In this document: piece after piece, positions 1-64,000 of the stretch
Layout of the letters: every line of letters begins with the position of its first letter
Numbering within the stretch: position 1 is the first letter of the stretch
Assembly (NCBI RefSeq): GCF_040564635.1
Contig: NZ_CP159837.1
Coordinates: 3,769,001-3,833,000, forward strand
Direction of reading: 5' to 3'
DNA: 64,000 bases
From: Planktothricoides raciborskii GIHE-MW2
Lineage (GTDB): Bacteria > Cyanobacteriota > Cyanobacteriia > Cyanobacteriales > Laspinemataceae
Translations under genes and position numbers: made by a program
Notes under the pieces: model-generated
What the model was told of the DNA's origin: nothing
What the model saw: only the letters and a program-made list of their open reading frames with translations
Database searches by the model: none

Positions 1-149
1 ATCTGACCGCTACCTTTACAGGTCGGACATTGCGCTGCTCTAACGGCTCCATCTGGTTTCACCTGCCCGCTTCCTTGACACTTAGGACAAGTCTGATATT
101 CCTCCTTTTGCTCACGTCCTCGGTCGATTGGGGGTTTTTCTCGAGACAT
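1..149 (-). CDS. DnaJ-type CxxCxGxG zinc-finger protein (N-terminal part)
   Basis: The gene runs off the left edge, so only about 49 N-terminal residues are visible, read leftward from an ATG at 147-149. They contain two CxxCxGxG motifs (TCPKCQGSGQ and QCPTCKGSGQ) about 22 residues apart, the signature of the DnaJ central zinc-binding domain. There is no J domain before them; the leader is short, charged and polar (MSREKPPIDRGREQKEEYQ). Small stand-alone proteins with this finger are common in cyanobacteria and are thought to bind zinc and act in protein folding or photosystem assembly. The exact family cannot be settled from the fragment. Confidence 0.75.
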   Translation of the reverse strand, partial: MSREKPPIDRGREQKEEYQTCPKCQGSGQVKPDGAVRAAQCPTCKGSGQ

Positions 150-503
150 AGTTAGTCTCGATGAAAAATTGATATTGAATAGCGCTAGTAAAAATTATAA
201 GAGCTACCTTCAGCTAGGGTGGTCAGAAAAGGTAAGAAAAAAGTAAGAAAAAAGTAAGAAAAAAGTAGTAGAAAGGTATCAGTTATGGTAAAATATAATC
301 TGGGATGGCAATTTCAGTTTCTAGAAATGCTGCTATGCCTTATGCTACTGGGAAGGATCCACTGCGTTGAGTTCTAAGGATACCCTTTTTCGGGGGTGGG
401 TGGCGGCGGATAACTGATCGCAGCATCGGCATTTGCAGCATGAGGTGCCCCTGGATTTCCTCCCTGTTGTTCAATCGCTATCATTTTTAAGGAACCTTGA
501 GTC
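150..503. other. Intergenic region with short A-rich tandem repeat
   Basis: This 354-bp gap separates divergent genes. At 230-270 it holds three direct copies of an 11-bp A-rich unit (gtaagaaaaaa). The rest has no convincing ORF, hairpin or repeat. The AAGGAA just before 504 is a plausible ribosome-binding site for the next gene. Confidence 0.5.
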
Positions 504-1343
504 ATGACGGTTGATGAAGCACTCGCGATCGTGGAAACTGCACTGGATTACGATCGCCTCAACCACGTTCAAGAAATATTATTTCGTCAGTCATGGGCAG
601 GTCTATCTTATCGGGAAATTGCCAAAAATAGCGGATACGATCCCGATTATCTCAAAGATGCTGGATCTAAACTCTGGAAGGAATTGTCAAAAGTCTTCGG
701 GGAAAAGGTAAAAAAAGATAATCTCCAATCGGTTCTGAGGCGATATTTAAAGCGAAATCAAATAACTTTACAACGAAATCGCCAGATCGCAGTCAATCTT
801 ACTGGGAGAAATATTAGTGGCACAAAAGTTGTTGGAAATTTACATGAATCAAACTTTTGTCAAGCCGATTTATACCAGGATAAAATAGGGGATAATAAAA
901 CTGGATTAGACGAACCGAATATCAAAGCTGAAAGGAATTCAAATTTGATCGCTCATTCGCCTGTTGAAACTATCACTTATTCCTGGAAAGGTTGGCAGTT
1001 TCGGTCAGCAGCAGAGGCGAATATTGCCCAGGCACTCGATCGCTCCGGGGTGCTATTTTTTCCTAAAGCAACGGCGCGGTTGACAACCACCGAGGGCAGA
1101 GAAAACCAAGACCTTTATTTTCTGATTTGTTATGAAGGAAAATTAGGGATTCTGGGGGTGAATGCAGAGGAGGAGGATGAAGCAGATCGGAGAAGCGATC
1201 GCATTCTTCAATCTCAAGGTATTCGGATGATTCAATATTACAACGTTAACGAATGTACGGAAGAACCGGATAGAGTGGTGTTGGAATTTTTACAAAATTT
1301 AAGTTTTGCGTCCAAGGAAAAAAGCGAATTTGACCATGATTAG
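504..1343 (+). CDS. HTH (vWA-MoxR-associated N-terminal type) protein with degenerate nuclease-like C-terminus
   Basis: The 279-residue protein has two parts. Residues 1-85 (LAIVETAL, FRQSWAGLSYREIA, YLKDAGSKLWKELSKVFGEKV) match the HTH domain found at the N-terminus of cyanobacterial NB-ARC and vWA-MoxR-associated conflict proteins. After a polar linker, residues about 160-270 (SWKGWQFRSAAEANIAQALD, then DLYFLICYEGKLGILGVNAE, then QGIRMIQYYN) resemble the DUF559-like restriction-endonuclease fold often attached to that HTH. The usual E-x-D/K active-site strand (ILEVDGE in relatives, from memory) reads ILGVNAE here, so catalysis may be lost. AAGGAA lies about 9 nt before the ATG. A role in biological conflict or regulation is inferred from the HTH family only. 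Confidence 0.6.
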   Translation: MTVDEALAIVETALDYDRLNHVQEILFRQSWAGLSYREIAKNSGYDPDYLKDAGSKLWKELSKVFGEKVKKDNLQSVLRRYLKRNQITLQRNRQIAVNLTGRNISGTKVVGNLHESNFCQADLYQDKIGDNKTGLDEPNIKAERNSNLIAHSPVETITYSWKGWQFRSAAEANIAQALDRSGVLFFPKATARLTTTEGRENQDLYFLICYEGKLGILGVNAEEEDEADRRSDRILQSQGIRMIQYYNVNECTEEPDRVVLEFLQNLSFASKEKSEFDHD

Positions 1344-1395
1344 TTTGGTTAAGCTGATGACAGCGATCGCCTCCTAATTTACTAAAGATATTATT

Positions 1396-1469
1396 CACCA
1401 CAAAGGCACAAAGAACACAAAGAATACAGAGGCGATCGCTTTAGAATGTGTCCTTCGTGTCTTTGTGGT
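1396..1469. repeat. Inverted repeat of the accacaaagrcacaaag family
   Basis: Left arm caccacaaaggcacaaag and right arm cttcgtgtctttgtggt flank a HIP1 octamer and can form a long imperfect hairpin. Related copies lie at 2075-2148 and 26855-26916, and a half copy at 39790-39818. Confidence 0.7.
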
Positions 1470-1528
1470 AAATAATCCATTTTTTTAATAGGCGATCGCT
1501 CAGATTAATTACCAGAAAAATCATTTAA

Positions 1529-1759
1529 TTATGCCAAATATTCTAATTTTACTTCAACTAAATTATTCTGATCATTAATATTGTCAACCGCACTGAGAAG
1601 TCGATTTTTGTTAGGTTCAGACTTGAAAAGATACTCGGTTTCATCTTGATTCAATTCTGAGACAACGATTTCAATCTCTTTATTGCCAAACTTGGCTTTA
1701 ATTTTTTCTAACAAATCATTATTAATTTCACTGGCTTTTAAGCGATAAACTGTTGACAT
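1529..1759 (-). CDS. Small antitoxin-like protein without adjacent toxin
   Basis: The 76-residue acidic protein (STVYRLKASEINNDLLEKIK at the N-terminus, SELNQDETEYLFKSEPNKNR in the middle) resembles cyanobacterial proteins annotated as antitoxins of type II toxin-antitoxin pairs: a short N-terminal strand-helix part and a charged tail. A relative would normally overlap a PIN or RelE toxin gene just downstream, but the 185 bp beyond its stop hold only a dispersed repeat. AGGTAG precedes the ATG, inside a 10-bp direct repeat (attgctacct twice, 1761-1780). It may be an orphan antitoxin left after toxin loss, or an unrelated small protein. Confidence 0.5.
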   Translation of the reverse strand: MSTVYRLKASEINNDLLEKIKAKFGNKEIEIVVSELNQDETEYLFKSEPNKNRLLSAVDNINDQNNLVEVKLEYLA

Positions 1760-2166
1760 AATTGCTACCTATTGCTACCTATTGTCGATGGTGATAATCA
1801 TAACGGTTTGAGTTTAATCACATCATAATTATGCCATAACCATAGCCCAATCCTCAACCCGATCTGCGCGGCGATAAGCCTGACGGCATAGCTCCGCTTA
1901 CCGCGCCTATATTTCCTGAGAGGCAACTGGGAGGCGATCGCCTCCTACAGATGGGCGAAGCATGGCCGTAAAAAATTCACGTTTCTAACCCATCGAACTT
2001 CTGCGGTCATGCTTCGCCCCTACCAATATCTGTGGTCTATTCAATCGAAAACAATAAGGCCGATTACTTTATCAACCACAGAGACACAGAGGACACAGAG
2101 ACGAGCCATGATGAGCAATTTTCTCTGTGTCCTTTGTGCCTTTGTGGTGCAGATAAAAAATGCCAA
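1760..2166. other. Intergenic region with dispersed repeats
   Basis: This 407-bp gap contains HIP1-rich filler, a segment with gggcgaag and cttcgccc arms around 1950-2030, the phrase tgtggtctattca (2028-2042) that recurs at 61081-61093 and in reverse near 60905, and the second accacaga inverted repeat (2075-2148). I see no supported gene. Confidence 0.5.
2075..2148. repeat. Inverted repeat of the accacaaagrcacaaag family
   Basis: Left arm accacagagacacagagg at 2075 pairs with right arm cctttgtgcctttgtggt ending at 2148, with a short unpaired loop. It is the same family as 1396-1469. Confidence 0.65.
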
Positions 2167-3762
2167 TTAATCTTGCTCAACCCAAACCTTAATCATGCCT
2201 GCGGGAATGCGAATAACCGGATGCTCAAAGATTTCTTGTAACACCTCACTGCCGCGCACTTCTAAGGTGCGTTTTAAGCGGTTTTTCAGGGATAAATTTT
2301 CTTTGATTACCGCTTCGATCGCCCGTTCCGCTTGCCGATTACTGGGATTTTTTTCTGCTAACCTTTCTAGGATTTGCTGCACATCCGATCGCAAAGCGTT
2401 ATAAGCATTAACATCAACGTTGGTAGATGCAACCTCTTTGGAGGCGATCGCTAAAGATGGAGCATCGGACGAGAAATTATTGGTTTGAGGCTTGGCGGTT
2501 GCTTTGGGTAAAACCCGCGCATCTTTTACCGGCTGTTGACCGCTAAAACTCCGCACCGCATCCACAATATCTAACCCAGTGGTTTGCCGCATTTGCTCCA
2601 TAAAACTGGCGATTTTACTAGCATTATTGCCGTTATTGCCATCAATTACGGTGACATTACGCACATCCACTTCTGGCACCGTGGCCACCATTGTTTTTAA
2701 CAAAATTTCTAACTTTTGGAACAGGAAAATTTCTCGCGCTGCGGGGCCAGCCGCTTGCCAAGATTCCACTAAACGCTTACTTCCTTCCGCTTGGGCTTTC
2801 CCATCTTCAATAATTCGCGCCGCATTTCCCTTAGCACGAGAGATCGCCCGCTTACATTCCGCTTCCGCAGGGGCGACCACATCCGCTTGTAACTGTTGTT
2901 CAACTTGTTTAATTCGTTCCGTTTGCACGGCGACTTCTGCTTGTCGGCGAGCCACTTCCGAGGCAATTTCGGCTTCCGCTTCGGCCACCACAGCCACCCG
3001 CTGAGTTAAGGCATTTTTTACCCGGCGTTCGGCCTCCGCTTTGGCAATCTCAATATCTCTTTCAATGCGTTTCAGGGCGGTAATTCGCTCGTTTTCCGCA
3101 TTGCGAATGGCTGAAGTGGCTTTGGCCTCCGCTTCGGCAATGCGGGCATCCCGTTGCAATTCCGCTTGTTGTTTACGGCCAATAGAATCGAGATAATGCA
3201 CATCATCAGAGATATTTTGAATTTGCAAATTATCCAAAACTATGCCTAATTTTTCTAGGTCATCTTCGGCTTCGTCGAGCAAGCTTTTGGCAAAAGCCAT
3301 TTTATCTTCATTAATTTGTTGCGGCGTCAAAGAAGCCAACACCCCACGCAAATTTCCTTCTAAAGTTTCCCTGGCTAAAGTTTCGATTTCCTTGCGACTT
3401 TTGCCGAGTAAACGCTCGATCGCATTGTGGATAGTCGGTTCACTTCCAGCAACTTTAATATTCGCCACCCCTTCCACGGTGAGGGGAATTCCGCCTTTGG
3501 AATAAGCTCCCGTGACCTTCAATTCAATGATCATGTTGCTTAAATCCATGCGAAATGCCCGCTCTAATAAAGGAGTGCGAATACTGCTACCGCCTTTAAC
3601 TAAGCGATATCCCACCCGCCGTCCGTCTTCCAATTGGCGATCGCTTCCGGCAAAAATTAACACCTCACTGGGCTGACAAATATAATAAAGGTTACGCAGA
3701 ACCAAAGTCCCCGCCCCACCAGCCACACTCAAGATAATTGCTAGTGAAAAAATGAACTCCAT
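2167..3762 (-). CDS. Flotillin-like SPFH/band-7 protein (second of pair)
   Basis: At 531 residues it has one N-terminal membrane helix (about 3-25), an SPFH/band-7 domain (about 30-200, with SKGGIPLTVEGVANIKV and ETLARETLEGNLRGVLASLT), then a long Ala/Glu/Arg-rich coiled coil (about 205-350; AEAEAKATSAIRNAENER) typical of flotillins, and a C-terminal segment. Compared with its neighbour it carries about 90 extra C-terminal residues with another predicted helix (AERAIEAVIKENLSLKNRLK). Flotillins scaffold membrane microdomains. GGAG lies about 11 nt before the ATG. The gap to the upstream flotillin is 56 bp, so the two and the NfeD gene probably form one operon. Confidence 0.85.
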   Translation of the reverse strand: MEFIFSLAIILSVAGGAGTLVLRNLYYICQPSEVLIFAGSDRQLEDGRRVGYRLVKGGSSIRTPLLERAFRMDLSNMIIELKVTGAYSKGGIPLTVEGVANIKVAGSEPTIHNAIERLLGKSRKEIETLARETLEGNLRGVLASLTPQQINEDKMAFAKSLLDEAEDDLEKLGIVLDNLQIQNISDDVHYLDSIGRKQQAELQRDARIAEAEAKATSAIRNAENERITALKRIERDIEIAKAEAERRVKNALTQRVAVVAEAEAEIASEVARRQAEVAVQTERIKQVEQQLQADVVAPAEAECKRAISRAKGNAARIIEDGKAQAEGSKRLVESWQAAGPAAREIFLFQKLEILLKTMVATVPEVDVRNVTVIDGNNGNNASKIASFMEQMRQTTGLDIVDAVRSFSGQQPVKDARVLPKATAKPQTNNFSSDAPSLAIASKEVASTNVDVNAYNALRSDVQQILERLAEKNPSNRQAERAIEAVIKENLSLKNRLKRTLEVRGSEVLQEIFEHPVIRIPAGMIKVWVEQD

Positions 3763-3818
3763 AATGATTTTTCTCCCTATTTTTTTGCTAATTTGGCGCG
3801 ATTAATTAATTCCGGGCG

Positions 3819-5204
3819 TTAAACTTCCGTTTTATGTCCATTGCGACTGACGCTATTTCCCATCACCTTAATTCCCAAAGTATCATCAACGCGATCGAGG
3901 AACTGACGGAAAATTTCGGGATAAGCGTTCACTAAACAGGCCAAAGATTTGCCATCACCGTTATCAATCACATTCACTTGTTCCAGTTTCAAACGGCCAG
4001 GAATTTTCGCCGCTTCTCGCAGCACCATTTCTATTTGTTGAATATAAAACACTTCGGAAGCATCGGTGCCAGTGTCTTGCCAAACTTGAGCGAGGAGTTC
4101 GTTCACCAAAGCAGCGGCACTGGCATTTTCCGCCAAAGCTGCCGCATCCCCTTTAGCTTTGAGTTGTTGAGCTTGTTTTTGGGCTTCTGCGGGGAGCACT
4201 TCATCCGCTTCTAAACGCAACCGCTCTAACTGAGCCCGAATGGTTTGTAATTGTTGTTCCGCTCTCGCTCTGGCTTCATTGGCGGCTGCTTTAGTCCGTT
4301 CTTCTTCTGACCGCGCTTGTTGTTCTAATTCCGCTTTAATTTTGCGGAGTTCGTTTTCTTTTTCCTGGATAATTGTGCGAGCTTGAGTTTTTGCCACTTG
4401 AGCTTCTTGTTCGCATTGGGCTTCTACTCGGTCTGCTTCACCTTTGGCGTTGGATTCGGCAATTTCTGCATCCCGTAAAATTTGGGCAATTTGTTTGCGT
4501 CCGATGGAATTCAGGTAATCGACGTTATCAGAAACGCTTTGAATTTTTAAGGTGTCTAAATGGATGCCCAGTCTTACTAGGTCATCTTCTACATCTTGGG
4601 CAATGCGTTCGGCAAATTGCAAGCGATCTTCGTTGAGTTGTTCCGGGGTGAGGGTGGCAACGACACCGCGTAAATTGCCTTCGAGAGTTTCCCTGGCCAC
4701 CCGAGCAATTTCGCCGCTATTGTGATCGAGAAAACGTTCAATAGCATTCCCCGCAATGGCCGGGTTGCTGGAAATTTTTACATTGGCGATCGCATGAATT
4801 TGTAGTGGCGTTCCTCCTTTGGCATAAGCATTAGAAATCTCAATGGGCACGGCCATCGTTCTGAGATCCATTTTTTTAATGGTTTCCAAAATTGGGATGC
4901 GGATTGTCCGTCCGCCAAAAATCACCCGATAACCCACTTCTTGACCGTCTTTAGTTTTGTGTTTCCGTCCTGAAAGTACCAGGATTTCATTGGGGTTACA
5001 AATGCACAGAAAATTGTTAATAAACCAGATCAGTAAAGCTAAAGCCAAAAATCCGGAAACAACCAAGGGTAAACTCATACCCATTAAGTTCAGATTTTGG
5101 CTTTGGCTTTCCCCAATAGCCCCGATAGATCGATTCGCGGGGACTTGGGCCACTTCGATCGCGACCACTTCTTGCTTGAATGAAGACTTAAATTGATTTT
5201 CCAT
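3819..5204 (-). CDS. Flotillin-like SPFH/band-7 protein (first of pair)
   Basis: The 461-residue protein has a cytoplasmic leader of about 35 residues, one membrane helix (SLPLVVSGFLALALLIWFIN), an SPFH domain with ISNAYAKGGTPLQIHAIANV and ARETLEGNLRGVVATLTPEQ, then a Glu/Ala/Arg coiled coil and a short tail. I chose the ATG at 5202-5204 (MENQFKSS) because AGGGA sits 6-7 nt before it; an in-frame TTG eight codons upstream has no ribosome-binding site. It is closely related to the next gene, so the two flotillins look like an old tandem duplication that could build a hetero-oligomeric scaffold. The NfeD gene lies 30 bp upstream. Confidence 0.87.
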   Translation of the reverse strand: MENQFKSSFKQEVVAIEVAQVPANRSIGAIGESQSQNLNLMGMSLPLVVSGFLALALLIWFINNFLCICNPNEILVLSGRKHKTKDGQEVGYRVIFGGRTIRIPILETIKKMDLRTMAVPIEISNAYAKGGTPLQIHAIANVKISSNPAIAGNAIERFLDHNSGEIARVARETLEGNLRGVVATLTPEQLNEDRLQFAERIAQDVEDDLVRLGIHLDTLKIQSVSDNVDYLNSIGRKQIAQILRDAEIAESNAKGEADRVEAQCEQEAQVAKTQARTIIQEKENELRKIKAELEQQARSEEERTKAAANEARARAEQQLQTIRAQLERLRLEADEVLPAEAQKQAQQLKAKGDAAALAENASAAALVNELLAQVWQDTGTDASEVFYIQQIEMVLREAAKIPGRLKLEQVNVIDNGDGKSLACLVNAYPEIFRQFLDRVDDTLGIKVMGNSVSRNGHKTEV

Positions 5205-5234
5205 TTTATTCCCTAGAAAAATTGACAATACCTG

Positions 5235-5843
5235 TTAAATATCCGTGGATTCATCAGTGACGACCCAAAGTTGATTATTTTTCAGGCCAACAATTAAGAC
5301 GCGATCGCCTTTTTTAAAGCCTTTTTCTTCATCGGTGAACGCCACTAAATCGAGGTTTGAACCTTTGAGGGTTAGTTGAACTTTCCCCTTGCTCTGGCTG
5401 TCAAAAGGAAGAGAGACTTTACCGGATAGACCAATTAAATCATTGGCACGAATTAAGGAATCCGCTTGATGGCGCCGCAAGTTTCGCAAAACCCAAACCA
5501 TTGAAGTGCCGCAAAAACTACCGATGAGTACCGATATTGAGGCGATCGCCAGTTCAGGAATTCCGGGGGTCAATTTCGACAGCACAATGCCGGTTAAGCC
5601 GAAAAAACAACTTCCGAACGTCCAAAATTTAATCGTCAAAAACGGCAACCACAAAGTCATTTTTTTGGGTCGCTTGGTCAGGGTGAGTATTTTCTCCCCT
5701 TCTTCAATGTTCCGAGATTCTTCTCTAACTTCGATGTCAGCGTCGAAGGGATGGTCAAAATCTACGCCGTCCAATCCTGCCAACGCAGCGAGGGCGACGA
5801 AAATTCCGCCAATAGTAAAGGAAAAAATATAGATGGGTAGCAT
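5235..5843 (-). CDS. NfeD/YuaF-like membrane protein
   Basis: At 202 residues it has an N-terminal helix (MLPIYIFSFTIGGIFVALAA), a polar loop, two more helices (about 65-120), and a C-terminal soluble beta-barrel (about 135-200; GLSGKVSLPF, KKGDRVLIVGLKNNQLWVV) of the OB-fold type in NfeD/YuaF proteins. In Bacillus subtilis YuaF is encoded with flotillin FloT and shares its microdomains; the gene order here (NfeD then two flotillins, same strand, 30-bp gap) is the same arrangement. No serine-protease domain is present, so this is the short NfeD form. It begins at an ATG preceded by GGATAGAAG. Confidence 0.8.
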   Translation of the reverse strand: MLPIYIFSFTIGGIFVALAALAGLDGVDFDHPFDADIEVREESRNIEEGEKILTLTKRPKKMTLWLPFLTIKFWTFGSCFFGLTGIVLSKLTPGIPELAIASISVLIGSFCGTSMVWVLRNLRRHQADSLIRANDLIGLSGKVSLPFDSQSKGKVQLTLKGSNLDLVAFTDEEKGFKKGDRVLIVGLKNNQLWVVTDESTDI

Positions 5844-6337
5844 CTTCTATCCAAAATGACAGCCAGAACCGGGCAAATAGTCTTGCAGATAATCTTGCAA
5901 ATACTTAAATTCTGACAAATAAATCCCGATTTCACCACGGGTAAACTTTAAGTTTTATTAAGTTTTTGGTCACTGAGTTAAAATCTTTAGATAAATTTTA
6001 GATTTCACCGGAAATTTTAGGGTAATACCATTTACAACAATTCATCCAACAGCCCCTAAGATTCGTAGGGTGGGCAAAAAATTTTACCCACCCTACTATA
6101 TATGATGGTGGAGTTTTGCCCACCCTACAATATAAATACTTATTGTTGCATAAATTTTTGTAAGTGGTATAATTTTTTGGGTAAGAACAAATTATAACTT
6201 TTTGATAAAAAAAATGGCTAAATCGCTAGATAAACATCGGTTAGCGATCGCCAAATTAAAGCTCAATTAAATCTCAATTAAATCTCAATTAAAGCTAACT
6301 AAATTAAATCCAGATTTGCTGGCAACTGGATTATGGG
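5844..6337. other. Intergenic region carrying a MITE-like element
   Basis: This 494-bp AT-rich gap contains the element at 6025-6170 and three spaced copies of a short AT-rich phrase (tcaattaaa, 6260-6295). It presumably includes the promoter of the leftward NfeD-flotillin operon; I cannot assign -35/-10 boxes with confidence. Confidence 0.45.
6025..6170. repeat. MITE-like element, 146 bp
   Basis: Terminal inverted repeats ataccatttacaa (6025-6037) and ttgtaagtggtat (6158-6170) match at 12 of 13 positions. The interior holds a palindrome built from gtagggtgggcaaaa and its complement, plus a third gggtgggcaaaa-type arm. No transposase is encoded. Confidence 0.6.
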
Positions 6338-6607
6338 TTAACTGACTTTTTTCCTGAATGCTCGATCGGTAAAATTATAAGTTTTTAGAGGAATAACTTT
6401 TTCATAATTTACCGATAAATCCGATGCCTGACTGATGGTTTCTATAGCAATTAGTTCGGTGACAAAAGAACGAATCGCCAAAGGGCAAGCCTGCCAATTT
6501 CCTTGGACAGATACATTCAGAAGATGACAAATTCCTCCCCGTCTTCCTTCGACTTCATAATGCTGGCAAAAACGACAGGATAAAGTGGAATAATTGTTAT
6601 AATTCAT
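6338..6607 (-). CDS. Small Cys-rich cyanobacterial protein (paralogue 1)
   Basis: The 89-residue protein has a four-cysteine pattern near the N-terminus: CRFCQHY, then RRGGICHLL, then WQACPLA. It reads C-x2-C-H-Y-x-(8)-G-x-C-x-L-x-V-x-V-x-G-x4-C. A paralogue at 6909-7184 has the same layout, which supports a real gene. The spacing suggests a small zinc- or iron-binding domain. The tail (about 45-89) is not recognisable. I do not know its function; similar short proteins occur in other filamentous cyanobacteria. Confidence 0.6.
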   Translation of the reverse strand: MNYNNYSTLSCRFCQHYEVEGRRGGICHLLNVSVQGNWQACPLAIRSFVTELIAIETISQASDLSVNYEKVIPLKTYNFTDRAFRKKVS

Positions 6608-6908
6608 GGCATTTAGCGTTGGCTCTAAGCAATATTAATGATGAATAATTTGGCAAAAATACGCTGCGATCGCGGATGGCTATTTGAGCAAGCCAGATTC
6701 ATAAACTTCAGTCAGTGATACCAAGTAAATAACTGGGGTAATTTTGTTTGCTAAAACAGCATATTTATAAAATTAATCAAACATGGCGATTTTCCTTTTT
6801 TTATAAATCAGCAAAAAATGAGTTAAAAAATTATTAAAAGGTCATTTATTTTTGTTAATCTGTTTTTTTATCACCATTATTTTTCCAATTGCTGAGAAAA
6901 TAATGGTT
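6608..6908. other. AT-rich intergenic region, nothing recognised
   Basis: About 300 bp of AT-rich sequence lies between the two Cys-rich paralogues. I see no gene, repeat family member or strong hairpin. Confidence 0.4.
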
Positions 6909-7184
6909 TTAGCCATGACTAATTTGAGTTTGATAGCTGGGGTATATATCGGACTTCACGAGTTCGGGAATCAATGGATTAATCATCGGATGAATTATCG
7001 GATAAGTGTAAGGAGCATGAGAGTAGGTGGAGATATTGGTAGCTTTCTCTACATAAAAAGAACATCCAATCAAGTCACCATGTACGGGGACAAAAAGCAA
7101 TTGACAAAATTCCCCTCGTGTTGTCGATGCACGGTAATGCCTACAATGTTGGCAAGAAAAAGTCTCAATATTCCTGGAATTCAT
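6909..7184 (-). CDS. Small Cys-rich cyanobacterial protein (paralogue 2)
   Basis: At 91 residues it shares the cysteine pattern of the 6338 gene: CQHCRHY, RGEFCQLLFVPVHGDLIGC. I place the start at the ATG 7182-7184 because AGGAGA lies exactly 6 nt upstream; an earlier in-frame GTG (7206-7208) is upstream of that site. The shared part covers about residues 10-45; the tails differ. Both genes are on the same strand, about 300 bp apart, so this is a tandem duplication with separate expression likely. The function is unknown; a metal-binding mini-domain is the only inference. Confidence 0.6.
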   Translation of the reverse strand: MNSRNIETFSCQHCRHYRASTTRGEFCQLLFVPVHGDLIGCSFYVEKATNISTYSHAPYTYPIIHPMINPLIPELVKSDIYPSYQTQISHG

Positions 7185-7646
7185 CAAACATCTCCTGACT
7201 AATGACACTATTTGAGTCTGTCTATTCTTTCCAGTTTTGAGTGCGATCGCCGTTCGACTTTACCTGTGATCTAAAGCAAGAGGGTTTCGTGATAGCGATC
7301 GCCCATAACTGCACAACAGCATTCACCAGAGCAATACAGCCTCACCACGGATTAGTCAGGATACTTTGACATTTGGCTCGATCGCGGTGGGGAATCCTCT
7401 TTTTTTGGCGAAAAAAATACCTTATAGTCAATCACCTTTGTCAATCGATTTCAATTTCTATCATAATCATCGTAGGTTAAGACCAGATTGTAGGTGATTA
7501 AAAAATCAATTATAAAATATGGACTCGTTGCCCAAAGACACAGGGAGTGACAAGGCTGAAAAAAATCAGTGCGATCGCGCCGAGTGCCGTCAACTCCTGA
7601 GATAATGATTCTCTTATTTGTCAAGAATTTTGTAGAGGAGCGAAAA
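7185..7646. other. Intergenic region before proS
   Basis: This 462-bp gap lies between divergent genes and contains several HIP1 sites. An open frame continues upstream of the proS ATG but shows no homology to ProRS. AGAGGAG at 7634-7640 is the proS ribosome-binding site. I see no tRNA-like leader or attenuator. Confidence 0.4.
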
Positions 7647-9455
7647 ATGCGACTATCTCAAATGCTGTTTGTCACCCTGCGGGAAGACCCAGCGGAAGCG
7701 GAAATTCCCAGCCATAAACTTTTGGTGCGGGCGGGTTATATCCGCCGCATTGCCGCTGGGGTCTATGCCTATTTACCCTTCATGTGGCGCGTCCTCAAGA
7801 AGGTTTCTCAAATTGTTCGGGAAGAAATGGATGCTACCGGCGCCCAGGAATGTTTGCTGCCCCAAATGCAACCGGCCCAATTGTGGCAAGAGTCAGGACG
7901 GTGGGATACTTACACCAAAACTGAGGGGATTATGTTTGCCCTGACTGACCGACAAGAACGGGAAATGGGACTGGGGCCAACCCATGAAGAGGTGATTACC
8001 GCGATCGCCCGCGATACGATTCGGTCTTATCGGCAATTGCCCTTACATTTATATCAAATTCAAACCAAATTTCGGGATGAAATTCGGCCTCGGTTTGGCT
8101 TGATGCGGGGCAGAGAATTTATTATGAAAGATGGCTATTCTTTCCATGCCTCAGAAGAAAGTCTGAAAAAAACTTATCAGGATATGGATCGGGCTTATAG
8201 AAATATGATTCGCCGTTGTGGTCTAGATTTTACCGCTGTGGAAGCAGACTCAGGGGCGATCGGTGGGACTGGTAGCCAAGAATTTATGGTACTCGCAGAA
8301 GCCGGAGAAGATGAGGTACTTTATACCGCTGATGGTAAATATGCCGCCAACGTAGAAAAAGCCGTTTCTTTCCCCCCTGATGCGGAAAATTCGTCATTTA
8401 CTCAGTATGAAAAACGGGAAACTCCGGGTACAGATACTATTGAAACTTTGAGCAAGTTTCTCCAATGTTCGCCAACTCAAATTGTTAAAAATGTGCTTTA
8501 CCAAGCGGTGTATGACAGTGGCATGACGGTGCTGGTATTAGTAAGCATTCGTGGCGATCAAGATGTGAATGAGGTGAAGTTAACCAATGAGTTAACTAAG
8601 TTAGCCAGTCAATATCAAGGCAAAACTCTTATTTCCTTGACCGTTCCTGATGTCGATGCCCAGCAAAAATGGGCGGCGAAACCTTTACCATTGGGTTATA
8701 TTGCCCCGGATTTGGCCGATGATTATATTGCTAAGAATAAACAGGTTGCGCCTCAGTTTTTGCGCTTAGTTGATCGAACCGCCATAGACCTGCAAAATTT
8801 TGTCACCGGGGCGAATGAATCCGGTTATCATCTGGTTGGGGCAAACTGGGGCAGCGAATTTTCTTTACCGAAAATTCAGGTGGATATTCGCAAGGCAAAA
8901 GCAGGCGATCGCGCCAAGCATGACCCAAATCAAAGCCTACAAACGGCGCGGGGAATTGAAGTAGGTCATATCTTCCAATTGGGGATTAAATATTCTCAAG
9001 CAATGGGGGCAACTTATACCGATGAATCCGGAGAAGAAAAACCCTTAATTATGGGTTGTTATGGCGTCGGAGTTTCTCGCCTTGCCCAGTCAGCGGTGGA
9101 ACAATCTTATGATAAAGATGGGATAATTTGGCCAGTGGCGATCGCGCCTTATCATGCCATCATCACCATTCCTAATATTAACGATGCCGAACAAGTAGAA
9201 GTCGCGGAAAAACTTTATAGCGATTTAAATGCCGCTGGAGTGGAAACCTTATTAGATGACCGCAGTGAACGGGCTGGAGTAAAATTTAAAGATGCGGATT
9301 TAATCGGCATTCCCTATCGAATTGTTCCCGGACGTTCCTTGAAAAACGGTAAATTAGAAGTGGTCAAACGGGCTACCCATGAATCTCAAGAAATCCCCAT
9401 TGAGCAAGTCGTAACCACCATTAAACAATGGGTTAATGCGGCATTATCGGTGTAA
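7647..9455 (+). CDS. proS: Prolyl-tRNA synthetase (bacterial type)
   Basis: This 602-residue class II synthetase charges tRNA-Pro with proline. The start [14 protein letters not shown] is the usual ProRS N-terminus and has AGAGGAG 6 nt upstream, so I reject the longer frame from 7569. Visible parts: [16 protein letters not shown] (about 107-122), the motif-2 region [20 protein letters not shown] (about 139-158), a long insertion between motifs 2 and 3 that corresponds to the YbaK-like INS editing domain (about 210-385), motif 3 [10 protein letters not shown] (about 470), and an anticodon-binding domain at the C-terminus (IDDAEQ-type start [18 protein letters not shown]). A Rho-independent terminator follows at 9481-9519. 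Confidence 0.96.
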
Positions 9456-9480
9456 ATTAAAGCCATCAATTAGTCACAAT

Positions 9481-9519
9481 AAAACCGGTTTTTTATAAAT
9501 AAAATCCGGTTTTGTTTTT
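9481..9519 (+). terminator. Rho-independent terminator after proS
   Basis: The arms aaaaccgg and ccggtttt are separated by an AT-rich loop and followed by gttttta. It lies 26 bp after the proS stop codon. Confidence 0.7.
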
Positions 9520-9713
9520 ATTAACATATATTGATCAAAAATTTTTTTTAATTAAAAAATACCAGAAATTGAATATTTCAATATTCCGTGGATCTGAGGT
9601 GCCTAAACTGATTAAATTCTGGGAACAGAAACATCAGAAGATGATGGCGATCGCCTCCATTGCTGTAGGTTCCTTTATAATAAAGCCTGGATTTGGTGAG
9701 GTTGGGCATCACC

Positions 9714-9732
9714 CCCAAGGAGGCTTCCCATT
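9714..9732 (+). promoter_or_regulatory. Strong ribosome-binding site fixing the recR ATT start
   Basis: AAGGAGG at 9717-9723 is a full anti-Shine-Dalgarno match with a 6-nt spacer (cttccc) to ATT 9730-9732. It decides the start of recR. Confidence 0.7.
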
Positions 9733-10323
9733 TATACTCGTCCTTTAGCTCGTTTAATCGAACAACTGCAACGGTTGCCAGGAATTGGGCCAAAAAGCGC
9801 CCAAAGACTTGCTTTGCATATCCTGAAGCGACCGGAAACTGAGGTACAAGCCCTGGCGATCGCCTTGATGGAGGCGAAAAAACAGGTGGGGCTGTGCCAA
9901 GAATGCTTTCATCTTTCTGCGGAGCCGATTTGTGAAATTTGTTCTAATCCCAATCGCGATCAAAATATTCTTTGTGTGGTGGCGGATTCGCGAGATTTGA
10001 TTGCTTTGGAAAAAACCCGGGAATATCGCGGCAAGTATCATGTTTTGGGTGGGGTGATTTCGCCAATGGATGCGATAGGGCCGGAACAATTGACGATTCA
10101 ACCCCTGGTTCGTCGTGTCAGTCAGCAAAATATTCAAGAAGTGATTTTAGCCATTAGTCCCAGTGTGGAAGGCGAAACCACTACTTTATATGTGGGGCAA
10201 CTGCTGAAACCCTTTACCAAAGTGACTCGAATTGCTTTCGGTTTGCCAATGGGCGGCGATTTGGAATATGCCGATGAAGTAACCCTGGCAAGGGCTTTAG
10301 AAGGACGACGAGAATTAGATTAG
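9730..10323 (+). CDS. recR: Recombination mediator protein RecR, apparent ATT start
   Basis: RecR helps load RecA at gaps with RecF/RecO. Visible parts: helix-hairpin-helix [17 protein letters not shown], a four-Cys zinc finger ([16 protein letters not shown]), a Toprim domain ([25 protein letters not shown]), and the C-terminal ending [18 protein letters not shown]. Homologues begin [12 protein letters not shown]; the same residues [13 protein letters not shown] are encoded here directly after ATT at 9730-9732, which stands where their ATG is. A perfect AAGGAGG (9717-9723) lies 6 nt before that ATT. No in-frame ATG or GTG replaces it; the nearest TTG (9775) would remove the first 15 conserved residues and has no ribosome-binding site. 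Length from ATT is 197 residues, normal for RecR. Confidence 0.9.
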
Positions 10324-10460
10324 TTGTTGGTTGTTGGTTATTTGTTATTCTGGCAGAGGGGCGGAGGAGCGGAGGAGCGGAGGGGCTAAAAACAACAAAC
10401 AACTTTCCCACAACCCCCCAAACCCGATGGCCGTCAAACGCCATCGGGCAACAAACAACT
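10324..10460. repeat. Low-complexity repeats and hairpin
   Basis: After recR come a gttgttggtt run, a repeated G-rich unit (ggaggagcggaggagcgg), a caacaaacaac run, then the hairpin cccgatggc / gccatcggg (10423-10448), then more caacaa. The first and last blocks are complementary to one another. Similar runs occur at 41120-41215, 43335-43370 and 57195-57530. Confidence 0.6.
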
Positions 10461-10510
10461 TTCCAACAAATAACAAATAACCAAATCGTACAATTAACTT
10501 GAGAAAAAAA

Positions 10511-12049
10511 ATGAATGCAAATATTTATGCGATCGCGCCTCTAATCATACCGGGGATGATTCAGCTTCCGAGCAATTGGTTAGTGTTGCTGCCTTCCTAT
10601 TTAGTGGTTTTTTGCGCGGTGTTGGTGATTTTGACCGCAATTGCCATATTGTTGCGCGTGATAGTTTATCAAAATTTGACCCTGATTGCTCATCAAGTCC
10701 GACGACTAATTCACCAGGAAAGCTTACGGAAAAAACCGCAGATTGTTGAAAAAATTGAATATAGATTACAACAATCTTTAACCAACTTAGATCGACTTAA
10801 TACTACGGCTTTAGTGGATCAAGTTTATAGCCAACAATTATCAAAAAATCAACAGTTAGATTATTTTTGCCGGTTATTGCCCAATTTGTTGTTAGCTTTT
10901 GGTCTGCTGGGAACATTTTTGGGGATTACGATGAACCTGAGTGATTTAAGTCAGACGATTAATGAATTTGGCAGTAACAGTATTGATGATTTGGTGCAGC
11001 AAGTGCAAAGACCATTGCAAGGGATGGGCGTGGCTTTTATTAGTAGTTTAACGGCGGTTTCTTGTAGTGTTATGTTGACCTTGGTGAATTTATTGCGGAA
11101 TACTAATGTAGCCCGATATCAACTGTTAAGTGCCTTAGAAGATTATGTGGATAATGTTTATATTCCCAGTTTAGGGCATAAAAGCCCAATGGAGCGATCG
11201 GTCGATCGCCTAGAAGAGTTCTTTCAGCGATTTACCCACGAGTTTGGCATTTCTGTTAGACAAGCGGTTGAGCAATCTTTGGGGGAAAAAGTAACCGCAA
11301 TTATGGACGGAAATCGAGAAGCAAATCATTTGGCTAATCAAGTTTATACCCGCTTTTTAGAGTCCGCTGGGGCGATGAAATCTGGGGCAATGATTTTCCG
11401 GGAGTCAGCGAATATTTTTGAACGGAGTCAGTTTGCTCATAAATTAGCCAGTTCTATGGAAAGTTTGGTGACGACTCAGCGGGAATTATCGCGGTCTGCG
11501 GGGGTGTTGAATCAATCCACTCAATCGATTCAAATGGCGATCGCGGCTTTACAAAGTTCTAATGCGGAAATGGTGCGGTTAAGTGAACAAATTAATTTAA
11601 GCACCAAACAGTCTTCAGAAGTGCTGGGAATGACTCAAGCGAATCAATATTCTCTGGGAGATGTGGTGAACCAACTTCAGCAAGCAAGCCATATTTTCCA
11701 CTCCGTAATTAGAACTTTGGATTTACTGCAAAAACGCTTAGACAATCGTTCTGATCGCTTAATTAATGTCCATGCGGAATTGTCAAAATTAATTGAAGTG
11801 GTGCAGGATTATACGGAAGATGTCACGGTGAATTTGCAAGCAATTGGCGATCGCCTAGTGGTGGCAATTAATGAAAATAGCACCTTTGCTACCTCCCAAA
11901 AACAAGAAGTCACTACCAAAATTTATCAACTGGGGAGTGATTTAAATATGGTGAAATCCCACCTGGGGGAATTAGTCAAAAATTTAGAAAATCATCCCCA
12001 AACAGATGATAGTGAATCAACTCGGATTAGTTATCCACCAGAAGCTTAG
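10511..12049 (+). CDS. MotA/TolQ/ExbB-type proton-channel protein, ZorA-like
   Basis: The 512-residue protein starts with a membrane helix (LLPSYLVVFCAVLVILTAIA), a cytoplasmic loop (about 50-120), then two helices holding the MotA/ExbB core (LLLAFGLLGTFLGITMNL about 125-145 and QGMGVAFISSLTAVSCSVML about 170-190). The last about 300 residues are a long soluble helical tail rich in Gln/Ser (STKQSSEVLGMTQANQYSLG). A MotA-like core with a long helical tail is the design of ZorA, the motor of the Zorya anti-phage system, and the next gene encodes a ZorB-like partner. Proton-channel MotA-family proteins of other function are also possible. I prefer the ATG at 10511 over a TTG four codons earlier. 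Confidence 0.75.
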   Translation: MNANIYAIAPLIIPGMIQLPSNWLVLLPSYLVVFCAVLVILTAIAILLRVIVYQNLTLIAHQVRRLIHQESLRKKPQIVEKIEYRLQQSLTNLDRLNTTALVDQVYSQQLSKNQQLDYFCRLLPNLLLAFGLLGTFLGITMNLSDLSQTINEFGSNSIDDLVQQVQRPLQGMGVAFISSLTAVSCSVMLTLVNLLRNTNVARYQLLSALEDYVDNVYIPSLGHKSPMERSVDRLEEFFQRFTHEFGISVRQAVEQSLGEKVTAIMDGNREANHLANQVYTRFLESAGAMKSGAMIFRESANIFERSQFAHKLASSMESLVTTQRELSRSAGVLNQSTQSIQMAIAALQSSNAEMVRLSEQINLSTKQSSEVLGMTQANQYSLGDVVNQLQQASHIFHSVIRTLDLLQKRLDNRSDRLINVHAELSKLIEVVQDYTEDVTVNLQAIGDRLVVAINENSTFATSQKQEVTTKIYQLGSDLNMVKSHLGELVKNLENHPQTDDSESTRISYPPEA

Positions 12050-12177
12050 TATGGAATTGTAAGCATTCATAGGGGCGAAAAGTATTTCGCCCCACCGAAC
12101 CGATCTTTTTTCAACCAAGAAGATTTGGTGAATTAGAATAGTAGAATAGAGGGAAATGATTATGAGTTTGCGATATT
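12050..12177. promoter_or_regulatory. Hairpin and tandem duplication ahead of the ZorB-like start
   Basis: The spacer holds a hairpin (ggggcgaaa 12072-12080 and tttcgcccc 12085-12093). It also holds a ribosome-binding-like AGAGGGA (12148-12154) followed by tatgagtttgcgatat (12161-12176), which is repeated as tatgagtttgcgatcg at 12177-12192. The second copy contains the in-frame ATG; the first ATG (12162) is in another frame and gives a 19-codon leader ORF that overlaps the gene. Confidence 0.6.
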
Positions 12178-13062
12178 ATGAGTTTGCGATCGCGTCGTCA
12201 AGAAGCCTTAGAAGATTTTGATGTTTGGCCAGCCTTTACGGACTTAATGTCAAATTCTTTTATGATTTTGAGCTTTATTCTGTTGCTGGCAATTATTAAA
12301 CCCCTGGTTTCAATTAATAGTCTGCGAGCCACAGAAGAACAATTAAGAAGTGAAAACCGGCAACTGCAACAACAAATAGAAAATGCCCGGGCAGAAGTAG
12401 CCAGGAATCAGGCTCAAATTCGTTTTTTTAACAATGAAATTCGCCAACTTGAAGCCAGTGTCACTCAGCAACGACAACGGGCTGAAAATGCCGAAAGACA
12501 AGTGAGGAATTTTGCCGATCAAGCCCGAACATTACAAACCCAGTTAGACGAAGAAACCCAGCGACCCAAAGCCCCGCCGATTATCGTGATTCAAGAAACT
12601 GGTTCTTATCAATTTCAGTCCGGTAGTGCGGCATTACCTGAGCCATTAACCCGCTATATTCGGCAACAGTTAGTCCCCCAAATTGAGACTAATGCCGCAC
12701 AATATCAAATTGATGTGGTGGAGATTATTGGTCATACCGATGGTCAGGTGAATCAAGGGGGAGTGAGTAATTTAGATCAAGTGCTAGAAAATGTGGCCAA
12801 GGGGAATAACTCTTTAAATCAGTTATCTCCCGGTTCTAATGCGGATTTAGGTTTAATGAGAGCCTTAGCCGTGGTGAAAATTTTACAGGAAATTCAACAA
12901 AAAGAAGGGCGGCTAAAAGGGTTACAGTTTCGTCCATATTCGGCGGCGCAATTAGTTACTCCTAGCGGCGATTTCGCCGAAACGAATCGCAATCCTGATG
13001 GAAAACGGCGGCGAATTGAAATTAGATTTACCCGCTTGGGTCAGGTGACAAATGTGGAGTAA
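12178..13062 (+). CDS. MotB/OmpA-family stator protein, ZorB-like
   Basis: The 294-residue protein has a short cytoplasmic leader, one membrane helix with a conserved Asp at its start (WPAFTDLMSNSFMILSFILL; Asp22 is the expected ion-carrying residue), a coiled coil (about 55-125; Gln/Arg/Glu-rich), and an OmpA-like peptidoglycan-binding domain (about 150-290) with IIGHTDGQ, NADLGLMRALAV and KRRRIEIRF. This pairing of a MotA-like and an OmpA-domain protein, one after the other, is the ZorA-ZorB arrangement; an Asp in W-x-x-F-x-D at the membrane face is also the MotB/ZorB pattern. The 16-bp duplication at the start moves the ATG 23 nt from AGAGGGA, so translation may be weak or phase-variable. 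Confidence 0.78.
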   Translation: MSLRSRRQEALEDFDVWPAFTDLMSNSFMILSFILLLAIIKPLVSINSLRATEEQLRSENRQLQQQIENARAEVARNQAQIRFFNNEIRQLEASVTQQRQRAENAERQVRNFADQARTLQTQLDEETQRPKAPPIIVIQETGSYQFQSGSAALPEPLTRYIRQQLVPQIETNAAQYQIDVVEIIGHTDGQVNQGGVSNLDQVLENVAKGNNSLNQLSPGSNADLGLMRALAVVKILQEIQQKEGRLKGLQFRPYSAAQLVTPSGDFAETNRNPDGKRRRIEIRFTRLGQVTNVE

Positions 13063-13439
13063 AACAATTAGAAGTGGTGGCTAAAAAAATGGGCGATCGC
13101 TCCCATATGATTTAATCTGATCTAATCTAACAATGCCTTCGCCATTTTCATGCATTGCCTTGAAAATGGCGAAGGTATTGATCTAAGTTAAAGCATATTT
13201 CAAAAATCCCACCCAGACCCGATCGCCCTCCAGATAGAGCCGATCGCCCAGTCCTGGCAAGTAATCGCCCGTTACTTGGGCGATCGCACCCCCTATTCCC
13301 TAAATTTAGCCTGCCTGAATTTAGCCTGCCTGAATTTAGCCTGATTGATGATTTTGATGGCAAAATCGCAGTACAACTAAACTAAGTGCAATCAAAAATC
13401 TAACACTTCATGCAACAGTAAACCAGGAGGGCAATCAAA
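13063..13439. other. Intergenic region with hairpin and 15-bp tandem repeat
   Basis: A perfect 15-bp stem (ccttcgccattttca 13136-13150 and tgaaaatggcgaagg 13161-13175) with a 10-nt loop lies 73 bp after the ZorB-like gene; no T-run follows, so it is not a standard terminator. At 13302-13345 a 15-bp unit (gaatttagcctgcct) is repeated about three times. A ribosome-binding AGGAGG is at 13425-13430. No gene is supported. Confidence 0.6.
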
Positions 13440-14660
13440 GTGTCACTTAGAATTTTAAGTTTAGATGGTGGGGGAATTCGGGGGGTTTTAGCCGCCCAAA
13501 TGCTGTTGAGCCTAGAAAAACGCTTAGGGAAACCACTGAACCAATATTTTGATTTAATCAGCGGCACTTCTACCGGGTCAATGTTAGCTGCCGCCATTGC
13601 TATGGAAATTCCGGCGGAAAATATTGTTGATTTCTACCGACAAAAAGGCAAAATCGTCTTTCCTTATACGGATGGTTTAGATGTCAAGCGACTACCCGTG
13701 ATGCTGGAATATGGATTTTTAGGGCCGAAATTTTCTAATCGCGGCTTGAAAACTGTCCTCCAAGATCTCTTCGGAGACAAAAAACTCGCAGATGTAAGTA
13801 AATGCAAGTTGTTGATTACCAGTTATGACACCTTGGAACGAGAACCGATTATATTTAAAAGTTGGGACTCTAAATTTGCTCAAACACCATTGTGGGAGGC
13901 TTGCATTTGTTCGGCTTCAGCCCCCACTTTTTTCCCGGCTCATAAATTAGAGCGAGAATATCATGGGACAGTGGTCAGCGCCACAGAAACCACAATTATT
14001 CTCGATCAAATGGCCGCAACCGATCATAATGATTACCGAAATATGGAGATGACGATTACCAACGGCAAAGGCAAGAATCAGCGACGGATGATTAAGCAAT
14101 ATAACGGGGAAAAACGAGAGGCAATTGTTAATGAACCTTGGCAAGAAATTCCCGATCGCACTTCGACTTATCAATTATACAAACAATACTGTGCGATCGA
14201 TGGCGGTTTAGCGGCTAATAATCCCACCGCTTGCGGAGTGGCTGCCGGAATTCGACTCGGTTATAGCCTCAATAATTTGCACGTTCTGTCTATTGGCACA
14301 GGGGATCCGACCCGAAAAATTCCTTGGGAAGCGGCGAGAAAATGGGGAGCATTTCAATGGATTAAAGGTGGTTTAGTGATCAAGGTAATGACCGATGCTC
14401 CCTCGGATATTTACGATTATATTACAGAGCAAATTATTGGGGATAATTCTCGTTATATTCGCCTACAATTTCCCTTAGATCGACAATTAACCGCTAAAAG
14501 ATTAAGCGATGATATGGATGACGCCAGTGAGGAAAATATTAACAATTTAATTGAAGCGGCAGATGTTTATATCAATCTGCCAGAAAATCAGAAAATTTTA
14601 AAGCAGTTTTTTGCCCAGTTCGAGCCGGATTTGGGGGAGTTTTCTGGCACCCAAACCTGA
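13440..14660 (+). CDS. Patatin-like phospholipase with inserted beta-rich segment
   Basis: The 406-residue protein has all patatin catalytic features: oxyanion motif DGGGIRG (residues 9-15), nucleophile elbow GTSTG (Ser44) and the catalytic Asp in DGG (Asp254). It should hydrolyse acyl chains of membrane lipids. Between about 172 and 245 it carries a segment unlike the patatin core: VVSATETTIILDQMAA, MTITNGKGKNQRRMIKQYNG, DRTSTYQLY. From memory this pattern matches short beta-rich segments of phage tail or structural proteins. AGGAGG lies 9 nt before the GTG start. Same-strand position after the ZorAB-like genes suggests a shared role, but the 377-bp gap means it may have its own promoter. 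Patatins are lipases in CBASS (CapV) and in ordinary lipid turnover. Confidence 0.88.
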   Translation: MSLRILSLDGGGIRGVLAAQMLLSLEKRLGKPLNQYFDLISGTSTGSMLAAAIAMEIPAENIVDFYRQKGKIVFPYTDGLDVKRLPVMLEYGFLGPKFSNRGLKTVLQDLFGDKKLADVSKCKLLITSYDTLEREPIIFKSWDSKFAQTPLWEACICSASAPTFFPAHKLEREYHGTVVSATETTIILDQMAATDHNDYRNMEMTITNGKGKNQRRMIKQYNGEKREAIVNEPWQEIPDRTSTYQLYKQYCAIDGGLAANNPTACGVAAGIRLGYSLNNLHVLSIGTGDPTRKIPWEAARKWGAFQWIKGGLVIKVMTDAPSDIYDYITEQIIGDNSRYIRLQFPLDRQLTAKRLSDDMDDASEENINNLIEAADVYINLPENQKILKQFFAQFEPDLGEFSGTQT

Positions 14661-15003
14661 TAACAATGATTAAAAAAAGCTAAAAAAATCAAAAAGAATA
14701 ACAACCAGGAATGAGTCAAGGCGATCGGGCTTTCTCATTCTTGGCCACTCAAGGATAAGTAACTATTCCGATCAATTTGATAGAATTGAATTGCCGTCAA
14801 TATTTTATGAAAATTTTCGGTAAATTTTTTACGGCAAAAATTACAGCTTACAGTTATATTTACCGAGCTAGGTAAAGAATCAAGAGTATCTAAATAAAAG
14901 TTTACTATAATTCTCGGAATATCTTGGCATAATTGAGATATCAACCATAAAAACTGTGTTTTAGTTTTTTATCGTTAATTAAATCTGATTGATGGAGATA
15001 ATC
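14661..15003. other. AT-rich intergenic region
   Basis: This 343-bp gap ends in the start of the decayed kinase. A leftward 69-codon frame (14735-14944) contains one Cys pair but lacks a ribosome-binding site and recognisable features; I do not call it. Confidence 0.4.
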
Positions 15004-16887
15004 ATGCTGAACTTATCTGGCTATCAGGAGACAAAACTTCTCTACAGTGGAAACCGTACCCTAGTCTATCGAGCGATTCAAGTCCAGACTCTCCAAGCTG
15101 TTATTATCAAAGTGTTGCGAAACTCCCACCCCAACTTTAATGAGTTGGTTCCTTTCCGCAATCAATAAGTTGTTCCAAGCAGGCGATCGCTATGTAGGGG
15201 TGAAGCATTACGAGAGTCAATCTTTCATTAGCACCGATGAATCAATTGCTGGAATGCGCGGGCCACTACATGGCCGTAAAATATTGCTTTTTGCACGATC
15301 GCATTCAGCAAGCGGCTTATTCCCTAATTCCCGAAAATTTGAAACAAAGCACCCATCTAAAAATTGGCCAACAATTACCTCGATAAACTGGCCGAATCAG
15401 ATCCACAAAAACGAATTTTTGAACAGGTCAAACAGTTAAATTACGGCCAACATTTAATTACAGAACCGCAGCAAAAAATTCACCTAGCCAAACTCAACTG
15501 CCGGAGAAAAAGCCAAAAATGCCACGGCTTATCAAGCAGCGGCAATCTATTTAGGGGTGGGAATGCAATTACTAGGCAATCATGGGATTTTGAGTATATT
15601 TTAACCAAAAATATTTATACCTTAGCCACGGAGGTAGCTTATCTCAATGGAGATTTTGCCGATATGGAAATCTTGGCTCGGTTAATGTTACGCCACGGCA
15701 AAAACTGGATCAAATTCCCGTTTATGAAACTCTCATTGTTGCCCATATTGTGCAAAAAAAACAACTTTTAGCGGTGAAAACAGCTTTATCAGTGTTGCAA
15801 AAGTTAGGGATTTCACTGCCGGAACAACCGACCACCGCAGACTTTACTCAAGAACCCAAAGCAGTTAATCAAAATTTACAAGGTTGCCCCATTGAAAATT
15901 TGGTCAATCTGCCTTTAATCAGCGATCGCAACATGGCTGCGGAAATGCGAATTTTGGCCAGCATTTTTTCCGCATTTACTCCCGTTAATTGCCTTTAAAA
16001 TAGTCAAATCTATTCAATATGGAAATGCCCCAGATTCGGCGTTTGGTTATAGTCTTCATGGCTTAATTATTTATGGAGTTTTAGGCGACATTGAATCAGG
16101 ATATGCTTATGGTCAAGTAGCCCTGTCTTTACTACAACGGGGTCAAGCCAAGGGTTATCAGGCTTCCGAGAAATTTTTGCCACATTTATTCAACATTGGC
16201 AAGAACCTTTACACGCCACCTTGCCCCTATTAATGCAAAGCTATCAAGATGGATTAGAAGAAGGAGATTTAGAATTTTCCGGCTATTCTCTCTCCAATTA
16301 TGCCTATCATTCTCTATGGTTAGGCAAAAATCTGAAAGATTTATCCCAAGAAATAGCCAATCATAACCAAGCTTTAGCAAAAATCAACCAAAATGTTGCC
16401 CAAACTCACCACAAAATTCACTGGCAAACTCTGCTGAATTTACTCGGAGAAGCCGAAAATCCGCAAATTCTGGTTGGCCGAGTTTATGATACCACGGCAA
16501 TGGTTGGCATGAAGAAAAAAGTGATTTTACCGGACTGGCTTTTTTATTCCTTTGCCAGATGTTTCTCTGTTATCTCTTTGAAGATATGCCAACCGTTGCC
16601 CAGCACTTAGCAACCGTGAATCAATATTTGGGGGCATTAATTGGTTCTAGTTGTATTGGGGTTTTTCATTTTTATGATTCTTTGGTGCAATTAGCCAATT
16701 TTGATGGGGAATTAACCGCTACAGCTAATGAAATTTTAGACCGAGTGAACGCCCATCAAGAAGAAATCGCGAAATGGGCTAACTCTGCCCCAATGAATTA
16801 TCAGCATAAGTTTGATTTGGTAGCCGAATAAAAATATCGGCTGTTGGGAGAAATCCTCAAGTCGATTCAGAAAATTCTCAATAAAAA
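15004..16887 (+). pseudogene. Decayed Ser/Thr kinase-AAA-TPR signalling protein
   Basis: The fragments read in order like the giant HstK-type kinases of filamentous cyanobacteria (kinase, AAA ATPase, helical repeats, GAF, histidine kinase; about 1800-2000 residues). First, LSGYQETKLLYSGNRTLVYR and ELVPFRNQ (15004-15168) are a kinase N-lobe that ends at a stop. The rest of the kinase and most of the ATPase are deleted. Next, [14 protein letters not shown] is readable near 15295. Then come helical-repeat pieces in shifting frames (LAKLNC about 15490, LQKLGISLPEQP about 15800, GDLEFSGYS about 16265, LGEAENPQILVG about 16450, VFHFYDSLVQLANFDG about 16660). After VAE an in-frame TAA (16829-16831) is followed by KYRLLGE, so decay continues to about 16887. 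GAF and histidine-kinase domains are absent. Confidence 0.8.
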
Positions 16888-16888
16888 T

Positions 16889-16933
16889 TTATAGTCATTT
16901 CAATTGTGCTTGAGACAATTGAAATGACTATAA
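16889..16933. terminator. Perfect 19-bp hairpin with 7-nt loop
   Basis: ttatagtcatttcaattgt (16889-16907) and its exact complement (16915-16933) flank gcttgag. It lies just past the decayed kinase, in the gap where rightward and leftward transcription converge. There is no long T-run, so it may be a terminator, a mobile-element end or an RNA stem. Confidence 0.45.
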
Positions 16934-17062
16934 TAGACAAGAAGGCAAAATTCGTTCAAAGCCCCCCGAAAATCCGCCATCGGTTGGGAGGTTCGATCTG
17001 TTATGCAAGCAAGAGGTCTAATAACTGGGCGATCGAATGAGTTGACAATTTTCTGGGTTAAA

Positions 17063-18739
17063 CTATTTTAAATTAGCCAAATTTTGCTGAAACCTAGCCA
17101 ATAAATTAGCTAAAAATTCTATTTCATACTGAGCCATCATCATCTCTTTTGATGGTTCAGGATTTTGGATGACAATCATCTGTCCTACTTTGATTTCATA
17201 GTCTTTTAAAGTAGCGAATGCTTGCTCGCTAAATCGCGTTAAATAGTCTTGGGCGGCATGATTGTAAGCTTCTATCAGTTGAGCGTGATAAGCTTCATTA
17301 GATAGGTTTGATTTTGAGGAATTTGCGGGTGATTTAGTTAAAATATAAGTAGCACCACCGGCAACCGCTGCCCCCACTGGACCGCCCAATAACCAACCTA
17401 ATCCAGTGGCGATCGCTGTTGGTAAACTACTCCGAGATTTTTGTCCTGATGGTTTGATAGAATCAGGAGGGGCAGGTAATAAAACCTGGGGCGGTTCGGG
17501 AAAAGAAATGTCAATTTCCCCCGGATGATTGATGGGAAAAAATTCACTGGCTTTCTTCACCCATTCCATAATTCCGGTTTGATATTTGCCAATTTCTGCT
17601 TGAAATTGTTCGGTTCGCCAAGTGTCAAATTTAGTGGTTTCTAAAGCTTTGGCTAGGTCGTTTTGATAGCGGTCTAATAATTTGGGTAAATATAGCCAAC
17701 TTTGAAAATCTGATAAGGCAGCTTCGATTCCTTGTTTAATCAGTTTTTCGGCTTTTTGTTGAATGGCAATTTTTTGCTGTTGTTTTTCTTGGGCAGTTGC
17801 TAATGATTGTAATGCCTCGGATTTTTTTGCTTTTAAAACTTCGCATATTTGATGCGCGATCGCCTCTATTCTAGATAAGGGTACAGTGTTTTTTTCTTGT
17901 TGGGCAGTGACAATCATTTGTAGGGCTGATTCAAACATAGATAAGCCACTGGTTTGCGCCGCAGCCACATCACCTTTGAGTTTAGCACGCAATGCGGGCA
18001 AGGCATCAACCCGATATAAATTACTCACTCCATCCGGCAAATCTGCCCGAAAACTTTCTGCCACAAACCGCATCCGGTTAGATACTTCTTTTTGCTCTTC
18101 GGGTTCTAGTAAATTGAGAAAATTAACCACAAATACTACCGTGTTAATCCCCCGATCTAATAGCCAATCTCGGAGATTTTCTCGTTCTCCCAAGGTCATC
18201 AGTTTCCGCCCATCTAAAAGCTGAATAATTAAATCTGCCCCTAAGAGGCGATCGCGCACTAAATTATCTTGGGCTTCCTGGTCATTAGTGCCTGGTAAAT
18301 CCAGAAATTCTACCCCAGTTTTCAAGAACGGATGGGGACAATAGACTTCTACGGATGCCACATCATCGCGCATTCTTCTGGCATCAGAAAGAATGGCATA
18401 ATCCTGGAGAATTTTAGTCCCCGGTTCGCGAATTTCTTGGCCATTAGTTAAAGTAATTTTAGTGGATAACTCTTGACCGTATTTTACCAGAATCGCCGCC
18501 CCAGTGGTGGGAATTAAATCAATGGGCAGAGTCTTTTCTCCCAGTAACGCATTCAGTAGGGTAGATTTGCCATAATTAAATGGCCCAAACACCGCAATTC
18601 TAAAAGCGGGATTTTCCAGAAACTCACCAAGGGCGATCGCATCTTTTCGCAGTTGGGCATATTGCTGCTTATCTAATAGACCAATGGCCGATTGCAGGGT
18701 ATGAATAAAATCCTGATTAATTTGCTGCTGTTTGATCAT
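17063..18739 (-). CDS. Dynamin-like GTPase (short form)
   Basis: The 558-residue protein carries a dynamin-type GTPase domain (about 45-260): P-loop GPFNYGKST (G1), TTGAAILVKYG (G2 region), DLPG (G3). At G4 it reads VVNFLN, so the usual Asp of N/T-K-x-D is Asn. The helical region (about 290-400) has many Lys/Gln residues; near 440-470 lies a Gly/Ala-rich hydrophobic stretch (TAIATGLGWLLGGPVGAAVA) that may insert in or associate with membrane, as the paddle does in bacterial dynamins. It remodels or guards membrane by GTP-driven assembly, by family. It lies on the same strand as a longer dynamin 405 bp upstream. Confidence 0.8.
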   Translation of the reverse strand: MIKQQQINQDFIHTLQSAIGLLDKQQYAQLRKDAIALGEFLENPAFRIAVFGPFNYGKSTLLNALLGEKTLPIDLIPTTGAAILVKYGQELSTKITLTNGQEIREPGTKILQDYAILSDARRMRDDVASVEVYCPHPFLKTGVEFLDLPGTNDQEAQDNLVRDRLLGADLIIQLLDGRKLMTLGERENLRDWLLDRGINTVVFVVNFLNLLEPEEQKEVSNRMRFVAESFRADLPDGVSNLYRVDALPALRAKLKGDVAAAQTSGLSMFESALQMIVTAQQEKNTVPLSRIEAIAHQICEVLKAKKSEALQSLATAQEKQQQKIAIQQKAEKLIKQGIEAALSDFQSWLYLPKLLDRYQNDLAKALETTKFDTWRTEQFQAEIGKYQTGIMEWVKKASEFFPINHPGEIDISFPEPPQVLLPAPPDSIKPSGQKSRSSLPTAIATGLGWLLGGPVGAAVAGGATYILTKSPANSSKSNLSNEAYHAQLIEAYNHAAQDYLTRFSEQAFATLKDYEIKVGQMIVIQNPEPSKEMMMAQYEIEFLANLLARFQQNLANLK

Positions 18740-18787
18740 AATTATTCAATTCAATATCCAAATTATCAAAAATATAATTTTTTCTTA

Positions 18788-18853
18788 GGGTGCGTTAGGC
18801 GGTCAAAAGGTTTCATATTTATTACCCTATATTACGATCCGCCGTAACGCACC
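18788..18853. repeat. gggtgcgttaggygg inverted-repeat element
   Basis: gggtgcgttaggcgg at 18788-18802 pairs with ccgccgtaacgcacc at 18839-18853 (14 of 15 pairs). A second copy lies at 21525-21589, and a half copy (ggtgcgttac) near 26821. Confidence 0.7.
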
Positions 18854-18886
18854 GAATATCTGAATTTGTGTACGATATTAGCTGTA

Positions 18887-19116
18887 GGGGCAATCCCCCC
18901 GTGGTTGCCCCTGCATTAATAGGACTTACGCACTAACCCTATATATAGGGGCAACCACCCTTCGACCCCCTTCGGCCCCCTTCGGCAGGTTCAGGACAGG
19001 CTTCGACAACGCTCAGGGCTCAGGACAGGCTTCGACCTCGCTCAGCTCAGGGTTCAGGGGCAACCACGGGGGGATTGCCCCTACAAAACCCTAAATATCA
19101 GCACCGTGCGTAAGTC
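18887..19116. repeat. Nested MITE-like inverted repeats
   Basis: A 29-bp inverted repeat (starting gtaggggcaatcccccc at 18887-18915, complement at 19054-19082) overlaps a second pair: gacttacgcac at 18923-18933 and gtgcgtaagtc at 19106-19116. Between them are repeated phrases of the type ggacaggcttcgac. No ORF is present. Confidence 0.65.
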
Positions 19117-19144
19117 GTAATTAAAACTAATGGCTACCCCAAAA

Positions 19145-21223
19145 TCAAGAAACCGCTACCAAAAACTCCTGATAAACTGTCTCAATATCCTGTGACTCTG
19201 AAGCTACGGTAGCCTCCAAGGTTTTCAACCGGGCTAATTCCGCCTCGCGATTAATTTCATAAGCTTCTTTTTGTTTCAGCAAATTATCTAACTCAGCTTT
19301 CCGAGATTGAATATCATCATTCACTCGTTCACTCACTTCGCGATCGTAAGTTTCAAAACATTCTTTAATCGCATTATAAACCGGCTGCCATTGCTGTTGC
19401 GCCACTTCTGGGAGATATTTGACTAACTCTTTTTTCGTCGCTTTGACTAATTCTTTCCGGGCTTGATCTGCTTGGAAAACTCCCACACCCAAAGCCAACA
19501 TTCCCAAACCCACAGGGCCGAGAACCATCCCCGTTGCCGCAGTAATTAAAGCCCCAATTCCCGCCACCGTAATTAAATTTAATAAGATATTTTGCCAGTC
19601 AAAACCAGCCCCAGCCATTGCCACTCCTGCCAAATTTCCCCGCGCTAAAGAAAACAAACCCATCGCCCATTTTGCCCAAGCAGGAGATTTATCTTCGGTG
19701 GTAGAACCGATCGCCGCTTTCACTTTTTGTCCGGTCAGTTTTTCCGAGATTTTATCGGTGACATTAGTATAATCTGTCCCGTACTTAGACGCACTCATGG
19801 ATAACTGTAAAAAAGCCGCGTCCATCTCTTTTTCTACGCTACGAGTCCAAGCGGCTAATTTATCGGTGACATATTGCTCAAAAGCTTTGGCTAACTGTTG
19901 TTCAAAGGCTGAACGTTTCCCCGCACTCAAGAAATCCAGAAACCGTAAATCTGGCTGATAGCGGAGAAAATCCGTTTCAAAAGTATCCCCCAATCCGAGA
20001 ATATAATCCCGGAAAGAATTAGCAATACTGCTGGCTTTTCGATCGCGCATGGTTCTAATCTCATTCTGGAAGCGATCGCGAATCTGATTTAGTTGCTCAA
20101 ACTCCGGTTCTACGGAGCTAATTTTCTCTTTTAATGCCTGGACATTTTCATTTAACAAAGGAATCCGCCGCTGGATGGCTTCCCGGACATAACTATTGGT
20201 TTGTCGGGCTAAAGTGCGGGCTTGACGAAATTCTGCGATCGCTCGTTCTTTAGTTAAAAAAGTATTCAGCGCCCCCAAAAACGGGGAAAATCCTGTTCCT
20301 TCCAACGAGGCATCAGGATTTTTAATCCGGCGTCGAAGTGCCTGAATTGAAGACAGTTCAAACACCCGCTCATCATAAATACTTTGTCCTTCTAGCTGAC
20401 AATATTCCGCCAAATTTGCGTGAAAAACCCGCCGGAGTCTATCCTCTGCTGCCGCCAATTCTTCCGCATCATCTGGGTCAATCAAACTTTCTTTCACTTG
20501 GTCCCAAGCATTGATTAAAAAGAAGACCGTTAACCCTCGGTCTTTAATATAGTTTTCTAAATAGCGGCGTTCGCCCAAAGTGCAAGGTTGTGACGCTCGC
20601 AAAACAAATAAAATCGCATGGCAATTATTAATATAACCCAGGGAAAGTTCGTTACGCGCTTCCGTATCATTCAGCCCCGGACTATCCACAATTTCCACCC
20701 CTTTTTGTAGCAACGGTAAGGGATATTCTACTACCGCATAATCTACATTAGGAAAAGCTTGCTTTTTCTCAGCTTCTAATCGTTTTGCCTCCGCTGGATC
20801 GATGGTATAGCGCTGTTTAAAGCTTTTAAAATCGATAGTTTCTGGGGCTGTGTTATCATTAAAATAAACGGTGACTTTTTTTTCAGATCCATAACGCAAT
20901 ACGGTTAATAACGCCGTGCAAGGATTCACATCACTGGGCAGTAAATTTTCCCCAATTAGGGCATTTAAAAATGTACTTTTTCCCCGTTTCATATCCCCTA
21001 ACACCAGCAGTCTAAAAACCCCTTGACTTAAGTTTTTACTGGCTTTGGTCAAATCACCGATTTCTCGTTCCAACCCTAAACGCCCGGATTTTGTATCACT
21101 TTCGGTTTCTGAACGGGTTAAAGTAGCGGCTATTTCTGCCAAAGAATCAGCGATCGCCCCACGGACTTTAGCCACCTTATCCAAATCATTGATAAACTTG
21201 TTGCTTTCAATTTGATAACTCAT
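19145..21223 (-). CDS. Bacterial dynamin-like protein, BDLP type
   Basis: This 692-residue protein matches the length and design of Nostoc punctiforme BDLP (about 693 residues). The GTPase domain has G1 GDMKRGKSTFLNALIGE (about 75), NPCTALLTVLRYG (G2), DSPGLNDTEARNELSLGYIN (G3 region, about 185) and NAWD (G4, about 240). Long helical neck/trunk segments follow (about 330-510), then a hydrophobic hairpin paddle (about 545-590; ILLNLITVAGIGALITAATG, LGPVGLGMLALGVGV), then a final helix bundle. BDLP binds membrane through the paddle and tubulates it on GTP binding. A paralogue lies at 26950-29025 on the same strand; between them is the RTX gene in repeat arrays, so the pair may once have been adjacent. 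Confidence 0.92.
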   Translation of the reverse strand: MSYQIESNKFINDLDKVAKVRGAIADSLAEIAATLTRSETESDTKSGRLGLEREIGDLTKASKNLSQGVFRLLVLGDMKRGKSTFLNALIGENLLPSDVNPCTALLTVLRYGSEKKVTVYFNDNTAPETIDFKSFKQRYTIDPAEAKRLEAEKKQAFPNVDYAVVEYPLPLLQKGVEIVDSPGLNDTEARNELSLGYINNCHAILFVLRASQPCTLGERRYLENYIKDRGLTVFFLINAWDQVKESLIDPDDAEELAAAEDRLRRVFHANLAEYCQLEGQSIYDERVFELSSIQALRRRIKNPDASLEGTGFSPFLGALNTFLTKERAIAEFRQARTLARQTNSYVREAIQRRIPLLNENVQALKEKISSVEPEFEQLNQIRDRFQNEIRTMRDRKASSIANSFRDYILGLGDTFETDFLRYQPDLRFLDFLSAGKRSAFEQQLAKAFEQYVTDKLAAWTRSVEKEMDAAFLQLSMSASKYGTDYTNVTDKISEKLTGQKVKAAIGSTTEDKSPAWAKWAMGLFSLARGNLAGVAMAGAGFDWQNILLNLITVAGIGALITAATGMVLGPVGLGMLALGVGVFQADQARKELVKATKKELVKYLPEVAQQQWQPVYNAIKECFETYDREVSERVNDDIQSRKAELDNLLKQKEAYEINREAELARLKTLEATVASESQDIETVYQEFLVAVS

Positions 21224-21299
21224 AGGAATTGTGTTCTAAACATCACCAACACAGCACATTTGAGGTCTGAAATCCAATCTAGCATAAAATTAGCTGAGA

Positions 21300-21500
21300 T
21301 CGCCGGGGTTCAGAAACCGGGTTTCTTTAGATCATCTCTGTCACTCAACCAACACTCTCATAGAAACCCGGTTTCTTTCCTGGGGGCAAACAGGCGATCG
21401 CGCATGGTGAGAGAACCGGGTTTCTTGAGATCATCTCTGTAACTCAACCAAAACTTTCATAGAAACCCGGTTTCTTTCCTAGGGGCAAACAGGCGATCGC
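21300..21500. repeat. Two units of the AGAAACC(C/G)GGTTTCT array
   Basis: Each unit of about 100 bp holds a palindrome agaaaccgggtttct, a spacer (agatcatctctgtNactcaaccaa...), a second palindrome agaaacccggtttct, then ggggcaaacaggcgatcgcgc. The same unit is arrayed at 22085-22790. Confidence 0.85.
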
Positions 21501-21524
21501 GCTTATGTTTAGGTCAACCCAGTA

Positions 21525-21589
21525 GGGTGCGTTAGGTGGGAAAAATCTGGGGAAATATTCGTTAATTTATTTGTCCACCGTAACGCACC
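21525..21589. repeat. gggtgcgttaggygg inverted-repeat element, copy 2
   Basis: gggtgcgttaggtgg (21525-21539) is perfectly complementary to ccaccgtaacgcacc (21575-21589). It is the same family as 18788-18853. Confidence 0.7.
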
Positions 21590-21676
21590 ATTAATTTTTG
21601 GCATGATCTTCAACGATAAGAAAACCGAGAGAATGCGACGCTAACCTGAAAAAATAGATTCCCGCCTTCGCGGGAA

Positions 21677-21760
21677 TGACAAGTATTGCTGACTGGTTCT
21701 GACAAGTATTGCTGACTGGTTCTGACAAGTATTGCTGACTGGTTCTGACAAGTATTGTTT
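21677..21760. repeat. 23-bp tandem repeat, 3.6 copies
   Basis: The unit tgacaagtattgctgactgg plus ttc starts at 21677, 21700 and 21723, and a partial copy starts at 21746. The copies are identical, so expansion is recent. Confidence 0.85.
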
Positions 21761-21849
21761 ACTAATCCCGATTTCTGGCGGTTAAGGTTTCAATGCTATA
21801 ATGTATCTAGACGGTTTGGATTCGGTTGTTTATATCCATCGATATCACC

Positions 21850-22077
21850 ATGAAAAGTATTGATATTAACCAAGCATTACCGCAAATATCTGATCTTTTG
21901 GATATGGCTTTTTCCGGTGAAGAGATTATTATTACGAATCAGAATCAGCAAAAGATTAAAATTTCTGCTATTTCTGTAAACTCTCAGCGTCCACCTTTGT
22001 TTGGCAGCGATCGCGATCGCATTTTCATCGCCGATGATTTTGATGAACCTCTCGATGATTTTCAGGAATATATGTAA
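21850..22077 (+). CDS. Phd/YefM-like antitoxin, orphan
   Basis: The 75-residue protein (MKSIDINQALPQISDLLDMA, then FSGEEIIITNQNQQKIKISA, then an acidic tail ending DEPLDDFQEYM) has the compact N-terminal fold and acidic C-terminus of Phd/YefM-type antitoxins, which bind DNA with the N-terminus and block a toxin with the tail. In relatives a PIN toxin overlaps the stop codon; here repeats start within 10 bp of the stop and no toxin is found. I start at ATG 21850; an in-frame TTG at 21826 has no better support. A TATAAT at 21797-21802 may be its -10 box. It may have lost its toxin to the repeat expansion. Confidence 0.65.
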   Translation: MKSIDINQALPQISDLLDMAFSGEEIIITNQNQQKIKISAISVNSQRPPLFGSDRDRIFIADDFDEPLDDFQEYM

Positions 22078-23175
22078 TGCGCTTTATTTTCGAGATTAGA
22101 AACCGGGTTTCTTTTCTAAAATTTCGGGTTAATTGCCAAAATTGTCCCAGAAACCCGGTTTCTTGTTGGCGATCGCGCTTAGGTTGAGAAACCGGGTTTC
22201 TTTAGATCATCTCTGTGACTCAACCAAAACTTTCATAGAAACCCGGTTTCTTTCCTGGGGGCAAACAGGCGATCGCGCTTATGTTGAGTTGAGAAACCGG
22301 GTTTCTTTAGATCATCTCTGTGACTCAACCAAAACTTTCATAGAAACCCGGTTTCTTTCTTGGGGGCAAACAGGCGATCGCGCTTAGGTTGAGAAACCGG
22401 GTTTCTTTAGATCATCTCTGTGACTCAACCAAAACTTTCATAGAAACCCGGTTTCTTTCCTGGGGACAAACGGGCGATCGCGCTTATGTTGAGAAACCGG
22501 GTTTCTTTAGATAATCTCTGTGACGCAACCAACATTGTCATAGAAACCCGGTTTCTTTCCTGGGGACAAACAGGCGATCGCGCTTAGGTTCAGAAACCGG
22601 GTTTCTTTAGATCATCTCTGTCACTCAACCAAGAAACCGGGTTTCTTTAAGAAACCCGGTTTCTGACCCGGTTTCTTTCCTGGGGGCAAACAGGCGATCG
22701 CGCTTAGGTTGAGAAACCGGGTTTCTTGAGATCATCTCTGTGACTCAACCAAAACTTTCATAGAAACCCGGTTTCTTTCCTGGGGATCGATCGATTGTCA
22801 TGGTTCGCCCCTAAAAATTTTAGCTTTTTTTAACTTTTTCGGCTTTTCATTTTTGCGTAAGTGGGTTAATATACTTGTCAAGCCAGATAAATGATTATTC
22901 GGTTATGGCGATCGCTCTTCAAACAGCGTAAAGCCTAAGATCCAAAACGCTGTACGGTTGTGAGTATCGACAGCTAGTTATTTTCCATAAACTAAATAGT
23001 TAAATCGCCAAGTCTGTGACGAATGTGAGTTTCGCGGGACTGGGGAAGGTGGCTAAAGAACCGAGTTTTTCCAGGGATATTACTTCGGTAAATTTGCTTT
23101 GCCAAAAAACCCGGTTTCTGAATACCTCCAGCTTTTTATGTTTGTCAATCAGTAGCTTGGTGAGGAATTGAGATT
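22078..23175. other. Array of palindromic repeats and RTX leader
   Basis: The first 710 bp are the palindrome array; the remaining about 385 bp lead to the RTX gene and contain one more palindrome half (aacccggtttctg near 23108-23120). No gene is supported. Confidence 0.6.
22085..22790. repeat. Minisatellite array of AGAAACC(C/G)GGTTTCT units
   Basis: About seven units follow each other; the internal landmark gatcgcgctt recurs at 22171, 22271, 22376, 22476, 22576 and 22696, giving unit lengths of 100, 105, 100, 100 and 120 bp. Each unit has two palindromes, a conserved spacer (gatcatctctgtgactcaac) and a HIP1 site. The longer last interval has an extra palindrome cluster (22630-22670). This is not a CRISPR: the unit is itself repeated with no unique spacers. 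Confidence 0.9.
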
Positions 23176-26100
23176 ATGAAATCGCTGACAAGTGATGCTG
23201 AATTGTTGAATGTTCAAGTGTCAGATGCGCTGCAAGATGTTGAGAATTCCCTGAAAAGTTTTGCCACCGAAGGGGATTATGATGCCAAAATGCAAGGGAT
23301 ATTTGGCGATCGCCTGGATGGGGAAAAAGCACGAGTTTTGGCAGCATCTTGGGTCGCTGGAGATTTTAGCGCTTTTCCGGCGATCGAGGTTCGGGACTCC
23401 GCTGAGATTAATGGCGCATGGGGGGCTTTTGCCCAAGCTACGGGCAAGATTTATCTGTCGCGGGAGTTGGTGAACGCGGGAGATGTAGGGGCGATCGGCT
23501 CTGTTCTCCTAGAGGAATATGGACATTATATAGATGCACAGGTGAATTATGAAGATGCACTAGGGGATGAGGGGGCACTTTTTGCCGCTTGGGTTGAAGG
23601 TCAGCCATTGAATGAGTCGGACATCTTGACCCTGAAAGCTGAAGATGATTCGGCGGTGGTGGTTTTGGATGGGCAAGAGGTGAGTATTGAGCAAAATATC
23701 TATAAACCTGGGACTAACGAAGATGACGTAATGTCAGGAACAGATGAAGCTGAGACGTTTGACACTGGAGAGGGAAATGATATCGTCTATGCTGGTGGTG
23801 GTGATGATAGTATATGGACTGGACCGGGGAACGATACAATCTATTGTGGAGATGGGAATGATAAAGTAATTAATGGAACTTCAGGCAAGAAAACTTTGTT
23901 TGGCGAAAATGGCGATGATTTACTGGAGGCTCTGCAGGAGGGTGGCTACCTGGATGGTGGACCTGGAAATGACGTATTAAGAGGCAACATAGGCAATGAT
24001 ACTCTCATCGGTGGCGATGGCTTTAATGTTTATGCGGGTGGAACTGGTGATGACATTTATACTGTAGATACAAATTCTAACGGCGGACGTATATGGGAAG
24101 AAGACGGTGGCAATGATACTTTAATCCTTGAGGGCGGCGGTACAATTTCATTAGCGCCCATACAAAACGGAATCATGGGATTGGGGCGACACTTTACCAC
24201 ATTACATATAGATTTAAACCAAGATGGGATTTCTGATTCTGGGGGGTATGGGATAAATTTAGAGATAGCAGGTTTTTTTTCAAGTGACGAGGCAACAATC
24301 TGTGAGCCTGGTATTGGTTTCATTGAAACAGTAGGGAATGTTTCTGGTCAGCAGATTTTGGATTATTTTTGCCAGAAAAAAAACACTCCCACCATATCGA
24401 TTTCTCCTCCCATTACTAAAACCAAAGAAGGCGATCCACCATTATCGTTTGAAATCAAGTTGACAGAAGCCAGCGATCAAATAGTAACAGTCAACTACAG
24501 GACAGAAGATGGTACTTCGACTAACCCTAGATTCAATGCGAAGCAGGGTGAAGACTACAACTTTGCTAGTGGTCAGGTTGTTTTTACCCCAGGAACAACT
24601 AGCCAAAAAATAAGCGTTGCTACCAAGTACGACAAAGAGCCAGAGAGTCCAGGAGGAGAAGAATTCTACATAAAACTTGAACCAACCAATGCAAAACTTC
24701 CCTCGCCAGATTATCACGCGACTGTTTATATCTCTGATGGGGCAGACCAAAATAGACTCACAGACGAAGAAAAAAAATCATACAATAAAAGTGCTTTTTG
24801 GTTGGCACAGGGAGGAAATGGTTGTCTGGTATTATCTGAAATACTATTCAAAACTCCCGGAATGCAATATGAAGCAATAGGTTTCCGGATAATTGGATGG
24901 GCTCTTCTGTCAGCCAGTTTCTACTACGGTAAGTTAGCACTAGACCCCCCCGATCCCAATTTCACAACGATCGCCGAACCAATTACCCCTTCTCTATCTC
25001 AACAACCATTTACCGCCAGTGATTTGGGCAGCCAACAACTCGCCGATGCTGCTAATGCAATGATAGCGAATCAAACCCAATGGATTGGTGTTGCTCAAGC
25101 CTTACAAACATCCCTCGATCGCGCTGATGGTGCCGTTGCTGCTGGGGATGAAGCTTGGCAAAAACAACAAGAACAAGCCGCGCAAAAATATACCCTAGCA
25201 CTAGGAGCATTAACAGACCCTCAACCTCAACTGTTTGCTGACTTCTTCAATGCCTATCAAGCTGCTGGACTTCCGGCCATAAATCTTACGGTTAGCGATG
25301 TAATTGATTATCAAAATCAGCTTCGCGCCAACGGTTTATCCCCCGAAATGTTACAAACCCTGACGGAACTCGGTGCCGATAGCGTCACCCAACAAGAGAT
25401 TCTGCAAAATCTTTTAACCATCGATCCCAATCAAGTCGTCTCTATGGGTGGAGGTGTTTTCCCCAATGCCCTAATAGATAACTCCTTCAGAGATTCTATC
25501 ATTGCCAGCGCCGCCGCATTCGACCAAGGAATCATCGGCGCAGGTTTCACTGACGGAGTTGTTGCTATCACCATACCCACCCCTAACGTCACTAGCAATG
25601 GTCTTGCCACCGGACTACCGCCAAATGCCAACATTCCCGACACCAATCTAATCACCCTCACCGATGGCCCTGATACTGCCCTTCCCACCGTAGCAGCCGG
25701 TCAACAAATTCTCGGCTTATCCGGTCAAGATAACCTCACTGGCACCACCGCCGCCGATCAGATTAACGGCAACCAAGGAACAGATACCATCAACGGTTCT
25801 AATGGCGATGACACTTTATGGGGTGGCAAAGGTTCAGATCAGATTGATGGTGGCGCGGACAATGATTTAATCTATGGCAACAAAGATAACGACATTCTCA
25901 ATGGTGGAGACGGTAACGACACCCTGCATGGTGGGCAACGCCGGGATATTTTAACCGGAGGTGCCGGTGACGATATCCTCGCGGGAGAAATCGGTCAAGA
26001 CATTCTCACAGGTGACGCGGGAAATGATACTTTTATCCTAGCCGGAGGAGAAGCAGCAGCCCTGAGTTTGCCACAGGCTGATGTAATTATGGACTTTACC

Positions 26101-26289
26101 CTAGGGGATAAAATTGGTCTGGCTGGTGGTTTGGCTTTTGCTGACCTGACCTTAGAAACGATTAGCCTAAGTTTGAATAGTGCCGCCGCAATTACCGCCA
26201 CTGCCTTGAAAGTCGGTGAGAATTATTTAGGGATTGTTGCTGGTATTGCTCCGGCTACTTTGACCGCTGATGTTTTTGTCGGTGTGTAG
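23176..26289 (+). CDS. Large RTX calcium-binding protein with Calx-beta domain
   Basis: The 1037-residue protein begins with a domain (about 1-175) in which LLEEYGHYID resembles the HExxH-like segment of cyanobacterial secreted proteins, though the zinc motif is degenerate (EEYGH). Next are RTX nonapeptides (about 185-300; GGGDDSIWTGPGNDTIYCGD), a Calx-beta domain (about 405-520; YRTEDGTS, GEDYNFASGQVVFTPGTTSQ), a helical middle (about 600-800) and a second RTX block (about 850-955; LNGGDGNDTLHGGQ). It ends with the usual RTX C-terminus. There is no signal peptide, as expected for type I secretion. Repeat arrays lie on both sides, between two dynamin paralogues, suggesting insertion. The substrate or role is unknown; adhesion or S-layer is typical. 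Confidence 0.88.
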   Translation: MKSLTSDAELLNVQVSDALQDVENSLKSFATEGDYDAKMQGIFGDRLDGEKARVLAASWVAGDFSAFPAIEVRDSAEINGAWGAFAQATGKIYLSRELVNAGDVGAIGSVLLEEYGHYIDAQVNYEDALGDEGALFAAWVEGQPLNESDILTLKAEDDSAVVVLDGQEVSIEQNIYKPGTNEDDVMSGTDEAETFDTGEGNDIVYAGGGDDSIWTGPGNDTIYCGDGNDKVINGTSGKKTLFGENGDDLLEALQEGGYLDGGPGNDVLRGNIGNDTLIGGDGFNVYAGGTGDDIYTVDTNSNGGRIWEEDGGNDTLILEGGGTISLAPIQNGIMGLGRHFTTLHIDLNQDGISDSGGYGINLEIAGFFSSDEATICEPGIGFIETVGNVSGQQILDYFCQKKNTPTISISPPITKTKEGDPPLSFEIKLTEASDQIVTVNYRTEDGTSTNPRFNAKQGEDYNFASGQVVFTPGTTSQKISVATKYDKEPESPGGEEFYIKLEPTNAKLPSPDYHATVYISDGADQNRLTDEEKKSYNKSAFWLAQGGNGCLVLSEILFKTPGMQYEAIGFRIIGWALLSASFYYGKLALDPPDPNFTTIAEPITPSLSQQPFTASDLGSQQLADAANAMIANQTQWIGVAQALQTSLDRADGAVAAGDEAWQKQQEQAAQKYTLALGALTDPQPQLFADFFNAYQAAGLPAINLTVSDVIDYQNQLRANGLSPEMLQTLTELGADSVTQQEILQNLLTIDPNQVVSMGGGVFPNALIDNSFRDSIIASAAAFDQGIIGAGFTDGVVAITIPTPNVTSNGLATGLPPNANIPDTNLITLTDGPDTALPTVAAGQQILGLSGQDNLTGTTAADQINGNQGTDTINGSNGDDTLWGGKGSDQIDGGADNDLIYGNKDNDILNGGDGNDTLHGGQRRDILTGGAGDDILAGEIGQDILTGDAGNDTFILAGGEAAALSLPQADVIMDFTLGDKIGLAGGLAFADLTLETISLSLNSAAAITATALKVGENYLGIVAGIAPATLTADVFVGV

Positions 26290-26297
26290 AATAAATC

Positions 26298-26540
26298 AGA
26301 AACCGGGTTTCTTAACCAAGATTTTGGTTGTAGGGGCGAAGATTGTCACAGAAACCCGGTTTCTAGGTTATCTGCTTAGACTCAGAAACCGGGTTTCTTC
26401 TGTGAATGCCACAGATAACTGTGATATGCCGAAAAGAAACCCGGTTTCTAGGTTATCTGCTTAGACTCAGAAACCGGGTTTCTTCTGTGGATGCCACAGA
26501 TAACTGTGATATGCGGATGCATAAACCCGGTTTCTCCGGT
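26298..26540. repeat. Cluster of AGAAACC(C/G)GGTTTCT palindromes
   Basis: Six palindromes are present; a unit of about 85 bp (palindrome, aggttatctgcttagactc, palindrome, tctgtgNatgccacagataa) is repeated twice. It is a different spacer from the 22-kb array, so the palindrome travels with different partners. Confidence 0.85.
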
Positions 26541-26553
26541 TAAAAGCCCAAGA

Positions 26554-26670
26554 GGAAGCCCCTCACAGGGCTTCCCGAAGTGAGTTGTGAAACGAGTTAG
26601 GGATTTTACCTGGCCCGGAGAGGATAAGGGGTTTTTTGCTCTTGCTTTCTTCGCTACTCCGGGCCAGGTA
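26554..26670. repeat. Two consecutive inverted repeats
   Basis: ggaagccc / gggcttcc (26554-26575, loop 6 nt) is followed by tacctggcccggag (26607-26620) and its exact complement (26657-26670). It may be the remnant end of an insertion element or a structured 3' region of the RTX transcript. Confidence 0.5.
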
Positions 26671-26854
26671 GTCCCAGGTATCGTTTGGGCTTGTTGGATG
26701 TGTTTCCGACCCCAAAAACCTGAATTATTCTTAATGACTATATATTATTATTTTATTGGCAATTTGTCAAGTATTTTTAGATAAAATTTAAGTTTTACCG
26801 CCAATTATATGTCAATCTTTGGTGCGTTACGGCTATTAATGCTACTAAAATATG

Positions 26855-26916
26855 AACCACTAAGGCACAAAGGACACGAAGAAAAGATTCCTTTGTGCTC
26901 TTTGTGTCTTTGTGGT
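26855..26916. repeat. Inverted repeat of the accacaaagrcacaaag family
   Basis: aaccactaaggcacaaagga at 26855 and its complement-like arm tcctttgtgc...tttgtggt ending at 26916. It lies 33 bp past the stop of the second BDLP-type gene. Confidence 0.65.
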
Positions 26917-26949
26917 GAAATTCCCAAGAAAATTTAAACTACTAAACTA

Positions 26950-29025
26950 CTAAACAGGAGATGAGAGTAAATCTTGGTAAGCCGATTCGATAGTTTTTAG
27001 CTGGGAAAGTACCTCCCCATCCAACATTTTCAGGCGGCTTAATTCCTGAGCATAATCAATCTCTTGGGATTGCTTTTGTGCCACCAAGTTGTCAAGTTCC
27101 CCTTGACGAGATTTAATATCCGCATTCAGCCGCTTGCTGACTTCGCGATCGTAGTCATTAAAACATTGCTCAACTACATCATAAATCGATTGCCATTGAG
27201 ATTGGGCTAATTCTGGAAGGGATTTAATAAACTCTTTCTTGGTAGCTTTGATAAATTCTTTCCGGGCTTCATCTGCTTGTAAAGCCCCCACTCCTAAACC
27301 TAATAAAGGAATGCCGATTAAACCAATGGAAGCGAGGGGGCCGGCAAACAATAATAAAAAGGTACTAATGCCAATTACCGCCACATAATTGACCAGAATA
27401 TTTTTCCAATCAAATCCAGCACTAGCCATCACTACCCCAGCCACATTTCCCGTGGTTAAGGAGAAAAAACCCATTGCCCAACTCGCCCAAGATGGCGCAT
27501 CTTCTTCTAATTCAGTGTTAATTCCCCGGTGAATTTTTTGCCCGGTTAATTTCTCGTTAATCAGTTGAGTGACTTGAGTATAATTCGCCCCATATTTGGC
27601 AGCACTTTGGCTCAGTTGGGCAAAAGCATCAGCAATTTGTTTTTCGGCAATCAGTTCCCATTCGGCGATTTTTTCATTCAAATAACGCTCAAAAGCTTGC
27701 TGGAATTCCGCATTAAACTGTTCTCGTTTGCCCTTTTGCAGAGAATCTAAAAAACCGAGATTTGGCTGATACCGGACAAAATCCAATTCAAAAGTCTTGC
27801 CTAAATCTAAAATATAGGTGCGAAAAGAATCGGCCACTTTTTTGGCTTGCCGATCGCGCATTTCCCCAATTTCTTCCTGGAAGCGATCGCGAATATCCGT
27901 CAACATTTCAAACTCTGGGGACACCGACGCAATTCGATTTTTCAACTCTTGCAAATCTTCCCCTAACAAAGGAATTCGACGGGCGATCGCATCATGGCAA
28001 TGGTTATAACTTTGACGGGCTAAAGTTCGCGCTTGGCGAAGTTCTGCCACCGCTCTTTCTTGAGTCAAAAACGTATTCAAAGCCGCCATAAAACCAGGAA
28101 ACCCCGTTCCTTCTAGGCTATCTTCTGGGTGTTTTAAGCGGCGGCGCAAAGCATTAAGAGAACATAGCTCAAAGACTCGTTCATCATAAACATTTGCCCC
28201 ATTAATTTGACAATATTCTGCCAGATTAGTTTGGAAAAATTGCCGCAGTTTTGCCTCTGCCTCCGCCAATTCTGCCCCATCATCTATATCAACCAGACCC
28301 AGGCGAATTTCATCCCAACCATTAATCAGGAAAAACACATTTAACCCGCGATCTTTGATATAATTATCTAAATAGCGCCGCTCATTCAACGTCAAAGGTT
28401 GCGAAGCCCGTAACACAAACAAAATAGCTTGACTATTATGCACATAATTTAACGATAACTCGTTGCGGGCTTCCGTATCATTCAGACCGGGACTATCCAC
28501 AATTTCCACCCCTTTTTCTAAAAGAGGTAAAGGATACTCGACTACCGCATAGTTAACATTAGGAAATGCGGCCTGATTTTCTCTTTCCAGCTTTTTCCCT
28601 TCATCGGGGTCGATAGTATATTTTTGCTTGAAAGTATTAAAATCGATAGTTTCTGGCAGTTTGCCTTCCTTAAAATAAACCGTAACTTTTTTTTCTAGGC
28701 CATAACGTAACACCGTCAGCAATGCCGTACAAGGATTCACATCACTGGGTAATAAATTTTCCCCAATCAGCGCATTCAGTAACGTACTTTTACCCCGTTT
28801 CATATCGCCCAAAACCAGCAGTCTAAATACTCCTGATTTTAGATTTTGGCTGGCTAATTTCAGGTCATCAATATCCGCGTCTAGTCCGAATTTTCCTGAG
28901 TGAGTTTCGGCAACTTCTTCTGACTTAGACAAAATTTCAGCCATTGTTCCCAGATAGTCCGCCACATTCGAGCGGATACTGGCAACTCGATCTAAGTTAT
29001 TAATTAATCTGGTACTTTCCATCAT
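26950..29025 (-). CDS. Bacterial dynamin-like protein, BDLP type (paralogue)
   Basis: This 691-residue protein is co-linear with the 19145 gene over its whole length. It has G1 GDMKRGKSTLLNALIGENLL, G2 NPCTALLTVLRYG, G3 DSPGLNDTEARNELSLNYVH, and NGWD at G4. The paddle region (about 545-590; ILVNYVAVIGISTFLLLFAG) is as hydrophobic as in its paralogue but different in sequence, while the GTPase core is nearly the same, which suggests the two co-assemble with distinct membrane contacts. It probably deforms or repairs the cytoplasmic or thylakoid membrane. A small membrane-protein gene lies 116 bp upstream on the same strand. Confidence 0.92.
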   Translation of the reverse strand: MMESTRLINNLDRVASIRSNVADYLGTMAEILSKSEEVAETHSGKFGLDADIDDLKLASQNLKSGVFRLLVLGDMKRGKSTLLNALIGENLLPSDVNPCTALLTVLRYGLEKKVTVYFKEGKLPETIDFNTFKQKYTIDPDEGKKLERENQAAFPNVNYAVVEYPLPLLEKGVEIVDSPGLNDTEARNELSLNYVHNSQAILFVLRASQPLTLNERRYLDNYIKDRGLNVFFLINGWDEIRLGLVDIDDGAELAEAEAKLRQFFQTNLAEYCQINGANVYDERVFELCSLNALRRRLKHPEDSLEGTGFPGFMAALNTFLTQERAVAELRQARTLARQSYNHCHDAIARRIPLLGEDLQELKNRIASVSPEFEMLTDIRDRFQEEIGEMRDRQAKKVADSFRTYILDLGKTFELDFVRYQPNLGFLDSLQKGKREQFNAEFQQAFERYLNEKIAEWELIAEKQIADAFAQLSQSAAKYGANYTQVTQLINEKLTGQKIHRGINTELEEDAPSWASWAMGFFSLTTGNVAGVVMASAGFDWKNILVNYVAVIGISTFLLLFAGPLASIGLIGIPLLGLGVGALQADEARKEFIKATKKEFIKSLPELAQSQWQSIYDVVEQCFNDYDREVSKRLNADIKSRQGELDNLVAQKQSQEIDYAQELSRLKMLDGEVLSQLKTIESAYQDLLSSPV

Positions 29026-29045
29026 GGTAATGATTCCGAGTAACT

Positions 29046-29129
29046 ATTATAGAGGTTATTATCGGGATTACAGAGTTTTTCTGGATTCCCGCGCGGGAAT
29101 GACAGGTTTTTTTGTAATTCATAACTCTG
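29046..29129. repeat. Dispersed hairpin element, copy A
   Basis: About 85 bp centred on attcccgcgcgggaat. An inverted copy is at 48755-48842, where flanking phrases (gaattacaaaaaaac, ctctgtaat, gataataac) also match. It lies in the gap between the small membrane-protein gene and the dynamin gene. Confidence 0.75.
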
Positions 29130-29141
29130 AGAAGTGCTGTA

Positions 29142-29474
29142 TTATTTGACATTCACATCATCAGAGTCAAAGAAAATTTTGTAGGAAAACCAAGCAATTC
29201 CCCCAACAATAATAAATCCAGCAATCCATGCGCCTAGCTGAATTGCGGCAATTCCGATTACCACGACTCCGACAAATTTACCAATTTTAATTGCTTGTCT
29301 AGTCCATCGTTTCAGCTTATTTTCTGGCGGTGTATCTGGCACAGTTTTATAAAGAGGCGGTTCTTTTTGGTAGAGTTCATGCTCTAATTCCCTCAGTCGA
29401 ATCGCCCGTTCGCGCTCTTCGATTTCTTTTTGTTTTGCCTCTAAGTCTTTTTCTGGGTTGTTAGAATTATTCAT
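29142..29474 (-). CDS. Small coiled-coil membrane protein next to dynamin
   Basis: The 110-residue protein has a charged coiled coil (about 8-40; AKQKEIEERERAIRLRELEH), a Pro-rich linker, then two hydrophobic segments (about 70-85 and 87-102; GVVVIGIAAIQLGAWIAGFI, GGIAWFSYKIF) and an acidic tail. I do not recognise the family. Its position upstream of the second BDLP gene on the same strand, with a 116-bp spacer, suggests a membrane partner or anchor for the dynamin, an inference from context only. Its ATG is at 29472-29474, with TAGAAGGGG (AAGGGG core) about 10 nt before it. Confidence 0.6.
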   Translation of the reverse strand: MNNSNNPEKDLEAKQKEIEERERAIRLRELEHELYQKEPPLYKTVPDTPPENKLKRWTRQAIKIGKFVGVVVIGIAAIQLGAWIAGFIIVGGIAWFSYKIFFDSDDVNVK

Positions 29475-29840
29475 TTGATTTCACCCCTTCTATCTGGAAA
29501 AATTAATTCATTCAGATTGAATTAATTCATCTCTATTCCAATTATTGATTAAGCGAAAGTTTAATTGGTTTAGCCACATCTTTTATTATATTACCATATT
29601 TAATTCAGTTAACAATTCTTGATGATGGCGAAGAAACCCGGTTTCTGCGTTAACTTTGGCCAAATTACAAAGATTTTATTAAGAAACCCGGTTTCTGAAA
29701 GCCCCAAAAAAACCATCTGCTATAAGGCCAAATCACAAAAATTTAAGAAAAAAACCCGGTTTCTGTTCCCTCTGGGGACGAATGCGATCGCTTTAAGATA
29801 AAATTGCCTCACATTCACCGAAAGAACGAACCATTGCCTC
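29475..29840. other. Intergenic region with three palindromes
   Basis: This 366-bp gap lies between divergent genes. It holds agaaacccggtttct-type palindromes at about 29631, 29680 and 29752. I cannot point to a promoter for ilvA. Confidence 0.55.
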
Positions 29841-31352
29841 ATGCGTTGCGATTACCTGGTACAAATTCTCACCGCCCGTGTCTATGATGTTGCCCAAGAA
29901 ACGCCTCTAGAATTAGCCACAAACCTCTCAGCCCGACTCAATAATAAACTGCTGCTAAAGCGAGAGGATATGCAGTCAGTTTTTTCCTTCAAGTTGCGGG
30001 GGGCATATAACAAAATGGCCCAACTGCCCCCAGAAGAACTTGCCCAAGGAGTCATTGCCGCCTCCGCAGGCAACCACGCCCAAGGAGTCGCCCTGTCAGC
30101 CCGTCACCTAGGCACCCAAGCGATTATCGTCATGCCCGTGACCACCCCCCAAGTGAAAATTGATGCGGTCAAAGCCAGAGGCGGACAAGTGGTATTACAT
30201 GGGGAAACCTATGACGAAGCCTACGCCCACGCCCGTCAACTCGAAGTAGAAAAAGGCTTAACTTTTATTCATCCCTTTGACGATCCTGACGTGATCGCCG
30301 GTCAGGGAACTATTGGCATGGAAATTTTACGCCAATATCAGCAGCCAATTCATGCCATTTTTGTCGCCATTGGTGGCGGCGGGTTAATTTCCGGCATTGC
30401 CGCTTATGTGAAACGGTTGCGCCCAGAAATCAAGATTATTGGGGTGGAACCCGTTGATGCGGATGCCATGCATCAATCCCTCAAAGCCAGAAAACGGGTG
30501 AAATTGTCCCAGGTGGGCTTATTTGCCGATGGGGTAGCGGTCCGAGAAGTGGGGGAAGAAACCTTTCGCCTCTGTCAAGAATATGTGGATGACATTATTT
30601 TGGTGGATACGGACGATACTTGCGCCGCGATTAAAGATGTGTTTGAGGATACCCGGTCAATCTTAGAACCCGCTGGGGCATTGGCGATCGCTGGGGCAAA
30701 AGCTTATGTGGAGAGAACACAAATCCGAGGACAAACCCTGGTTGCCGTCGCTTGCGGCGCTAACATGAACTTCGATCGCCTCCGGTTTGTGGCGGAACGG
30801 GCGGAATTTGGGGAACGTCGGGAAGCCATCTTTGCCGTCACCATTCCCGAAACCCCTGGCAGTTTGCGGCGATTTTGCGACTGCTTGGGCAAACGGCAGC
30901 TTACCGAATTTAACTATCGCATCGCCGATCAAAAACAAGCCCATATTTTTGTTGGGGTGCAAGTCACCAACCGGGCTGATGCCGTGAAAATCGTGGAAAC
31001 CTTTGAAGCCAATGGCTTAAAAACCCTCGATTTAACCGATGACGAACTGACCAAAATGCACTTGCGGCACATGGTTGGCGGACATTCTCCCCTCGCGCAT
31101 AATGAGTTACTGTACCGCTTCGAGTTTCCCGAACGTCCCGGCGCCCTAATGAAATTTGTCGCCTCCATGAGTCCCAACTGGAATATCAGCCTATTTCACT
31201 ATAGAAATAATGGCGCGGACTATGGCCGAATTGTGGTCGGAATGCAAGTTCCTCCAGAAGAAATGCAGGAATGGCAAGCATTTCTCGATACCCTCGGTTA
31301 TCGCTACTGGGATGAAAATCATAATCCGGCTTATCAGTTATTTTTGGCCTAG
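29841..31352 (+). CDS. ilvA: Threonine ammonia-lyase (biosynthetic threonine deaminase)
   Basis: This 503-residue PLP enzyme converts threonine to 2-oxobutanoate and ammonia, the first step toward isoleucine. SFKLRGAYNKM places the PLP lysine at Lys51. ASAGNHAQGVAL follows, and GGGGLISG binds the PLP phosphate. Two ACT-like regulatory domains fill the C-terminal third (about 325-500; FAVTIPETPGSLRRF and RFEFPERPGALMKFV), the two-domain form that gives isoleucine feedback inhibition. The ATG at 29841 matches the usual N-terminus (YLVQILTARVYDVAQETPLE). No leader-peptide attenuator is visible. Confidence 0.95.
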   Translation: MRCDYLVQILTARVYDVAQETPLELATNLSARLNNKLLLKREDMQSVFSFKLRGAYNKMAQLPPEELAQGVIAASAGNHAQGVALSARHLGTQAIIVMPVTTPQVKIDAVKARGGQVVLHGETYDEAYAHARQLEVEKGLTFIHPFDDPDVIAGQGTIGMEILRQYQQPIHAIFVAIGGGGLISGIAAYVKRLRPEIKIIGVEPVDADAMHQSLKARKRVKLSQVGLFADGVAVREVGEETFRLCQEYVDDIILVDTDDTCAAIKDVFEDTRSILEPAGALAIAGAKAYVERTQIRGQTLVAVACGANMNFDRLRFVAERAEFGERREAIFAVTIPETPGSLRRFCDCLGKRQLTEFNYRIADQKQAHIFVGVQVTNRADAVKIVETFEANGLKTLDLTDDELTKMHLRHMVGGHSPLAHNELLYRFEFPERPGALMKFVASMSPNWNISLFHYRNNGADYGRIVVGMQVPPEEMQEWQAFLDTLGYRYWDENHNPAYQLFLA

Positions 31353-31836
31353 TTAGGGTTCAGAAACCTGGAGGGGTGGGAAACCTGGAGGGGTTAGAAA
31401 CCGGGTTTCTATGTAGGGGCCTGTGGGGTGGCAAAGGTTAACTGAAGAAACCCGGTTTCTTGTCCCTGGGGTGGCAGAAACCTGGAGGGGTTAGAAACCG
31501 GGTTTCTATGTAGGGGCCTGTGGGGTGGCAAAGGTTAACTGAAGAAACCCGGTTTCTTGTCCCTGGGGTGGCAGAAACCTGGAGGGGTTAGAAACCGGGT
31601 TTCTATGTAGGGGCTTGTGGGGTGGCAAAGGTTAACTGAAGAAACCCGGTTTCTTGTCCCTGGGGTGGCAGAAACCTGGAGGGGTTAGAAACCGGGTTTC
31701 TATGTAGGGGCCTGTGGGGTGGCAAAGGTTAACTGAAGAAACCCGGTTTCTTGTCCCGGTTTCTTGTTTGCCGAAGTATTTTTAAACATCTAAATAGCAT
31801 AAAATAAAAAGAGATGACCCCTAGAATCTTTTAAGA
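31353..31836. other. Intergenic region filled by 97-bp repeat array
   Basis: Apart from 70 bp before the next gene, the region is the repeat array at 31380-31767. Confidence 0.7.
31380..31767. repeat. 97-bp tandem repeat, four copies, two palindromes each
   Basis: Starts of gaaacctggaggggtt at 31380, 31477, 31574 and 31671 give an exact 97-bp period. Each copy has one agaaaccgggtttct and one agaaacccggtttct with ggggcctgtggggtggcaaa between. Copies are nearly identical, so the expansion is recent. The spacer differs from the arrays at 22 kb and 26 kb. Confidence 0.92.
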
Positions 31837-32283
31837 ATGGCAGGACAACCCTTTCTGACAGATCCCCAAAGAAAACGACTCCAAAAGGCTTTACGAGAAA
31901 GCGAATGCCCTAGATTTCGGGAGCACGCCCTGATTCTCCTGTTGAAACATGACGGCAAAACCTATGAGGAAATTGCTGACTTTATTGGGTGTTCTTATAG
32001 AACCGTGGCTTATTGGTGCGTACATGGGGATCCAGACAATCTCGAAACCATGAAAGACCGACGGGAACAGGGGAATTATCGCAAAGCAGACAGTGATTAT
32101 ATCGACTTATTGCTTAAAATCGTTCATCAAAAGCCTAATGAATTGGGCTATGAAAGTGAATTTTGGACCAGTGGACGATTAGCGGCTTATCTGGCTGAAA
32201 AAACCGGAATTGAATTAAGTGGCACTCAGGTGATCCGCATTTTGCGTAAGCATAAAGTCCGCTTGCCCCGCAGTCGAGTTTAA
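31837..32283 (+). CDS. IS630-type transposase HTH domain, stand-alone
   Basis: The 148-residue protein is the DNA-binding part of an IS630-family transposase: a homeodomain-like HTH (about 8-65; HALILLLKHDGKTYEEIADF, SYRTVAYW), then a second winged-helix part (about 100-145; FWTSGRLAAYLAEKTGIELS, GTQVIRILRKHK). The DDE catalytic half that should follow after about residue 140 is missing; the next 110 bp have no such frame. It may be a remnant, a first ORF whose partner has gone, or a domesticated DNA-binding protein. It lies just after the 97-bp palindromic repeat array, and TA-flanked MITEs exist nearby (37331-37497). Confidence 0.7.
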   Translation: MAGQPFLTDPQRKRLQKALRESECPRFREHALILLLKHDGKTYEEIADFIGCSYRTVAYWCVHGDPDNLETMKDRREQGNYRKADSDYIDLLLKIVHQKPNELGYESEFWTSGRLAAYLAEKTGIELSGTQVIRILRKHKVRLPRSRV

Positions 32284-32334
32284 TTGGCGCGATCACCCCT
32301 GTGCGGCTAGATCCAGAAGCGGATTCGCTCGCGC

Positions 32335-32352
32335 AGCGGTGCGGAGCACTTT
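32335..32352. repeat. Dispersed repeat agcggtgcggagcacttt, copy 1
   Basis: This 18-bp sequence is identical to 43885-43902, which lies inside the signal peptide of a secreted protein. Confidence 0.75.
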
Positions 32353-32395
32353 GGCGGGTTCGTGGGTGCTGTCCCCCGTTACCCCCCATCATTGT

Positions 32396-32878
32396 TTAAG
32401 CGTCGCGAGTCCGGGCTAAAGTTTCCCCCACGGCTAAACGAACATCTTTAAGTTGAGTAATCACGGAACGAGTAATTAATTTTCCAGACTCTACGACCAC
32501 TTCCCCAGTCAGAGGGTGAAGTAAAGGTTGTTCCGTTCGTCTGCCAATTAATGCTTCAATATCTTCGATCGCGTCAATATACATACCAGCGGGCACTTCT
32601 ACCACCACCCCTTCACCCAGGACTCGTGACTGACAGGCAAGGCGAGAATTGGGTTTGGCGGTGGTAATCACTTCTAGGGTGCGCTGTTCCCGTTTAGAGA
32701 TGCCGGAAAGACTTTCCATCCCGTCTTTGATGTAAACATGGCAAGTCGCGCACATTCCCCGTCCGCCACATTCTTTGAGAACGTGCAAGTCTTCTTGCAA
32801 CAGTGCGGATAAAAGATTAGCGTTAGTCTGAATTTCCGTATTTTGGGCGATCGGTTCTAGCCTGACAGTTTTAACCAT
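32396..32878 (-). CDS. 2Fe-2S plant-type ferredoxin with C-terminal extension
   Basis: The 160-residue protein has the plant-type [2Fe-2S] motif C-x5-C-x2-C (ECGGRGMCATCHVYI, about 37-50) and the fourth Cys in RLACQSR (about 82). A C-terminal part of about 60 residues (ALIGRRTEQPLLHPLTGEVV) goes beyond the about 97 residues of photosynthetic ferredoxins. It is an electron carrier, but the donor and acceptor are unknown. Similar extended ferredoxins occur in many cyanobacteria. No redox partner gene is adjacent. The gap to the previous gene holds one copy of the agcggtgcggagcacttt repeat (32335-32352). Confidence 0.85.
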   Translation of the reverse strand: MVKTVRLEPIAQNTEIQTNANLLSALLQEDLHVLKECGGRGMCATCHVYIKDGMESLSGISKREQRTLEVITTAKPNSRLACQSRVLGEGVVVEVPAGMYIDAIEDIEALIGRRTEQPLLHPLTGEVVVESGKLITRSVITQLKDVRLAVGETLARTRDA

Positions 32879-33085
32879 ATTGTGCTGATGAGCGTGTAAT
32901 CTATTTAAATCTATAACTCAATCAGCGGTGATTGTGGGCAAAAGCGGCGGCAAAGGTAAATTTTTATTTGAGTCAGTACGGTGCAGGGACAAAATTAGCA
33001 CAAAAAATACAAATTGCTTCGATGTTCACATCGGAGCGACAATAATCATAGTTTAAGTGGCATAACATGGGGGCAAACCAGCCGT

Positions 33086-35059
33086 ATGAAGGAGTGGGTT
33101 CAAGATAGTAAATCGCGGTCTCTTAGCCGACAGCTTCCGAAATACCGCGTTTTGGCCCGGGTGGGACAGGGACAATTTGGCCAGGTTTTTTGTGCCGTAG
33201 AACGGCAAACCGGCCAACTGGTGGCATTGAAGGAAATCACCCACCGTCGCTTATCCACATCTAAGTTTTTACGAGAATTGGGGTCACTGTTGACCTTACA
33301 ACATCCCAACATTGTCACCTGTCGCGCTTTTGAAGCCACCACCACGGCGCGATATTTGGTCATGGATTACTGTGAAGGCGGCACCTTGCGTGAGTTGCTA
33401 GAGTCGGAAAATTCCCTTTCCTTGGGTGAAGCCTTAACTATTATGCAAGGAATTCTGGCGGGACTAGAACAAGCTCACCGTCACGGAATTATTCACTGTG
33501 ATATTAAGCCAGAAAATATCCTCCTGGGATTAGATGCCGGGATGTGGTTGCCGCGCTTATCGGATTTTGGCATTGCCCGTCGCTTGTCAGAAATCGCTCA
33601 AAATCGAGGCACCGTAGAATCAGCGGACGGGAGTATTGATGTGGTGGGAGCGCCTGCTTATACGTCCCCGGAAGCATTTTATGGGATGTATTCTCGCTCC
33701 TCGGATATTTATGCGATGGGAATTGTGTTTTTTGAACTGTTGCTGGGTGATCGTCCTTTTACGGGAATACCAGAACGGTTGATGTGGGCGCATTTAAATC
33801 AACCCCTGGAAATTCCCGTTGGTCTGCCAGAACCTTTGCAGGCCATTTTGAAACAGGCTTTGGCCAAGTTGAAAGGGCGCCGCTATGGGACAGCGGCAAA
33901 AATGTCAGAGGCGATCGCGCAAGTAATGAATCATCCAGAGATTTTACCCTTGATGGCAAGACCTCTGCCCTTCAAAGAAGCTGACCCCAACAAAGATGAG
34001 GACAGAATACAAGTGCCAAATATTTGTATCTTTGACCAGCAAGAATTACCTGGTGTTTTAACAGGTCTATGTTCAGGACATGGTAATCTTTACGGAATTT
34101 TCCAGCAAAACACAGTTTTGAACTGGCAGCCATGCCAAACCGAGGCAATACACCTAAATTTCCCAGAACCGGTTCAGGAAATTATCCCTTTGGCAAATAG
34201 CTGTTTAGTGAGTACCTGTGAGTTAGACCCAGGGAAAAGCGGATCGATTTACTGGGTATCGGCAAAATCTAGGCAACCTCACCGCTTGTTGAAGTTTAAA
34301 CAAGGGTTTACGGTAGCGGCTGACCCTTGTGGTCAATCGTTGGTGGTGGCAGTTTTGAGCCAGCCGGAAAAAAAGACTCTGCGATTTGGGTTTTATTCCT
34401 TGGGAACCGATCAAGATGGAAACAAACCACCGCCGGTGAAGTTGTTAAAAAGCCTTTCTCTGTCCGTGGGTATGTTGCCCCAGTTGATGTTTCTGGATCG
34501 CCGTCATGTATTAAGCGTCTGGCACAGCCGCGAAGCCAAAAAGCCCCAAACTATCTTTAAGATGTATAGCCGTAAGGGGACGCAGATGGGTTCGGTGCGA
34601 TCGCCTCTTCTCTTTGAGCGACTGATTTTCACCGATGCCCCAGGGATTTTGTTTGGCATTGTCCGGGAGCCCAGACCCGCCGTCTGGCGGATCCAGCTTT
34701 TCCCCATGCAACTGATGCGAATTCCCCTAGAAACCATGCCAACTTGTTTATCTCCCATCCCCGGAGGCTGTCTGTTAGCCAATGCTAAAGGTGAAATCAC
34801 CTGTTTGGATCGCCAAGGACAGAATAATGGTAAGTTTCAATTTGGCTTCCAGGCTCCCCTGGGATTTGGGTTTTGGACTGGAACAGAAGCTGAAACCGCT
34901 GAAACCACCGCTGAAACCACCGCTGAAACCGCTGAAACCACCGCTGAAACCAAAGATATCACCAACATCACCAACAATTTTCTCGGTCTAGCTGGGGTCA
35001 CAGAGGCGGCGAATGGTAGCTGTATTTCTTTTATTCAAATCAAGAAACCGGGTTTCTGA
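33086..35059 (+). CDS. Ser/Thr protein kinase (Hanks type)
   Basis: From the ATG at 33086 the product has 657 residues. The kinase domain (about 20-290) shows GQGQFGQV, the ATP-binding Lys49 (VALKE), HCDIKPENILL (catalytic loop), SDFGIAR (metal-binding), APAYTSPEA. An earlier in-frame start at 33014 is not supported by homology. The part after about 320 resembles a beta-rich sensor region but I do not recognise it. Near the C-terminus there is a Thr/Glu repeat (AETTAETTAETAETTAETK, encoded by a tandem gctgaaaccacc DNA repeat, 34885-34955). The last residues (KKPGF) come from an AGAAACC palindrome that supplies the stop context. The target is unknown. Confidence 0.88.
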   Translation: MKEWVQDSKSRSLSRQLPKYRVLARVGQGQFGQVFCAVERQTGQLVALKEITHRRLSTSKFLRELGSLLTLQHPNIVTCRAFEATTTARYLVMDYCEGGTLRELLESENSLSLGEALTIMQGILAGLEQAHRHGIIHCDIKPENILLGLDAGMWLPRLSDFGIARRLSEIAQNRGTVESADGSIDVVGAPAYTSPEAFYGMYSRSSDIYAMGIVFFELLLGDRPFTGIPERLMWAHLNQPLEIPVGLPEPLQAILKQALAKLKGRRYGTAAKMSEAIAQVMNHPEILPLMARPLPFKEADPNKDEDRIQVPNICIFDQQELPGVLTGLCSGHGNLYGIFQQNTVLNWQPCQTEAIHLNFPEPVQEIIPLANSCLVSTCELDPGKSGSIYWVSAKSRQPHRLLKFKQGFTVAADPCGQSLVVAVLSQPEKKTLRFGFYSLGTDQDGNKPPPVKLLKSLSLSVGMLPQLMFLDRRHVLSVWHSREAKKPQTIFKMYSRKGTQMGSVRSPLLFERLIFTDAPGILFGIVREPRPAVWRIQLFPMQLMRIPLETMPTCLSPIPGGCLLANAKGEITCLDRQGQNNGKFQFGFQAPLGFGFWTGTEAETAETTAETTAETAETTAETKDITNITNNFLGLAGVTEAANGSCISFIQIKKPGF

Positions 35060-35172
35060 ATTTAAGTGCTGATTTTTGGCCTAAATTGACACATAAACCC
35101 GGTTTCTGCCCCAAGTTTCTGAATTTAAGTGCTGATTTTTGGCCTAAATTGACACATAAACCCGGTTTCTGG
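35042..35172. repeat. Palindrome plus 62-bp direct duplication after kinase
   Basis: The first palindrome ends the kinase reading frame. The following block, tgctgatttttggcctaaat then gacacataaacccggtttctg, occurs twice with a 62-bp period. Confidence 0.8.
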
Positions 35173-35209
35173 AAATCTAGAGTATCAACATACAACATCA
35201 ACTTCAAAA

Positions 35210-37060
35210 ATGCTCGACTCTGCTGAATTTGCTTTTCTAAGCAAAACCGTCCTCAAACTAGGCGATTCGCGCTGGCCTCCGCTCTCGCGGAATCGCATAA
35301 ACCGTTCGTCCGCAGAAACCTCCTTGGTCTCAGAACAACAGACAATAGACAAGACAACCGACCAGACAACCAACCAGAGACAAGCAACCCAACCAGTATT
35401 AGAGGCAATGACGCGACTGGTGGAAATCGTCGCGGAACTGCGATCTCCTTTCGGTGGATGGCCTGCGGACTTGCCAAAAACCTCAGAAAACCTGATTCCC
35501 TACGTCCTGGACGAAGCTTACGATGTCCTGGACGCCTTCGGGCAGTCAAGCAACAGGGCTTCCGGGGCTTCCGGGGCAGAGGAGCAGAGGCGCAGAGGCG
35601 CAGAGGCGCAGGGGAGCAAAGGGACAGATGGGAAAAATATCTCCCCCGCACCCCCGCACCCCTGCACAAGCGCACAAGCGCACCCCTCTCCATTAATCGT
35701 CGTCGATAATTTAATTCCTCGATTACTTTGGCATCTAGTCAGCAGTTCTTATGACGTAATGCAACTAATTGGCGGCGTTCCTGCCCAGATACTGCGATCG
35801 CCTCAAAATCCTGAGATTGGCTTAATCCGATTAGTGGTGGGTTTGTCCGTCTGGAACTCAGACCATCATTGGTTTATCGACTTAGCCACCCATAACGTAA
35901 CATCTGAGCCAACTCCAGAAACTCCAGAAACCGGGTTTCTTAATTTAAGTTCTGGTTCAGAAATCGGGTTTCTTAATTTAAGTTCTGGTTCTTGGCATAA
36001 ATCGACGCAGAAACCGGGTTTCTCGCAGAAACCCGGTTTCTTGTCACCGATTTCCGCCGGTCAGCTAATCACTCAGTTACGCCAAGAAATCGAATTTACC
36101 AGCCCAGAATTGGCCAAGTTAATGGAACCGCAATCGGTGGAATGGTTGTCGCCAAATCACCAATGGCTTAGTGGTTTTCTGCAACTGACAATGGATTGGG
36201 AATTTTTGCCCCAATCACCAGAAAATTCCCCAGAACCAGAAGGTCAAAGCGCACCCTTGGGTCAACCAATTGTTGCCGATATTTCTGAATCATTCCCTCG
36301 GTCTGGTCTGTATGGTAAGCGAATGCTGCGACTTTCTCAACCGGCAATATTGCAAGAATCCGCCAAAATCCCATTTGAAGAAACATTAATCAGAATACTG
36401 CCACAGATTCAGCCAGAATCTATTTCAGACACCGGGTTAGAAACCGGGTTGCTTGAAAAAAACAAGTTTCTAACAGCGGAAAATGAATCTCTCAACTCAA
36501 ATCTAATTTCTGAGTTGGTGACAACTGCTTATGATTTAGTCGAAAATTGGGAGTTTCCCTGGGGTGACGGAGAAGTTTTGATCGATGAGTGCATGGAGCG
36601 ATTACTCTGGCAAACCATTACCAGTTCTTATCCGATGATGCAGTTAATTGGCAGTGTAGAGGCGATGGTTCTCAGCCCCGGAGAAGACTGGAAAATTGGC
36701 ATTCTCCGGTTATTAGCCATTTTTGAAATTCAGGTGGGAAATGAAACAATTACGGTGGATTTATCCACCGGTCAATCTTGGGAAAAACACCCCGGTCAAA
36801 AAGTTTTGTACTTGTCGCCAAACACTATTGTGCGATTCCTCGACAGCGGATCGCTTCGCAAATCGCCCGATACTGAATTATCCATGCAACCCCTAATGGT
36901 TGAACAGATCCTACATAGTTTGAGCCAACAAATTAAAGCAAATACCCCCTCTTTTCAGTGGTTAATGAATGGAGCCAACATCGATATCCAAAATCTAGCC
37001 AAAAACTGGGAATCTGGGTTAGCACAATTTCGCTTAGAATTAGAATTTATCCCGACTTAA
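35210..37060 (+). CDS. MazG-like duplicated protein invaded by repeats
   Basis: The 616-residue protein has two similar halves. The first (about 67-330) opens with MTRLVEIVAELRSPFGGWPA and LIPYVLDEAYDVLDAF, close to the start of MazG nucleotide pyrophosphohydrolases (LRDP..GCPWDLEQTH and EEAYE, from memory), with DEAYD in place of EEAYE. Then IPRLLWHLVSSSYDVMQLIG (about 170) recurs as MERLLWQTITSSYPMMQLIG (about 465). Insertions derived from intergenic DNA sit inside: a low-complexity AEEQRRRGAEAQG stretch (about 123-160) and several palindrome peptides (ETGFLN, TQKPGFSQKPGFLS, 35925-36035). Residues 1-66 also look repeat-derived; ATG 35408 is an alternative start. Enzyme activity is doubtful because the first acidic pair changes and the second copy lacks it. 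Confidence 0.6.
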   Translation: MLDSAEFAFLSKTVLKLGDSRWPPLSRNRINRSSAETSLVSEQQTIDKTTDQTTNQRQATQPVLEAMTRLVEIVAELRSPFGGWPADLPKTSENLIPYVLDEAYDVLDAFGQSSNRASGASGAEEQRRRGAEAQGSKGTDGKNISPAPPHPCTSAQAHPSPLIVVDNLIPRLLWHLVSSSYDVMQLIGGVPAQILRSPQNPEIGLIRLVVGLSVWNSDHHWFIDLATHNVTSEPTPETPETGFLNLSSGSEIGFLNLSSGSWHKSTQKPGFSQKPGFLSPISAGQLITQLRQEIEFTSPELAKLMEPQSVEWLSPNHQWLSGFLQLTMDWEFLPQSPENSPEPEGQSAPLGQPIVADISESFPRSGLYGKRMLRLSQPAILQESAKIPFEETLIRILPQIQPESISDTGLETGLLEKNKFLTAENESLNSNLISELVTTAYDLVENWEFPWGDGEVLIDECMERLLWQTITSSYPMMQLIGSVEAMVLSPGEDWKIGILRLLAIFEIQVGNETITVDLSTGQSWEKHPGQKVLYLSPNTIVRFLDSGSLRKSPDTELSMQPLMVEQILHSLSQQIKANTPSFQWLMNGANIDIQNLAKNWESGLAQFRLELEFIPT

Positions 37061-37204
37061 ATTAACACAGAAACCCGCTTGCTTCTTAGGGTGTAGGGTG
37101 TAGGGTGTAGACCACACCGATGACGAACCCACGGCGTCGGAATTTTCCGAGTTTGTCGCAGAAATCCGGTTTCTTAACTCGGTTTATTAGCAGAGATTGT
37201 CGCA

Positions 37205-38130
37205 AAAACTATATTTACGCTTTATTTAAAAGTCCCGCAAATTCATTACAATTGCCCCAAGGAATTGAGGGTGATTTACAACTAATTGATATCATGTCCG
37301 CATAATCACTTATAATAGAGCAACCCAGTAATATCAAGTCCGTGTATTCGCTGATTATTCACGTAGGGGCTTTCTCGCATTCGCCCCTACTGTCCCGAAC
37401 CGCTTCCTTCGGAGTATGCGTCCTTGGAGCGCTATATGCGGGAATCCATCTTAATGAGACAGGATTGTTTTTGTAACCGATCGCACGGACTTGATATGAG
37501 ACGGAATTGCCGACGGAAAATATCGGGGCGATCGCTGAACCAGGGTTAACATCTCTAACCCCCTTAGAAAAAGACGATCGCCGTCTGATGCAGGCAGTTT
37601 TGACCTACGATCACATTCTTTGTGAATTATTTAACCAAACTACCATTTTACCCCTAAGATTTGGCACCATCTTCCGTTTATATGCGGATTTAATCGCCCA
37701 TTTAAACCAGCAACAAAAAGAATATCTAACCAAATTAAACCAATTTGAAGGCAAAGCCGAATACACCCTCAAAGTCGTACCCTTAGATGTCCCCGTACCG
37801 GATACAGATCCGCAAGCCAAAGGAAAAGCCTATTTATTAGCTAAAAAACAACGCTTTTCCATAATCCAAGAATTTCAAACCCAACAAAATCGTGAATGGG
37901 AAAATCTCCAACAGGCGATCGCAGAAACCCGGTTTCTCCACGAAACAGGCAAAGAAGCCGGATTTCTAACCATTATCGGCGAACCCCAAGGCACGACCAA
38001 TAGACTTTATTTATTAATCCCAAAAAATCAAGAGTCGCGACTTCTAGAATACGTCCAAACATGGCAGAAGAACCATCCCACTTGGCAATTATTCCTCAGC
38101 GAATCACTGCCGCCCTATCATTTTGTTTAA
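37205..38130 (+). pseudogene. GvpF/L gas-vesicle protein gene split by a MITE
   Basis: A fragment before 37305 reads NYIYALFKSPANSLQLPQGI and GDLQLID, the usual N-terminus of GvpF/L proteins; it then meets a stop. After the MITE (37331-37497) the frame continues from 37507 with ENIGAIAEPGLTSLTPLEKD, then AVLTYDHILCELFNQTTILP, LRFGTIF, KKQRFSIIQEFQTQQ, and the end SLPPYHFV, all typical of GvpF/L. The second fragment alone is 207 codons and has ATG-like starts lacking a ribosome-binding site. An AGAAACCCGGTTTCT copy (37925-37940) lies within it as ETRFLHETG. No other gvp genes are in the window. The functional protein would be about 240-260 residues. Confidence 0.8.
37331..37497. mobile_element. 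MITE with TA target duplication, 167 bp
   Basis: Terminal inverted repeats atatcaagtccgtg (37331-37344) and cacggacttgatat (37484-37497) are perfect. Reading TCAAGTCCG...CGGACTTGA as the ends leaves TA on both sides, the target duplication of IS630/mariner elements. It encodes no protein and interrupts the GvpF/L frame. The interior has short ggggctttctcgcattcgcccc and other hairpins. Confidence 0.78.
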
Positions 38131-38212
38131 AAGTTTAAATCGATAGATATCTCTCGTTCCCAGGCAGAGCCTAGGAACGAGAAAACGAGAAATATAAATG
38201 GGGATAAACGGA

Positions 38213-39760
38213 TTATTTAAACACCGATAAATCCAAAGCCTCAAAAGACTCGAAAAACTCTAACAGTCGAGTCACAATTTTATTCACCCCACCGGGAACA
38301 TTCGACTCAACATTCAAAGGAATTACCGGGTCATGCAGAGACAAGCGCAACAAAAACCAGCCATCTTCCTCTGGGGAATGACAAGAAATCCGCACCCCTT
38401 CATAATTATTCGGCACAATTTGCCAACCCGCTTGCTTGGCGGCAAATTCTTGCAGTTGGTTAATTACCTGATGCCCATATTCTTTAAACTCTGGTGTGCT
38501 AATTTTTAACCGGAATTCCTCGCTTTCTGCTGGTTCCTGGAAATTGGCAATTAAATCTAATAAGTTTTTGCCAGCTAATTTAGATTTAGCTAATTCAATT
38601 AATAGCTTAGTAATCAAATAAGCCCCATCATCCAGAAAATAATTTTCTTTCATCGCCCCATGACCGGAGGTTTCGATCGCCAACCAAGACTCTTCCCCGG
38701 ATTCATTCAAGCGAATTGACTCATTAATCACATTCTTGTAACCGCGTTTATAACGATGATGTTTACCTTTTAACTCTTGTTCAATAAACGTAGTCAGTCC
38801 ATCGGAAGTAATCGAATCGGTGACAATTGTAGACCCCGGATGTTCTCTTAAAACAATTGCCGACATTATAGCAATTAAGCGATTGCGGTTTAATTCTTTG
38901 CCGGTAGAATCCACTGCTGCCCCGCGATCGACATCCGTATCAAAAATAATCCCAAAATCCGCTTTTTGGGCGATCGCTGCTTGACAAATCGAAGCCATCG
39001 CCTCTTTATCTTCCGGGTTGGGGATATGGTTAGGAAATGTGCCATCGGGTTCTAAAAATTGGCTGCCCGTCGTATCTGCCCCCAGGGGTTTCAGCACTTT
39101 TTCCGCATAAAAACCCCCTGCCCCATTGCCCGCATCCACAATAATTTTTAAGCCTTTAAGAGGCTCGTCAAAATGTTCGGGATGATTCACCGCTGCGCGA
39201 ATTTTTTGCACAAATCCAGCGGCATAAACGGAAATAAAATCATGGTGGGAAATGCTTCCTTTCGTGGCAGCAGGTTCAAATTTATGGTGTTCTGCCAGTT
39301 CTAAAATTGCCGAAATATCCGCTTTTCCTAAACCACCGTGAGAAGTGAAAAATTTTAAACCATTACGATTAAAAGGTAAATGACTAGCGGTGAGCATAAT
39401 TGCCCCATCACAGGCAAATTCCGGTGTCACAACACTCATAAACATGGCCGGAGTTGACGCCATGCCAAAATCATAAACTTTAGCCCCCATTGAAGTAATT
39501 CCAGCGGTGGCGGCTTCGATTAAACTTACTCCCGATAATCGACTATCTCTGCCTAAAGAAATAGTTAATTCTGACGCAGCTTTGCCAAATTTTTCCGTTA
39601 GCCATAACACAAAAGCTTGCCCCAAAATTTCTACCACTTTTGGGGTAATATTGACTGGTTCATGGGCGACTCCTTCCAGGGCGACTCCCCGGATATCTGA
39701 ACCATTTTGTAATTTTTTCCAGTGAAAATGTTTGTTATGTTTCATATAATGCTGAGACAA
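38213..39760 (-). CDS. Phosphomannomutase/phosphoglucomutase
   Basis: The 515-residue enzyme of the alpha-D-phosphohexomutase family interconverts hexose 1- and 6-phosphates through a phosphoserine. Visible: GSDIRG (about 21), catalytic TASHLPFNRNG with the phosphoserine (about 124), metal-binding loop DTDVDRG, sugar-binding ETSGHGAMKEN, and the C-terminal phosphate-binding domain (VPNNYEGVRIS). GAGGAG lies 4 nt before the TTG at 39758-39760; an ATG (MKHNKHF) lies five codons later at 39745. I keep the TTG because of spacing, with the ATG as an alternative. The active-site loop has S-H-L-P instead of the usual S-H-N-P. Confidence 0.9.
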   Translation of the reverse strand: MSQHYMKHNKHFHWKKLQNGSDIRGVALEGVAHEPVNITPKVVEILGQAFVLWLTEKFGKAASELTISLGRDSRLSGVSLIEAATAGITSMGAKVYDFGMASTPAMFMSVVTPEFACDGAIMLTASHLPFNRNGLKFFTSHGGLGKADISAILELAEHHKFEPAATKGSISHHDFISVYAAGFVQKIRAAVNHPEHFDEPLKGLKIIVDAGNGAGGFYAEKVLKPLGADTTGSQFLEPDGTFPNHIPNPEDKEAMASICQAAIAQKADFGIIFDTDVDRGAAVDSTGKELNRNRLIAIMSAIVLREHPGSTIVTDSITSDGLTTFIEQELKGKHHRYKRGYKNVINESIRLNESGEESWLAIETSGHGAMKENYFLDDGAYLITKLLIELAKSKLAGKNLLDLIANFQEPAESEEFRLKISTPEFKEYGHQVINQLQEFAAKQAGWQIVPNNYEGVRISCHSPEEDGWFLLRLSLHDPVIPLNVESNVPGGVNKIVTRLLEFFESFEALDLSVFK

Positions 39761-39789
39761 TCAACTCCTCTAATATTACCCTAATATTT

Positions 39790-39818
39790 CTCTTTGTGTT
39801 CTCTGTGTCTTTGTGGTT
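39790..39818. repeat. Half copy of the accacaaagrcacaaag family
   Basis: tctttgtgttctctgtgtct followed by ttgtggtt is the right arm only; the left arm is absent. Confidence 0.55.
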
Positions 39819-39903
39819 AATTTTTCCTTTAATACATAATCCGAATATTTGATATAATATAGATTTTTTTGATGAAAAAAACATATGAATTAATCTAATA
39901 TAA

Positions 39904-40218
39904 TCATTTTTTAACATAGATTACCTCGGCTTCAGCTAAAACTTGTTCTCGGAAATAGCGGCTCAGGTCTTGAGGTGTATTCAAGTCAACGGTACGACCT
40001 AAACGTTCCGAGAGTCTATCTTGAATGTTAATAAAGCGAAATCCGGGAGTTTTTCCCGCTTGAAATTCTACTAAAATATCAATATCACTCTGCGGTCCAA
40101 AGTCATCTCTTAACACGGAACCAAATAAAGAAAGTTTTTGGATATGGTAGGTTTGGCAAATTTCGGCAATGCTCGGTAATGGAATATTGATTGGATAAGC
40201 CTTGATTTGTTTTTCCAT
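39904..40218 (-). CDS. MNT-type nucleotidyltransferase (MntA-like), no HEPN partner
   Basis: The 104-residue protein has the minimal nucleotidyltransferase motif GSVLRDDFGPQSDIDILVEF (G-S-x-x-R-x-D, then S-D-x-D) with the two catalytic Asp in SDIDI. MNT proteins are usually antitoxins that AMPylate a partner HEPN toxin; neither neighbour is a HEPN gene, so this one is an orphan or has a partner elsewhere. It sits 29 bp from the GT39 gene on the same strand, downstream of it, and could be co-transcribed. Residue FQAGKTPGFRFINIQDRLSE follows the motif as in the family. Confidence 0.8.
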   Translation of the reverse strand: MEKQIKAYPINIPLPSIAEICQTYHIQKLSLFGSVLRDDFGPQSDIDILVEFQAGKTPGFRFINIQDRLSERLGRTVDLNTPQDLSRYFREQVLAEAEVIYVKK

Positions 40219-40247
40219 AATTATGACTTACTCATCTATTTTCTATT

Positions 40248-43200
40248 TTAGCGATTTTTTGGCTTATGTTGAAATTCTTTAGCTTTTTTAAAGATTATTC
40301 TCCCAATCAAAAAGCCGATCACTCCTAGGAAAGCCCCGATGAGAATTAATAAAGATAGTCCCACTTTTGAAATTAATCCTTGCACTTCTGGGGGAAGCAA
40401 GGGGGAGGTGCGGTGCCAGGTTTTGAGCAAATTGCCTTGGAATAATGCAGCTAAAGCATTGAGAATTTGAAATTCTTGGCGGTTTGGGTCAATTTCTAGG
40501 GCGGGCTTCAAGGCTTTTTCTGCCGCACCTGGACGCCAATCATAGAGATTTACAAAAGCAAGATAGCCATGAGCATAAGGATTTTTTGGATCAAGTTGAA
40601 CGACTTTTTCTAAAGCCGCGATCGCACCTGGGGCATCTCTTTTTAACACCATTGCTAAAGCTAAATTATAGGCATAATCGAGATTATCCTGTCCGCTTAA
40701 TCGCGCTTTTAAAGTTAATTGGGCTTGGGTTAAATAATCTTGAGTCGGGTCATATTGGTTGATTCTGCCAATGTCATCAAAAACAGGACTGAGGGCATCC
40801 ACTCCCAGGGGTAAGGCAGTGGCAAGCGATCGCAATTGAGTGACTAAATCCAACTCTGGCGCAGGAGTTGCCGCCGCCGTTGGGTCAATTTTGATTTGCA
40901 CATTATTCGGCACTTCTAACGGATAAGTTTCGCCAGTTTGCCGATTAAGATATTCCGCTTTTAAAGTATAGATTCCTGGGGCAATATTCCCCGGTGGCAA
41001 CATAGCTAATGTTTCGGTGATAGAAACAGAGTCGGTGATAGAAACCGGGTTTCTTGAAGAAACCGGGTTTCTTGCGTTTTTATGCAACTTTCCTAAACCG
41101 ATCGCGCGATCGTGTAACCAATAGTTAGTTTGGTTATTGGTTGTTGGTTGGTTGTTGGTTGTTGGTTGTTGGTTGTTGGTTGTTGGTTGGTTGTTTGGTT
41201 GTTGGTTCCAGGTTAACAATACTAAGCCATTTTGCAAATCTTGCCAGTTGCCCAACCACTGATAAGTCACGGGAATAGGTTGCCCTGGGGGGGCAGCAGG
41301 GGACACGGTGACATTTTCTAATTTAATTTGCGGTGGCGGGGTGATATCTGTCGTTATGACTTGAATGCTTGGGGATTGGCGGTGATAGAGTTGCAAGGTA
41401 CTACCATCGGGTAATTGCCAGGTTTTGTGCAGTTGGAAGTCTGGACTTGTCTGGACTGCTTGCACTGTGGCGGCTTGCGCTTCTACGGGCACAGAACCTT
41501 GGTCGCCGGTTTTGGTGAGAAACCAAGACAGCGATCGCACATCTTGGGCAACCTGCGATCGCCGGGTTCCCACCTGACGGCCATAAACTTGGAAATTCGC
41601 CAACGCCCCATAATAATTCAGGGTATGCTGATTCACCGTAGGGGTAGAAGGCAACACCCCCACGGTTGAACGTAAATAAGGTTCGGTTTGGATAATTTGC
41701 GCGATCGCCTCACGAATTGGCCAAACAGGGCCTGCATAAGCATGATGTTGTCCTGGTTGTCTGGAGTTTATCCTGGACAAATCATCCACCGGCCATAAAT
41801 TCACTGTCATCAGTAACAATGTCACAGCTACAGTCCCCGCAGGAACCCACCGCCCAACCGAGGGGAGAGAAAAGAGAAGAGAGAAGAGAGAAGAGAGAAG
41901 AGAGAATATATTTCCTCTTTCCTCTTTCCTCTTTCCTCTTTCCTCTTTCTTCCCCCAACGAGGCGATCGACTCTGCCACTCGACTAACCCATTGGCTAAA
42001 AAAATCGCCACTACCGGCAAATAGGGCAAGACATAGCGAAAATCTTTGTTGATATTCAGGGAACACAGCAAATAAGCCCCTAGCCAGAAAACTAGCAACC
42101 ATCGCCGGGGAGGAGAAGCGGGGGAGCGGGGGAGCGGGGGGGCAGGGGGGCTCTTGTGCGGGGGAGAATTTTTCTCCTCTGCTCCTCGGCTCCTCTGCTC
42201 CTCTGCCCCTACACCGATGGCGGCCCTACACCCTACACCCTCTTCCCTATTCCCCGTTGCCCGTTGCCTCTTGCTTCTGGTTATGTACAAAAAAAATCCG
42301 GCGATCGCCACAATTAATAATGGCAAAGAAACATGATGGGGCAATTGTTCAAGATAATAAGTCCATGCCCCCAAGGTATTTAATGGCGGATCTCCTTCCG
42401 CGATCGCCGAGTCAATAGTTGCCCGTTTACTGCCAGTCAGAATTAGTAACCAGTTGGTGCGATACCAGGGATACATTACCGCGATCGCCAATAAGTTCGC
42501 GATCGCCAATTGTGCCAGTCTGCCCCACTCACGCCGCCAAACGCTGCCGACTACTACCCATAAAATTGGCGCAAACAAAAATAACACCGCTGTTTGCTTA
42601 ATCATCAAGGCCAACCCCAGAGATAGCCCAAAAGCGATCGCCATACCCCACTGACTAGGGGCAAGCCCTAACTTTAGGAAAGAGAATAGAGGATAGAGAA
42701 TAGAGGATAGAGGAGAGAGGATAGAGGATAGAGGATCAAGAAAATTCTCTCTTCTCTTTTCTCTCTTCTCTTTTCTCTCTTCTCCCCTATCTCCTCTCTC
42801 CTCTCTTTTCTTTTCTGGTGGATATTTCCAAAGAGTTAAACAATAGAAACAGAGAGTCACCACCGCCGTTAGAGGATAATCGAGGAGAAAGTCCAGGCGG
42901 ACATTATATAAGCCGGGAAACAACATACATAAACCGGCAGCCCATAAACCAACTTTCTGGTGAAATAACAAACTGCCTAAGCCATAGACCGAAACCAGTA
43001 AAATCGCGCTAAAGAATAAATTCACTAAAGTGGCGATATCTTCACCTAAGCCAAAATAGGAGTGAAATATCGCCGTAATCATATAAGTGCCGGGAGGAAT
43101 TTTAGACGACAGTTGCCATAAACTTGTCCACCAGTCAAGATTCCCCCACTGAGGAGTTTGGAAAGCTTGCCAATAGTTCAACGCCCCCGTCAGATAATCC

Positions 43201-43322
43201 GCCTGGTCCCAACTGGGGATAGAGTTATCAATGGCAAACCAGAGGCGATCGCCAACAGCGGAAACCAACCAGATTACCCCTAAAATTATCCAACTGTGCG
43301 ATCGACTCAACTGATTAGTCAT
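40248..43322 (-). CDS. GT39-like membrane glycosyltransferase with TPR tail, repeat-invaded
   Basis: The 1024-residue protein is a GT-C/GT39-type transferase: many membrane helices in the first half (LVNLFFSAILLVSVYGLGSL, LTAVVTLCFYCLTLWKY), an acidic-loop start (PSWDQADYLTGALNYW), then a soluble part and TPR-like repeats (about 880-960; AIAALEKVVQLDPKNPYAHG, ALKPALEIDPNRQE) and a final helix. It should transfer a sugar from a lipid carrier to an outside acceptor. Five low-complexity segments match intergenic repeats: about 42670-42815 (KREERGDRGEERK), 42100-42290, 41865-41955, 41120-41215 (NNQPTTNNQ) and 41030-41075 (RNPVSSRNPVS, palindromes). Each keeps the frame open. This lengthens a roughly 850-residue core. 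Confidence 0.75.
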   Translation of the reverse strand: MTNQLSRSHSWIILGVIWLVSAVGDRLWFAIDNSIPSWDQADYLTGALNYWQAFQTPQWGNLDWWTSLWQLSSKIPPGTYMITAIFHSYFGLGEDIATLVNLFFSAILLVSVYGLGSLLFHQKVGLWAAGLCMLFPGLYNVRLDFLLDYPLTAVVTLCFYCLTLWKYPPEKKREERGDRGEERKEKREKRRENFLDPLSSILSPLSSILYPLFSFLKLGLAPSQWGMAIAFGLSLGLALMIKQTAVLFLFAPILWVVVGSVWRREWGRLAQLAIANLLAIAVMYPWYRTNWLLILTGSKRATIDSAIAEGDPPLNTLGAWTYYLEQLPHHVSLPLLIVAIAGFFLYITRSKRQRATGNREEGVGCRAAIGVGAEEQRSRGAEEKNSPPHKSPPAPPLPRSPASPPRRWLLVFWLGAYLLCSLNINKDFRYVLPYLPVVAIFLANGLVEWQSRSPRWGKKEERGKRKEERGNIFSLLSSLFSLLFSLPSVGRWVPAGTVAVTLLLMTVNLWPVDDLSRINSRQPGQHHAYAGPVWPIREAIAQIIQTEPYLRSTVGVLPSTPTVNQHTLNYYGALANFQVYGRQVGTRRSQVAQDVRSLSWFLTKTGDQGSVPVEAQAATVQAVQTSPDFQLHKTWQLPDGSTLQLYHRQSPSIQVITTDITPPPQIKLENVTVSPAAPPGQPIPVTYQWLGNWQDLQNGLVLLTWNQQPNNQPTTNNQQPTTNNQPTTNNQTNYWLHDRAIGLGKLHKNARNPVSSRNPVSITDSVSITETLAMLPPGNIAPGIYTLKAEYLNRQTGETYPLEVPNNVQIKIDPTAAATPAPELDLVTQLRSLATALPLGVDALSPVFDDIGRINQYDPTQDYLTQAQLTLKARLSGQDNLDYAYNLALAMVLKRDAPGAIAALEKVVQLDPKNPYAHGYLAFVNLYDWRPGAAEKALKPALEIDPNRQEFQILNALAALFQGNLLKTWHRTSPLLPPEVQGLISKVGLSLLILIGAFLGVIGFLIGRIIFKKAKEFQHKPKNR

Positions 43323-43837
43323 TTTTTCTGAAGTTCTTGGTTGTTGGTTGTTGGTTGGGTTTCGGGGAACGGGGAACGGGGAACGGGGAAAGGGGTTCGG
43401 AGGGGCGGAGGGGCGGGGGAGCCCGCCGTCGGCAGAGGGGCAGAGAAGAGAAAATTTTCCTATTTTCTCTTTCCCATTTTCTCTTTCCCATTTTCTCTTT
43501 CCTATTTTCTCTTTCCTATTTCCTCTTTCCTCTTTCCTCTTTCCTCTTTCCTATTGCCTGTTGCCTTTGGTTCTTGGTTCACGGTTGATTGTACCCCTGT
43601 CCCCACGTCTTGCCGTCGTCCTGTCAGTAGTCAGGGTAAACTGTCCCCAATTCTTACTTTCTGTGTTAAATTGCCCATTGTAAAACTTGTCAGGTAAAAC
43701 TTGTCAGTTAAAATTTGTCAAGTAAAATTAGCAAATTTTGATGCCAAATAGTTTGTTTTAATGTACAATTTCCCGGCTTAGGGAAAATTCTTCCAGTATC
43801 TTAGATAAAACTTGTCCATTATTGTGGCTTTTTTATA
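43323..43837. other. Intergenic low-complexity region
   Basis: It holds gttgttggtt runs (43337-43360), ggaacggggaacggggaa repeats, ggggcggaggggcg, and about 120 bp of tttcctctttcc-type repeats (43450-43560) that give open frames in all rightward phases. I call no gene. Confidence 0.6.
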
Positions 43838-44317
43838 ATGACTCAAAATCCTTTGTTTAACTGGTGCCGCGCCACGTTCGCGGTAGCGGTGCGGAGCACT
43901 TTCATCCCTGCAACGGTGGCGGCGATCGCCATGAGTACCCCGAAAGTAAACGCTCAAGTTATATATAACCCGATTGACTTAAAGGGACGCTATGAAATTA
44001 CCGATGTTCTCTCAGAAAAAGATATTCCCACGGGTCAAGGGGGATTTGCCCGGGACTACCGAGTCACACTCACCGATGTCGATCAAGTAGCGATCGATTT
44101 AATCTCTGATGGTTTCGACGCAATAGTATCCTTAATCGGTCCTGATGGCACCACCATAGCGGAAAATGATGATGGACCTGATGGCACCACCAACTCTCTA
44201 TTATTTGCCAGAATCCAAACTACCGGCGATTATATTGTCCGAGTCCGAGCCTTTGGCGAAGGTGGAGTGGGCAACTTTACCCTCAAAGTCACTCGCTTGC
44301 GCCCAATAGACAACTAA
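43838..44317 (+). CDS. Secreted PPC-domain protein with repeat in its signal peptide
   Basis: The 159-residue protein has a signal peptide with predicted cleavage near Ala39 (VNA-Q). It is followed by a bacterial pre-peptidase C-terminal (PPC) domain: YRVTLTDVDQVAIDLISDGF, IVSLIGPDGTTIAENDDG, TTGDYIVRVRAFGEGGVGNF. PPC domains are beta-sandwiches found in secreted proteases and surface proteins. Here there is no enzyme domain. The sequence agcggtgcggagcacttt (43885-43902) encodes VAVRSTF inside the hydrophobic part of the signal peptide, and is identical to an intergenic copy at 32335-32352. It may weaken secretion through Arg19. Confidence 0.75.
   Translation: MTQNPLFNWCRATFAVAVRSTFIPATVAAIAMSTPKVNAQVIYNPIDLKGRYEITDVLSEKDIPTGQGGFARDYRVTLTDVDQVAIDLISDGFDAIVSLIGPDGTTIAENDDGPDGTTNSLLFARIQTTGDYIVRVRAFGEGGVGNFTLKVTRLRPIDN
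43885..43902. repeat. Dispersed repeat agcggtgcggagcacttt, copy 2, in coding sequence
   Basis: Identical to 32335-32352. It lies in frame within the signal peptide of the PPC-domain protein. Confidence 0.75.
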
Positions 44318-44486
44318 TAGACAAAACCTTCATGGGTCAGGGACGTGAAGTTAAGGGAGTCGCCCTGTTTCATCGCGTCCCAATTTCAATCGGCGCTTTA
44401 AAGGGGGAGGCAGAAAAAAATTTTTACCAATATGGGTTGACAATCCTGAGTTAATTAGTTAAGATAATAAAGTTGAACAAACACAA

Positions 44487-44559
<73 letters not shown>

Positions 44560-44580
44560 TATTAGATTAACAGATTAAAT

Positions 44581-44618
44581 AAACCCCTATAGGCTATGGC
44601 TTATAGGGGTTTATTTTT
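44581..44618. terminator. Terminator after tRNA-Phe
   Basis: aaacccctata pairs with tataggggttt (ending 44612), followed by attttta. It lies 21 bp after the tRNA and may also end leftward transcription of fabG. Confidence 0.7.
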
Positions 44619-44771
44619 AGCGATGAGAATATCAGTTCACTCAAATTTGACTCATTTCTGCAAGCTGGGGCAATTGATGAATTGCCCCAATCACGAATCA
44701 AACCGATCAATATGATGGGTAAGTCCTGGTGAGTTGCAAATATATTTTTCAGATATATTTTCCGATCGCTT

Positions 44772-46029
<1,258 letters not shown>

Positions 46030-47013
46030 ATGCCGCTAGATTCTCAAATCAAGCCTCCGGTGAATTCTCTCGATGTCCTAGAAGAAGCTCAGAGACGATC
46101 AAATATCCCCCATGTCACGATTCCTAGACCATCTCAACTGAAACGAGAACGGTGGATATTTGCCGCGTCGATCGCCCTGCCATGTTTAGGCTTTATTGGT
46201 GCGATCGCCCTAGGGTTTTATTCAGGAATCACCGCCCTAGATTGGATCCTATTTCTGAGTATGTTTTTCCTCACGGTTCTGGGTATCGAAGTGGGATATC
46301 ATCGCCTATTTTCTCACCATGCCTTTGAAACCGTTGCCCCCATTCGCGCCTTTTTAGCGATCGCTGGCTGCATGGCGCTACAAGGCCCTGTCATCTACTG
46401 GGTCAGCAATCATCGCCGCCATCATATCTACAGCGATCAAGCACAAGACCCCCATTCACCCTACTTTCAAGGCTCCCAGTCTGTGGAATTACTCCCAGGA
46501 CTCTGGCACGCTCATATCGGTTGGATTTTTGACCCAGAAAGAACCAGTCCCGGTCGTTATGGTCGGGATATTCTCAAAGACCCCTTAATAATGACCATTG
46601 ACAAATTTTACTTTGTTTGGGTATTTTTAGGTCTTTTAATTCCTGCCATTTTAGGCGGAATTTTCAGCGGCAGTTTAGCCGGAATTCTACATGGTTTTCT
46701 CTGGGGAGGAATGGCGCGGATGTTCCTAGTCCAACAGGGGACTTATAGCATTAACTCTTTCTGCCATGTGTTTGGCAATCGTCCTTTTGCTACCCCAGAA
46801 AAAAGTACCAATAATCTTTGGTTAACTATCCCAACTTTAGGGGGGTCTTTACACAATACCCATCACGCCTTTCCTAACACAGCAATTAATGGGTTTGAAT
46901 GGTGGCAAATCGATCCCGGTGCCTGGTTTATTCGGGGATTAGAAAAGCTAAATCTAGCCTGGGATATCAAAATGCCAACTCCGGAAATGATTGCTGCCAA
47001 GAAAATTAAATAG
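46030..47013 (+). CDS. Fatty-acid desaturase, delta-9 (DesC) type
   Basis: The 327-residue integral-membrane di-iron desaturase has the three His boxes of the first desaturase family: HRLFSHH (about 92), HRRHH (about 130) and HNTHH (about 278). Membrane helices lie around 45-85 and 190-235. DesC-type enzymes add the first double bond at delta-9 in acyl lipids and are needed for membrane fluidity in the cold. QTYSINSFCHVFGNRPF-like text (GTYSINSFCHVFGNRPF) matches the acyl-CoA/acyl-lipid delta-9 group. The stop codon directly abuts a MITE-like repeat (47014). Confidence 0.9.
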   Translation: MPLDSQIKPPVNSLDVLEEAQRRSNIPHVTIPRPSQLKRERWIFAASIALPCLGFIGAIALGFYSGITALDWILFLSMFFLTVLGIEVGYHRLFSHHAFETVAPIRAFLAIAGCMALQGPVIYWVSNHRRHHIYSDQAQDPHSPYFQGSQSVELLPGLWHAHIGWIFDPERTSPGRYGRDILKDPLIMTIDKFYFVWVFLGLLIPAILGGIFSGSLAGILHGFLWGGMARMFLVQQGTYSINSFCHVFGNRPFATPEKSTNNLWLTIPTLGGSLHNTHHAFPNTAINGFEWWQIDPGAWFIRGLEKLNLAWDIKMPTPEMIAAKKIK

Positions 47014-47152
47014 TATAGCAATCCGTTTAGAGGTTGTGGTAATTGTAGGGGTAACGGGTTTGGCTTGGTGAGCTTACCCCTACAGTCTAGGGGCAGCCAC
47101 CGCCACGGAGAAGCCCCTACAAAACTTTTGGCACCACTTTAGCATTGCTATA
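47014..47152. repeat. MITE-like element directly after desaturase stop
   Basis: tatagcaat (47014-47022) and attgctata (47144-47152) bound 139 bp. Inside are gtaggggtaa / ttacccctac and tctaggggc / gcccctac pairs. It begins right after the TAG. Confidence 0.6.
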
Positions 47153-47276
47153 AGCGAAAATCAACCATTCTCTGATTTCATGGCCACACAGACTCTACCC
47201 TTTAGCTTTAACCTGAATATGAGATAAAATCAACGAGATAAAATTAACGCTCGTTTATCTATCAAAATCTCTAACC

Positions 47277-48128
47277 ATGTCCAAGTATGAATTAGCGTCT
47301 CAATGGGACAACTTCCTCCTGAATTTAGGGGTTTGGCAAGGGTCATTTACCCGAATTTCCCCCCAAGGAGAAATCCAAAGTGATACCCCCACCGTTGTGA
47401 GGTTAGAAGGCTTAGACAATAATCGCACGGTTAAACAGGTAGTGGAGCGCTTTCCCCAAAATACCGATGAAATTCCGCCCCCGTTGGTACTGCAATATAG
47501 TTCTTTAAACCGCAGTATTTTATTCTTTAATAATGGAGCCTTTTCCACTGGTTCGATGCAATTTGGACCCTTTAGTGAGTTTGGGGCAGAATTTGGTTTT
47601 ATTGTTGGTGATCGCCGATTGCGTTTGGTGGAATTATTTGACCAAAATGCCAATTTTGCCAGTATGACCCTGATTCGAGAATATCGGGAAAATACCAACA
47701 CCCCCGAACGTCCTCCCCTGACCCTAGATCAACTCCTCGGAGACTGGGAAGGAGAAGCGGTGACTATTTATCCAGATTGGCGATCGCCTGATGTCTCCTC
47801 CACTCGTCTATCCTTACGTCGGCAAGGAGACAATCTTTCGACATCTTTGAGTATAGAAATGAGTGCAGAAAACTTTAGCTTCACTTCTACCGCAGAGATT
47901 CAAGGTTCCCGGCTCTTATTCAACCAAGGAAGTATGCCGATGCAAATTCTGTTACTGCCCGACGGTGCATCGTGCAATACTCCCCTAAGCATTCCTATGC
48001 GTCAACCTTTTTTCCTGGAAGCGGGATGGTTGCTTGACGATCGCCGCCGACAGCGCTTAATTCGCCGTTATGACGATCGGGGAGGATGGGACAGTTTAAC
48101 CCTGGTGACAGAGGAGAAAGTAGCTTAA
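47277..48128 (+). CDS. DUF3598 family protein
   Basis: The 283-residue protein has two similar halves, each starting with a W-E/W-Q lead: WDNFLLNLGVWQGSFTRISP (about 10) and LLGDWEGEAVTIYPDWR (about 153), both followed by beta-rich sequence such as LLFNQGSMPMQILLLPDGAS and ending RQRLIRRYDDRGGWDSLTL. The pattern matches cyanobacterial DUF3598 proteins, thought to have a lipocalin/nitrobindin-like beta-barrel. Whether it binds a tetrapyrrole is inference. It overlaps the next, convergent gene by 4 bp, and that gene belongs to the CpcT/CpeT bilin-lyase family. Confidence 0.8.
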   Translation: MSKYELASQWDNFLLNLGVWQGSFTRISPQGEIQSDTPTVVRLEGLDNNRTVKQVVERFPQNTDEIPPPLVLQYSSLNRSILFFNNGAFSTGSMQFGPFSEFGAEFGFIVGDRRLRLVELFDQNANFASMTLIREYRENTNTPERPPLTLDQLLGDWEGEAVTIYPDWRSPDVSSTRLSLRRQGDNLSTSLSIEMSAENFSFTSTAEIQGSRLLFNQGSMPMQILLLPDGASCNTPLSIPMRQPFFLEAGWLLDDRRRQRLIRRYDDRGGWDSLTLVTEEKVA

Positions 48129-48715
48129 TTCGGCCAAGAAAATCCCTGGATTTTTTGATACTCATAAGGGCCAATTAATGCCCCCCACAATCCTTTTCCG
48201 GTTTCTGGATCGACTCCGCGATCGAAACTTTTAAAGCTATCTTCGCTGACTTCTAAGCCCAAAACCACTTGACGGATTTGGCCATCATATTCAAAGAAGC
48301 ATTTTGCCCCCGGTTCCGGTTGGGCAATAAATTTTTGCTCTTGCTCCGTAATGGTCAAAGCACAACCGGGTAAATTAACTAAATCTTCCGGTAAAAATTG
48401 ATTCAGCAAGTGAGGATTTGTCCCGGCACCGCGAAATTTATTCGGGTCTTTAAATCCATAATATTGGCCGATGAACTTAGCGGGATTATCGCTCGGTTTT
48501 AAGAATAAAATTCTCTGGCGATAGGGTTGATCTAATTTTAAAATTGGCGCTTGCTCGGCAAAAATAGCTAAGTTGCCGTCAATTTTTATGGGTAAAAGCC
48601 GATGCCAAAGCCGAATATGTACAAACCAATTCGGTTGTTCTTTGGCTTGATTAACGTTTTCAAATTCGCCTACCAGCCATTGTGCTAAAATGGTTAATTT
48701 GTTTTGTTGGGTCAT
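48125..48715 (-). CDS. CpcT/CpeT-type phycobilin lyase
   Basis: The 196-residue protein is a member of the CpcT/CpeT family. CpcT attaches phycocyanobilin to Cys-153 of the phycocyanin beta subunit; CpeT does the related job for phycoerythrin. Supporting text: FHIRLW-like FVHIRLWHRLLPI, QPYRQRILFLKPS, CALTITEQEQKFIAQPEPGA, and the C-terminal DRGVDPETGKGLWGALIGPY, which is the family signature. The presence of phycocyanin-type maturation fits a phycobilisome-bearing cyanobacterium. It overlaps the stop of the DUF3598 gene by 4 bp, convergent. No obvious ribosome-binding site precedes the ATG. Confidence 0.92.
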   Translation of the reverse strand: MTQQNKLTILAQWLVGEFENVNQAKEQPNWFVHIRLWHRLLPIKIDGNLAIFAEQAPILKLDQPYRQRILFLKPSDNPAKFIGQYYGFKDPNKFRGAGTNPHLLNQFLPEDLVNLPGCALTITEQEQKFIAQPEPGAKCFFEYDGQIRQVVLGLEVSEDSFKSFDRGVDPETGKGLWGALIGPYEYQKIQGFSWPN

Positions 48716-49052
48716 TTTTTCAACCAGCGATCGCTGCCTTTTATAGCACTTGTAATAGTTATGAATTACAAAAAAACTGTCATTCCCGCGCAGGCGGGAA
48801 TCCAGAAAACCTCTGTAATCCAGATAATAACCGCTATATTGGTTAGTTAACTTTTGGCTTTTTTATTTAGCTATTATTTCTGCCCGTAAACTTATGATCG
48901 TCACCCTAAAACGCGCTCTGGATTCCCGCCTTCGCGGGAATGACAGAGAAAAATTATTACCTCATAAGTATGAAAAACGCTAGATCCAAGCTTTTATGCT
49001 AAAAATAGCCAACAAAAAATAGAGACGTTGTAGGAGGCAACGTCTCTATTTT
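48716..49052. other. Intergenic region with hairpin elements
   Basis: It holds the inverted copy of the 29046 element (48755-48842), a second gattcccgccttcgcggga hairpin near 48921-48945 and the prmA terminator. No gene is supported. Confidence 0.6.
48755..48842. repeat. Dispersed hairpin element, copy B
   Basis: This is the reverse complement of 29046-29129 over about 85 bp. The core tcattcccgcgcaggcggga is slightly longer here (gcag insert in the loop). Confidence 0.75.
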
Positions 49053-49054
49053 TT
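49014..49054. terminator. Bidirectional terminator overlapping prmA stop
   Basis: aaaaaatagagacgttg and its exact complement caacgtctctatttttt flank a 7-nt loop (taggagg). The right arm ends within the prmA stop codon (49053-49055). It has A and T runs on both sides, so it can act in either direction. Confidence 0.8.
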
Positions 49055-49949
49055 AAGCGTGACGCACATTAAAACAACACCAATCTTGACGACGCCAAAG
49101 GGCGGCAACGATCCAACCATGTTGCTCTAAGGTATCGGCGACAGGTTTGGCTTGATCGAGCAAAATTCCACTGAAAATTCCCCAAGTTTCTGGGCCGGCG
49201 ATCGCATTCATCTCTGGGATTAAATCAATAATCACTTCTGCCAAAATATTACAGACGATCCCATTCACAGGTTGGTCAATTAACTCCTTGACCTGTAAAA
49301 CACTGCCTTGTTGAATCGTGATTTGCTCTTTGGCGATTTTATTTAATTCGCGATTTTCCCGTGCTGCCCGCACTGCTAGGGGATCAGTATCTACGGCGAT
49401 CGCTCGATGCGCCCCCAAAAGGATCGCACCGATGGATAAAATACCAGAACCACAGCCAATATCAGCAATGACCGCATTTTGTTGCTCACTATCATCTCCG
49501 AGGCGCATTTCCAGGGCTTCTAAACAGAGTTCCGTGGTTGGATGATCTCCAGTGCCAAAGGCAACGCCCGGATCCAAACGCAAAATCAGGCGATCGCTAT
49601 CCGTGGGGATGGGCAGCCATGCGGGATTAATCAAGAAGCGATCGCCAATTTTCTGGGGATGCCAATGCTTCCGCCAATTAACGCCCCAGTCCTCTTCCTC
49701 GATTAAACTCCACTTAATCACGGGAGCTTGAAAGCTCATACATAAAGCATCTTGCCTGAGCAAAAGGGACAAAGCCGATAAATCCAACAACTGTGCTTTT
49801 TCTTGGGGTAAATAAGCCAACACCAAACAAGAAGAACCTTTAGTCTGAGAAGCTGTACCCTGACAACCAAAACTTTCCAGCCTTAAGAAGACTAAATCTT
49901 CCAAAGCTGGTTCACAAAGCACTTGAATTTCCCACCAATTATTTGCCAT
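49053..49949 (-). CDS. prmA: Ribosomal protein L11 methyltransferase
   Basis: The 298-residue SAM-dependent enzyme methylates ribosomal protein L11. The N-terminus [20 protein letters not shown] is the usual PrmA start; the eleven codons upstream ([11 protein letters not shown]) have no counterpart. Visible: PPEA-type start of the catalytic region [23 protein letters not shown]-binding [36 protein letters not shown] and [13 protein letters not shown]. It ends [10 protein letters not shown]. Its stop codon overlaps the terminator at 49014-49054. The serA gene ends 171-210 bp upstream on the same strand, so the two could be co-transcribed. Confidence 0.94.
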
Positions 49950-49999
49950 ATCAATTAGAGACTTTAGATTTGAAATAAGCATTTAACTATAAGTTATCA

Positions 50000-50110
50000 G
50001 CTATCAGTTATCAGTATTAAGCTATCAGCCGCTAGGTATCAGCTATCAGCCGTTAGCTGATGACCGTCAGCTAACGGCTGATCCCTGACACCTGATACCT
50101 GATAGCTGAC
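50000..50110. repeat. Palindromic repeat between prmA and serA
   Basis: Repeats of the type tatcagctatcag lead into atcagccgttagctga and its exact complement tcagctaacggctgat around a 6-nt loop (50046-50083), then ctgatacctgatagctgac. It is a compact REP-like hairpin cluster. Confidence 0.75.
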
Positions 50111-50153
50111 TAAATTGGCTTAGTCAAATCTAAAATCATTTAACTAAAATCCT

Positions 50154-51737
50154 TTAAAGGGTGACGGTACAGGCATCGCGAATCCCTGAAACCTTCATAA
50201 TCTCAGCCAAAATTCCTTCTGGCAAAGGATCGTCAAGGCTCAGTACCATGACCGCATCGCCGCGAACAATTTTGCGACCCACCTGCATACTGGCAATATT
50301 CACATTGAAACTGCCCAGTAGGGAGCCGATTTTACCAATAATCCCTGGCATATCTCGGTGCCTGGTTAAGAGCATATAGTGAGTTGGCGCCACGTTGACG
50401 GGGAACTCATCCACATCGGTGATCCGAATTTCCCCATCCCCTAAGATCGCCCCAGTCACCGTATGCTGGCCCAGAGAACCTTTAGCTTCTAAATGCAGGG
50501 AACCGGCATAGTCACGAATTGACGCATCACGAGTTTCAATCACCCGAATGCCTCGTTCTTTGGCTTCGATGCTGGCATTCACATAATTGACTCGTTCCCG
50601 CAACGCTTGAGAGAGCAGACCTTTGAGGGCAGCCACGACTACAGCTTGACTTTCATTGTTAGCCAAGTCCCCTTGGAGCCGCACATTTAGCAGTTCCACG
50701 CGCCCACCGGCCAATTGAGAGACTAAATTGCCCAAGGTTTCCGCCAATTCTAAGTAAGGGCGTAGTTTCTCCAGGGCATCTGGGTAAAGTCCGGGAATGT
50801 TTACCGCTGAACGGGCAGGCAGTCCCAAAAGTACATCGCGAATTTGTTCGGCTACGTCAATGGCCACATTGACCTGGGCTTCAGTGGTGGAAGCGCCGAG
50901 GTGGGGGGTGAGGACAATTTCTTTGCCCAGTTCCCGCAAGGGCGACCCTTCTTCTAAGGGTTCATTGTCAAAGACATCTAAGGCGGCTCCGGCGATCCGA
51001 CCTTCTTTTAAGGCGGTGGCTAAAGCGACTTCATCAATAATGCCCCCCCGAGAACAGTTGATAATCCGAGCGGTCGGTTTCATTTTACCGATCGCCTCCG
51101 CATTAATCAGATTCGCGGTTTCCTTGGTTTTGGGGATATGCAGGGTAATGTAATCGGCTTCTCGGAATAATAAATCGAGATCGACTAAGCGACAGCCGAG
51201 TTGATCCGCTCGTTCAATGGAAATAAACGGATCGTAAGCCAGCATTTTCATGCCCATTGCTTTGGCAATGCTGGCTACATGGGAGCCAATTTTGCCCAGT
51301 CCGACAATTCCCAGGGTTTTTTTGTAAATTTCCGCGCCGACAAATTTTTTCCGCTCCCATAAGCCATTTTTAACCGATGTATTGGCATCAGGAACGTAGC
51401 GGGAAAGGGCCAGCATCATAGCCAGAGCGTGTTCCGCAGCGGCGATCGTGTTCCCTTCAGGGGAATTGACGACCACAATCCCTTTACGGGTGGCTTCTGG
51501 CACATCCACATTATCGACGCCAACGCCAGCGCGACCAATGATTTTGAGGCGATCGCCCGCTGCAATCATTTCTTTAGTAATGCGGGTGCCGGAACGAATC
51601 ATCCAAGCATCATATTCAGGAATGATGTTGATGAGTTCTTGAGGTGATAGTCCAATTTGAACATCAACCTGGGCGACCTGGGATAGAATATCTATTCCAG
51701 CTTGATCAATAGAATCTGAAACGAGAACCTTTGGCAT
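50154..51737 (-). CDS. serA: D-3-phosphoglycerate dehydrogenase
   Basis: The 527-residue enzyme oxidises 3-phosphoglycerate with NAD as the first step of serine synthesis. Visible: MPKVLVSDSIDQAGIDIL at the N-terminus, IGRAGVGVDNVDV, Rossmann GLGKIGSHVASIAKAMGM, the catalytic Arg/Glu/His region (NCSRGGIIDE, LTPHLGAST), then the allosteric substrate-binding and C-terminal ACT domains (about 320-525; YMLLTRHRDMPGIIGKIGSL). This long type-I form is usual for cyanobacteria. The start is the Met before PKVLVSD; eleven preceding codons lack homology. No ribosome-binding site is evident. Confidence 0.95.
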   Translation of the reverse strand: MPKVLVSDSIDQAGIDILSQVAQVDVQIGLSPQELINIIPEYDAWMIRSGTRITKEMIAAGDRLKIIGRAGVGVDNVDVPEATRKGIVVVNSPEGNTIAAAEHALAMMLALSRYVPDANTSVKNGLWERKKFVGAEIYKKTLGIVGLGKIGSHVASIAKAMGMKMLAYDPFISIERADQLGCRLVDLDLLFREADYITLHIPKTKETANLINAEAIGKMKPTARIINCSRGGIIDEVALATALKEGRIAGAALDVFDNEPLEEGSPLRELGKEIVLTPHLGASTTEAQVNVAIDVAEQIRDVLLGLPARSAVNIPGLYPDALEKLRPYLELAETLGNLVSQLAGGRVELLNVRLQGDLANNESQAVVVAALKGLLSQALRERVNYVNASIEAKERGIRVIETRDASIRDYAGSLHLEAKGSLGQHTVTGAILGDGEIRITDVDEFPVNVAPTHYMLLTRHRDMPGIIGKIGSLLGSFNVNIASMQVGRKIVRGDAVMVLSLDDPLPEGILAEIMKVSGIRDACTVTL

Positions 51738-52560
51738 GGTCAGCAAGTAGGTTGCAACTAACAACAGCAAGCCCGATCGACACAGGGGTAATGTCAGAGG
51801 GATATCATCCGCTCAACCTAGGCCAGTAGCTTTGGTATTCAATGACGATCTCTGACCCATCAGAAAAACCTCTATACCCGGAAGACTTGGTGCAGTAAGT
51901 CATTTTAGCGGTAAATGGGTAGAAAATCTGATGACACATCAAAGTTTTTTTTACTTTCCGATCTCAAAGCCGGGAAATTCGTGATTATTGTGGCAGAAAA
52001 TGGGCATAATTATCCAGAGGCTTACTCGGCTTAATCACTCTAATCACTCGATCATCTCCCGGCACGATCGGGCTTTCTCACTTAGCGACCCAGCAATGTA
52101 AGTTAATGTAAGTTAATGTAAATTTCGCTTTTCGGTAAGTTTAGTTGACCCTAAGCGTTTTTTCCCGAAATCAAATCAATCTTCTAGAGATTCAATCCCG
52201 CACTCTCTTTCACTGTCTTTCAGTAAATTCGGAGCATCCCATCTTGGTAAATCTTGATCAAAACATCCAAAACATCACTTTTTTAGCCTTATTCCGCCTG
52301 ATTCTTCCCGGTAGGGTTGGCTGGACTGCGGCTAACTCTTCGGTTGACCAGTCATTTTTTCCTTTTTTTTACAAAATCCCCCTGGGGCAGCATAAATTTC
52401 TAAATTTTCTGGCACTGCCTGGCTCAAGTTCAGATATATTATAACTATGACTGCTGTCTATTATAGCACAAAAATGCTATTTTTTTTTAGCAAAAAAAAG
52501 GATTTTGCCGGTTCATTTTTGTGGTTTAATCGTCTATTCATTATTAGTAATTTCTGTGGT
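51738..52560. other. 823-bp intergenic region
   Basis: It contains three direct copies of gtaagttaat-type sequence (52096-52130). An open frame at 52145-52444 has no ribosome-binding site or recognisable features, and the next gene's frame runs upstream of its true ATG. I see no RNA gene. Confidence 0.45.
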
Positions 52561-53079
52561 ATGAAATATCTCGTAGCGGTTCTGGCAGATCGAATTCAAG
52601 CGGAAGCAGTTTCCGTTGCCTTGGAAAAAGAAGGCATTCCCACCAGTCAAATCCATATTTTAGGAAAAGGATACAAAAGTGCTGATGAGTTTGGGTTTAT
52701 CGATCCCAACCAAAAAGCCCGGAAGCAAGCTCTCCTAATGGCAACTTGGCTTGTCCCGTTTGGCTTTGGGGCTGGCTTTACCTTCAGCTTCATTACTAAT
52801 TTAGACACATTTGCCTGGGCTGGGGAAATCGGCAATCACCTAATTGGTGGACTCTTGGGAGCAATGTCTGGAGCAATGGGTAGCTTTTTTGTGGGTGGTG
52901 GGGTTGGTTTAGTGTTTGGCAGTGGCGACGCTTTGCCCTACCGGAACCGGCTGAATCAAGGCAAATATTTAGTGATCGTTCAAGGGGCGGACAGTTTAAT
53001 TCGCCAAGCCACTCCGATTATAAATCAGTTTAAACCAGAAAATATTCAAGGTTATACTGAGGACGCTAACTTTATTTAA
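52561..53079 (+). CDS. Conserved glycine-rich membrane protein, cyanobacterial
   Basis: The 172-residue protein (start ATG 52561, MKYLVAVLADRIQAEAVSVA) has an N-terminal ferredoxin-fold-like alpha/beta part (KYLVAVLADR, SQIHILGKGY), two or three membrane helices (about 60-80, 85-125; LVPFGFGAGFTFSFIT, LLGAMSGAMGSFFVGGGVGL), then a second alpha/beta part (KYLVIVQGADSLIRQA). Similar small proteins occur in many cyanobacteria with no known role. The longer open frame from 52447 adds residues not expected by homology. It stands alone between serA and the signalling operon. Confidence 0.7.
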   Translation: MKYLVAVLADRIQAEAVSVALEKEGIPTSQIHILGKGYKSADEFGFIDPNQKARKQALLMATWLVPFGFGAGFTFSFITNLDTFAWAGEIGNHLIGGLLGAMSGAMGSFFVGGGVGLVFGSGDALPYRNRLNQGKYLVIVQGADSLIRQATPIINQFKPENIQGYTEDANFI

Positions 53080-53696
53080 TCCCCATTTAATCCGCCTTGA
53101 TTTTTCTCTTCTTTTGGGCAAAAGTGAACCATAAGAGGAGCAGCAGAGCAAGGTTAACCGTTGAAATGCTTTTAGAATTAGTGTGGATTAGTGTGGATTT
53201 TATGGGTGAAGTATTTGGGATAAAATTATCTCATTTGTCATAATTTCCCAATACTTCCCGCTTTCTTTATTTAGAGAAAAATCTATTTTTGGGAAGCAGA
53301 GAAATGTGCCACTATATATGATAACAAAAAAAATTACCAATGTAATTTTTTCAATAGCGATCGCCTAGAATGGCTATAATTATAGCGATGGCTATCACGG
53401 GTAAAAGTTAATTGGCTCCGGTAAGCATCGGCTGATGATAATTCAAAAAAGCCGATTTCAAAAACGCCGATAAACTAATGAGTAAAAAATGTAAATTCAC
53501 AATTAGGAAAAAATTTGATTAATTTTTGATTCATCCTTGTTTACAGATATTTAGATCGGAGTATGATGAAAAAAATTCTCACCAGCAGAGCAATATAGTC
53601 CATCACTGATGAGATTCTGTATCTAGTCAGTTCCAGACGAGTCAGTCAAAACAATCAACGCCAGGATCGGTTAGGAATTATGTTGGAGGGATGGTA
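53080..53696. other. 617-bp intergenic region ahead of signalling operon
   Basis: It is AT-rich, with a short direct repeat (ttagtgtgga twice, 53179-53198). The promoter of the CheY-CheC operon should be here. A ribosome-binding GGAGGG is at 53685-53690. I see no small RNA. Confidence 0.4.
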
Positions 53697-54071
53697 ATGG
53701 CCAAAATTCTCATTGTGGATGACTCAACTTTATCCAGAAGAATTATGCGAACAATTCTCATCGCAGAAGGACATCATATTATTGAAGCCACAGACGGATT
53801 AGTGGGAATTGAAACTTATTTAATGGAACAGCCGGATTTAGTTTTGCTGGATATGGCAATGCCAGGACTACCCGGAGATGAGGTGCTGGAAAAAATTCTG
53901 GAGTTGAATCAATCTGCCAGAGTCATTATTGCCACCGCTGACTTGCAGGACTTAACCAAAACCAAAGTCCTAGAAGCTGGGGCGATGGGTTTTGTCAACA
54001 AGCCATTCAATCGCACCAAGGTATTAGAAGTGGTGAATCAGGTACTTAGCAATACCCCAGATGTTTTATAA
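53697..54071 (+). CDS. CheY-like single-domain response regulator
   Basis: The 124-residue protein is a lone receiver domain. Asp52 (LLDMAMPG) is the phospho-acceptor, Asp8-Asp9 (VDD) form the acidic pocket, and Lys in FVNKPF (about 102) completes the active site. I prefer the ATG at 53697 over 53691 because GGAGGG (53685-53690) is 6 nt away. The CheC-like gene starts 13 bp after its stop with AAGGAG in the gap, so the two are translationally linked, suggesting the CheC-like protein dephosphorylates this regulator. Confidence 0.93.
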   Translation: MAKILIVDDSTLSRRIMRTILIAEGHHIIEATDGLVGIETYLMEQPDLVLLDMAMPGLPGDEVLEKILELNQSARVIIATADLQDLTKTKVLEAGAMGFVNKPFNRTKVLEVVNQVLSNTPDVL

Positions 54072-54083
54072 GGAGATAGAATT

Positions 54084-54713
54084 ATGGATCTCACTCAAAC
54101 CCAGCTAGATGCTTTGAGTGAACTAATTAATATTGGCTTTGCCAGGGCCGCCAATTCGTTGAGTGAACTCACCGGCGATCGCGTCTTACTCGATGTGCCG
54201 CAGGTTTCCATCCATACCATTGATGAGCTTAGGCCAAAACTGGCCAGCTTTGTGGAGGGAGAAGTGGCCACGGTTCAACAGATATTTAACGGACCTGTCT
54301 CTGGCAATGCCCTATTATTATTAAATTATGACGGAGCCGTCATGCTCTCAGACTTAATTACCCCAGAGGCTCATATTCATAGCAAGCGATTGGATACCGC
54401 AGCATCAGAAGTGATCACGGAAATTGGCAATATTTTGCTGAATGCCTGTTTAAGCGTATTTGGCAACTTATTACAAATTCAAATTTCTTTTTCTGTGCCG
54501 CGCTTATATCTGGAAGCGATTGATGGCTTAATCCATTCCCTGGTGATTGGCAAGGAAGAAATGCGGTATGCCATGCTCGTTTACACCGGATTTCGACTCC
54601 AAGAAGATGAGGTGAAAGGTTATCTGGTACTGATTTTGAGCGTGGTTTCCTTGGAAAAATTACTGGAAGCGGTGGAACATTGGGCAGATGTTTCGGTGGA
54701 AATTCTGGAATAA
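54084..54713 (+). CDS. CheC/CheX-family phosphatase
   Basis: The 209-residue protein has both CheC active-site motifs D/S-x3-E-x2-N-x22-P. The first is complete: Asp9, Glu13, Asn16 and Pro39 (DALSELINIGFARA). The second (EVITEIGNILLNA) has E-x2-N with N-x22-P exact but Glu in place of the leading Asp/Ser. CheC enzymes hydrolyse CheY~P. It follows a lone CheY-like gene at 13 bp with AAGGAG before its ATG. Cyanobacteria with this pair lack the rest of a Bacillus-type chemotaxis cluster here, so it may serve the hybrid kinase pathway instead. The kinase gene follows at 102 bp. Confidence 0.9.
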   Translation: MDLTQTQLDALSELINIGFARAANSLSELTGDRVLLDVPQVSIHTIDELRPKLASFVEGEVATVQQIFNGPVSGNALLLLNYDGAVMLSDLITPEAHIHSKRLDTAASEVITEIGNILLNACLSVFGNLLQIQISFSVPRLYLEAIDGLIHSLVIGKEEMRYAMLVYTGFRLQEDEVKGYLVLILSVVSLEKLLEAVEHWADVSVEILE

Positions 54714-54815
54714 TGATGAGGACTCCCTGAACACTCGAATGATTTGATCGCGATCGCTCAAAATTTACTGAATCTCCATAAATCCCCTTGATCCGACAGC
54801 AAAATTACATGAATT

Positions 54816-57194
54816 ATGATGAATGAGAAATTTAACACAAATTACCATCAGGCATTGGAACACTGGCTAGACGCCCTCGCCGATCAAGGAGTCTTTACCA
54901 CCGATCCTAACTTGAATATTATCAGTTGGAATCATTGGCTAGAAATCCACAGTGGTTTATCGGCAAGTGAAACCATTGGGCGTAATTTATTTGAAGTTTA
55001 TCCCACGTTAGTAAAAAAGGGCATCGAGCGTTTCTATCGTCAAGCCCTCAATGGTCAGGTGGTGATGCTTTCTCAGCGGTTACATCGTTATTTGCTACCG
55101 ATGTCCACTTCAGCGGTGCAACATCAATTATCCTATATGCAGCAGAGTGCTCGCATTGGCCCATTGATCTCAGAATCAAAGATTGTGGGCACAATTACGG
55201 TGATTCACGACGTGACGGAACGGGTGATTCGAGAAACACAACTCCAAGACCAAATTGAAGAATTAGAACGCACTGATGCGGTTTTGCGATCGACTCAGGC
55301 AAAATTGCAACATTTACTGGCATCCAGTCCGGCAATTTTATATACTTGCCAAGAAAATAATACCGATCAAATTACTTTGCATATGACCTTTATCAGTGAC
55401 AATGTTCTAGAACAATTGGGCTATCAACCAAATCAGTTTATTAATCAACCCAATTTTTATTTTGAACATATTCACCCTGATGACACTGAGTTAGTTTTAC
55501 CAAAAATTTTGCATCTAGGGAAAACCGGACACCAAATTATTGAACATCGATTTTTACACGCTGACTGTAGCTACCGCTGGCTACGCAATGAAATGAAAGT
55601 GATAGACAGTCTGGATGGTAATATCGAGCAAGTCGTCGGCGCTATGTACGACATTACCGATCGCAAAGAAGCCGAAGCCCAAATAGAAGAACAAGCGGCA
55701 TTGATCGGAATTGCCAAAGATGCGATTATGGTAAAAGATTTAGAGGATAGAATTTTATTCTGGAATCCTAGCGCCGAAAAATTATATGGTTGGAAAGCAT
55801 CAGAAATTATAGGAGAATATGCCAATAAAAAACTTTCTAGTCAAATTTATGATAATTATTATAAGTTAGCTAAAAAAAATACAATTGAGAATGGAGAATG
55901 GCAGGGTGAATTACATAAAATTAACAAAAACGGCATGGAAATCATTGTCTCTAGCAGTTGGACATTAGTCAGAGATAGCAAAAATTATCCGAAATCTATC
56001 CTAACGGTAGATACGGATATTACCGAAAAGAAGCTTCTAGAAGCGCAGTTTCTCCGGGTGCAACGTATGGAAAGCATTGGCACTTTGGCGAGTGGCATTG
56101 CTCACGATCTCAACAATATCTTATCCCCCATTTTAGCTGCCGTTCACCTGTTAAAAATGGATCTCCCAGAGGAAAAGCGAGATCAAATTTTAACGATGCT
56201 GGAAAATAATACGATTCGCGGGGCGGATTTGGTCAAGCAAGTGTTGTCTTTCGCCAAGGGATTAGAAGGTGAACGGACAATTATTCAAGTCAGACATATT
56301 GTTGAAGAAGTTAGATTAATTGCTGATGAAACCTTTCCCAAAACAATTACTGTGGTCACCAACGTTCCTAGAGAATTGTGGTTAATTTATGGCGATCCCA
56401 CTCAACTGCATCAAATTTTGATGAACCTATGCGTAAATGCCCGCGATGCCATGCCGAATGGCGGCACTTTAAAAATTTACGGGGAAAATGTTTGGATTGA
56501 TGAAAACTATGCTAAATTAAATTTAGATTCCCTGGTCGGTGCTTATATTTGTATTACGGTAAAAGATACAGGAACGGGAATTCATCCCGATCATTTAAAT
56601 AAAATATTTGAACCTTTTTTTACTACAAAAGAAATTAGTCGAGGCACGGGTTTAGGTCTGTCCACGGTGATGGGAATCGTCAAAAGCCACGGTGGATTTA
56701 TTCAGGTGGCCAGTCAACTGGGTGAAGGAACTCAATTTAAAATTTATTTACCCGCCGCACCGGAAAACCATGCCGAAACAATTCCAGAAATTGATTTTCC
56801 TCAAGGACAGGGTGAGTTAATTCTGCTGGTGGATGATGAGTTGGTGATTTTGGAAATTAGCCAAACTATTTTAGAAACGAATAATTATCGAGTGATCACC
56901 GCGAAAAACGGGATTGAGGCTTTGGCTCGATATACTCAGTACGGAGAGCAAATTAATCTGGTATTATTAAATATGATGATGCCGGGGATGGATGGGAAAA
57001 CGACTTTGAAATACTTACGGAGTATTAGCCCCCATTTGAAAGTTATAGGGGTGAGTGGTTGGCCTTCTCATTTTGAGGATGATATGGCAGTTAAACAAGA
57101 ATTAGTCGGTTTTTTGTCCAAGCCTTATACTAGCCAAGAGTTGTTAAAAATTTTGGATAAAGCTTTGCATTCACCTTCAGATATTAGTTCTTAG
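54816..57194 (+). CDS. PAS hybrid histidine kinase with Asn in place of phospho-Asp
   Basis: The 792-residue protein has three PAS-type sensor regions (about 15-130; 165-290; 295-405), HisKA with His430 (IAHDLNN), HATPase (NLCVNARDAMPNGGTLKI; DTGTGIHPDHLNKIFEPF; GTGLGLSTVMGIVKSHGG) and a C-terminal receiver (about 665-785). At residue 719 (codon AAT, 56970-56972) the receiver reads LLNMMMPGMDG where LLDMMMPGMDG is expected; DD at its start and Lys in SKPY remain. So autophosphorylation and phosphotransfer to this receiver should fail, and the His phosphate may go to the separate CheY-like regulator encoded two genes upstream. No PAS cofactor signature is clear. Confidence 0.93.
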   Translation: MMNEKFNTNYHQALEHWLDALADQGVFTTDPNLNIISWNHWLEIHSGLSASETIGRNLFEVYPTLVKKGIERFYRQALNGQVVMLSQRLHRYLLPMSTSAVQHQLSYMQQSARIGPLISESKIVGTITVIHDVTERVIRETQLQDQIEELERTDAVLRSTQAKLQHLLASSPAILYTCQENNTDQITLHMTFISDNVLEQLGYQPNQFINQPNFYFEHIHPDDTELVLPKILHLGKTGHQIIEHRFLHADCSYRWLRNEMKVIDSLDGNIEQVVGAMYDITDRKEAEAQIEEQAALIGIAKDAIMVKDLEDRILFWNPSAEKLYGWKASEIIGEYANKKLSSQIYDNYYKLAKKNTIENGEWQGELHKINKNGMEIIVSSSWTLVRDSKNYPKSILTVDTDITEKKLLEAQFLRVQRMESIGTLASGIAHDLNNILSPILAAVHLLKMDLPEEKRDQILTMLENNTIRGADLVKQVLSFAKGLEGERTIIQVRHIVEEVRLIADETFPKTITVVTNVPRELWLIYGDPTQLHQILMNLCVNARDAMPNGGTLKIYGENVWIDENYAKLNLDSLVGAYICITVKDTGTGIHPDHLNKIFEPFFTTKEISRGTGLGLSTVMGIVKSHGGFIQVASQLGEGTQFKIYLPAAPENHAETIPEIDFPQGQGELILLVDDELVILEISQTILETNNYRVITAKNGIEALARYTQYGEQINLVLLNMMMPGMDGKTTLKYLRSISPHLKVIGVSGWPSHFEDDMAVKQELVGFLSKPYTSQELLKILDKALHSPSDISS

Positions 57195-57536
57195 TTGTTA
57201 GTTGTTAGTTGATTTTTTTTGTTGCTAGTTGTTATTTGTTAGTTAACTTTTGTTAGTTTTTTGTTGTTGGTTGTTAGTTCGGGAGATGTCTGTTAAACAA
57301 CAAATAACAATCAACAAATAACAATCAACAAATAACAATCAACAATCAACAATCAACAATCAACAAACAACAAACAACAAACAACAAACAACAAACAACA
57401 AACAAGAAACAAGAAACAAGAAACAAGAAACAAGAAACAAGAAACAAGAAACAAGAAACAACAATCAACAATCAACAATCAACAAACAACAATCAACAAT
57501 CAACAATCAACAAATATATTAATAGGGAAAATTAAG
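57195..57536. repeat. Low-complexity heptamer repeats
   Basis: The left part (57195-57280) is ttgttagttgttagttg; the right part (57298-57525) is caacaatcaacaaataacaa, then acaaacaacaaacaac, then eight copies of acaagaaac-type heptamers (57400-57460), then caacaatcaa. The left and right parts are complementary, so the spacer RNA could fold as a long imperfect hairpin. The AGGGAA before ATG 57537 is the ribosome-binding site of the S4 gene. Confidence 0.75.
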
Positions 57537-58316
57537 ATGCTACCCAAAGAAGAACTGTTAAAAGGTATAGAAAATCGAGACTGTGTTGCCCGCATTATTG
57601 ACCAAGCAAATCAAGCGATTAAAACTTGGGAGGTGGTGTTGACAGATTTTTTGTCTCCCCCAGAGTTGGCGGATAGTCTAAAGGCTTTTAAGTCTTTGAC
57701 GGAGGTTCATTGTGTGAGTTGGGGCGGCTACCCCCAAGCGGAACGCACCCGTTTGGCGATCGCCCGTGAGGAAATTCCCCTTGATGTGTCACAAGTGCAG
57801 GTCTGCGCGTTAGAAATTGCCGGAAATTTTCTGTTTGACACTGCCAGTCACCGGGATTTTCTGGGGGCAATGTTGGGGACGGGAATTGTCCGGGAAAAAA
57901 CTGGTGATATTGTTGTTTTGGGCGATCGCGGGGCTCAGGTGATTGTGGTGCCAGAAATGGTGGAGTTTCTGGAAATGGAACTGAAACAAGTGCGATCGGT
58001 GCCGGTGAAAACTCAACGAATTGAGTTGACGGAATTAAATATTAAAGAACCGAAGAAAAAGCAGTTAACCACCGTGGAAGCTTCTACGAGGTTAGATGCG
58101 ATCGCCTCAGCGGGGTTTGGGATGTCTCGGAGTAAAATGGTGGATTTTATTAATGCCGGAGACGTGCGAATTAACTGGAAAGAAATCACCCAACCCAGCT
58201 ATCAAGTCAAATCCAATGATTTAATTGCCATTCGCGGCAAAGGACGCCTAGAAGTCGGGGAAATTACCGTCACCAAAAAAGGCAGATATCGAGTAGATTT
58301 AACGCGATATATATAA
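57537..58316 (+). CDS. Photosystem II S4-domain protein (YlmH-like)
   Basis: The 259-residue protein belongs to the cyanobacterial/plant YlmH-like S4 group, sometimes named photosystem II S4 domain protein. The N-terminal about 170 residues are YlmH-like (FLSPPELADSLKAFKSLTEV; WGGYPQAERTRLAIARE), then an S4 RNA-binding domain (about 183-245; EASTRLDAIASAGFGMSRSK, AGDVRINWKEITQPSYQVKS, GKGRLEVGEI). YlmH binds RNA or ribosomes in bacteria; relatives have been linked to photosystem II assembly in name only. AGGGAA about 9 nt before the ATG supports the start. Confidence 0.9.
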   Translation: MLPKEELLKGIENRDCVARIIDQANQAIKTWEVVLTDFLSPPELADSLKAFKSLTEVHCVSWGGYPQAERTRLAIAREEIPLDVSQVQVCALEIAGNFLFDTASHRDFLGAMLGTGIVREKTGDIVVLGDRGAQVIVVPEMVEFLEMELKQVRSVPVKTQRIELTELNIKEPKKKQLTTVEASTRLDAIASAGFGMSRSKMVDFINAGDVRINWKEITQPSYQVKSNDLIAIRGKGRLEVGEITVTKKGRYRVDLTRYI

Positions 58317-58322
58317 TTCTAT

Positions 58323-58509
58323 TTGTAGGTTGGGTAGAACGAAGTGAAACCCAACACTTGCGAGGAAAGAGGAAAGAGCATGCATAGGAAAGAGGAAAGA
58401 GTGAAGAGTGGAGAGTGGAGATTTCAATTTTCACTCTTCTACGAACCTTTATTCTCTCTCCTCTATTCTCTCTCCTCCGTTGGGTTTCGTACCTCAACCC
58501 AACCTACAA
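58323..58509. repeat. MITE-like element with 13-bp inverted ends
   Basis: ttgtaggttgggt (58323-58335) and acccaacctacaa (58497-58509) are exact complements. The interior has a second pair (gaaacccaac / gttgggtttc) and a stretch of gaggaaagaggaaagag / ttctctctcctctattctc low complexity. Confidence 0.75.
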
Positions 58510-58529
58510 TTTTAGGCTCATCCCTGACC

Positions 58530-59000
58530 TCAATTTGGGGCTAACCACTTTTGACCATTTAACCGTTGAATCACGCCAAATAACATCAAGTCCAGAGTAA
58601 TCTTGCGCTCATCAATCAAAAACGGCTCCAAGGTACTGGGTTTAGCACCGACATCAGAACAAGAAAACCCTCTAGGGCCAGAAATATCCGCTTTGGGGAA
58701 ATAGAGATTAAATTGACGTTTGCCATTGTTCCAGCGACCAATCACCTGCCAGCATTCGGAGTTGGCACCCAGACCAGACATAGGAAATTTTTGTTTTTCC
58801 AACATCACCTCAATATCGTCCAGACCTTCTTTGACCAAAGCTGCTTTTAAGGCTGGCAGATAGTCTTGATGCATAAAATCGGCAAAGGGCTTATCTTCTG
58901 GCTTGGGGGCTTTGGCTTTGGCTGCATCGGCTTTGGCTGCTTCCGGTTTGGCTTTGGCTGCGGGTTTGGCTTCTGTGTTTGCTGCTTGCTCTTCGCTCAT
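58530..59000 (-). CDS. DUF2996 family protein
   Basis: The 156-residue protein starts with an Ala/Lys/Glu-rich segment (about 1-35; KPAAKAKPEAAKADAAKAKA). It continues with the compact DUF2996 domain (about 40-156): FMHQDYLPALKAALVKEGLD, RQFNLYFPKADISGPRGFSC, FLIDERKITLDLMLFGVIQR and the C-terminal LNGQKWLAPN. DUF2996 occurs across cyanobacteria and plastids with no known enzyme activity. Its ATG is preceded by AAGGA about 10 nt upstream. The low-complexity leader is probably disordered. Confidence 0.85.
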   Translation of the reverse strand: MSEEQAANTEAKPAAKAKPEAAKADAAKAKAPKPEDKPFADFMHQDYLPALKAALVKEGLDDIEVMLEKQKFPMSGLGANSECWQVIGRWNNGKRQFNLYFPKADISGPRGFSCSDVGAKPSTLEPFLIDERKITLDLMLFGVIQRLNGQKWLAPN

Positions 59001-59132
59001 AAATCGATCCTTCTATGGTTTGAGTAATGGGTGGTTAGCGATCCAAAAAAACAGACTTTTTGCCACCTGTACGAATTTAATCACAATCCTACTAACATTT
59101 TTAGCGGGCAATTTTAGCCTATCCATAAAAAA

Positions 59133-59172
59133 GAAAGGATGAAGGCTTCTGTAGTTAACCCCTCATCCTTTC
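59133..59172 (-). terminator. Terminator of the 59190-60077 gene
   Basis: gaaaggatga and tcatcctttc form a 10-bp stem around about 20 nt; in the leftward direction the stem is followed by ttttttatgg (seen on the plus strand as ccataaaaaa). It lies 18-57 bp past the leftward gene's stop. Confidence 0.65.
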
Positions 59173-59189
59173 GGTTGGCATCAATGGGA

Positions 59190-60077
59190 TTAGATTTCCG
59201 CGATCGCGCGTTCGATCAGCCGCCGCGCTAAAGTTTGGATCCCGGTATGTTCATAATAGTTGGTGGTCATATCCAGGAATGCCGCCACATAGTCCAGCTT
59301 GTCATCGGCAATTTCCACATAGCCTTGTAAGTTGCTGAGGACTGATTGGGGGGTTAAACTCCGTTTTCGGACAAAATTGCTCATCCAATCAGACACGGAA
59401 GAAAAGCTTTCGCCGATAAAACCCAACTTACTACTGGGGTTATCTCCCGGAATTAGAGAGCTCACGGACTTAAAGGAACCATTGTCCTCAAGTTCTTTCG
59501 GGCTTAAACTTTCAATGGTGGATAATCCTTTTTGGATAAAGTCGGGGCCGAGGGGAATTAACCCATCCAGGCAAACTAAGGCCGCCATTCGCATAATCGA
59601 CTCACCGCCATAGTCTGCTAACGAGGCGAGAAAGTCCCCAATGCTATCGCCGGGAATGCCGTTAATTTGACAGAAAGCTACCAATTCCACGACTAATTTC
59701 ATTACTAAGTCAATGGTTTGCGCTTTGTCTGCTTTGGGGGTGAGTTTGTTTAAAAAGCCGAGAAAGCTGATATCTTCACCAATTTTATTGGCCATTGCCG
59801 CAGTACCGAGGGCGGAACCGGCGCTATCAATGGTTTGGTAAAGCCAGAGGGCGCGTTGGTAGCCTTCGTTTTTGTCGTTGAACAGATAGATGGCCCGATC
59901 GCCTACTTGTTGGATAATCTCTGGGTCGTCTTCCCCGGTTACTTGCCGAATGGTATTTTCAAAGCCCACCAGGTTGTTCCACTGACCGGGAACCACAAAG
60001 TCAAGGGCGCGGAGGACTTTGACCGTCATATTATTGGTTGGTAGCTGATCCACCAATTCAAAAATCGGTTTACTCAT
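59190..60077 (-). CDS. Conserved cyanobacterial helical protein of unknown function
   Basis: The 295-residue protein is almost all helix (SKPIFELVDQLPTNNMTVKV; LRALDFVVPGQWNNLVGFEN; DKAQTIDLVMKLVVELVAFC; SLTPQSVLSNLQGYVEIADD). No catalytic motif is apparent. Close relatives exist in many filamentous cyanobacteria without a known role, as far as I can recall. AGGAG lies about 8 nt before the ATG. The upstream lipoprotein gene ends 57 bp away on the same strand, and a terminator lies downstream, so the two probably form a transcription unit. Confidence 0.75.
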   Translation of the reverse strand: MSKPIFELVDQLPTNNMTVKVLRALDFVVPGQWNNLVGFENTIRQVTGEDDPEIIQQVGDRAIYLFNDKNEGYQRALWLYQTIDSAGSALGTAAMANKIGEDISFLGFLNKLTPKADKAQTIDLVMKLVVELVAFCQINGIPGDSIGDFLASLADYGGESIMRMAALVCLDGLIPLGPDFIQKGLSTIESLSPKELEDNGSFKSVSSLIPGDNPSSKLGFIGESFSSVSDWMSNFVRKRSLTPQSVLSNLQGYVEIADDKLDYVAAFLDMTTNYYEHTGIQTLARRLIERAIAEI

Positions 60078-60134
60078 GGAAAGACTCCTATTTGAAGATT
60101 ACTAAGTTTGGATTTTGTCTGGAATAGACAAGGA

Positions 60135-60641
60135 TTATTTAAGTCTAGATAAACCACTGAGATTAAATTCTGAAATCCACTTTTCGCGATCGCTTGGTGA
60201 CAAAGAACTCGATTGCACTTTTACTTGATAACGGTCAGCCACCAACACTGAAGTCATAGTTTTTCCTTGTTCTGCTGCTGGATAACCGCCAATTTTTTTC
60301 GTGCTGCTGGCAAATTTTTTCACCGCATCCGGTGTATCAATTGTATCAGTAATCGAGAGCTTGGCTACGCTTTGGCCGCCTTTTTTCAAATCGGCGATCG
60401 CGGCTCCTTTTTTCTCCTGTTCATAGACCAAGCTATATTCCCCACTGGGTTTAGGAAAAAACTTATTAAATTCTCCTCCTTTAACTTGTTTTTTCACCGC
60501 TTGATTACGCGGTTGGGTGGTACTTTCTTTTTGGGCAGTATCCCACTTTGTGGTCTTGGTTTCCGCACAAGCGCCCACGAGTAGCAGCAACGTGAGCATC
60601 ACGGAAAGGACTATTTTTCGGCTATTTTTTGATAAAATCAT
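60135..60641 (-). CDS. Predicted lipoprotein, cyanobacterial
   Basis: The 168-residue protein has a lipoprotein signal peptide: positively charged NSRKIVLSVMLTLLLL, then lipobox LVGAC with Cys25 as the lipid-carrying residue. The mature part (about 26-168) is Lys/Thr/Ser-rich and beta-rich (KTMTSVLVADRYQVKVQSSS, DREKWISEFNLSGLSRLK). I do not recognise the family. AGGAAA precedes the ATG by about 9 nt. It lies upstream of the helical unknown gene on the same strand. An outer-membrane or periplasm-facing position is expected from the lipobox. Confidence 0.75.
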   Translation of the reverse strand: MILSKNSRKIVLSVMLTLLLLVGACAETKTTKWDTAQKESTTQPRNQAVKKQVKGGEFNKFFPKPSGEYSLVYEQEKKGAAIADLKKGGQSVAKLSITDTIDTPDAVKKFASSTKKIGGYPAAEQGKTMTSVLVADRYQVKVQSSSLSPSDREKWISEFNLSGLSRLK

Positions 60642-61242
60642 TGGAGTTTCCTAATCTAAAATGAAATGTTTTCTCAAGTTTCTAGATAGCCTAATTATCT
60701 CTAACTGGCTCTAAAACTGGCTCTAACAGGCAGAAACCGGGTTTCTTTAGCAAATCTCTGTAATCCCACCAAAATTCTCATAGAAACCCGGTTTCTAATA
60801 AAATCACCCCGACTTCATTATAGTGAAATTATTTTTACCCGCAACTATTCACCGACCCGGATATTTTTTGAGTGAGTAAAAACAACTATTAAATCGGTTT
60901 TCTGTTGAATAGACCACAGATATTTAGTAGGGGCGAAGCATTCTGTAGGGGCGAATGGCCATTCGCCCCTACAATACTGAAAATATTAAATTAAATACCG
61001 CTTGGGCTTCGCCCCAGCGTGGTTCAGTAATCTGAAAACCGCTGTAAAAGCAGAGATTTAATCCAAGATCACGCCCTAACCGAGATTTGTGGTCTATTCA
61101 GTAAAAAAACCGCTGTAAATATGCGAGTAATGCAATAAAATCTCAGTTATTCACTTTTACCTTTAGGATTGGCTGGTTTATTGGTTTGTTTTTCTGGGGA
61201 AGTTGTTGGTTCGCCTTCAGTTGTAGGACTTTCTGCCGTTGG
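60642..61242. other. Intergenic region with palindromes and decayed C-terminal codons
   Basis: Two palindromes (60732-60796) match the 22-kb array unit. Then come gtggtctattca-type repeats (60905-61095) shared with 1760-2166, and gtaggggcgaatggccattc-type hairpins. The last 93 bp before the PP2C stop read as an open in-frame extension of that gene (see finding). Confidence 0.55.
60732..60796. repeat. AGAAACC(C/G)GGTTTCT pair, array-type unit
   Basis: agaaaccgggtttctttagc, a spacer like that of the 22-kb array (aaatctctgtaat), and agaaacccggtttct. It is a single unit, far from the array. Confidence 0.8.
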
Positions 61243-63567
61243 CTAATTATTAACAACACAAGGGCCATTAGTGTACTTTTTATCGGATTTTTCTAGATTA
61301 ATCTGCGCTTGATTTAACTCACCGAAAGGGATCCAACCTAATTGAGATTTTATTTTATCTCCTAACGGCGGATCTTCAGGTGGGCAAACTTGAACTTGCA
61401 GCCATTTCTCAGTATCTCCAGTTATATTTCCTGGTTTTTCTTTCACTAAAATAACCGTATCTGTGGCGATTTTAGCGATTTCCTCTGATTTATTCTTAGA
61501 CTTGTTCTTATAAAGGGAAAGAGGAGATTCTGATACATTAGAGTCAGCCTTAATCTGATATAAAGTACCAGTGGTTAGGTCTTCCCATTGCACGGACACT
61601 GGTGGATTAGAACTCGTTGTCGAATTGTCTTGTGAATTTGTAGCTAACCGATTTTCTGGATTACTTTCTGAATTATTTGAACCAGTCATATTGTTCAAAG
61701 AATTCAAATAAAAAGCCACAATACCCAGTCCTACCACTAGGACTATGGCCAATAAAATCGGTAAAAATGGCCGCGAACCTGTTGGCCGTGTGGCTAACTT
61801 TGTTGGGGCAGAAGAAGAAACTTCTTGCCCAGGCAATTCGGTATCCTCATCGGGATGAGCATCGGGATGCATTAAAGGGAGTGGAATTTGCTCAAGTTCA
61901 GCCAACAATGCTTCTGGGGTAATCTGGGCTGTTTCATTGGGACTGACTCGACAATGCACTAAAGCGACCGTTACATTGTCATGGCCATTGTGATAGTTGG
62001 CCAAATCAATCAGAAGATTAACCCCTTGAGTTAAAGATAGCTCTCCATTTAAGACCGGCAAAATCTTACTCTGCCAATATTGTTCTACTCGGTCGTTGTC
62101 ACTGAGTCCATCAGAGCAGAGTAAAAATAAGCAGTCTTCATCAATCACAAAACGTTCGACTGATGGATGCAGATGAGCGGAAGGCCCCATCCCCAGGGCT
62201 TGTACCAGAGAACCAGAGGAGGGTTGTTGCAGGGCATCCCGATAGAGGATGTAGCCAAAACAAACGTGACGGGAGGCGACATCATCGTCGATTGTCACTT
62301 GGCGGCAGCCGCTGCGGTTAATCCAATAGGCGCGACTATCCCCCACATGGGTGATATAGAGTTCGTGGGCATGGGTGTATGACATCACCAGAGTGGTGCC
62401 CATACGTTGACGGCCTTGTTTTTGTTGGCTATCGTTTTTGGCGGAGATTGCTTCATTAGCCGCCCCTGCCGCCTGAACTAGGGTGGTGGTGATTGTCCTT
62501 GGGTCGGTTAAATTGGCTTTTGATGTTTGCTGTTGTTGGATGTGCTTTTTCACCGCATCAATGGCCATATTTGAGGCGACGTTGCCGCCTTCATGTCCCC
62601 CAATGCCGTCACAGACGATCGCTAATGAACTTAGTCCCGATTCTGAGGTGAGTTTCGTGCTACTTTCGTTGGGATAACAAGCGTCTTCGTTCCGGCGACG
62701 GCTAGGACCTTGGTTGGTGTCGGTGGCGATCGCATATTCTCGTTGCTGAAGTTGCCCACATACATTTAAACCGCGATCGAGTAAAGCAACTAGCTGGTCA
62801 CTGGTTTTAATTTCACCATCGATCAACAACTGGCAAAGTTTTTCTAAAAAAGGAGCAATCAACGGGTTGGCGGTGGATACCCATTGGGACCAGAATTGAC
62901 CCAAATTTTCTAGGGTGGGAAACTTACTATCCAGACGCAGTTCTAATAATCTGACAATTGACCCTTCCACCCGGATTAGTTCTGGGTTCAGCAAACTTCC
63001 CGCCACTCCTTCGCCCATAAATGGGTGCCAAAGATTAGCTATTTGCCACAACCAGTTAAGCTGTCTTAAGGGTGAAGCTTTCGCCCATTGGCCGATTAAC
63101 GGTGGCATTAGTTTACCCGTCTGTGGGGGTGGGGTTTCCCTAGCTTCGCTGCCAGACGGGGTAGGAATTTCTGCGTAAATCGGCCCTTGCTCTAATAACC
63201 ACAAGCCAGAACTACTGATTTTTTGATCCACCAATTGACCGTAAACTTGGGGAACATGGATGCGGTGAGAAAAGAGCCTTAAGTAGGGCAAAATCAAATC
63301 GGGAATTTCCACCGGCACATCTGGGACTTTGCCCGGTTTTGTATCGAGCAGAAGGCGATCGCCCTTCAACACATAGCGATCGGCCAGGACTTCACCGCTT
63401 TTCAAATCTTTAAACTTTTCTTTAAACTTTTGGACTCCTGTCCCCACTACCCATAGATAGCGCTTAGGCAACGGGGTGCGGCATTTTTCGCAAAATTGAT
63501 GGTGTTCTGCATTGGGCTGTTCACAGGTGTAGTTGGGACAAATAATGGTTGCCGCAGGTGTTTGCAT
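61243..63567 (-). CDS. PP2C-type Ser/Thr phosphatase with zinc ribbon and SH3-like tail
   Basis: The 774-residue protein starts with a zinc ribbon (Cys10, 15, 26, 29; ICPNYTCEQPN...FCEKC), then a kinase-like, non-catalytic region (about 40-270). PP2C follows (about 280-520: DGIGGHEGGNVASNMA, THVGDSRAYWINR, CSDGLSDNDRV), then a membrane helix (about 600-620; LPILLAIVLVVGLGIVAFYL) and a tail region (about 665-770) like a bacterial SH3 domain. PP2C removes phosphate from Ser/Thr with two metal ions, opposing Hanks kinases such as the one at 33086. GAGGAA is before the ATG. The TAG stop is followed by 31 more in-frame codons. Confidence 0.9.
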   Translation of the reverse strand: MQTPAATIICPNYTCEQPNAEHHQFCEKCRTPLPKRYLWVVGTGVQKFKEKFKDLKSGEVLADRYVLKGDRLLLDTKPGKVPDVPVEIPDLILPYLRLFSHRIHVPQVYGQLVDQKISSSGLWLLEQGPIYAEIPTPSGSEARETPPPQTGKLMPPLIGQWAKASPLRQLNWLWQIANLWHPFMGEGVAGSLLNPELIRVEGSIVRLLELRLDSKFPTLENLGQFWSQWVSTANPLIAPFLEKLCQLLIDGEIKTSDQLVALLDRGLNVCGQLQQREYAIATDTNQGPSRRRNEDACYPNESSTKLTSESGLSSLAIVCDGIGGHEGGNVASNMAIDAVKKHIQQQQTSKANLTDPRTITTTLVQAAGAANEAISAKNDSQQKQGRQRMGTTLVMSYTHAHELYITHVGDSRAYWINRSGCRQVTIDDDVASRHVCFGYILYRDALQQPSSGSLVQALGMGPSAHLHPSVERFVIDEDCLFLLCSDGLSDNDRVEQYWQSKILPVLNGELSLTQGVNLLIDLANYHNGHDNVTVALVHCRVSPNETAQITPEALLAELEQIPLPLMHPDAHPDEDTELPGQEVSSSAPTKLATRPTGSRPFLPILLAIVLVVGLGIVAFYLNSLNNMTGSNNSESNPENRLATNSQDNSTTSSNPPVSVQWEDLTTGTLYQIKADSNVSESPLSLYKNKSKNKSEEIAKIATDTVILVKEKPGNITGDTEKWLQVQVCPPEDPPLGDKIKSQLGWIPFGELNQAQINLEKSDKKYTNGPCVVNN

Positions 63568-63860
63568 GGGGATTCCTCACGCCGATCAGCTATGGTCTAG
63601 GGGGAATAGGCTCGGCTTATAAGCTTATGAGTTTAAAATAGCTTATTTTTCGCCTGCTTGATGGTTCACGGTTATTCGGGTATGGGTCAGCCCCAGGAAA
63701 CATAGATTGCGCCGATGGGCTGACGACTCTCCGGTAACAACCGCCCGGAGAAAAATCTGAGGGATAGAGAACCGGGTACAGAAACCGGGTTTTGTGCCTT
63801 GCGGCAGTTTCGGCTGATATCATGGCAGCCACCCGGTTTCAAGGGTTCGCACTGATCGGA
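63568..63860. other. Intergenic region with short hairpins
   Basis: gtcagccc (63686-63693) and gggctgac (63717-63724), and ctccgg / ccggag just after, lie upstream of the leftward PP2C gene. One or two AGAAACCGGGTTTT-like palindromes (63777-63792) are present. A 71-codon leftward frame across this region is not supported. Confidence 0.45.
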
Positions 63861-64000
63861 TTAGCGATCGGACAAAAGGACTTGAGGCAGTCCCATGCTG
63901 TAATTGACCGCCCGACTGTTGAGGTTATAGCTAATCTTCCCCTGTTGCAGGAGCGATCGCACATAATGTTCCAAATCAGAACCAATGCGCCGCAAGTTAT
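63861..64000 (-). CDS. Conserved protein, C-terminal end only
   Basis: The gene enters from the right edge; 46 codons are visible ([20 protein letters not shown], then [20 protein letters not shown], then LLSDR and TAA at 63861-63863). The reading frame looks like real coding sequence (helical, charged). I do not recognise the family from this part. Confidence 0.55.

What the first reader, a model, noticed from the sequence alone, without database searches (positions are those of the whole stretch)
10511..14660. ZorA/ZorB-like motor genes followed by a patatin lipase: candidate defence or envelope module
Seen: a MotA/ExbB-type three-helix protein with a 300-residue helical tail, then an OmpA-domain protein with a membrane-face Asp (W-P-A-F-T-D), then a patatin with intact GTSTG and DGG. 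Known: ZorA/ZorB of Zorya form a proton-driven membrane motor that senses phage entry and recruits a nuclease effector (ZorC/ZorD or ZorE). Inference: here no ZorC, ZorD or ZorE gene is next to the pair; a membrane lipase could take the effector place. Neighbouring dynamin-like genes and a decayed kinase give an accessory context. The 377-bp gap to the patatin is a weak point.
Basis: partly seen in the sequence, partly recalled or inferred. Interest (0 to 1): 0.72.

Follow-up and report, generated by a model that had tools for sequence, protein, structure and literature searches.

The report
Stand-alone ZorAB-type cyanobacterial envelope motor
The two genes encode what looks like a working ion-driven motor of the cell envelope that this family of filamentous cyanobacteria inherits as a fixed gene pair next to recR; it is a distant cousin of the Zorya anti-phage motor rather than a Zorya system, and the lipase gene beside it is there only in this genus, by rearrangement.

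Summary
In detail: intact ZorA-like (10511-12049), ZorB-like (12178-13062) and patatin (13440-14660) genes, with a 377-bp gap before the patatin. The pair scores 44 and 29 bits against PADLOC ZorA/ZorB; genuine cyanobacterial Zorya loci score 652-717 and 234-240, with ZorC adjacent. The patatin sits beside the motor in only 3 of 14 family genomes (one genus); orthologues elsewhere lie apart, 0.9 Mb away on two large contigs. The motor is not patchy: ZorA is in 14/14 family genomes, beside recR in every locus examined. Most relatives in other cyanobacteria lie in an operon vWA - FtsZl1 (Tubulin_2) - ZorA-like - ZorB-like, the predicted membrane-remodelling system of Makarova and Koonin, whose main text names no MotA/TolQ motor. 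At least two lineages, beside recR (this window) and beside phoH, stand apart from FtsZl1, with long periplasmic stalks and short cytoplasmic tails. Ion-path residues (ZorA T139, S183; ZorB D22) and peptidoglycan-binding residues are invariant or nearly so. Best reading: a vertically inherited, peptidoglycan-anchored envelope motor with an unknown output partner. Homology, conserved ion path and ancestry are supported; rotation and function are inferred.

The parts
10511..12049 (+). ZorA-like motor subunit (512 aa from ATG; three-helix MotA/TolQ/ZorA core plus about 290-residue helical cytoplasmic tail)
   Evidence: PADLOC ZorA1 44 bits; PDB ZorA 8qyh E 2e-5; family profile: 8vvn ZorA E 1.6e-11; fold; T139 and S183 invariant in 56/56
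12178..13062 (+). ZorB-like motor subunit (294 aa): one transmembrane helix with D22, about 80-residue coiled-coil stalk, OmpA-type peptidoglycan-binding domain
   Evidence: PADLOC ZorB1 28.8 bits; family profile: 8vvn ZorB E 3.5e-8; model pLDDT 84.5; D22 in 52/52; T187, R278 and R279 in 52/52
9775..10323 (+). recR, the fixed upstream neighbour of this motor lineage
   Evidence: recR immediately upstream of ZorA in all family loci fetched
13131..13180 (.). 20-nt inverted repeat (95% complementary) in the ZorB-patatin gap; not conserved in L033
13440..14660 (+). patatin-like phospholipase; neighbour, judged not part of the module
   Evidence: Pfam PF01734 88.7 bits; NCBIfam CBASS_lipase 200.6 against cut-off 200; adjacency only in 3 of 14 family genomes

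Best explanation
The ZorA-like/ZorB-like pair is a stand-alone, vertically inherited member of a cyanobacterial ZorAB-type motor family whose other members mostly sit in FtsZl1 (Tubulin_2) operons. Likely working: five ZorA-like and two ZorB-like chains form an inner-membrane stator. Ions pass D22 of ZorB along the T139/S183 ring of ZorA. The OmpA domain of ZorB, on a roughly 10-13 nm periplasmic coiled coil, grips the peptidoglycan. The resulting movement is passed on by the ZorA tail in the cytoplasm or by the stalk in the periplasm, for an envelope housekeeping task. The patatin is an unrelated neighbour. Shown: gene content, homology, invariant ion-path and peptidoglycan residues, vertical inheritance, split from Zorya, loss of FtsZl1 linkage. 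Inferred: 5:2 stoichiometry, ion flow, rotation, the envelope task. Unknown: the partner that uses the movement.
For: ZorA-like protein in 14/14 family genomes and 5/5 genera at 55-57% outside the genus, beside recR in every family locus examined; ZorB-like in the host, in G291 and in 10 of the 11 family genomes outside the genus. In G293 ZorB is 310 kb from ZorA yet kept. Invariant T139/S183 (56/56) and D22 (52/52), with peptidoglycan residues H186-T187-D188, D223, R228, R278, R279 invariant in the family alignment. Closest solved relatives are ZorA and ZorB. Most relatives are in vWA-FtsZl1-ZorA-ZorB operons; window pair groups with these and apart from true Zorya. The recR and phoH stand-alone lineages both have stalks of 68-96 residues and tails of 151-310; FtsZl1-linked ones 8-68 and 296-615. 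Motors persist in genomes with no FtsZl1 hit: G065, G097, G198, G231, G245 and single-contig G293. dN/dS 0.10-0.17.
Against: No experiment. Function, ion and stoichiometry rest on homology. ZorA model confidence is modest (pLDDT 70) and by fold alone TolQ/ExbB tie with ZorA. ZorB was not found in G292. ZorA and ZorB are 128 bp apart here, so co-transcription is likely but untested. Two other FtsZl1-free branches (L058/L062, L064/L065) have short stalks, so stalk length does not follow FtsZl1 loss in every case.
Confidence: 0.66

Rival explanations
1. Zorya-like defence module with the patatin as effector: the motor senses phage entry and the lipase destroys the membrane.
For: ZorA/ZorB are the nearest relatives; the patatin matches CBASS phospholipases; order recR-ZorA-ZorB-patatin is kept in the genus at 87-93% protein identity.
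Against: Adjacency only in one genus (3/14 family genomes); patatin orthologues of 63-65% identity sit elsewhere in the other 11, about 0.9 Mb from the motor on the same contig in G293 and G296. 377-bp gap with an inverted repeat that is not conserved. Real Zorya in the same class scores over 650 bits with ZorC beside it. Universal presence in the family is unlike a defence gene.
Confidence: 0.05
2. The motor works in trans with the two FtsZl1 (Tubulin_2) systems elsewhere in the same genome, as its linked relatives presumably do in cis.
For: Two FtsZl1 genes in the host genome; 13 of 14 family genomes have one; motor and FtsZl1 co-occur strongly in the class sample (26 of 31 motor genomes against 77 of 291 overall, Fisher p 1.6e-12).
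Against: The host FtsZl1 genes belong to another operon type (zinc-ribbon plus vWA genes, 25-30% identity, no motor). The single-contig family genome G293 keeps both motor genes with no FtsZl1 hit, as do G065 and G097. The co-occurrence is partly caused by the linked operons themselves and by shared ancestry.
Confidence: 0.14
3. The motor energises a TonB/TolA-like force transducer, that is, an ExbBD/TolQR-type outer-membrane energy system with a peptidoglycan anchor.
For: In 10 of the 11 family genomes outside Planktothricoides a TonB-like protein (714-892 aa, S-x3-H transmembrane motif, Pro-rich, TonB_C domain 19-27 bits) lies within about 5 kb of ZorA, in two arrangements, with only its N-terminal 63-83 residues and the TonB_C stretch conserved between genera.
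Against: It is on the other strand (convergent) in most, and not found in the Planktothricoides window, the 40 kb upstream of it, or near either motor gene of G293. The host has a separate ExbBD pair that could serve ordinary TonB. Neighbour conservation within one family is weak evidence.
Confidence: 0.12

Closest known systems
Zorya ZorAB (types I and II; PDB 8qyd, 8vvn, 8vvi; PMC11890865)
   Same: MotA/TolQ-type ZorA with helical cytoplasmic tail, ZorB with one transmembrane Asp helix and OmpA-type peptidoglycan domain; ion-path residues kept
   Different: No ZorC/D or ZorE; 10-fold lower HMM scores than real cyanobacterial Zorya; vertical, recR-linked; separate branch on the tree
FtsZl1 (Tubulin_2, PF13809) - vWA - OmpA system (Makarova and Koonin 2010, PMC2875224)
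   Same: The motor pairs of its cyanobacterial operons are the nearest relatives at locus level and share the invariant residues
   Different: No vWA or FtsZl1 gene at this locus; longer periplasmic stalk, shorter cytoplasmic tail; persists without FtsZl1 in some genomes
TolQR / ExbBD
   Same: Core fold of the large subunit (VIA Z 11-12, tied with ZorA)
   Different: Small subunit here has an OmpA domain and a long coiled coil; large subunit has a roughly 290-residue tail; Pfam MotA_ExbB 13.5 bits, under cut-off 22.9
CBASS cGAMP-activated phospholipase (CapV family) for the patatin
   Same: NCBIfam NF041079 200.6 bits against cut-off 200; patatin catalytic motifs
   Different: No cyclase noticed next to it; about 80-residue insertion at 174-250

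Membership tests
Zorya anti-phage system | ZorA and ZorB that match Zorya profiles like known members | tested here: not met
   PADLOC 44 and 28.8 bits against 652-717 (ZorA) and 234-240 (ZorB) for cyanobacterial Zorya L066/L067. NCBIfam cut-offs are missed too, but true cyanobacterial Zorya also misses them, so that test is not decisive.
Zorya anti-phage system | Effector genes ZorC+ZorD, ZorE (or type III partners) beside ZorAB | tested here: not met
   No such PADLOC hit among the 15 window proteins scanned, nor a recurrent effector-like partner in relatives; positive control found ZorC in L066 and L067
Zorya anti-phage system | Phylogenetic grouping with Zorya ZorB/ZorA | tested here: not met
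   ZorB branch 100/100 parts L066-L068 from all others; for ZorA the split is only 88/65
Zorya anti-phage system | Ion-path residues and peptidoglycan-binding ZorB | tested here: met
   T139, S183, D22 and OmpA-motif residues invariant or nearly so; shared with other 5:2 motors, so not specific
Zorya anti-phage system | Protects against phage | not testable with these tools
   needs plaque assays
FtsZl1 / vWA membrane-remodelling system | FtsZl1 and vWA genes in the same operon | tested here: not met
   Absent at the locus; the two FtsZl1 genes of the genome are megabases away with other partners
FtsZl1-associated ZorAB-like motor family | Sequence grouping with the FtsZl1-linked motor pairs | tested here: met
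   BLAST cluster and trees; 37-40% (ZorA) and about 50-55% (ZorB) identity to the nearest linked ones
CBASS | Effector lipase of the CBASS family | tested here: inconclusive
   NCBIfam NF041079 200.6, cut-off 200
CBASS | CD-NTase (cyclase) gene beside the effector | tested here: not met
   No cyclase hit among the window proteins scanned with PADLOC, which include the large neighbours

The most novel reading that the evidence does not exclude
Cyanobacteria couple a ZorAB-type ion-driven 5:2 motor to a tubulin-superfamily GTPase (FtsZl1) and a vWA protein in one operon, so that the motor's cytoplasmic tail acts on, or is controlled by, a tubulin-like filament. The window carries a descendant that was freed from the filament and re-purposed by lengthening its peptidoglycan stalk and shortening its tail.
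Probability: 0.3. Interest if true: 0.82.

Novelty: new variant of a known kind. Interest (0 to 1): 0.52.

Why it matters
ZorAB-type motors are known almost only from phage defence. Here is a branch inherited like a housekeeping gene, and its nearest relatives are wired to a tubulin-like GTPase whose function has been open since 2010. That gives the FtsZl1 system a candidate energy source and mechanism, shows that ZorA/ZorB hits in defence scans of cyanobacteria need not mean defence, and offers natural pairs (linked and freed motors, both in G311 and G319) to test what the ZorA tail and ZorB stalk do.

Tried and rejected
Patatin as effector: rejected on synteny. Genuine but diverged Zorya: rejected with a positive control. 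NCBIfam cut-offs as a test: dropped, because true cyanobacterial Zorya misses them too. Fold search to tell ZorA from TolQ/ExbB: not discriminating, Z values tied. vWA relative in the own genome: none found with one query, although other vWA-like genes accompany the host FtsZl1 loci. Promoter/terminator scan of the region: no more sites than in shuffles. HtpX-adjacent ZorAB pair in other family genomes looked at as a possible new Zorya effector type; the neighbour is an M48 peptidase. Literature: no paper held describes a MotA/TolQ-type motor in FtsZl1 operons or a stand-alone cyanobacterial ZorAB; the supplements of Makarova and Koonin, which list further associated families, could not be read.

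Full report
What is there. The three genes are real and intact: ZorA-like 10511-12049, ZorB-like 12178-13062, patatin 13440-14660, after recR (9775-10323) and proS. The host is a Planktothricoides: a contig of Planktothricoides sp. SR001 encodes the identical ZorA-like protein. The window is G000:C1:3769001-3833000 of a 7.2-Mb single contig.

Family tests. The ZorA-like protein hits PADLOC ZorA1 at 44 bits and the ZorB-like protein ZorB1 at 28.8 bits. Pfam MotA_ExbB gives 13.5 bits, under its cut-off of 22.9. In the PDB by sequence only ZorA is found among motor proteins (8qyh, E 2e-5), and a profile of the family finds ZorA 8vvn (E 1.6e-11) and ZorB 8vvn (E 3.5e-8) first. As positive control, two loci of the same class (L066, L067) score 717/652 bits for ZorA and 234/240 for ZorB, and have ZorC next to them at 248/478 bits. 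So the window pair is ZorAB-related but far outside Zorya. NCBIfam cut-offs do not help, because those true Zorya proteins miss them as well.

Relatives. A class-wide sample gave a match in 34 of 291 genomes, three of them (G008, G022, G111) weak and lying on the true-Zorya side of the trees. In the fetched neighbourhoods the commonest arrangement is vWA - 1050-1100 aa protein - ZorA-like - ZorB-like. The long protein is Tubulin_2 (PF13809, 364 bits) and the first a weak vWA. This is the FtsZl1 system predicted by Makarova and Koonin (PMC2875224) to remodel membranes, with vWA, GTPase and OmpA partners. Their main text does not mention MotA or TolQ; the OmpA partner may be the ZorB-like gene. 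Trees place the window pair among these motors and split them from true Zorya, strongly for ZorB (100/100), weakly for ZorA (88/65).

Stand-alone lineages. In the host's family all 14 genomes (5 genera) encode the ZorA-like protein, at 55-57% identity outside the genus, and every family locus examined has recR just upstream. ZorB follows it in all genera but two: in G293 it lies 310 kb away, in G292 it was not found. A second stand-alone lineage follows a phoH-like gene (L034/L134, L135, L136, L137; L035 and L050 group with it). G311 and G319 carry both a stand-alone and an FtsZl1-linked motor, so the two types do not replace each other. In the concatenated tree the recR lineage lies beside one FtsZl1-linked clade and the phoH lineage among others, so linkage was lost (or never gained) at least twice; deep nodes are weakly supported.

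Anatomy. Ion-path positions T139 and S183 of ZorA (aligned to T147 and S184 of the solved E. coli ZorA; their role is from my own knowledge of that structure, and PMC11890865 describes the Ser/Thr ring and the essential ZorB Asp) are invariant in 56 of 56 sequences, and D22 of ZorB in 52 of 52. OmpA-domain residues H186, T187, D188, D223, R228, R278, R279 are invariant. ZorB is modelled well (pLDDT 84.5): one helix from 17 to 127, then the OmpA fold. The stalk (residues 45-133) is 68-96 residues in the recR and phoH lineages against 8-68 in FtsZl1-linked ones, and the ZorA tail is 151-310 against 296-615. Two further FtsZl1-free branches have short stalks, so this is a trait of the two lineages, not a rule. 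The ZorA core is more conserved than its tail (48 against 29% to the phoH type, 45 against 25% to the linked type), and the OmpA domain far more than the stalk: the ion path and wall anchor are held, the output side varies.

The patatin. It is a good patatin, at the threshold of the CBASS lipase model. In the family every genome has an orthologue or close relative, but it is beside the motor only in G000, G320 and G291, all of the genus. In the largely closed G293 and G296 it is about 0.9 Mb from the motor. The 377-bp gap is not conserved except for about 110 bp before the patatin, which suggests its own promoter (inference). In other families the relatives examined are not beside motors.

Is FtsZl1 needed? 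The host has two FtsZl1 genes elsewhere, of another operon type without motor. 13 of 14 family genomes have one, but single-contig G293 has none detectable and still has both motor genes. In the class sample 26 of 31 motor genomes have FtsZl1, five do not.

Mechanism. The best reading is a peptidoglycan-anchored, ion-driven envelope motor. Steps shown: homology, conservation of ion path and wall-binding residues, purifying selection, vertical inheritance. Steps inferred: 5:2 assembly, ion flow, rotation, transmission through tail or stalk, an envelope task. A TonB-like transducer near the locus in 10 of 14 family genomes is a candidate for the output, with weak evidence: it is absent from the Planktothricoides neighbourhood.

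Verdict. Observation confirmed; the envelope alternative is favoured over defence; the patatin link fails. The unexpected result is the operon of relatives, which joins a ZorAB-type motor to a tubulin-superfamily GTPase.

Noticed in passing
L041:7900-14850 and 20+ further loci: Four-gene operon vWA - FtsZl1 (Tubulin_2) - ZorA-like - ZorB-like in many cyanobacteria; the motor genes are not mentioned in the main text of the 2010 description of FtsZl1 systems.
   Followed up: yes
L122:11303-13447, L124:4839-7517, L125:11582-13741 and orthologues: TonB/TolA-like protein (S-x3-H helix, Pro-rich, TonB_C) within about 5 kb of the recR-ZorA locus in 10 of 14 family genomes, in two arrangements; not seen near the motor in Planktothricoides or G293.
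   Followed up: partly
L143:9248-12446 and L144 (G300, G296): A second, Zorya-profile-positive ZorAB pair (274 and 237 bits) without ZorC/D/E, followed by an HtpX-like M48 peptidase; related ZorA in G297, G301, G302.
   Followed up: partly
window 15004-16831: Decayed Ser/Thr kinase-AAA-GAF-histidine kinase gene; the 90%-identical relative L033 has it intact (1839 aa).
   Followed up: partly
L071:7800-14103, L072:8303-14183 (host genome): Two FtsZl1 loci of a second type: about 540-aa gene with a zinc-ribbon-like N-terminus, 290-300-aa vWA-like gene, then FtsZl1, no motor.
   Followed up: partly
window 17063-18739, 19145-21223, 26950-29025 (-): Three bacterial dynamin-like genes in 12 kb (two with PF21808 at 566-590 bits), weak LeoA-type PADLOC hits.
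   Followed up: no
window 33014-35059: Kinase-like protein with PADLOC mad6 / PD-T4-6 hits (up to 208 bits); probably an ordinary Ser/Thr kinase, not examined further.
   Followed up: no
L122:4238-5944: In G292 a GmrSD-type restriction gene lies directly after ZorA where ZorB would be, and no ZorB was found in that genome.
   Followed up: no
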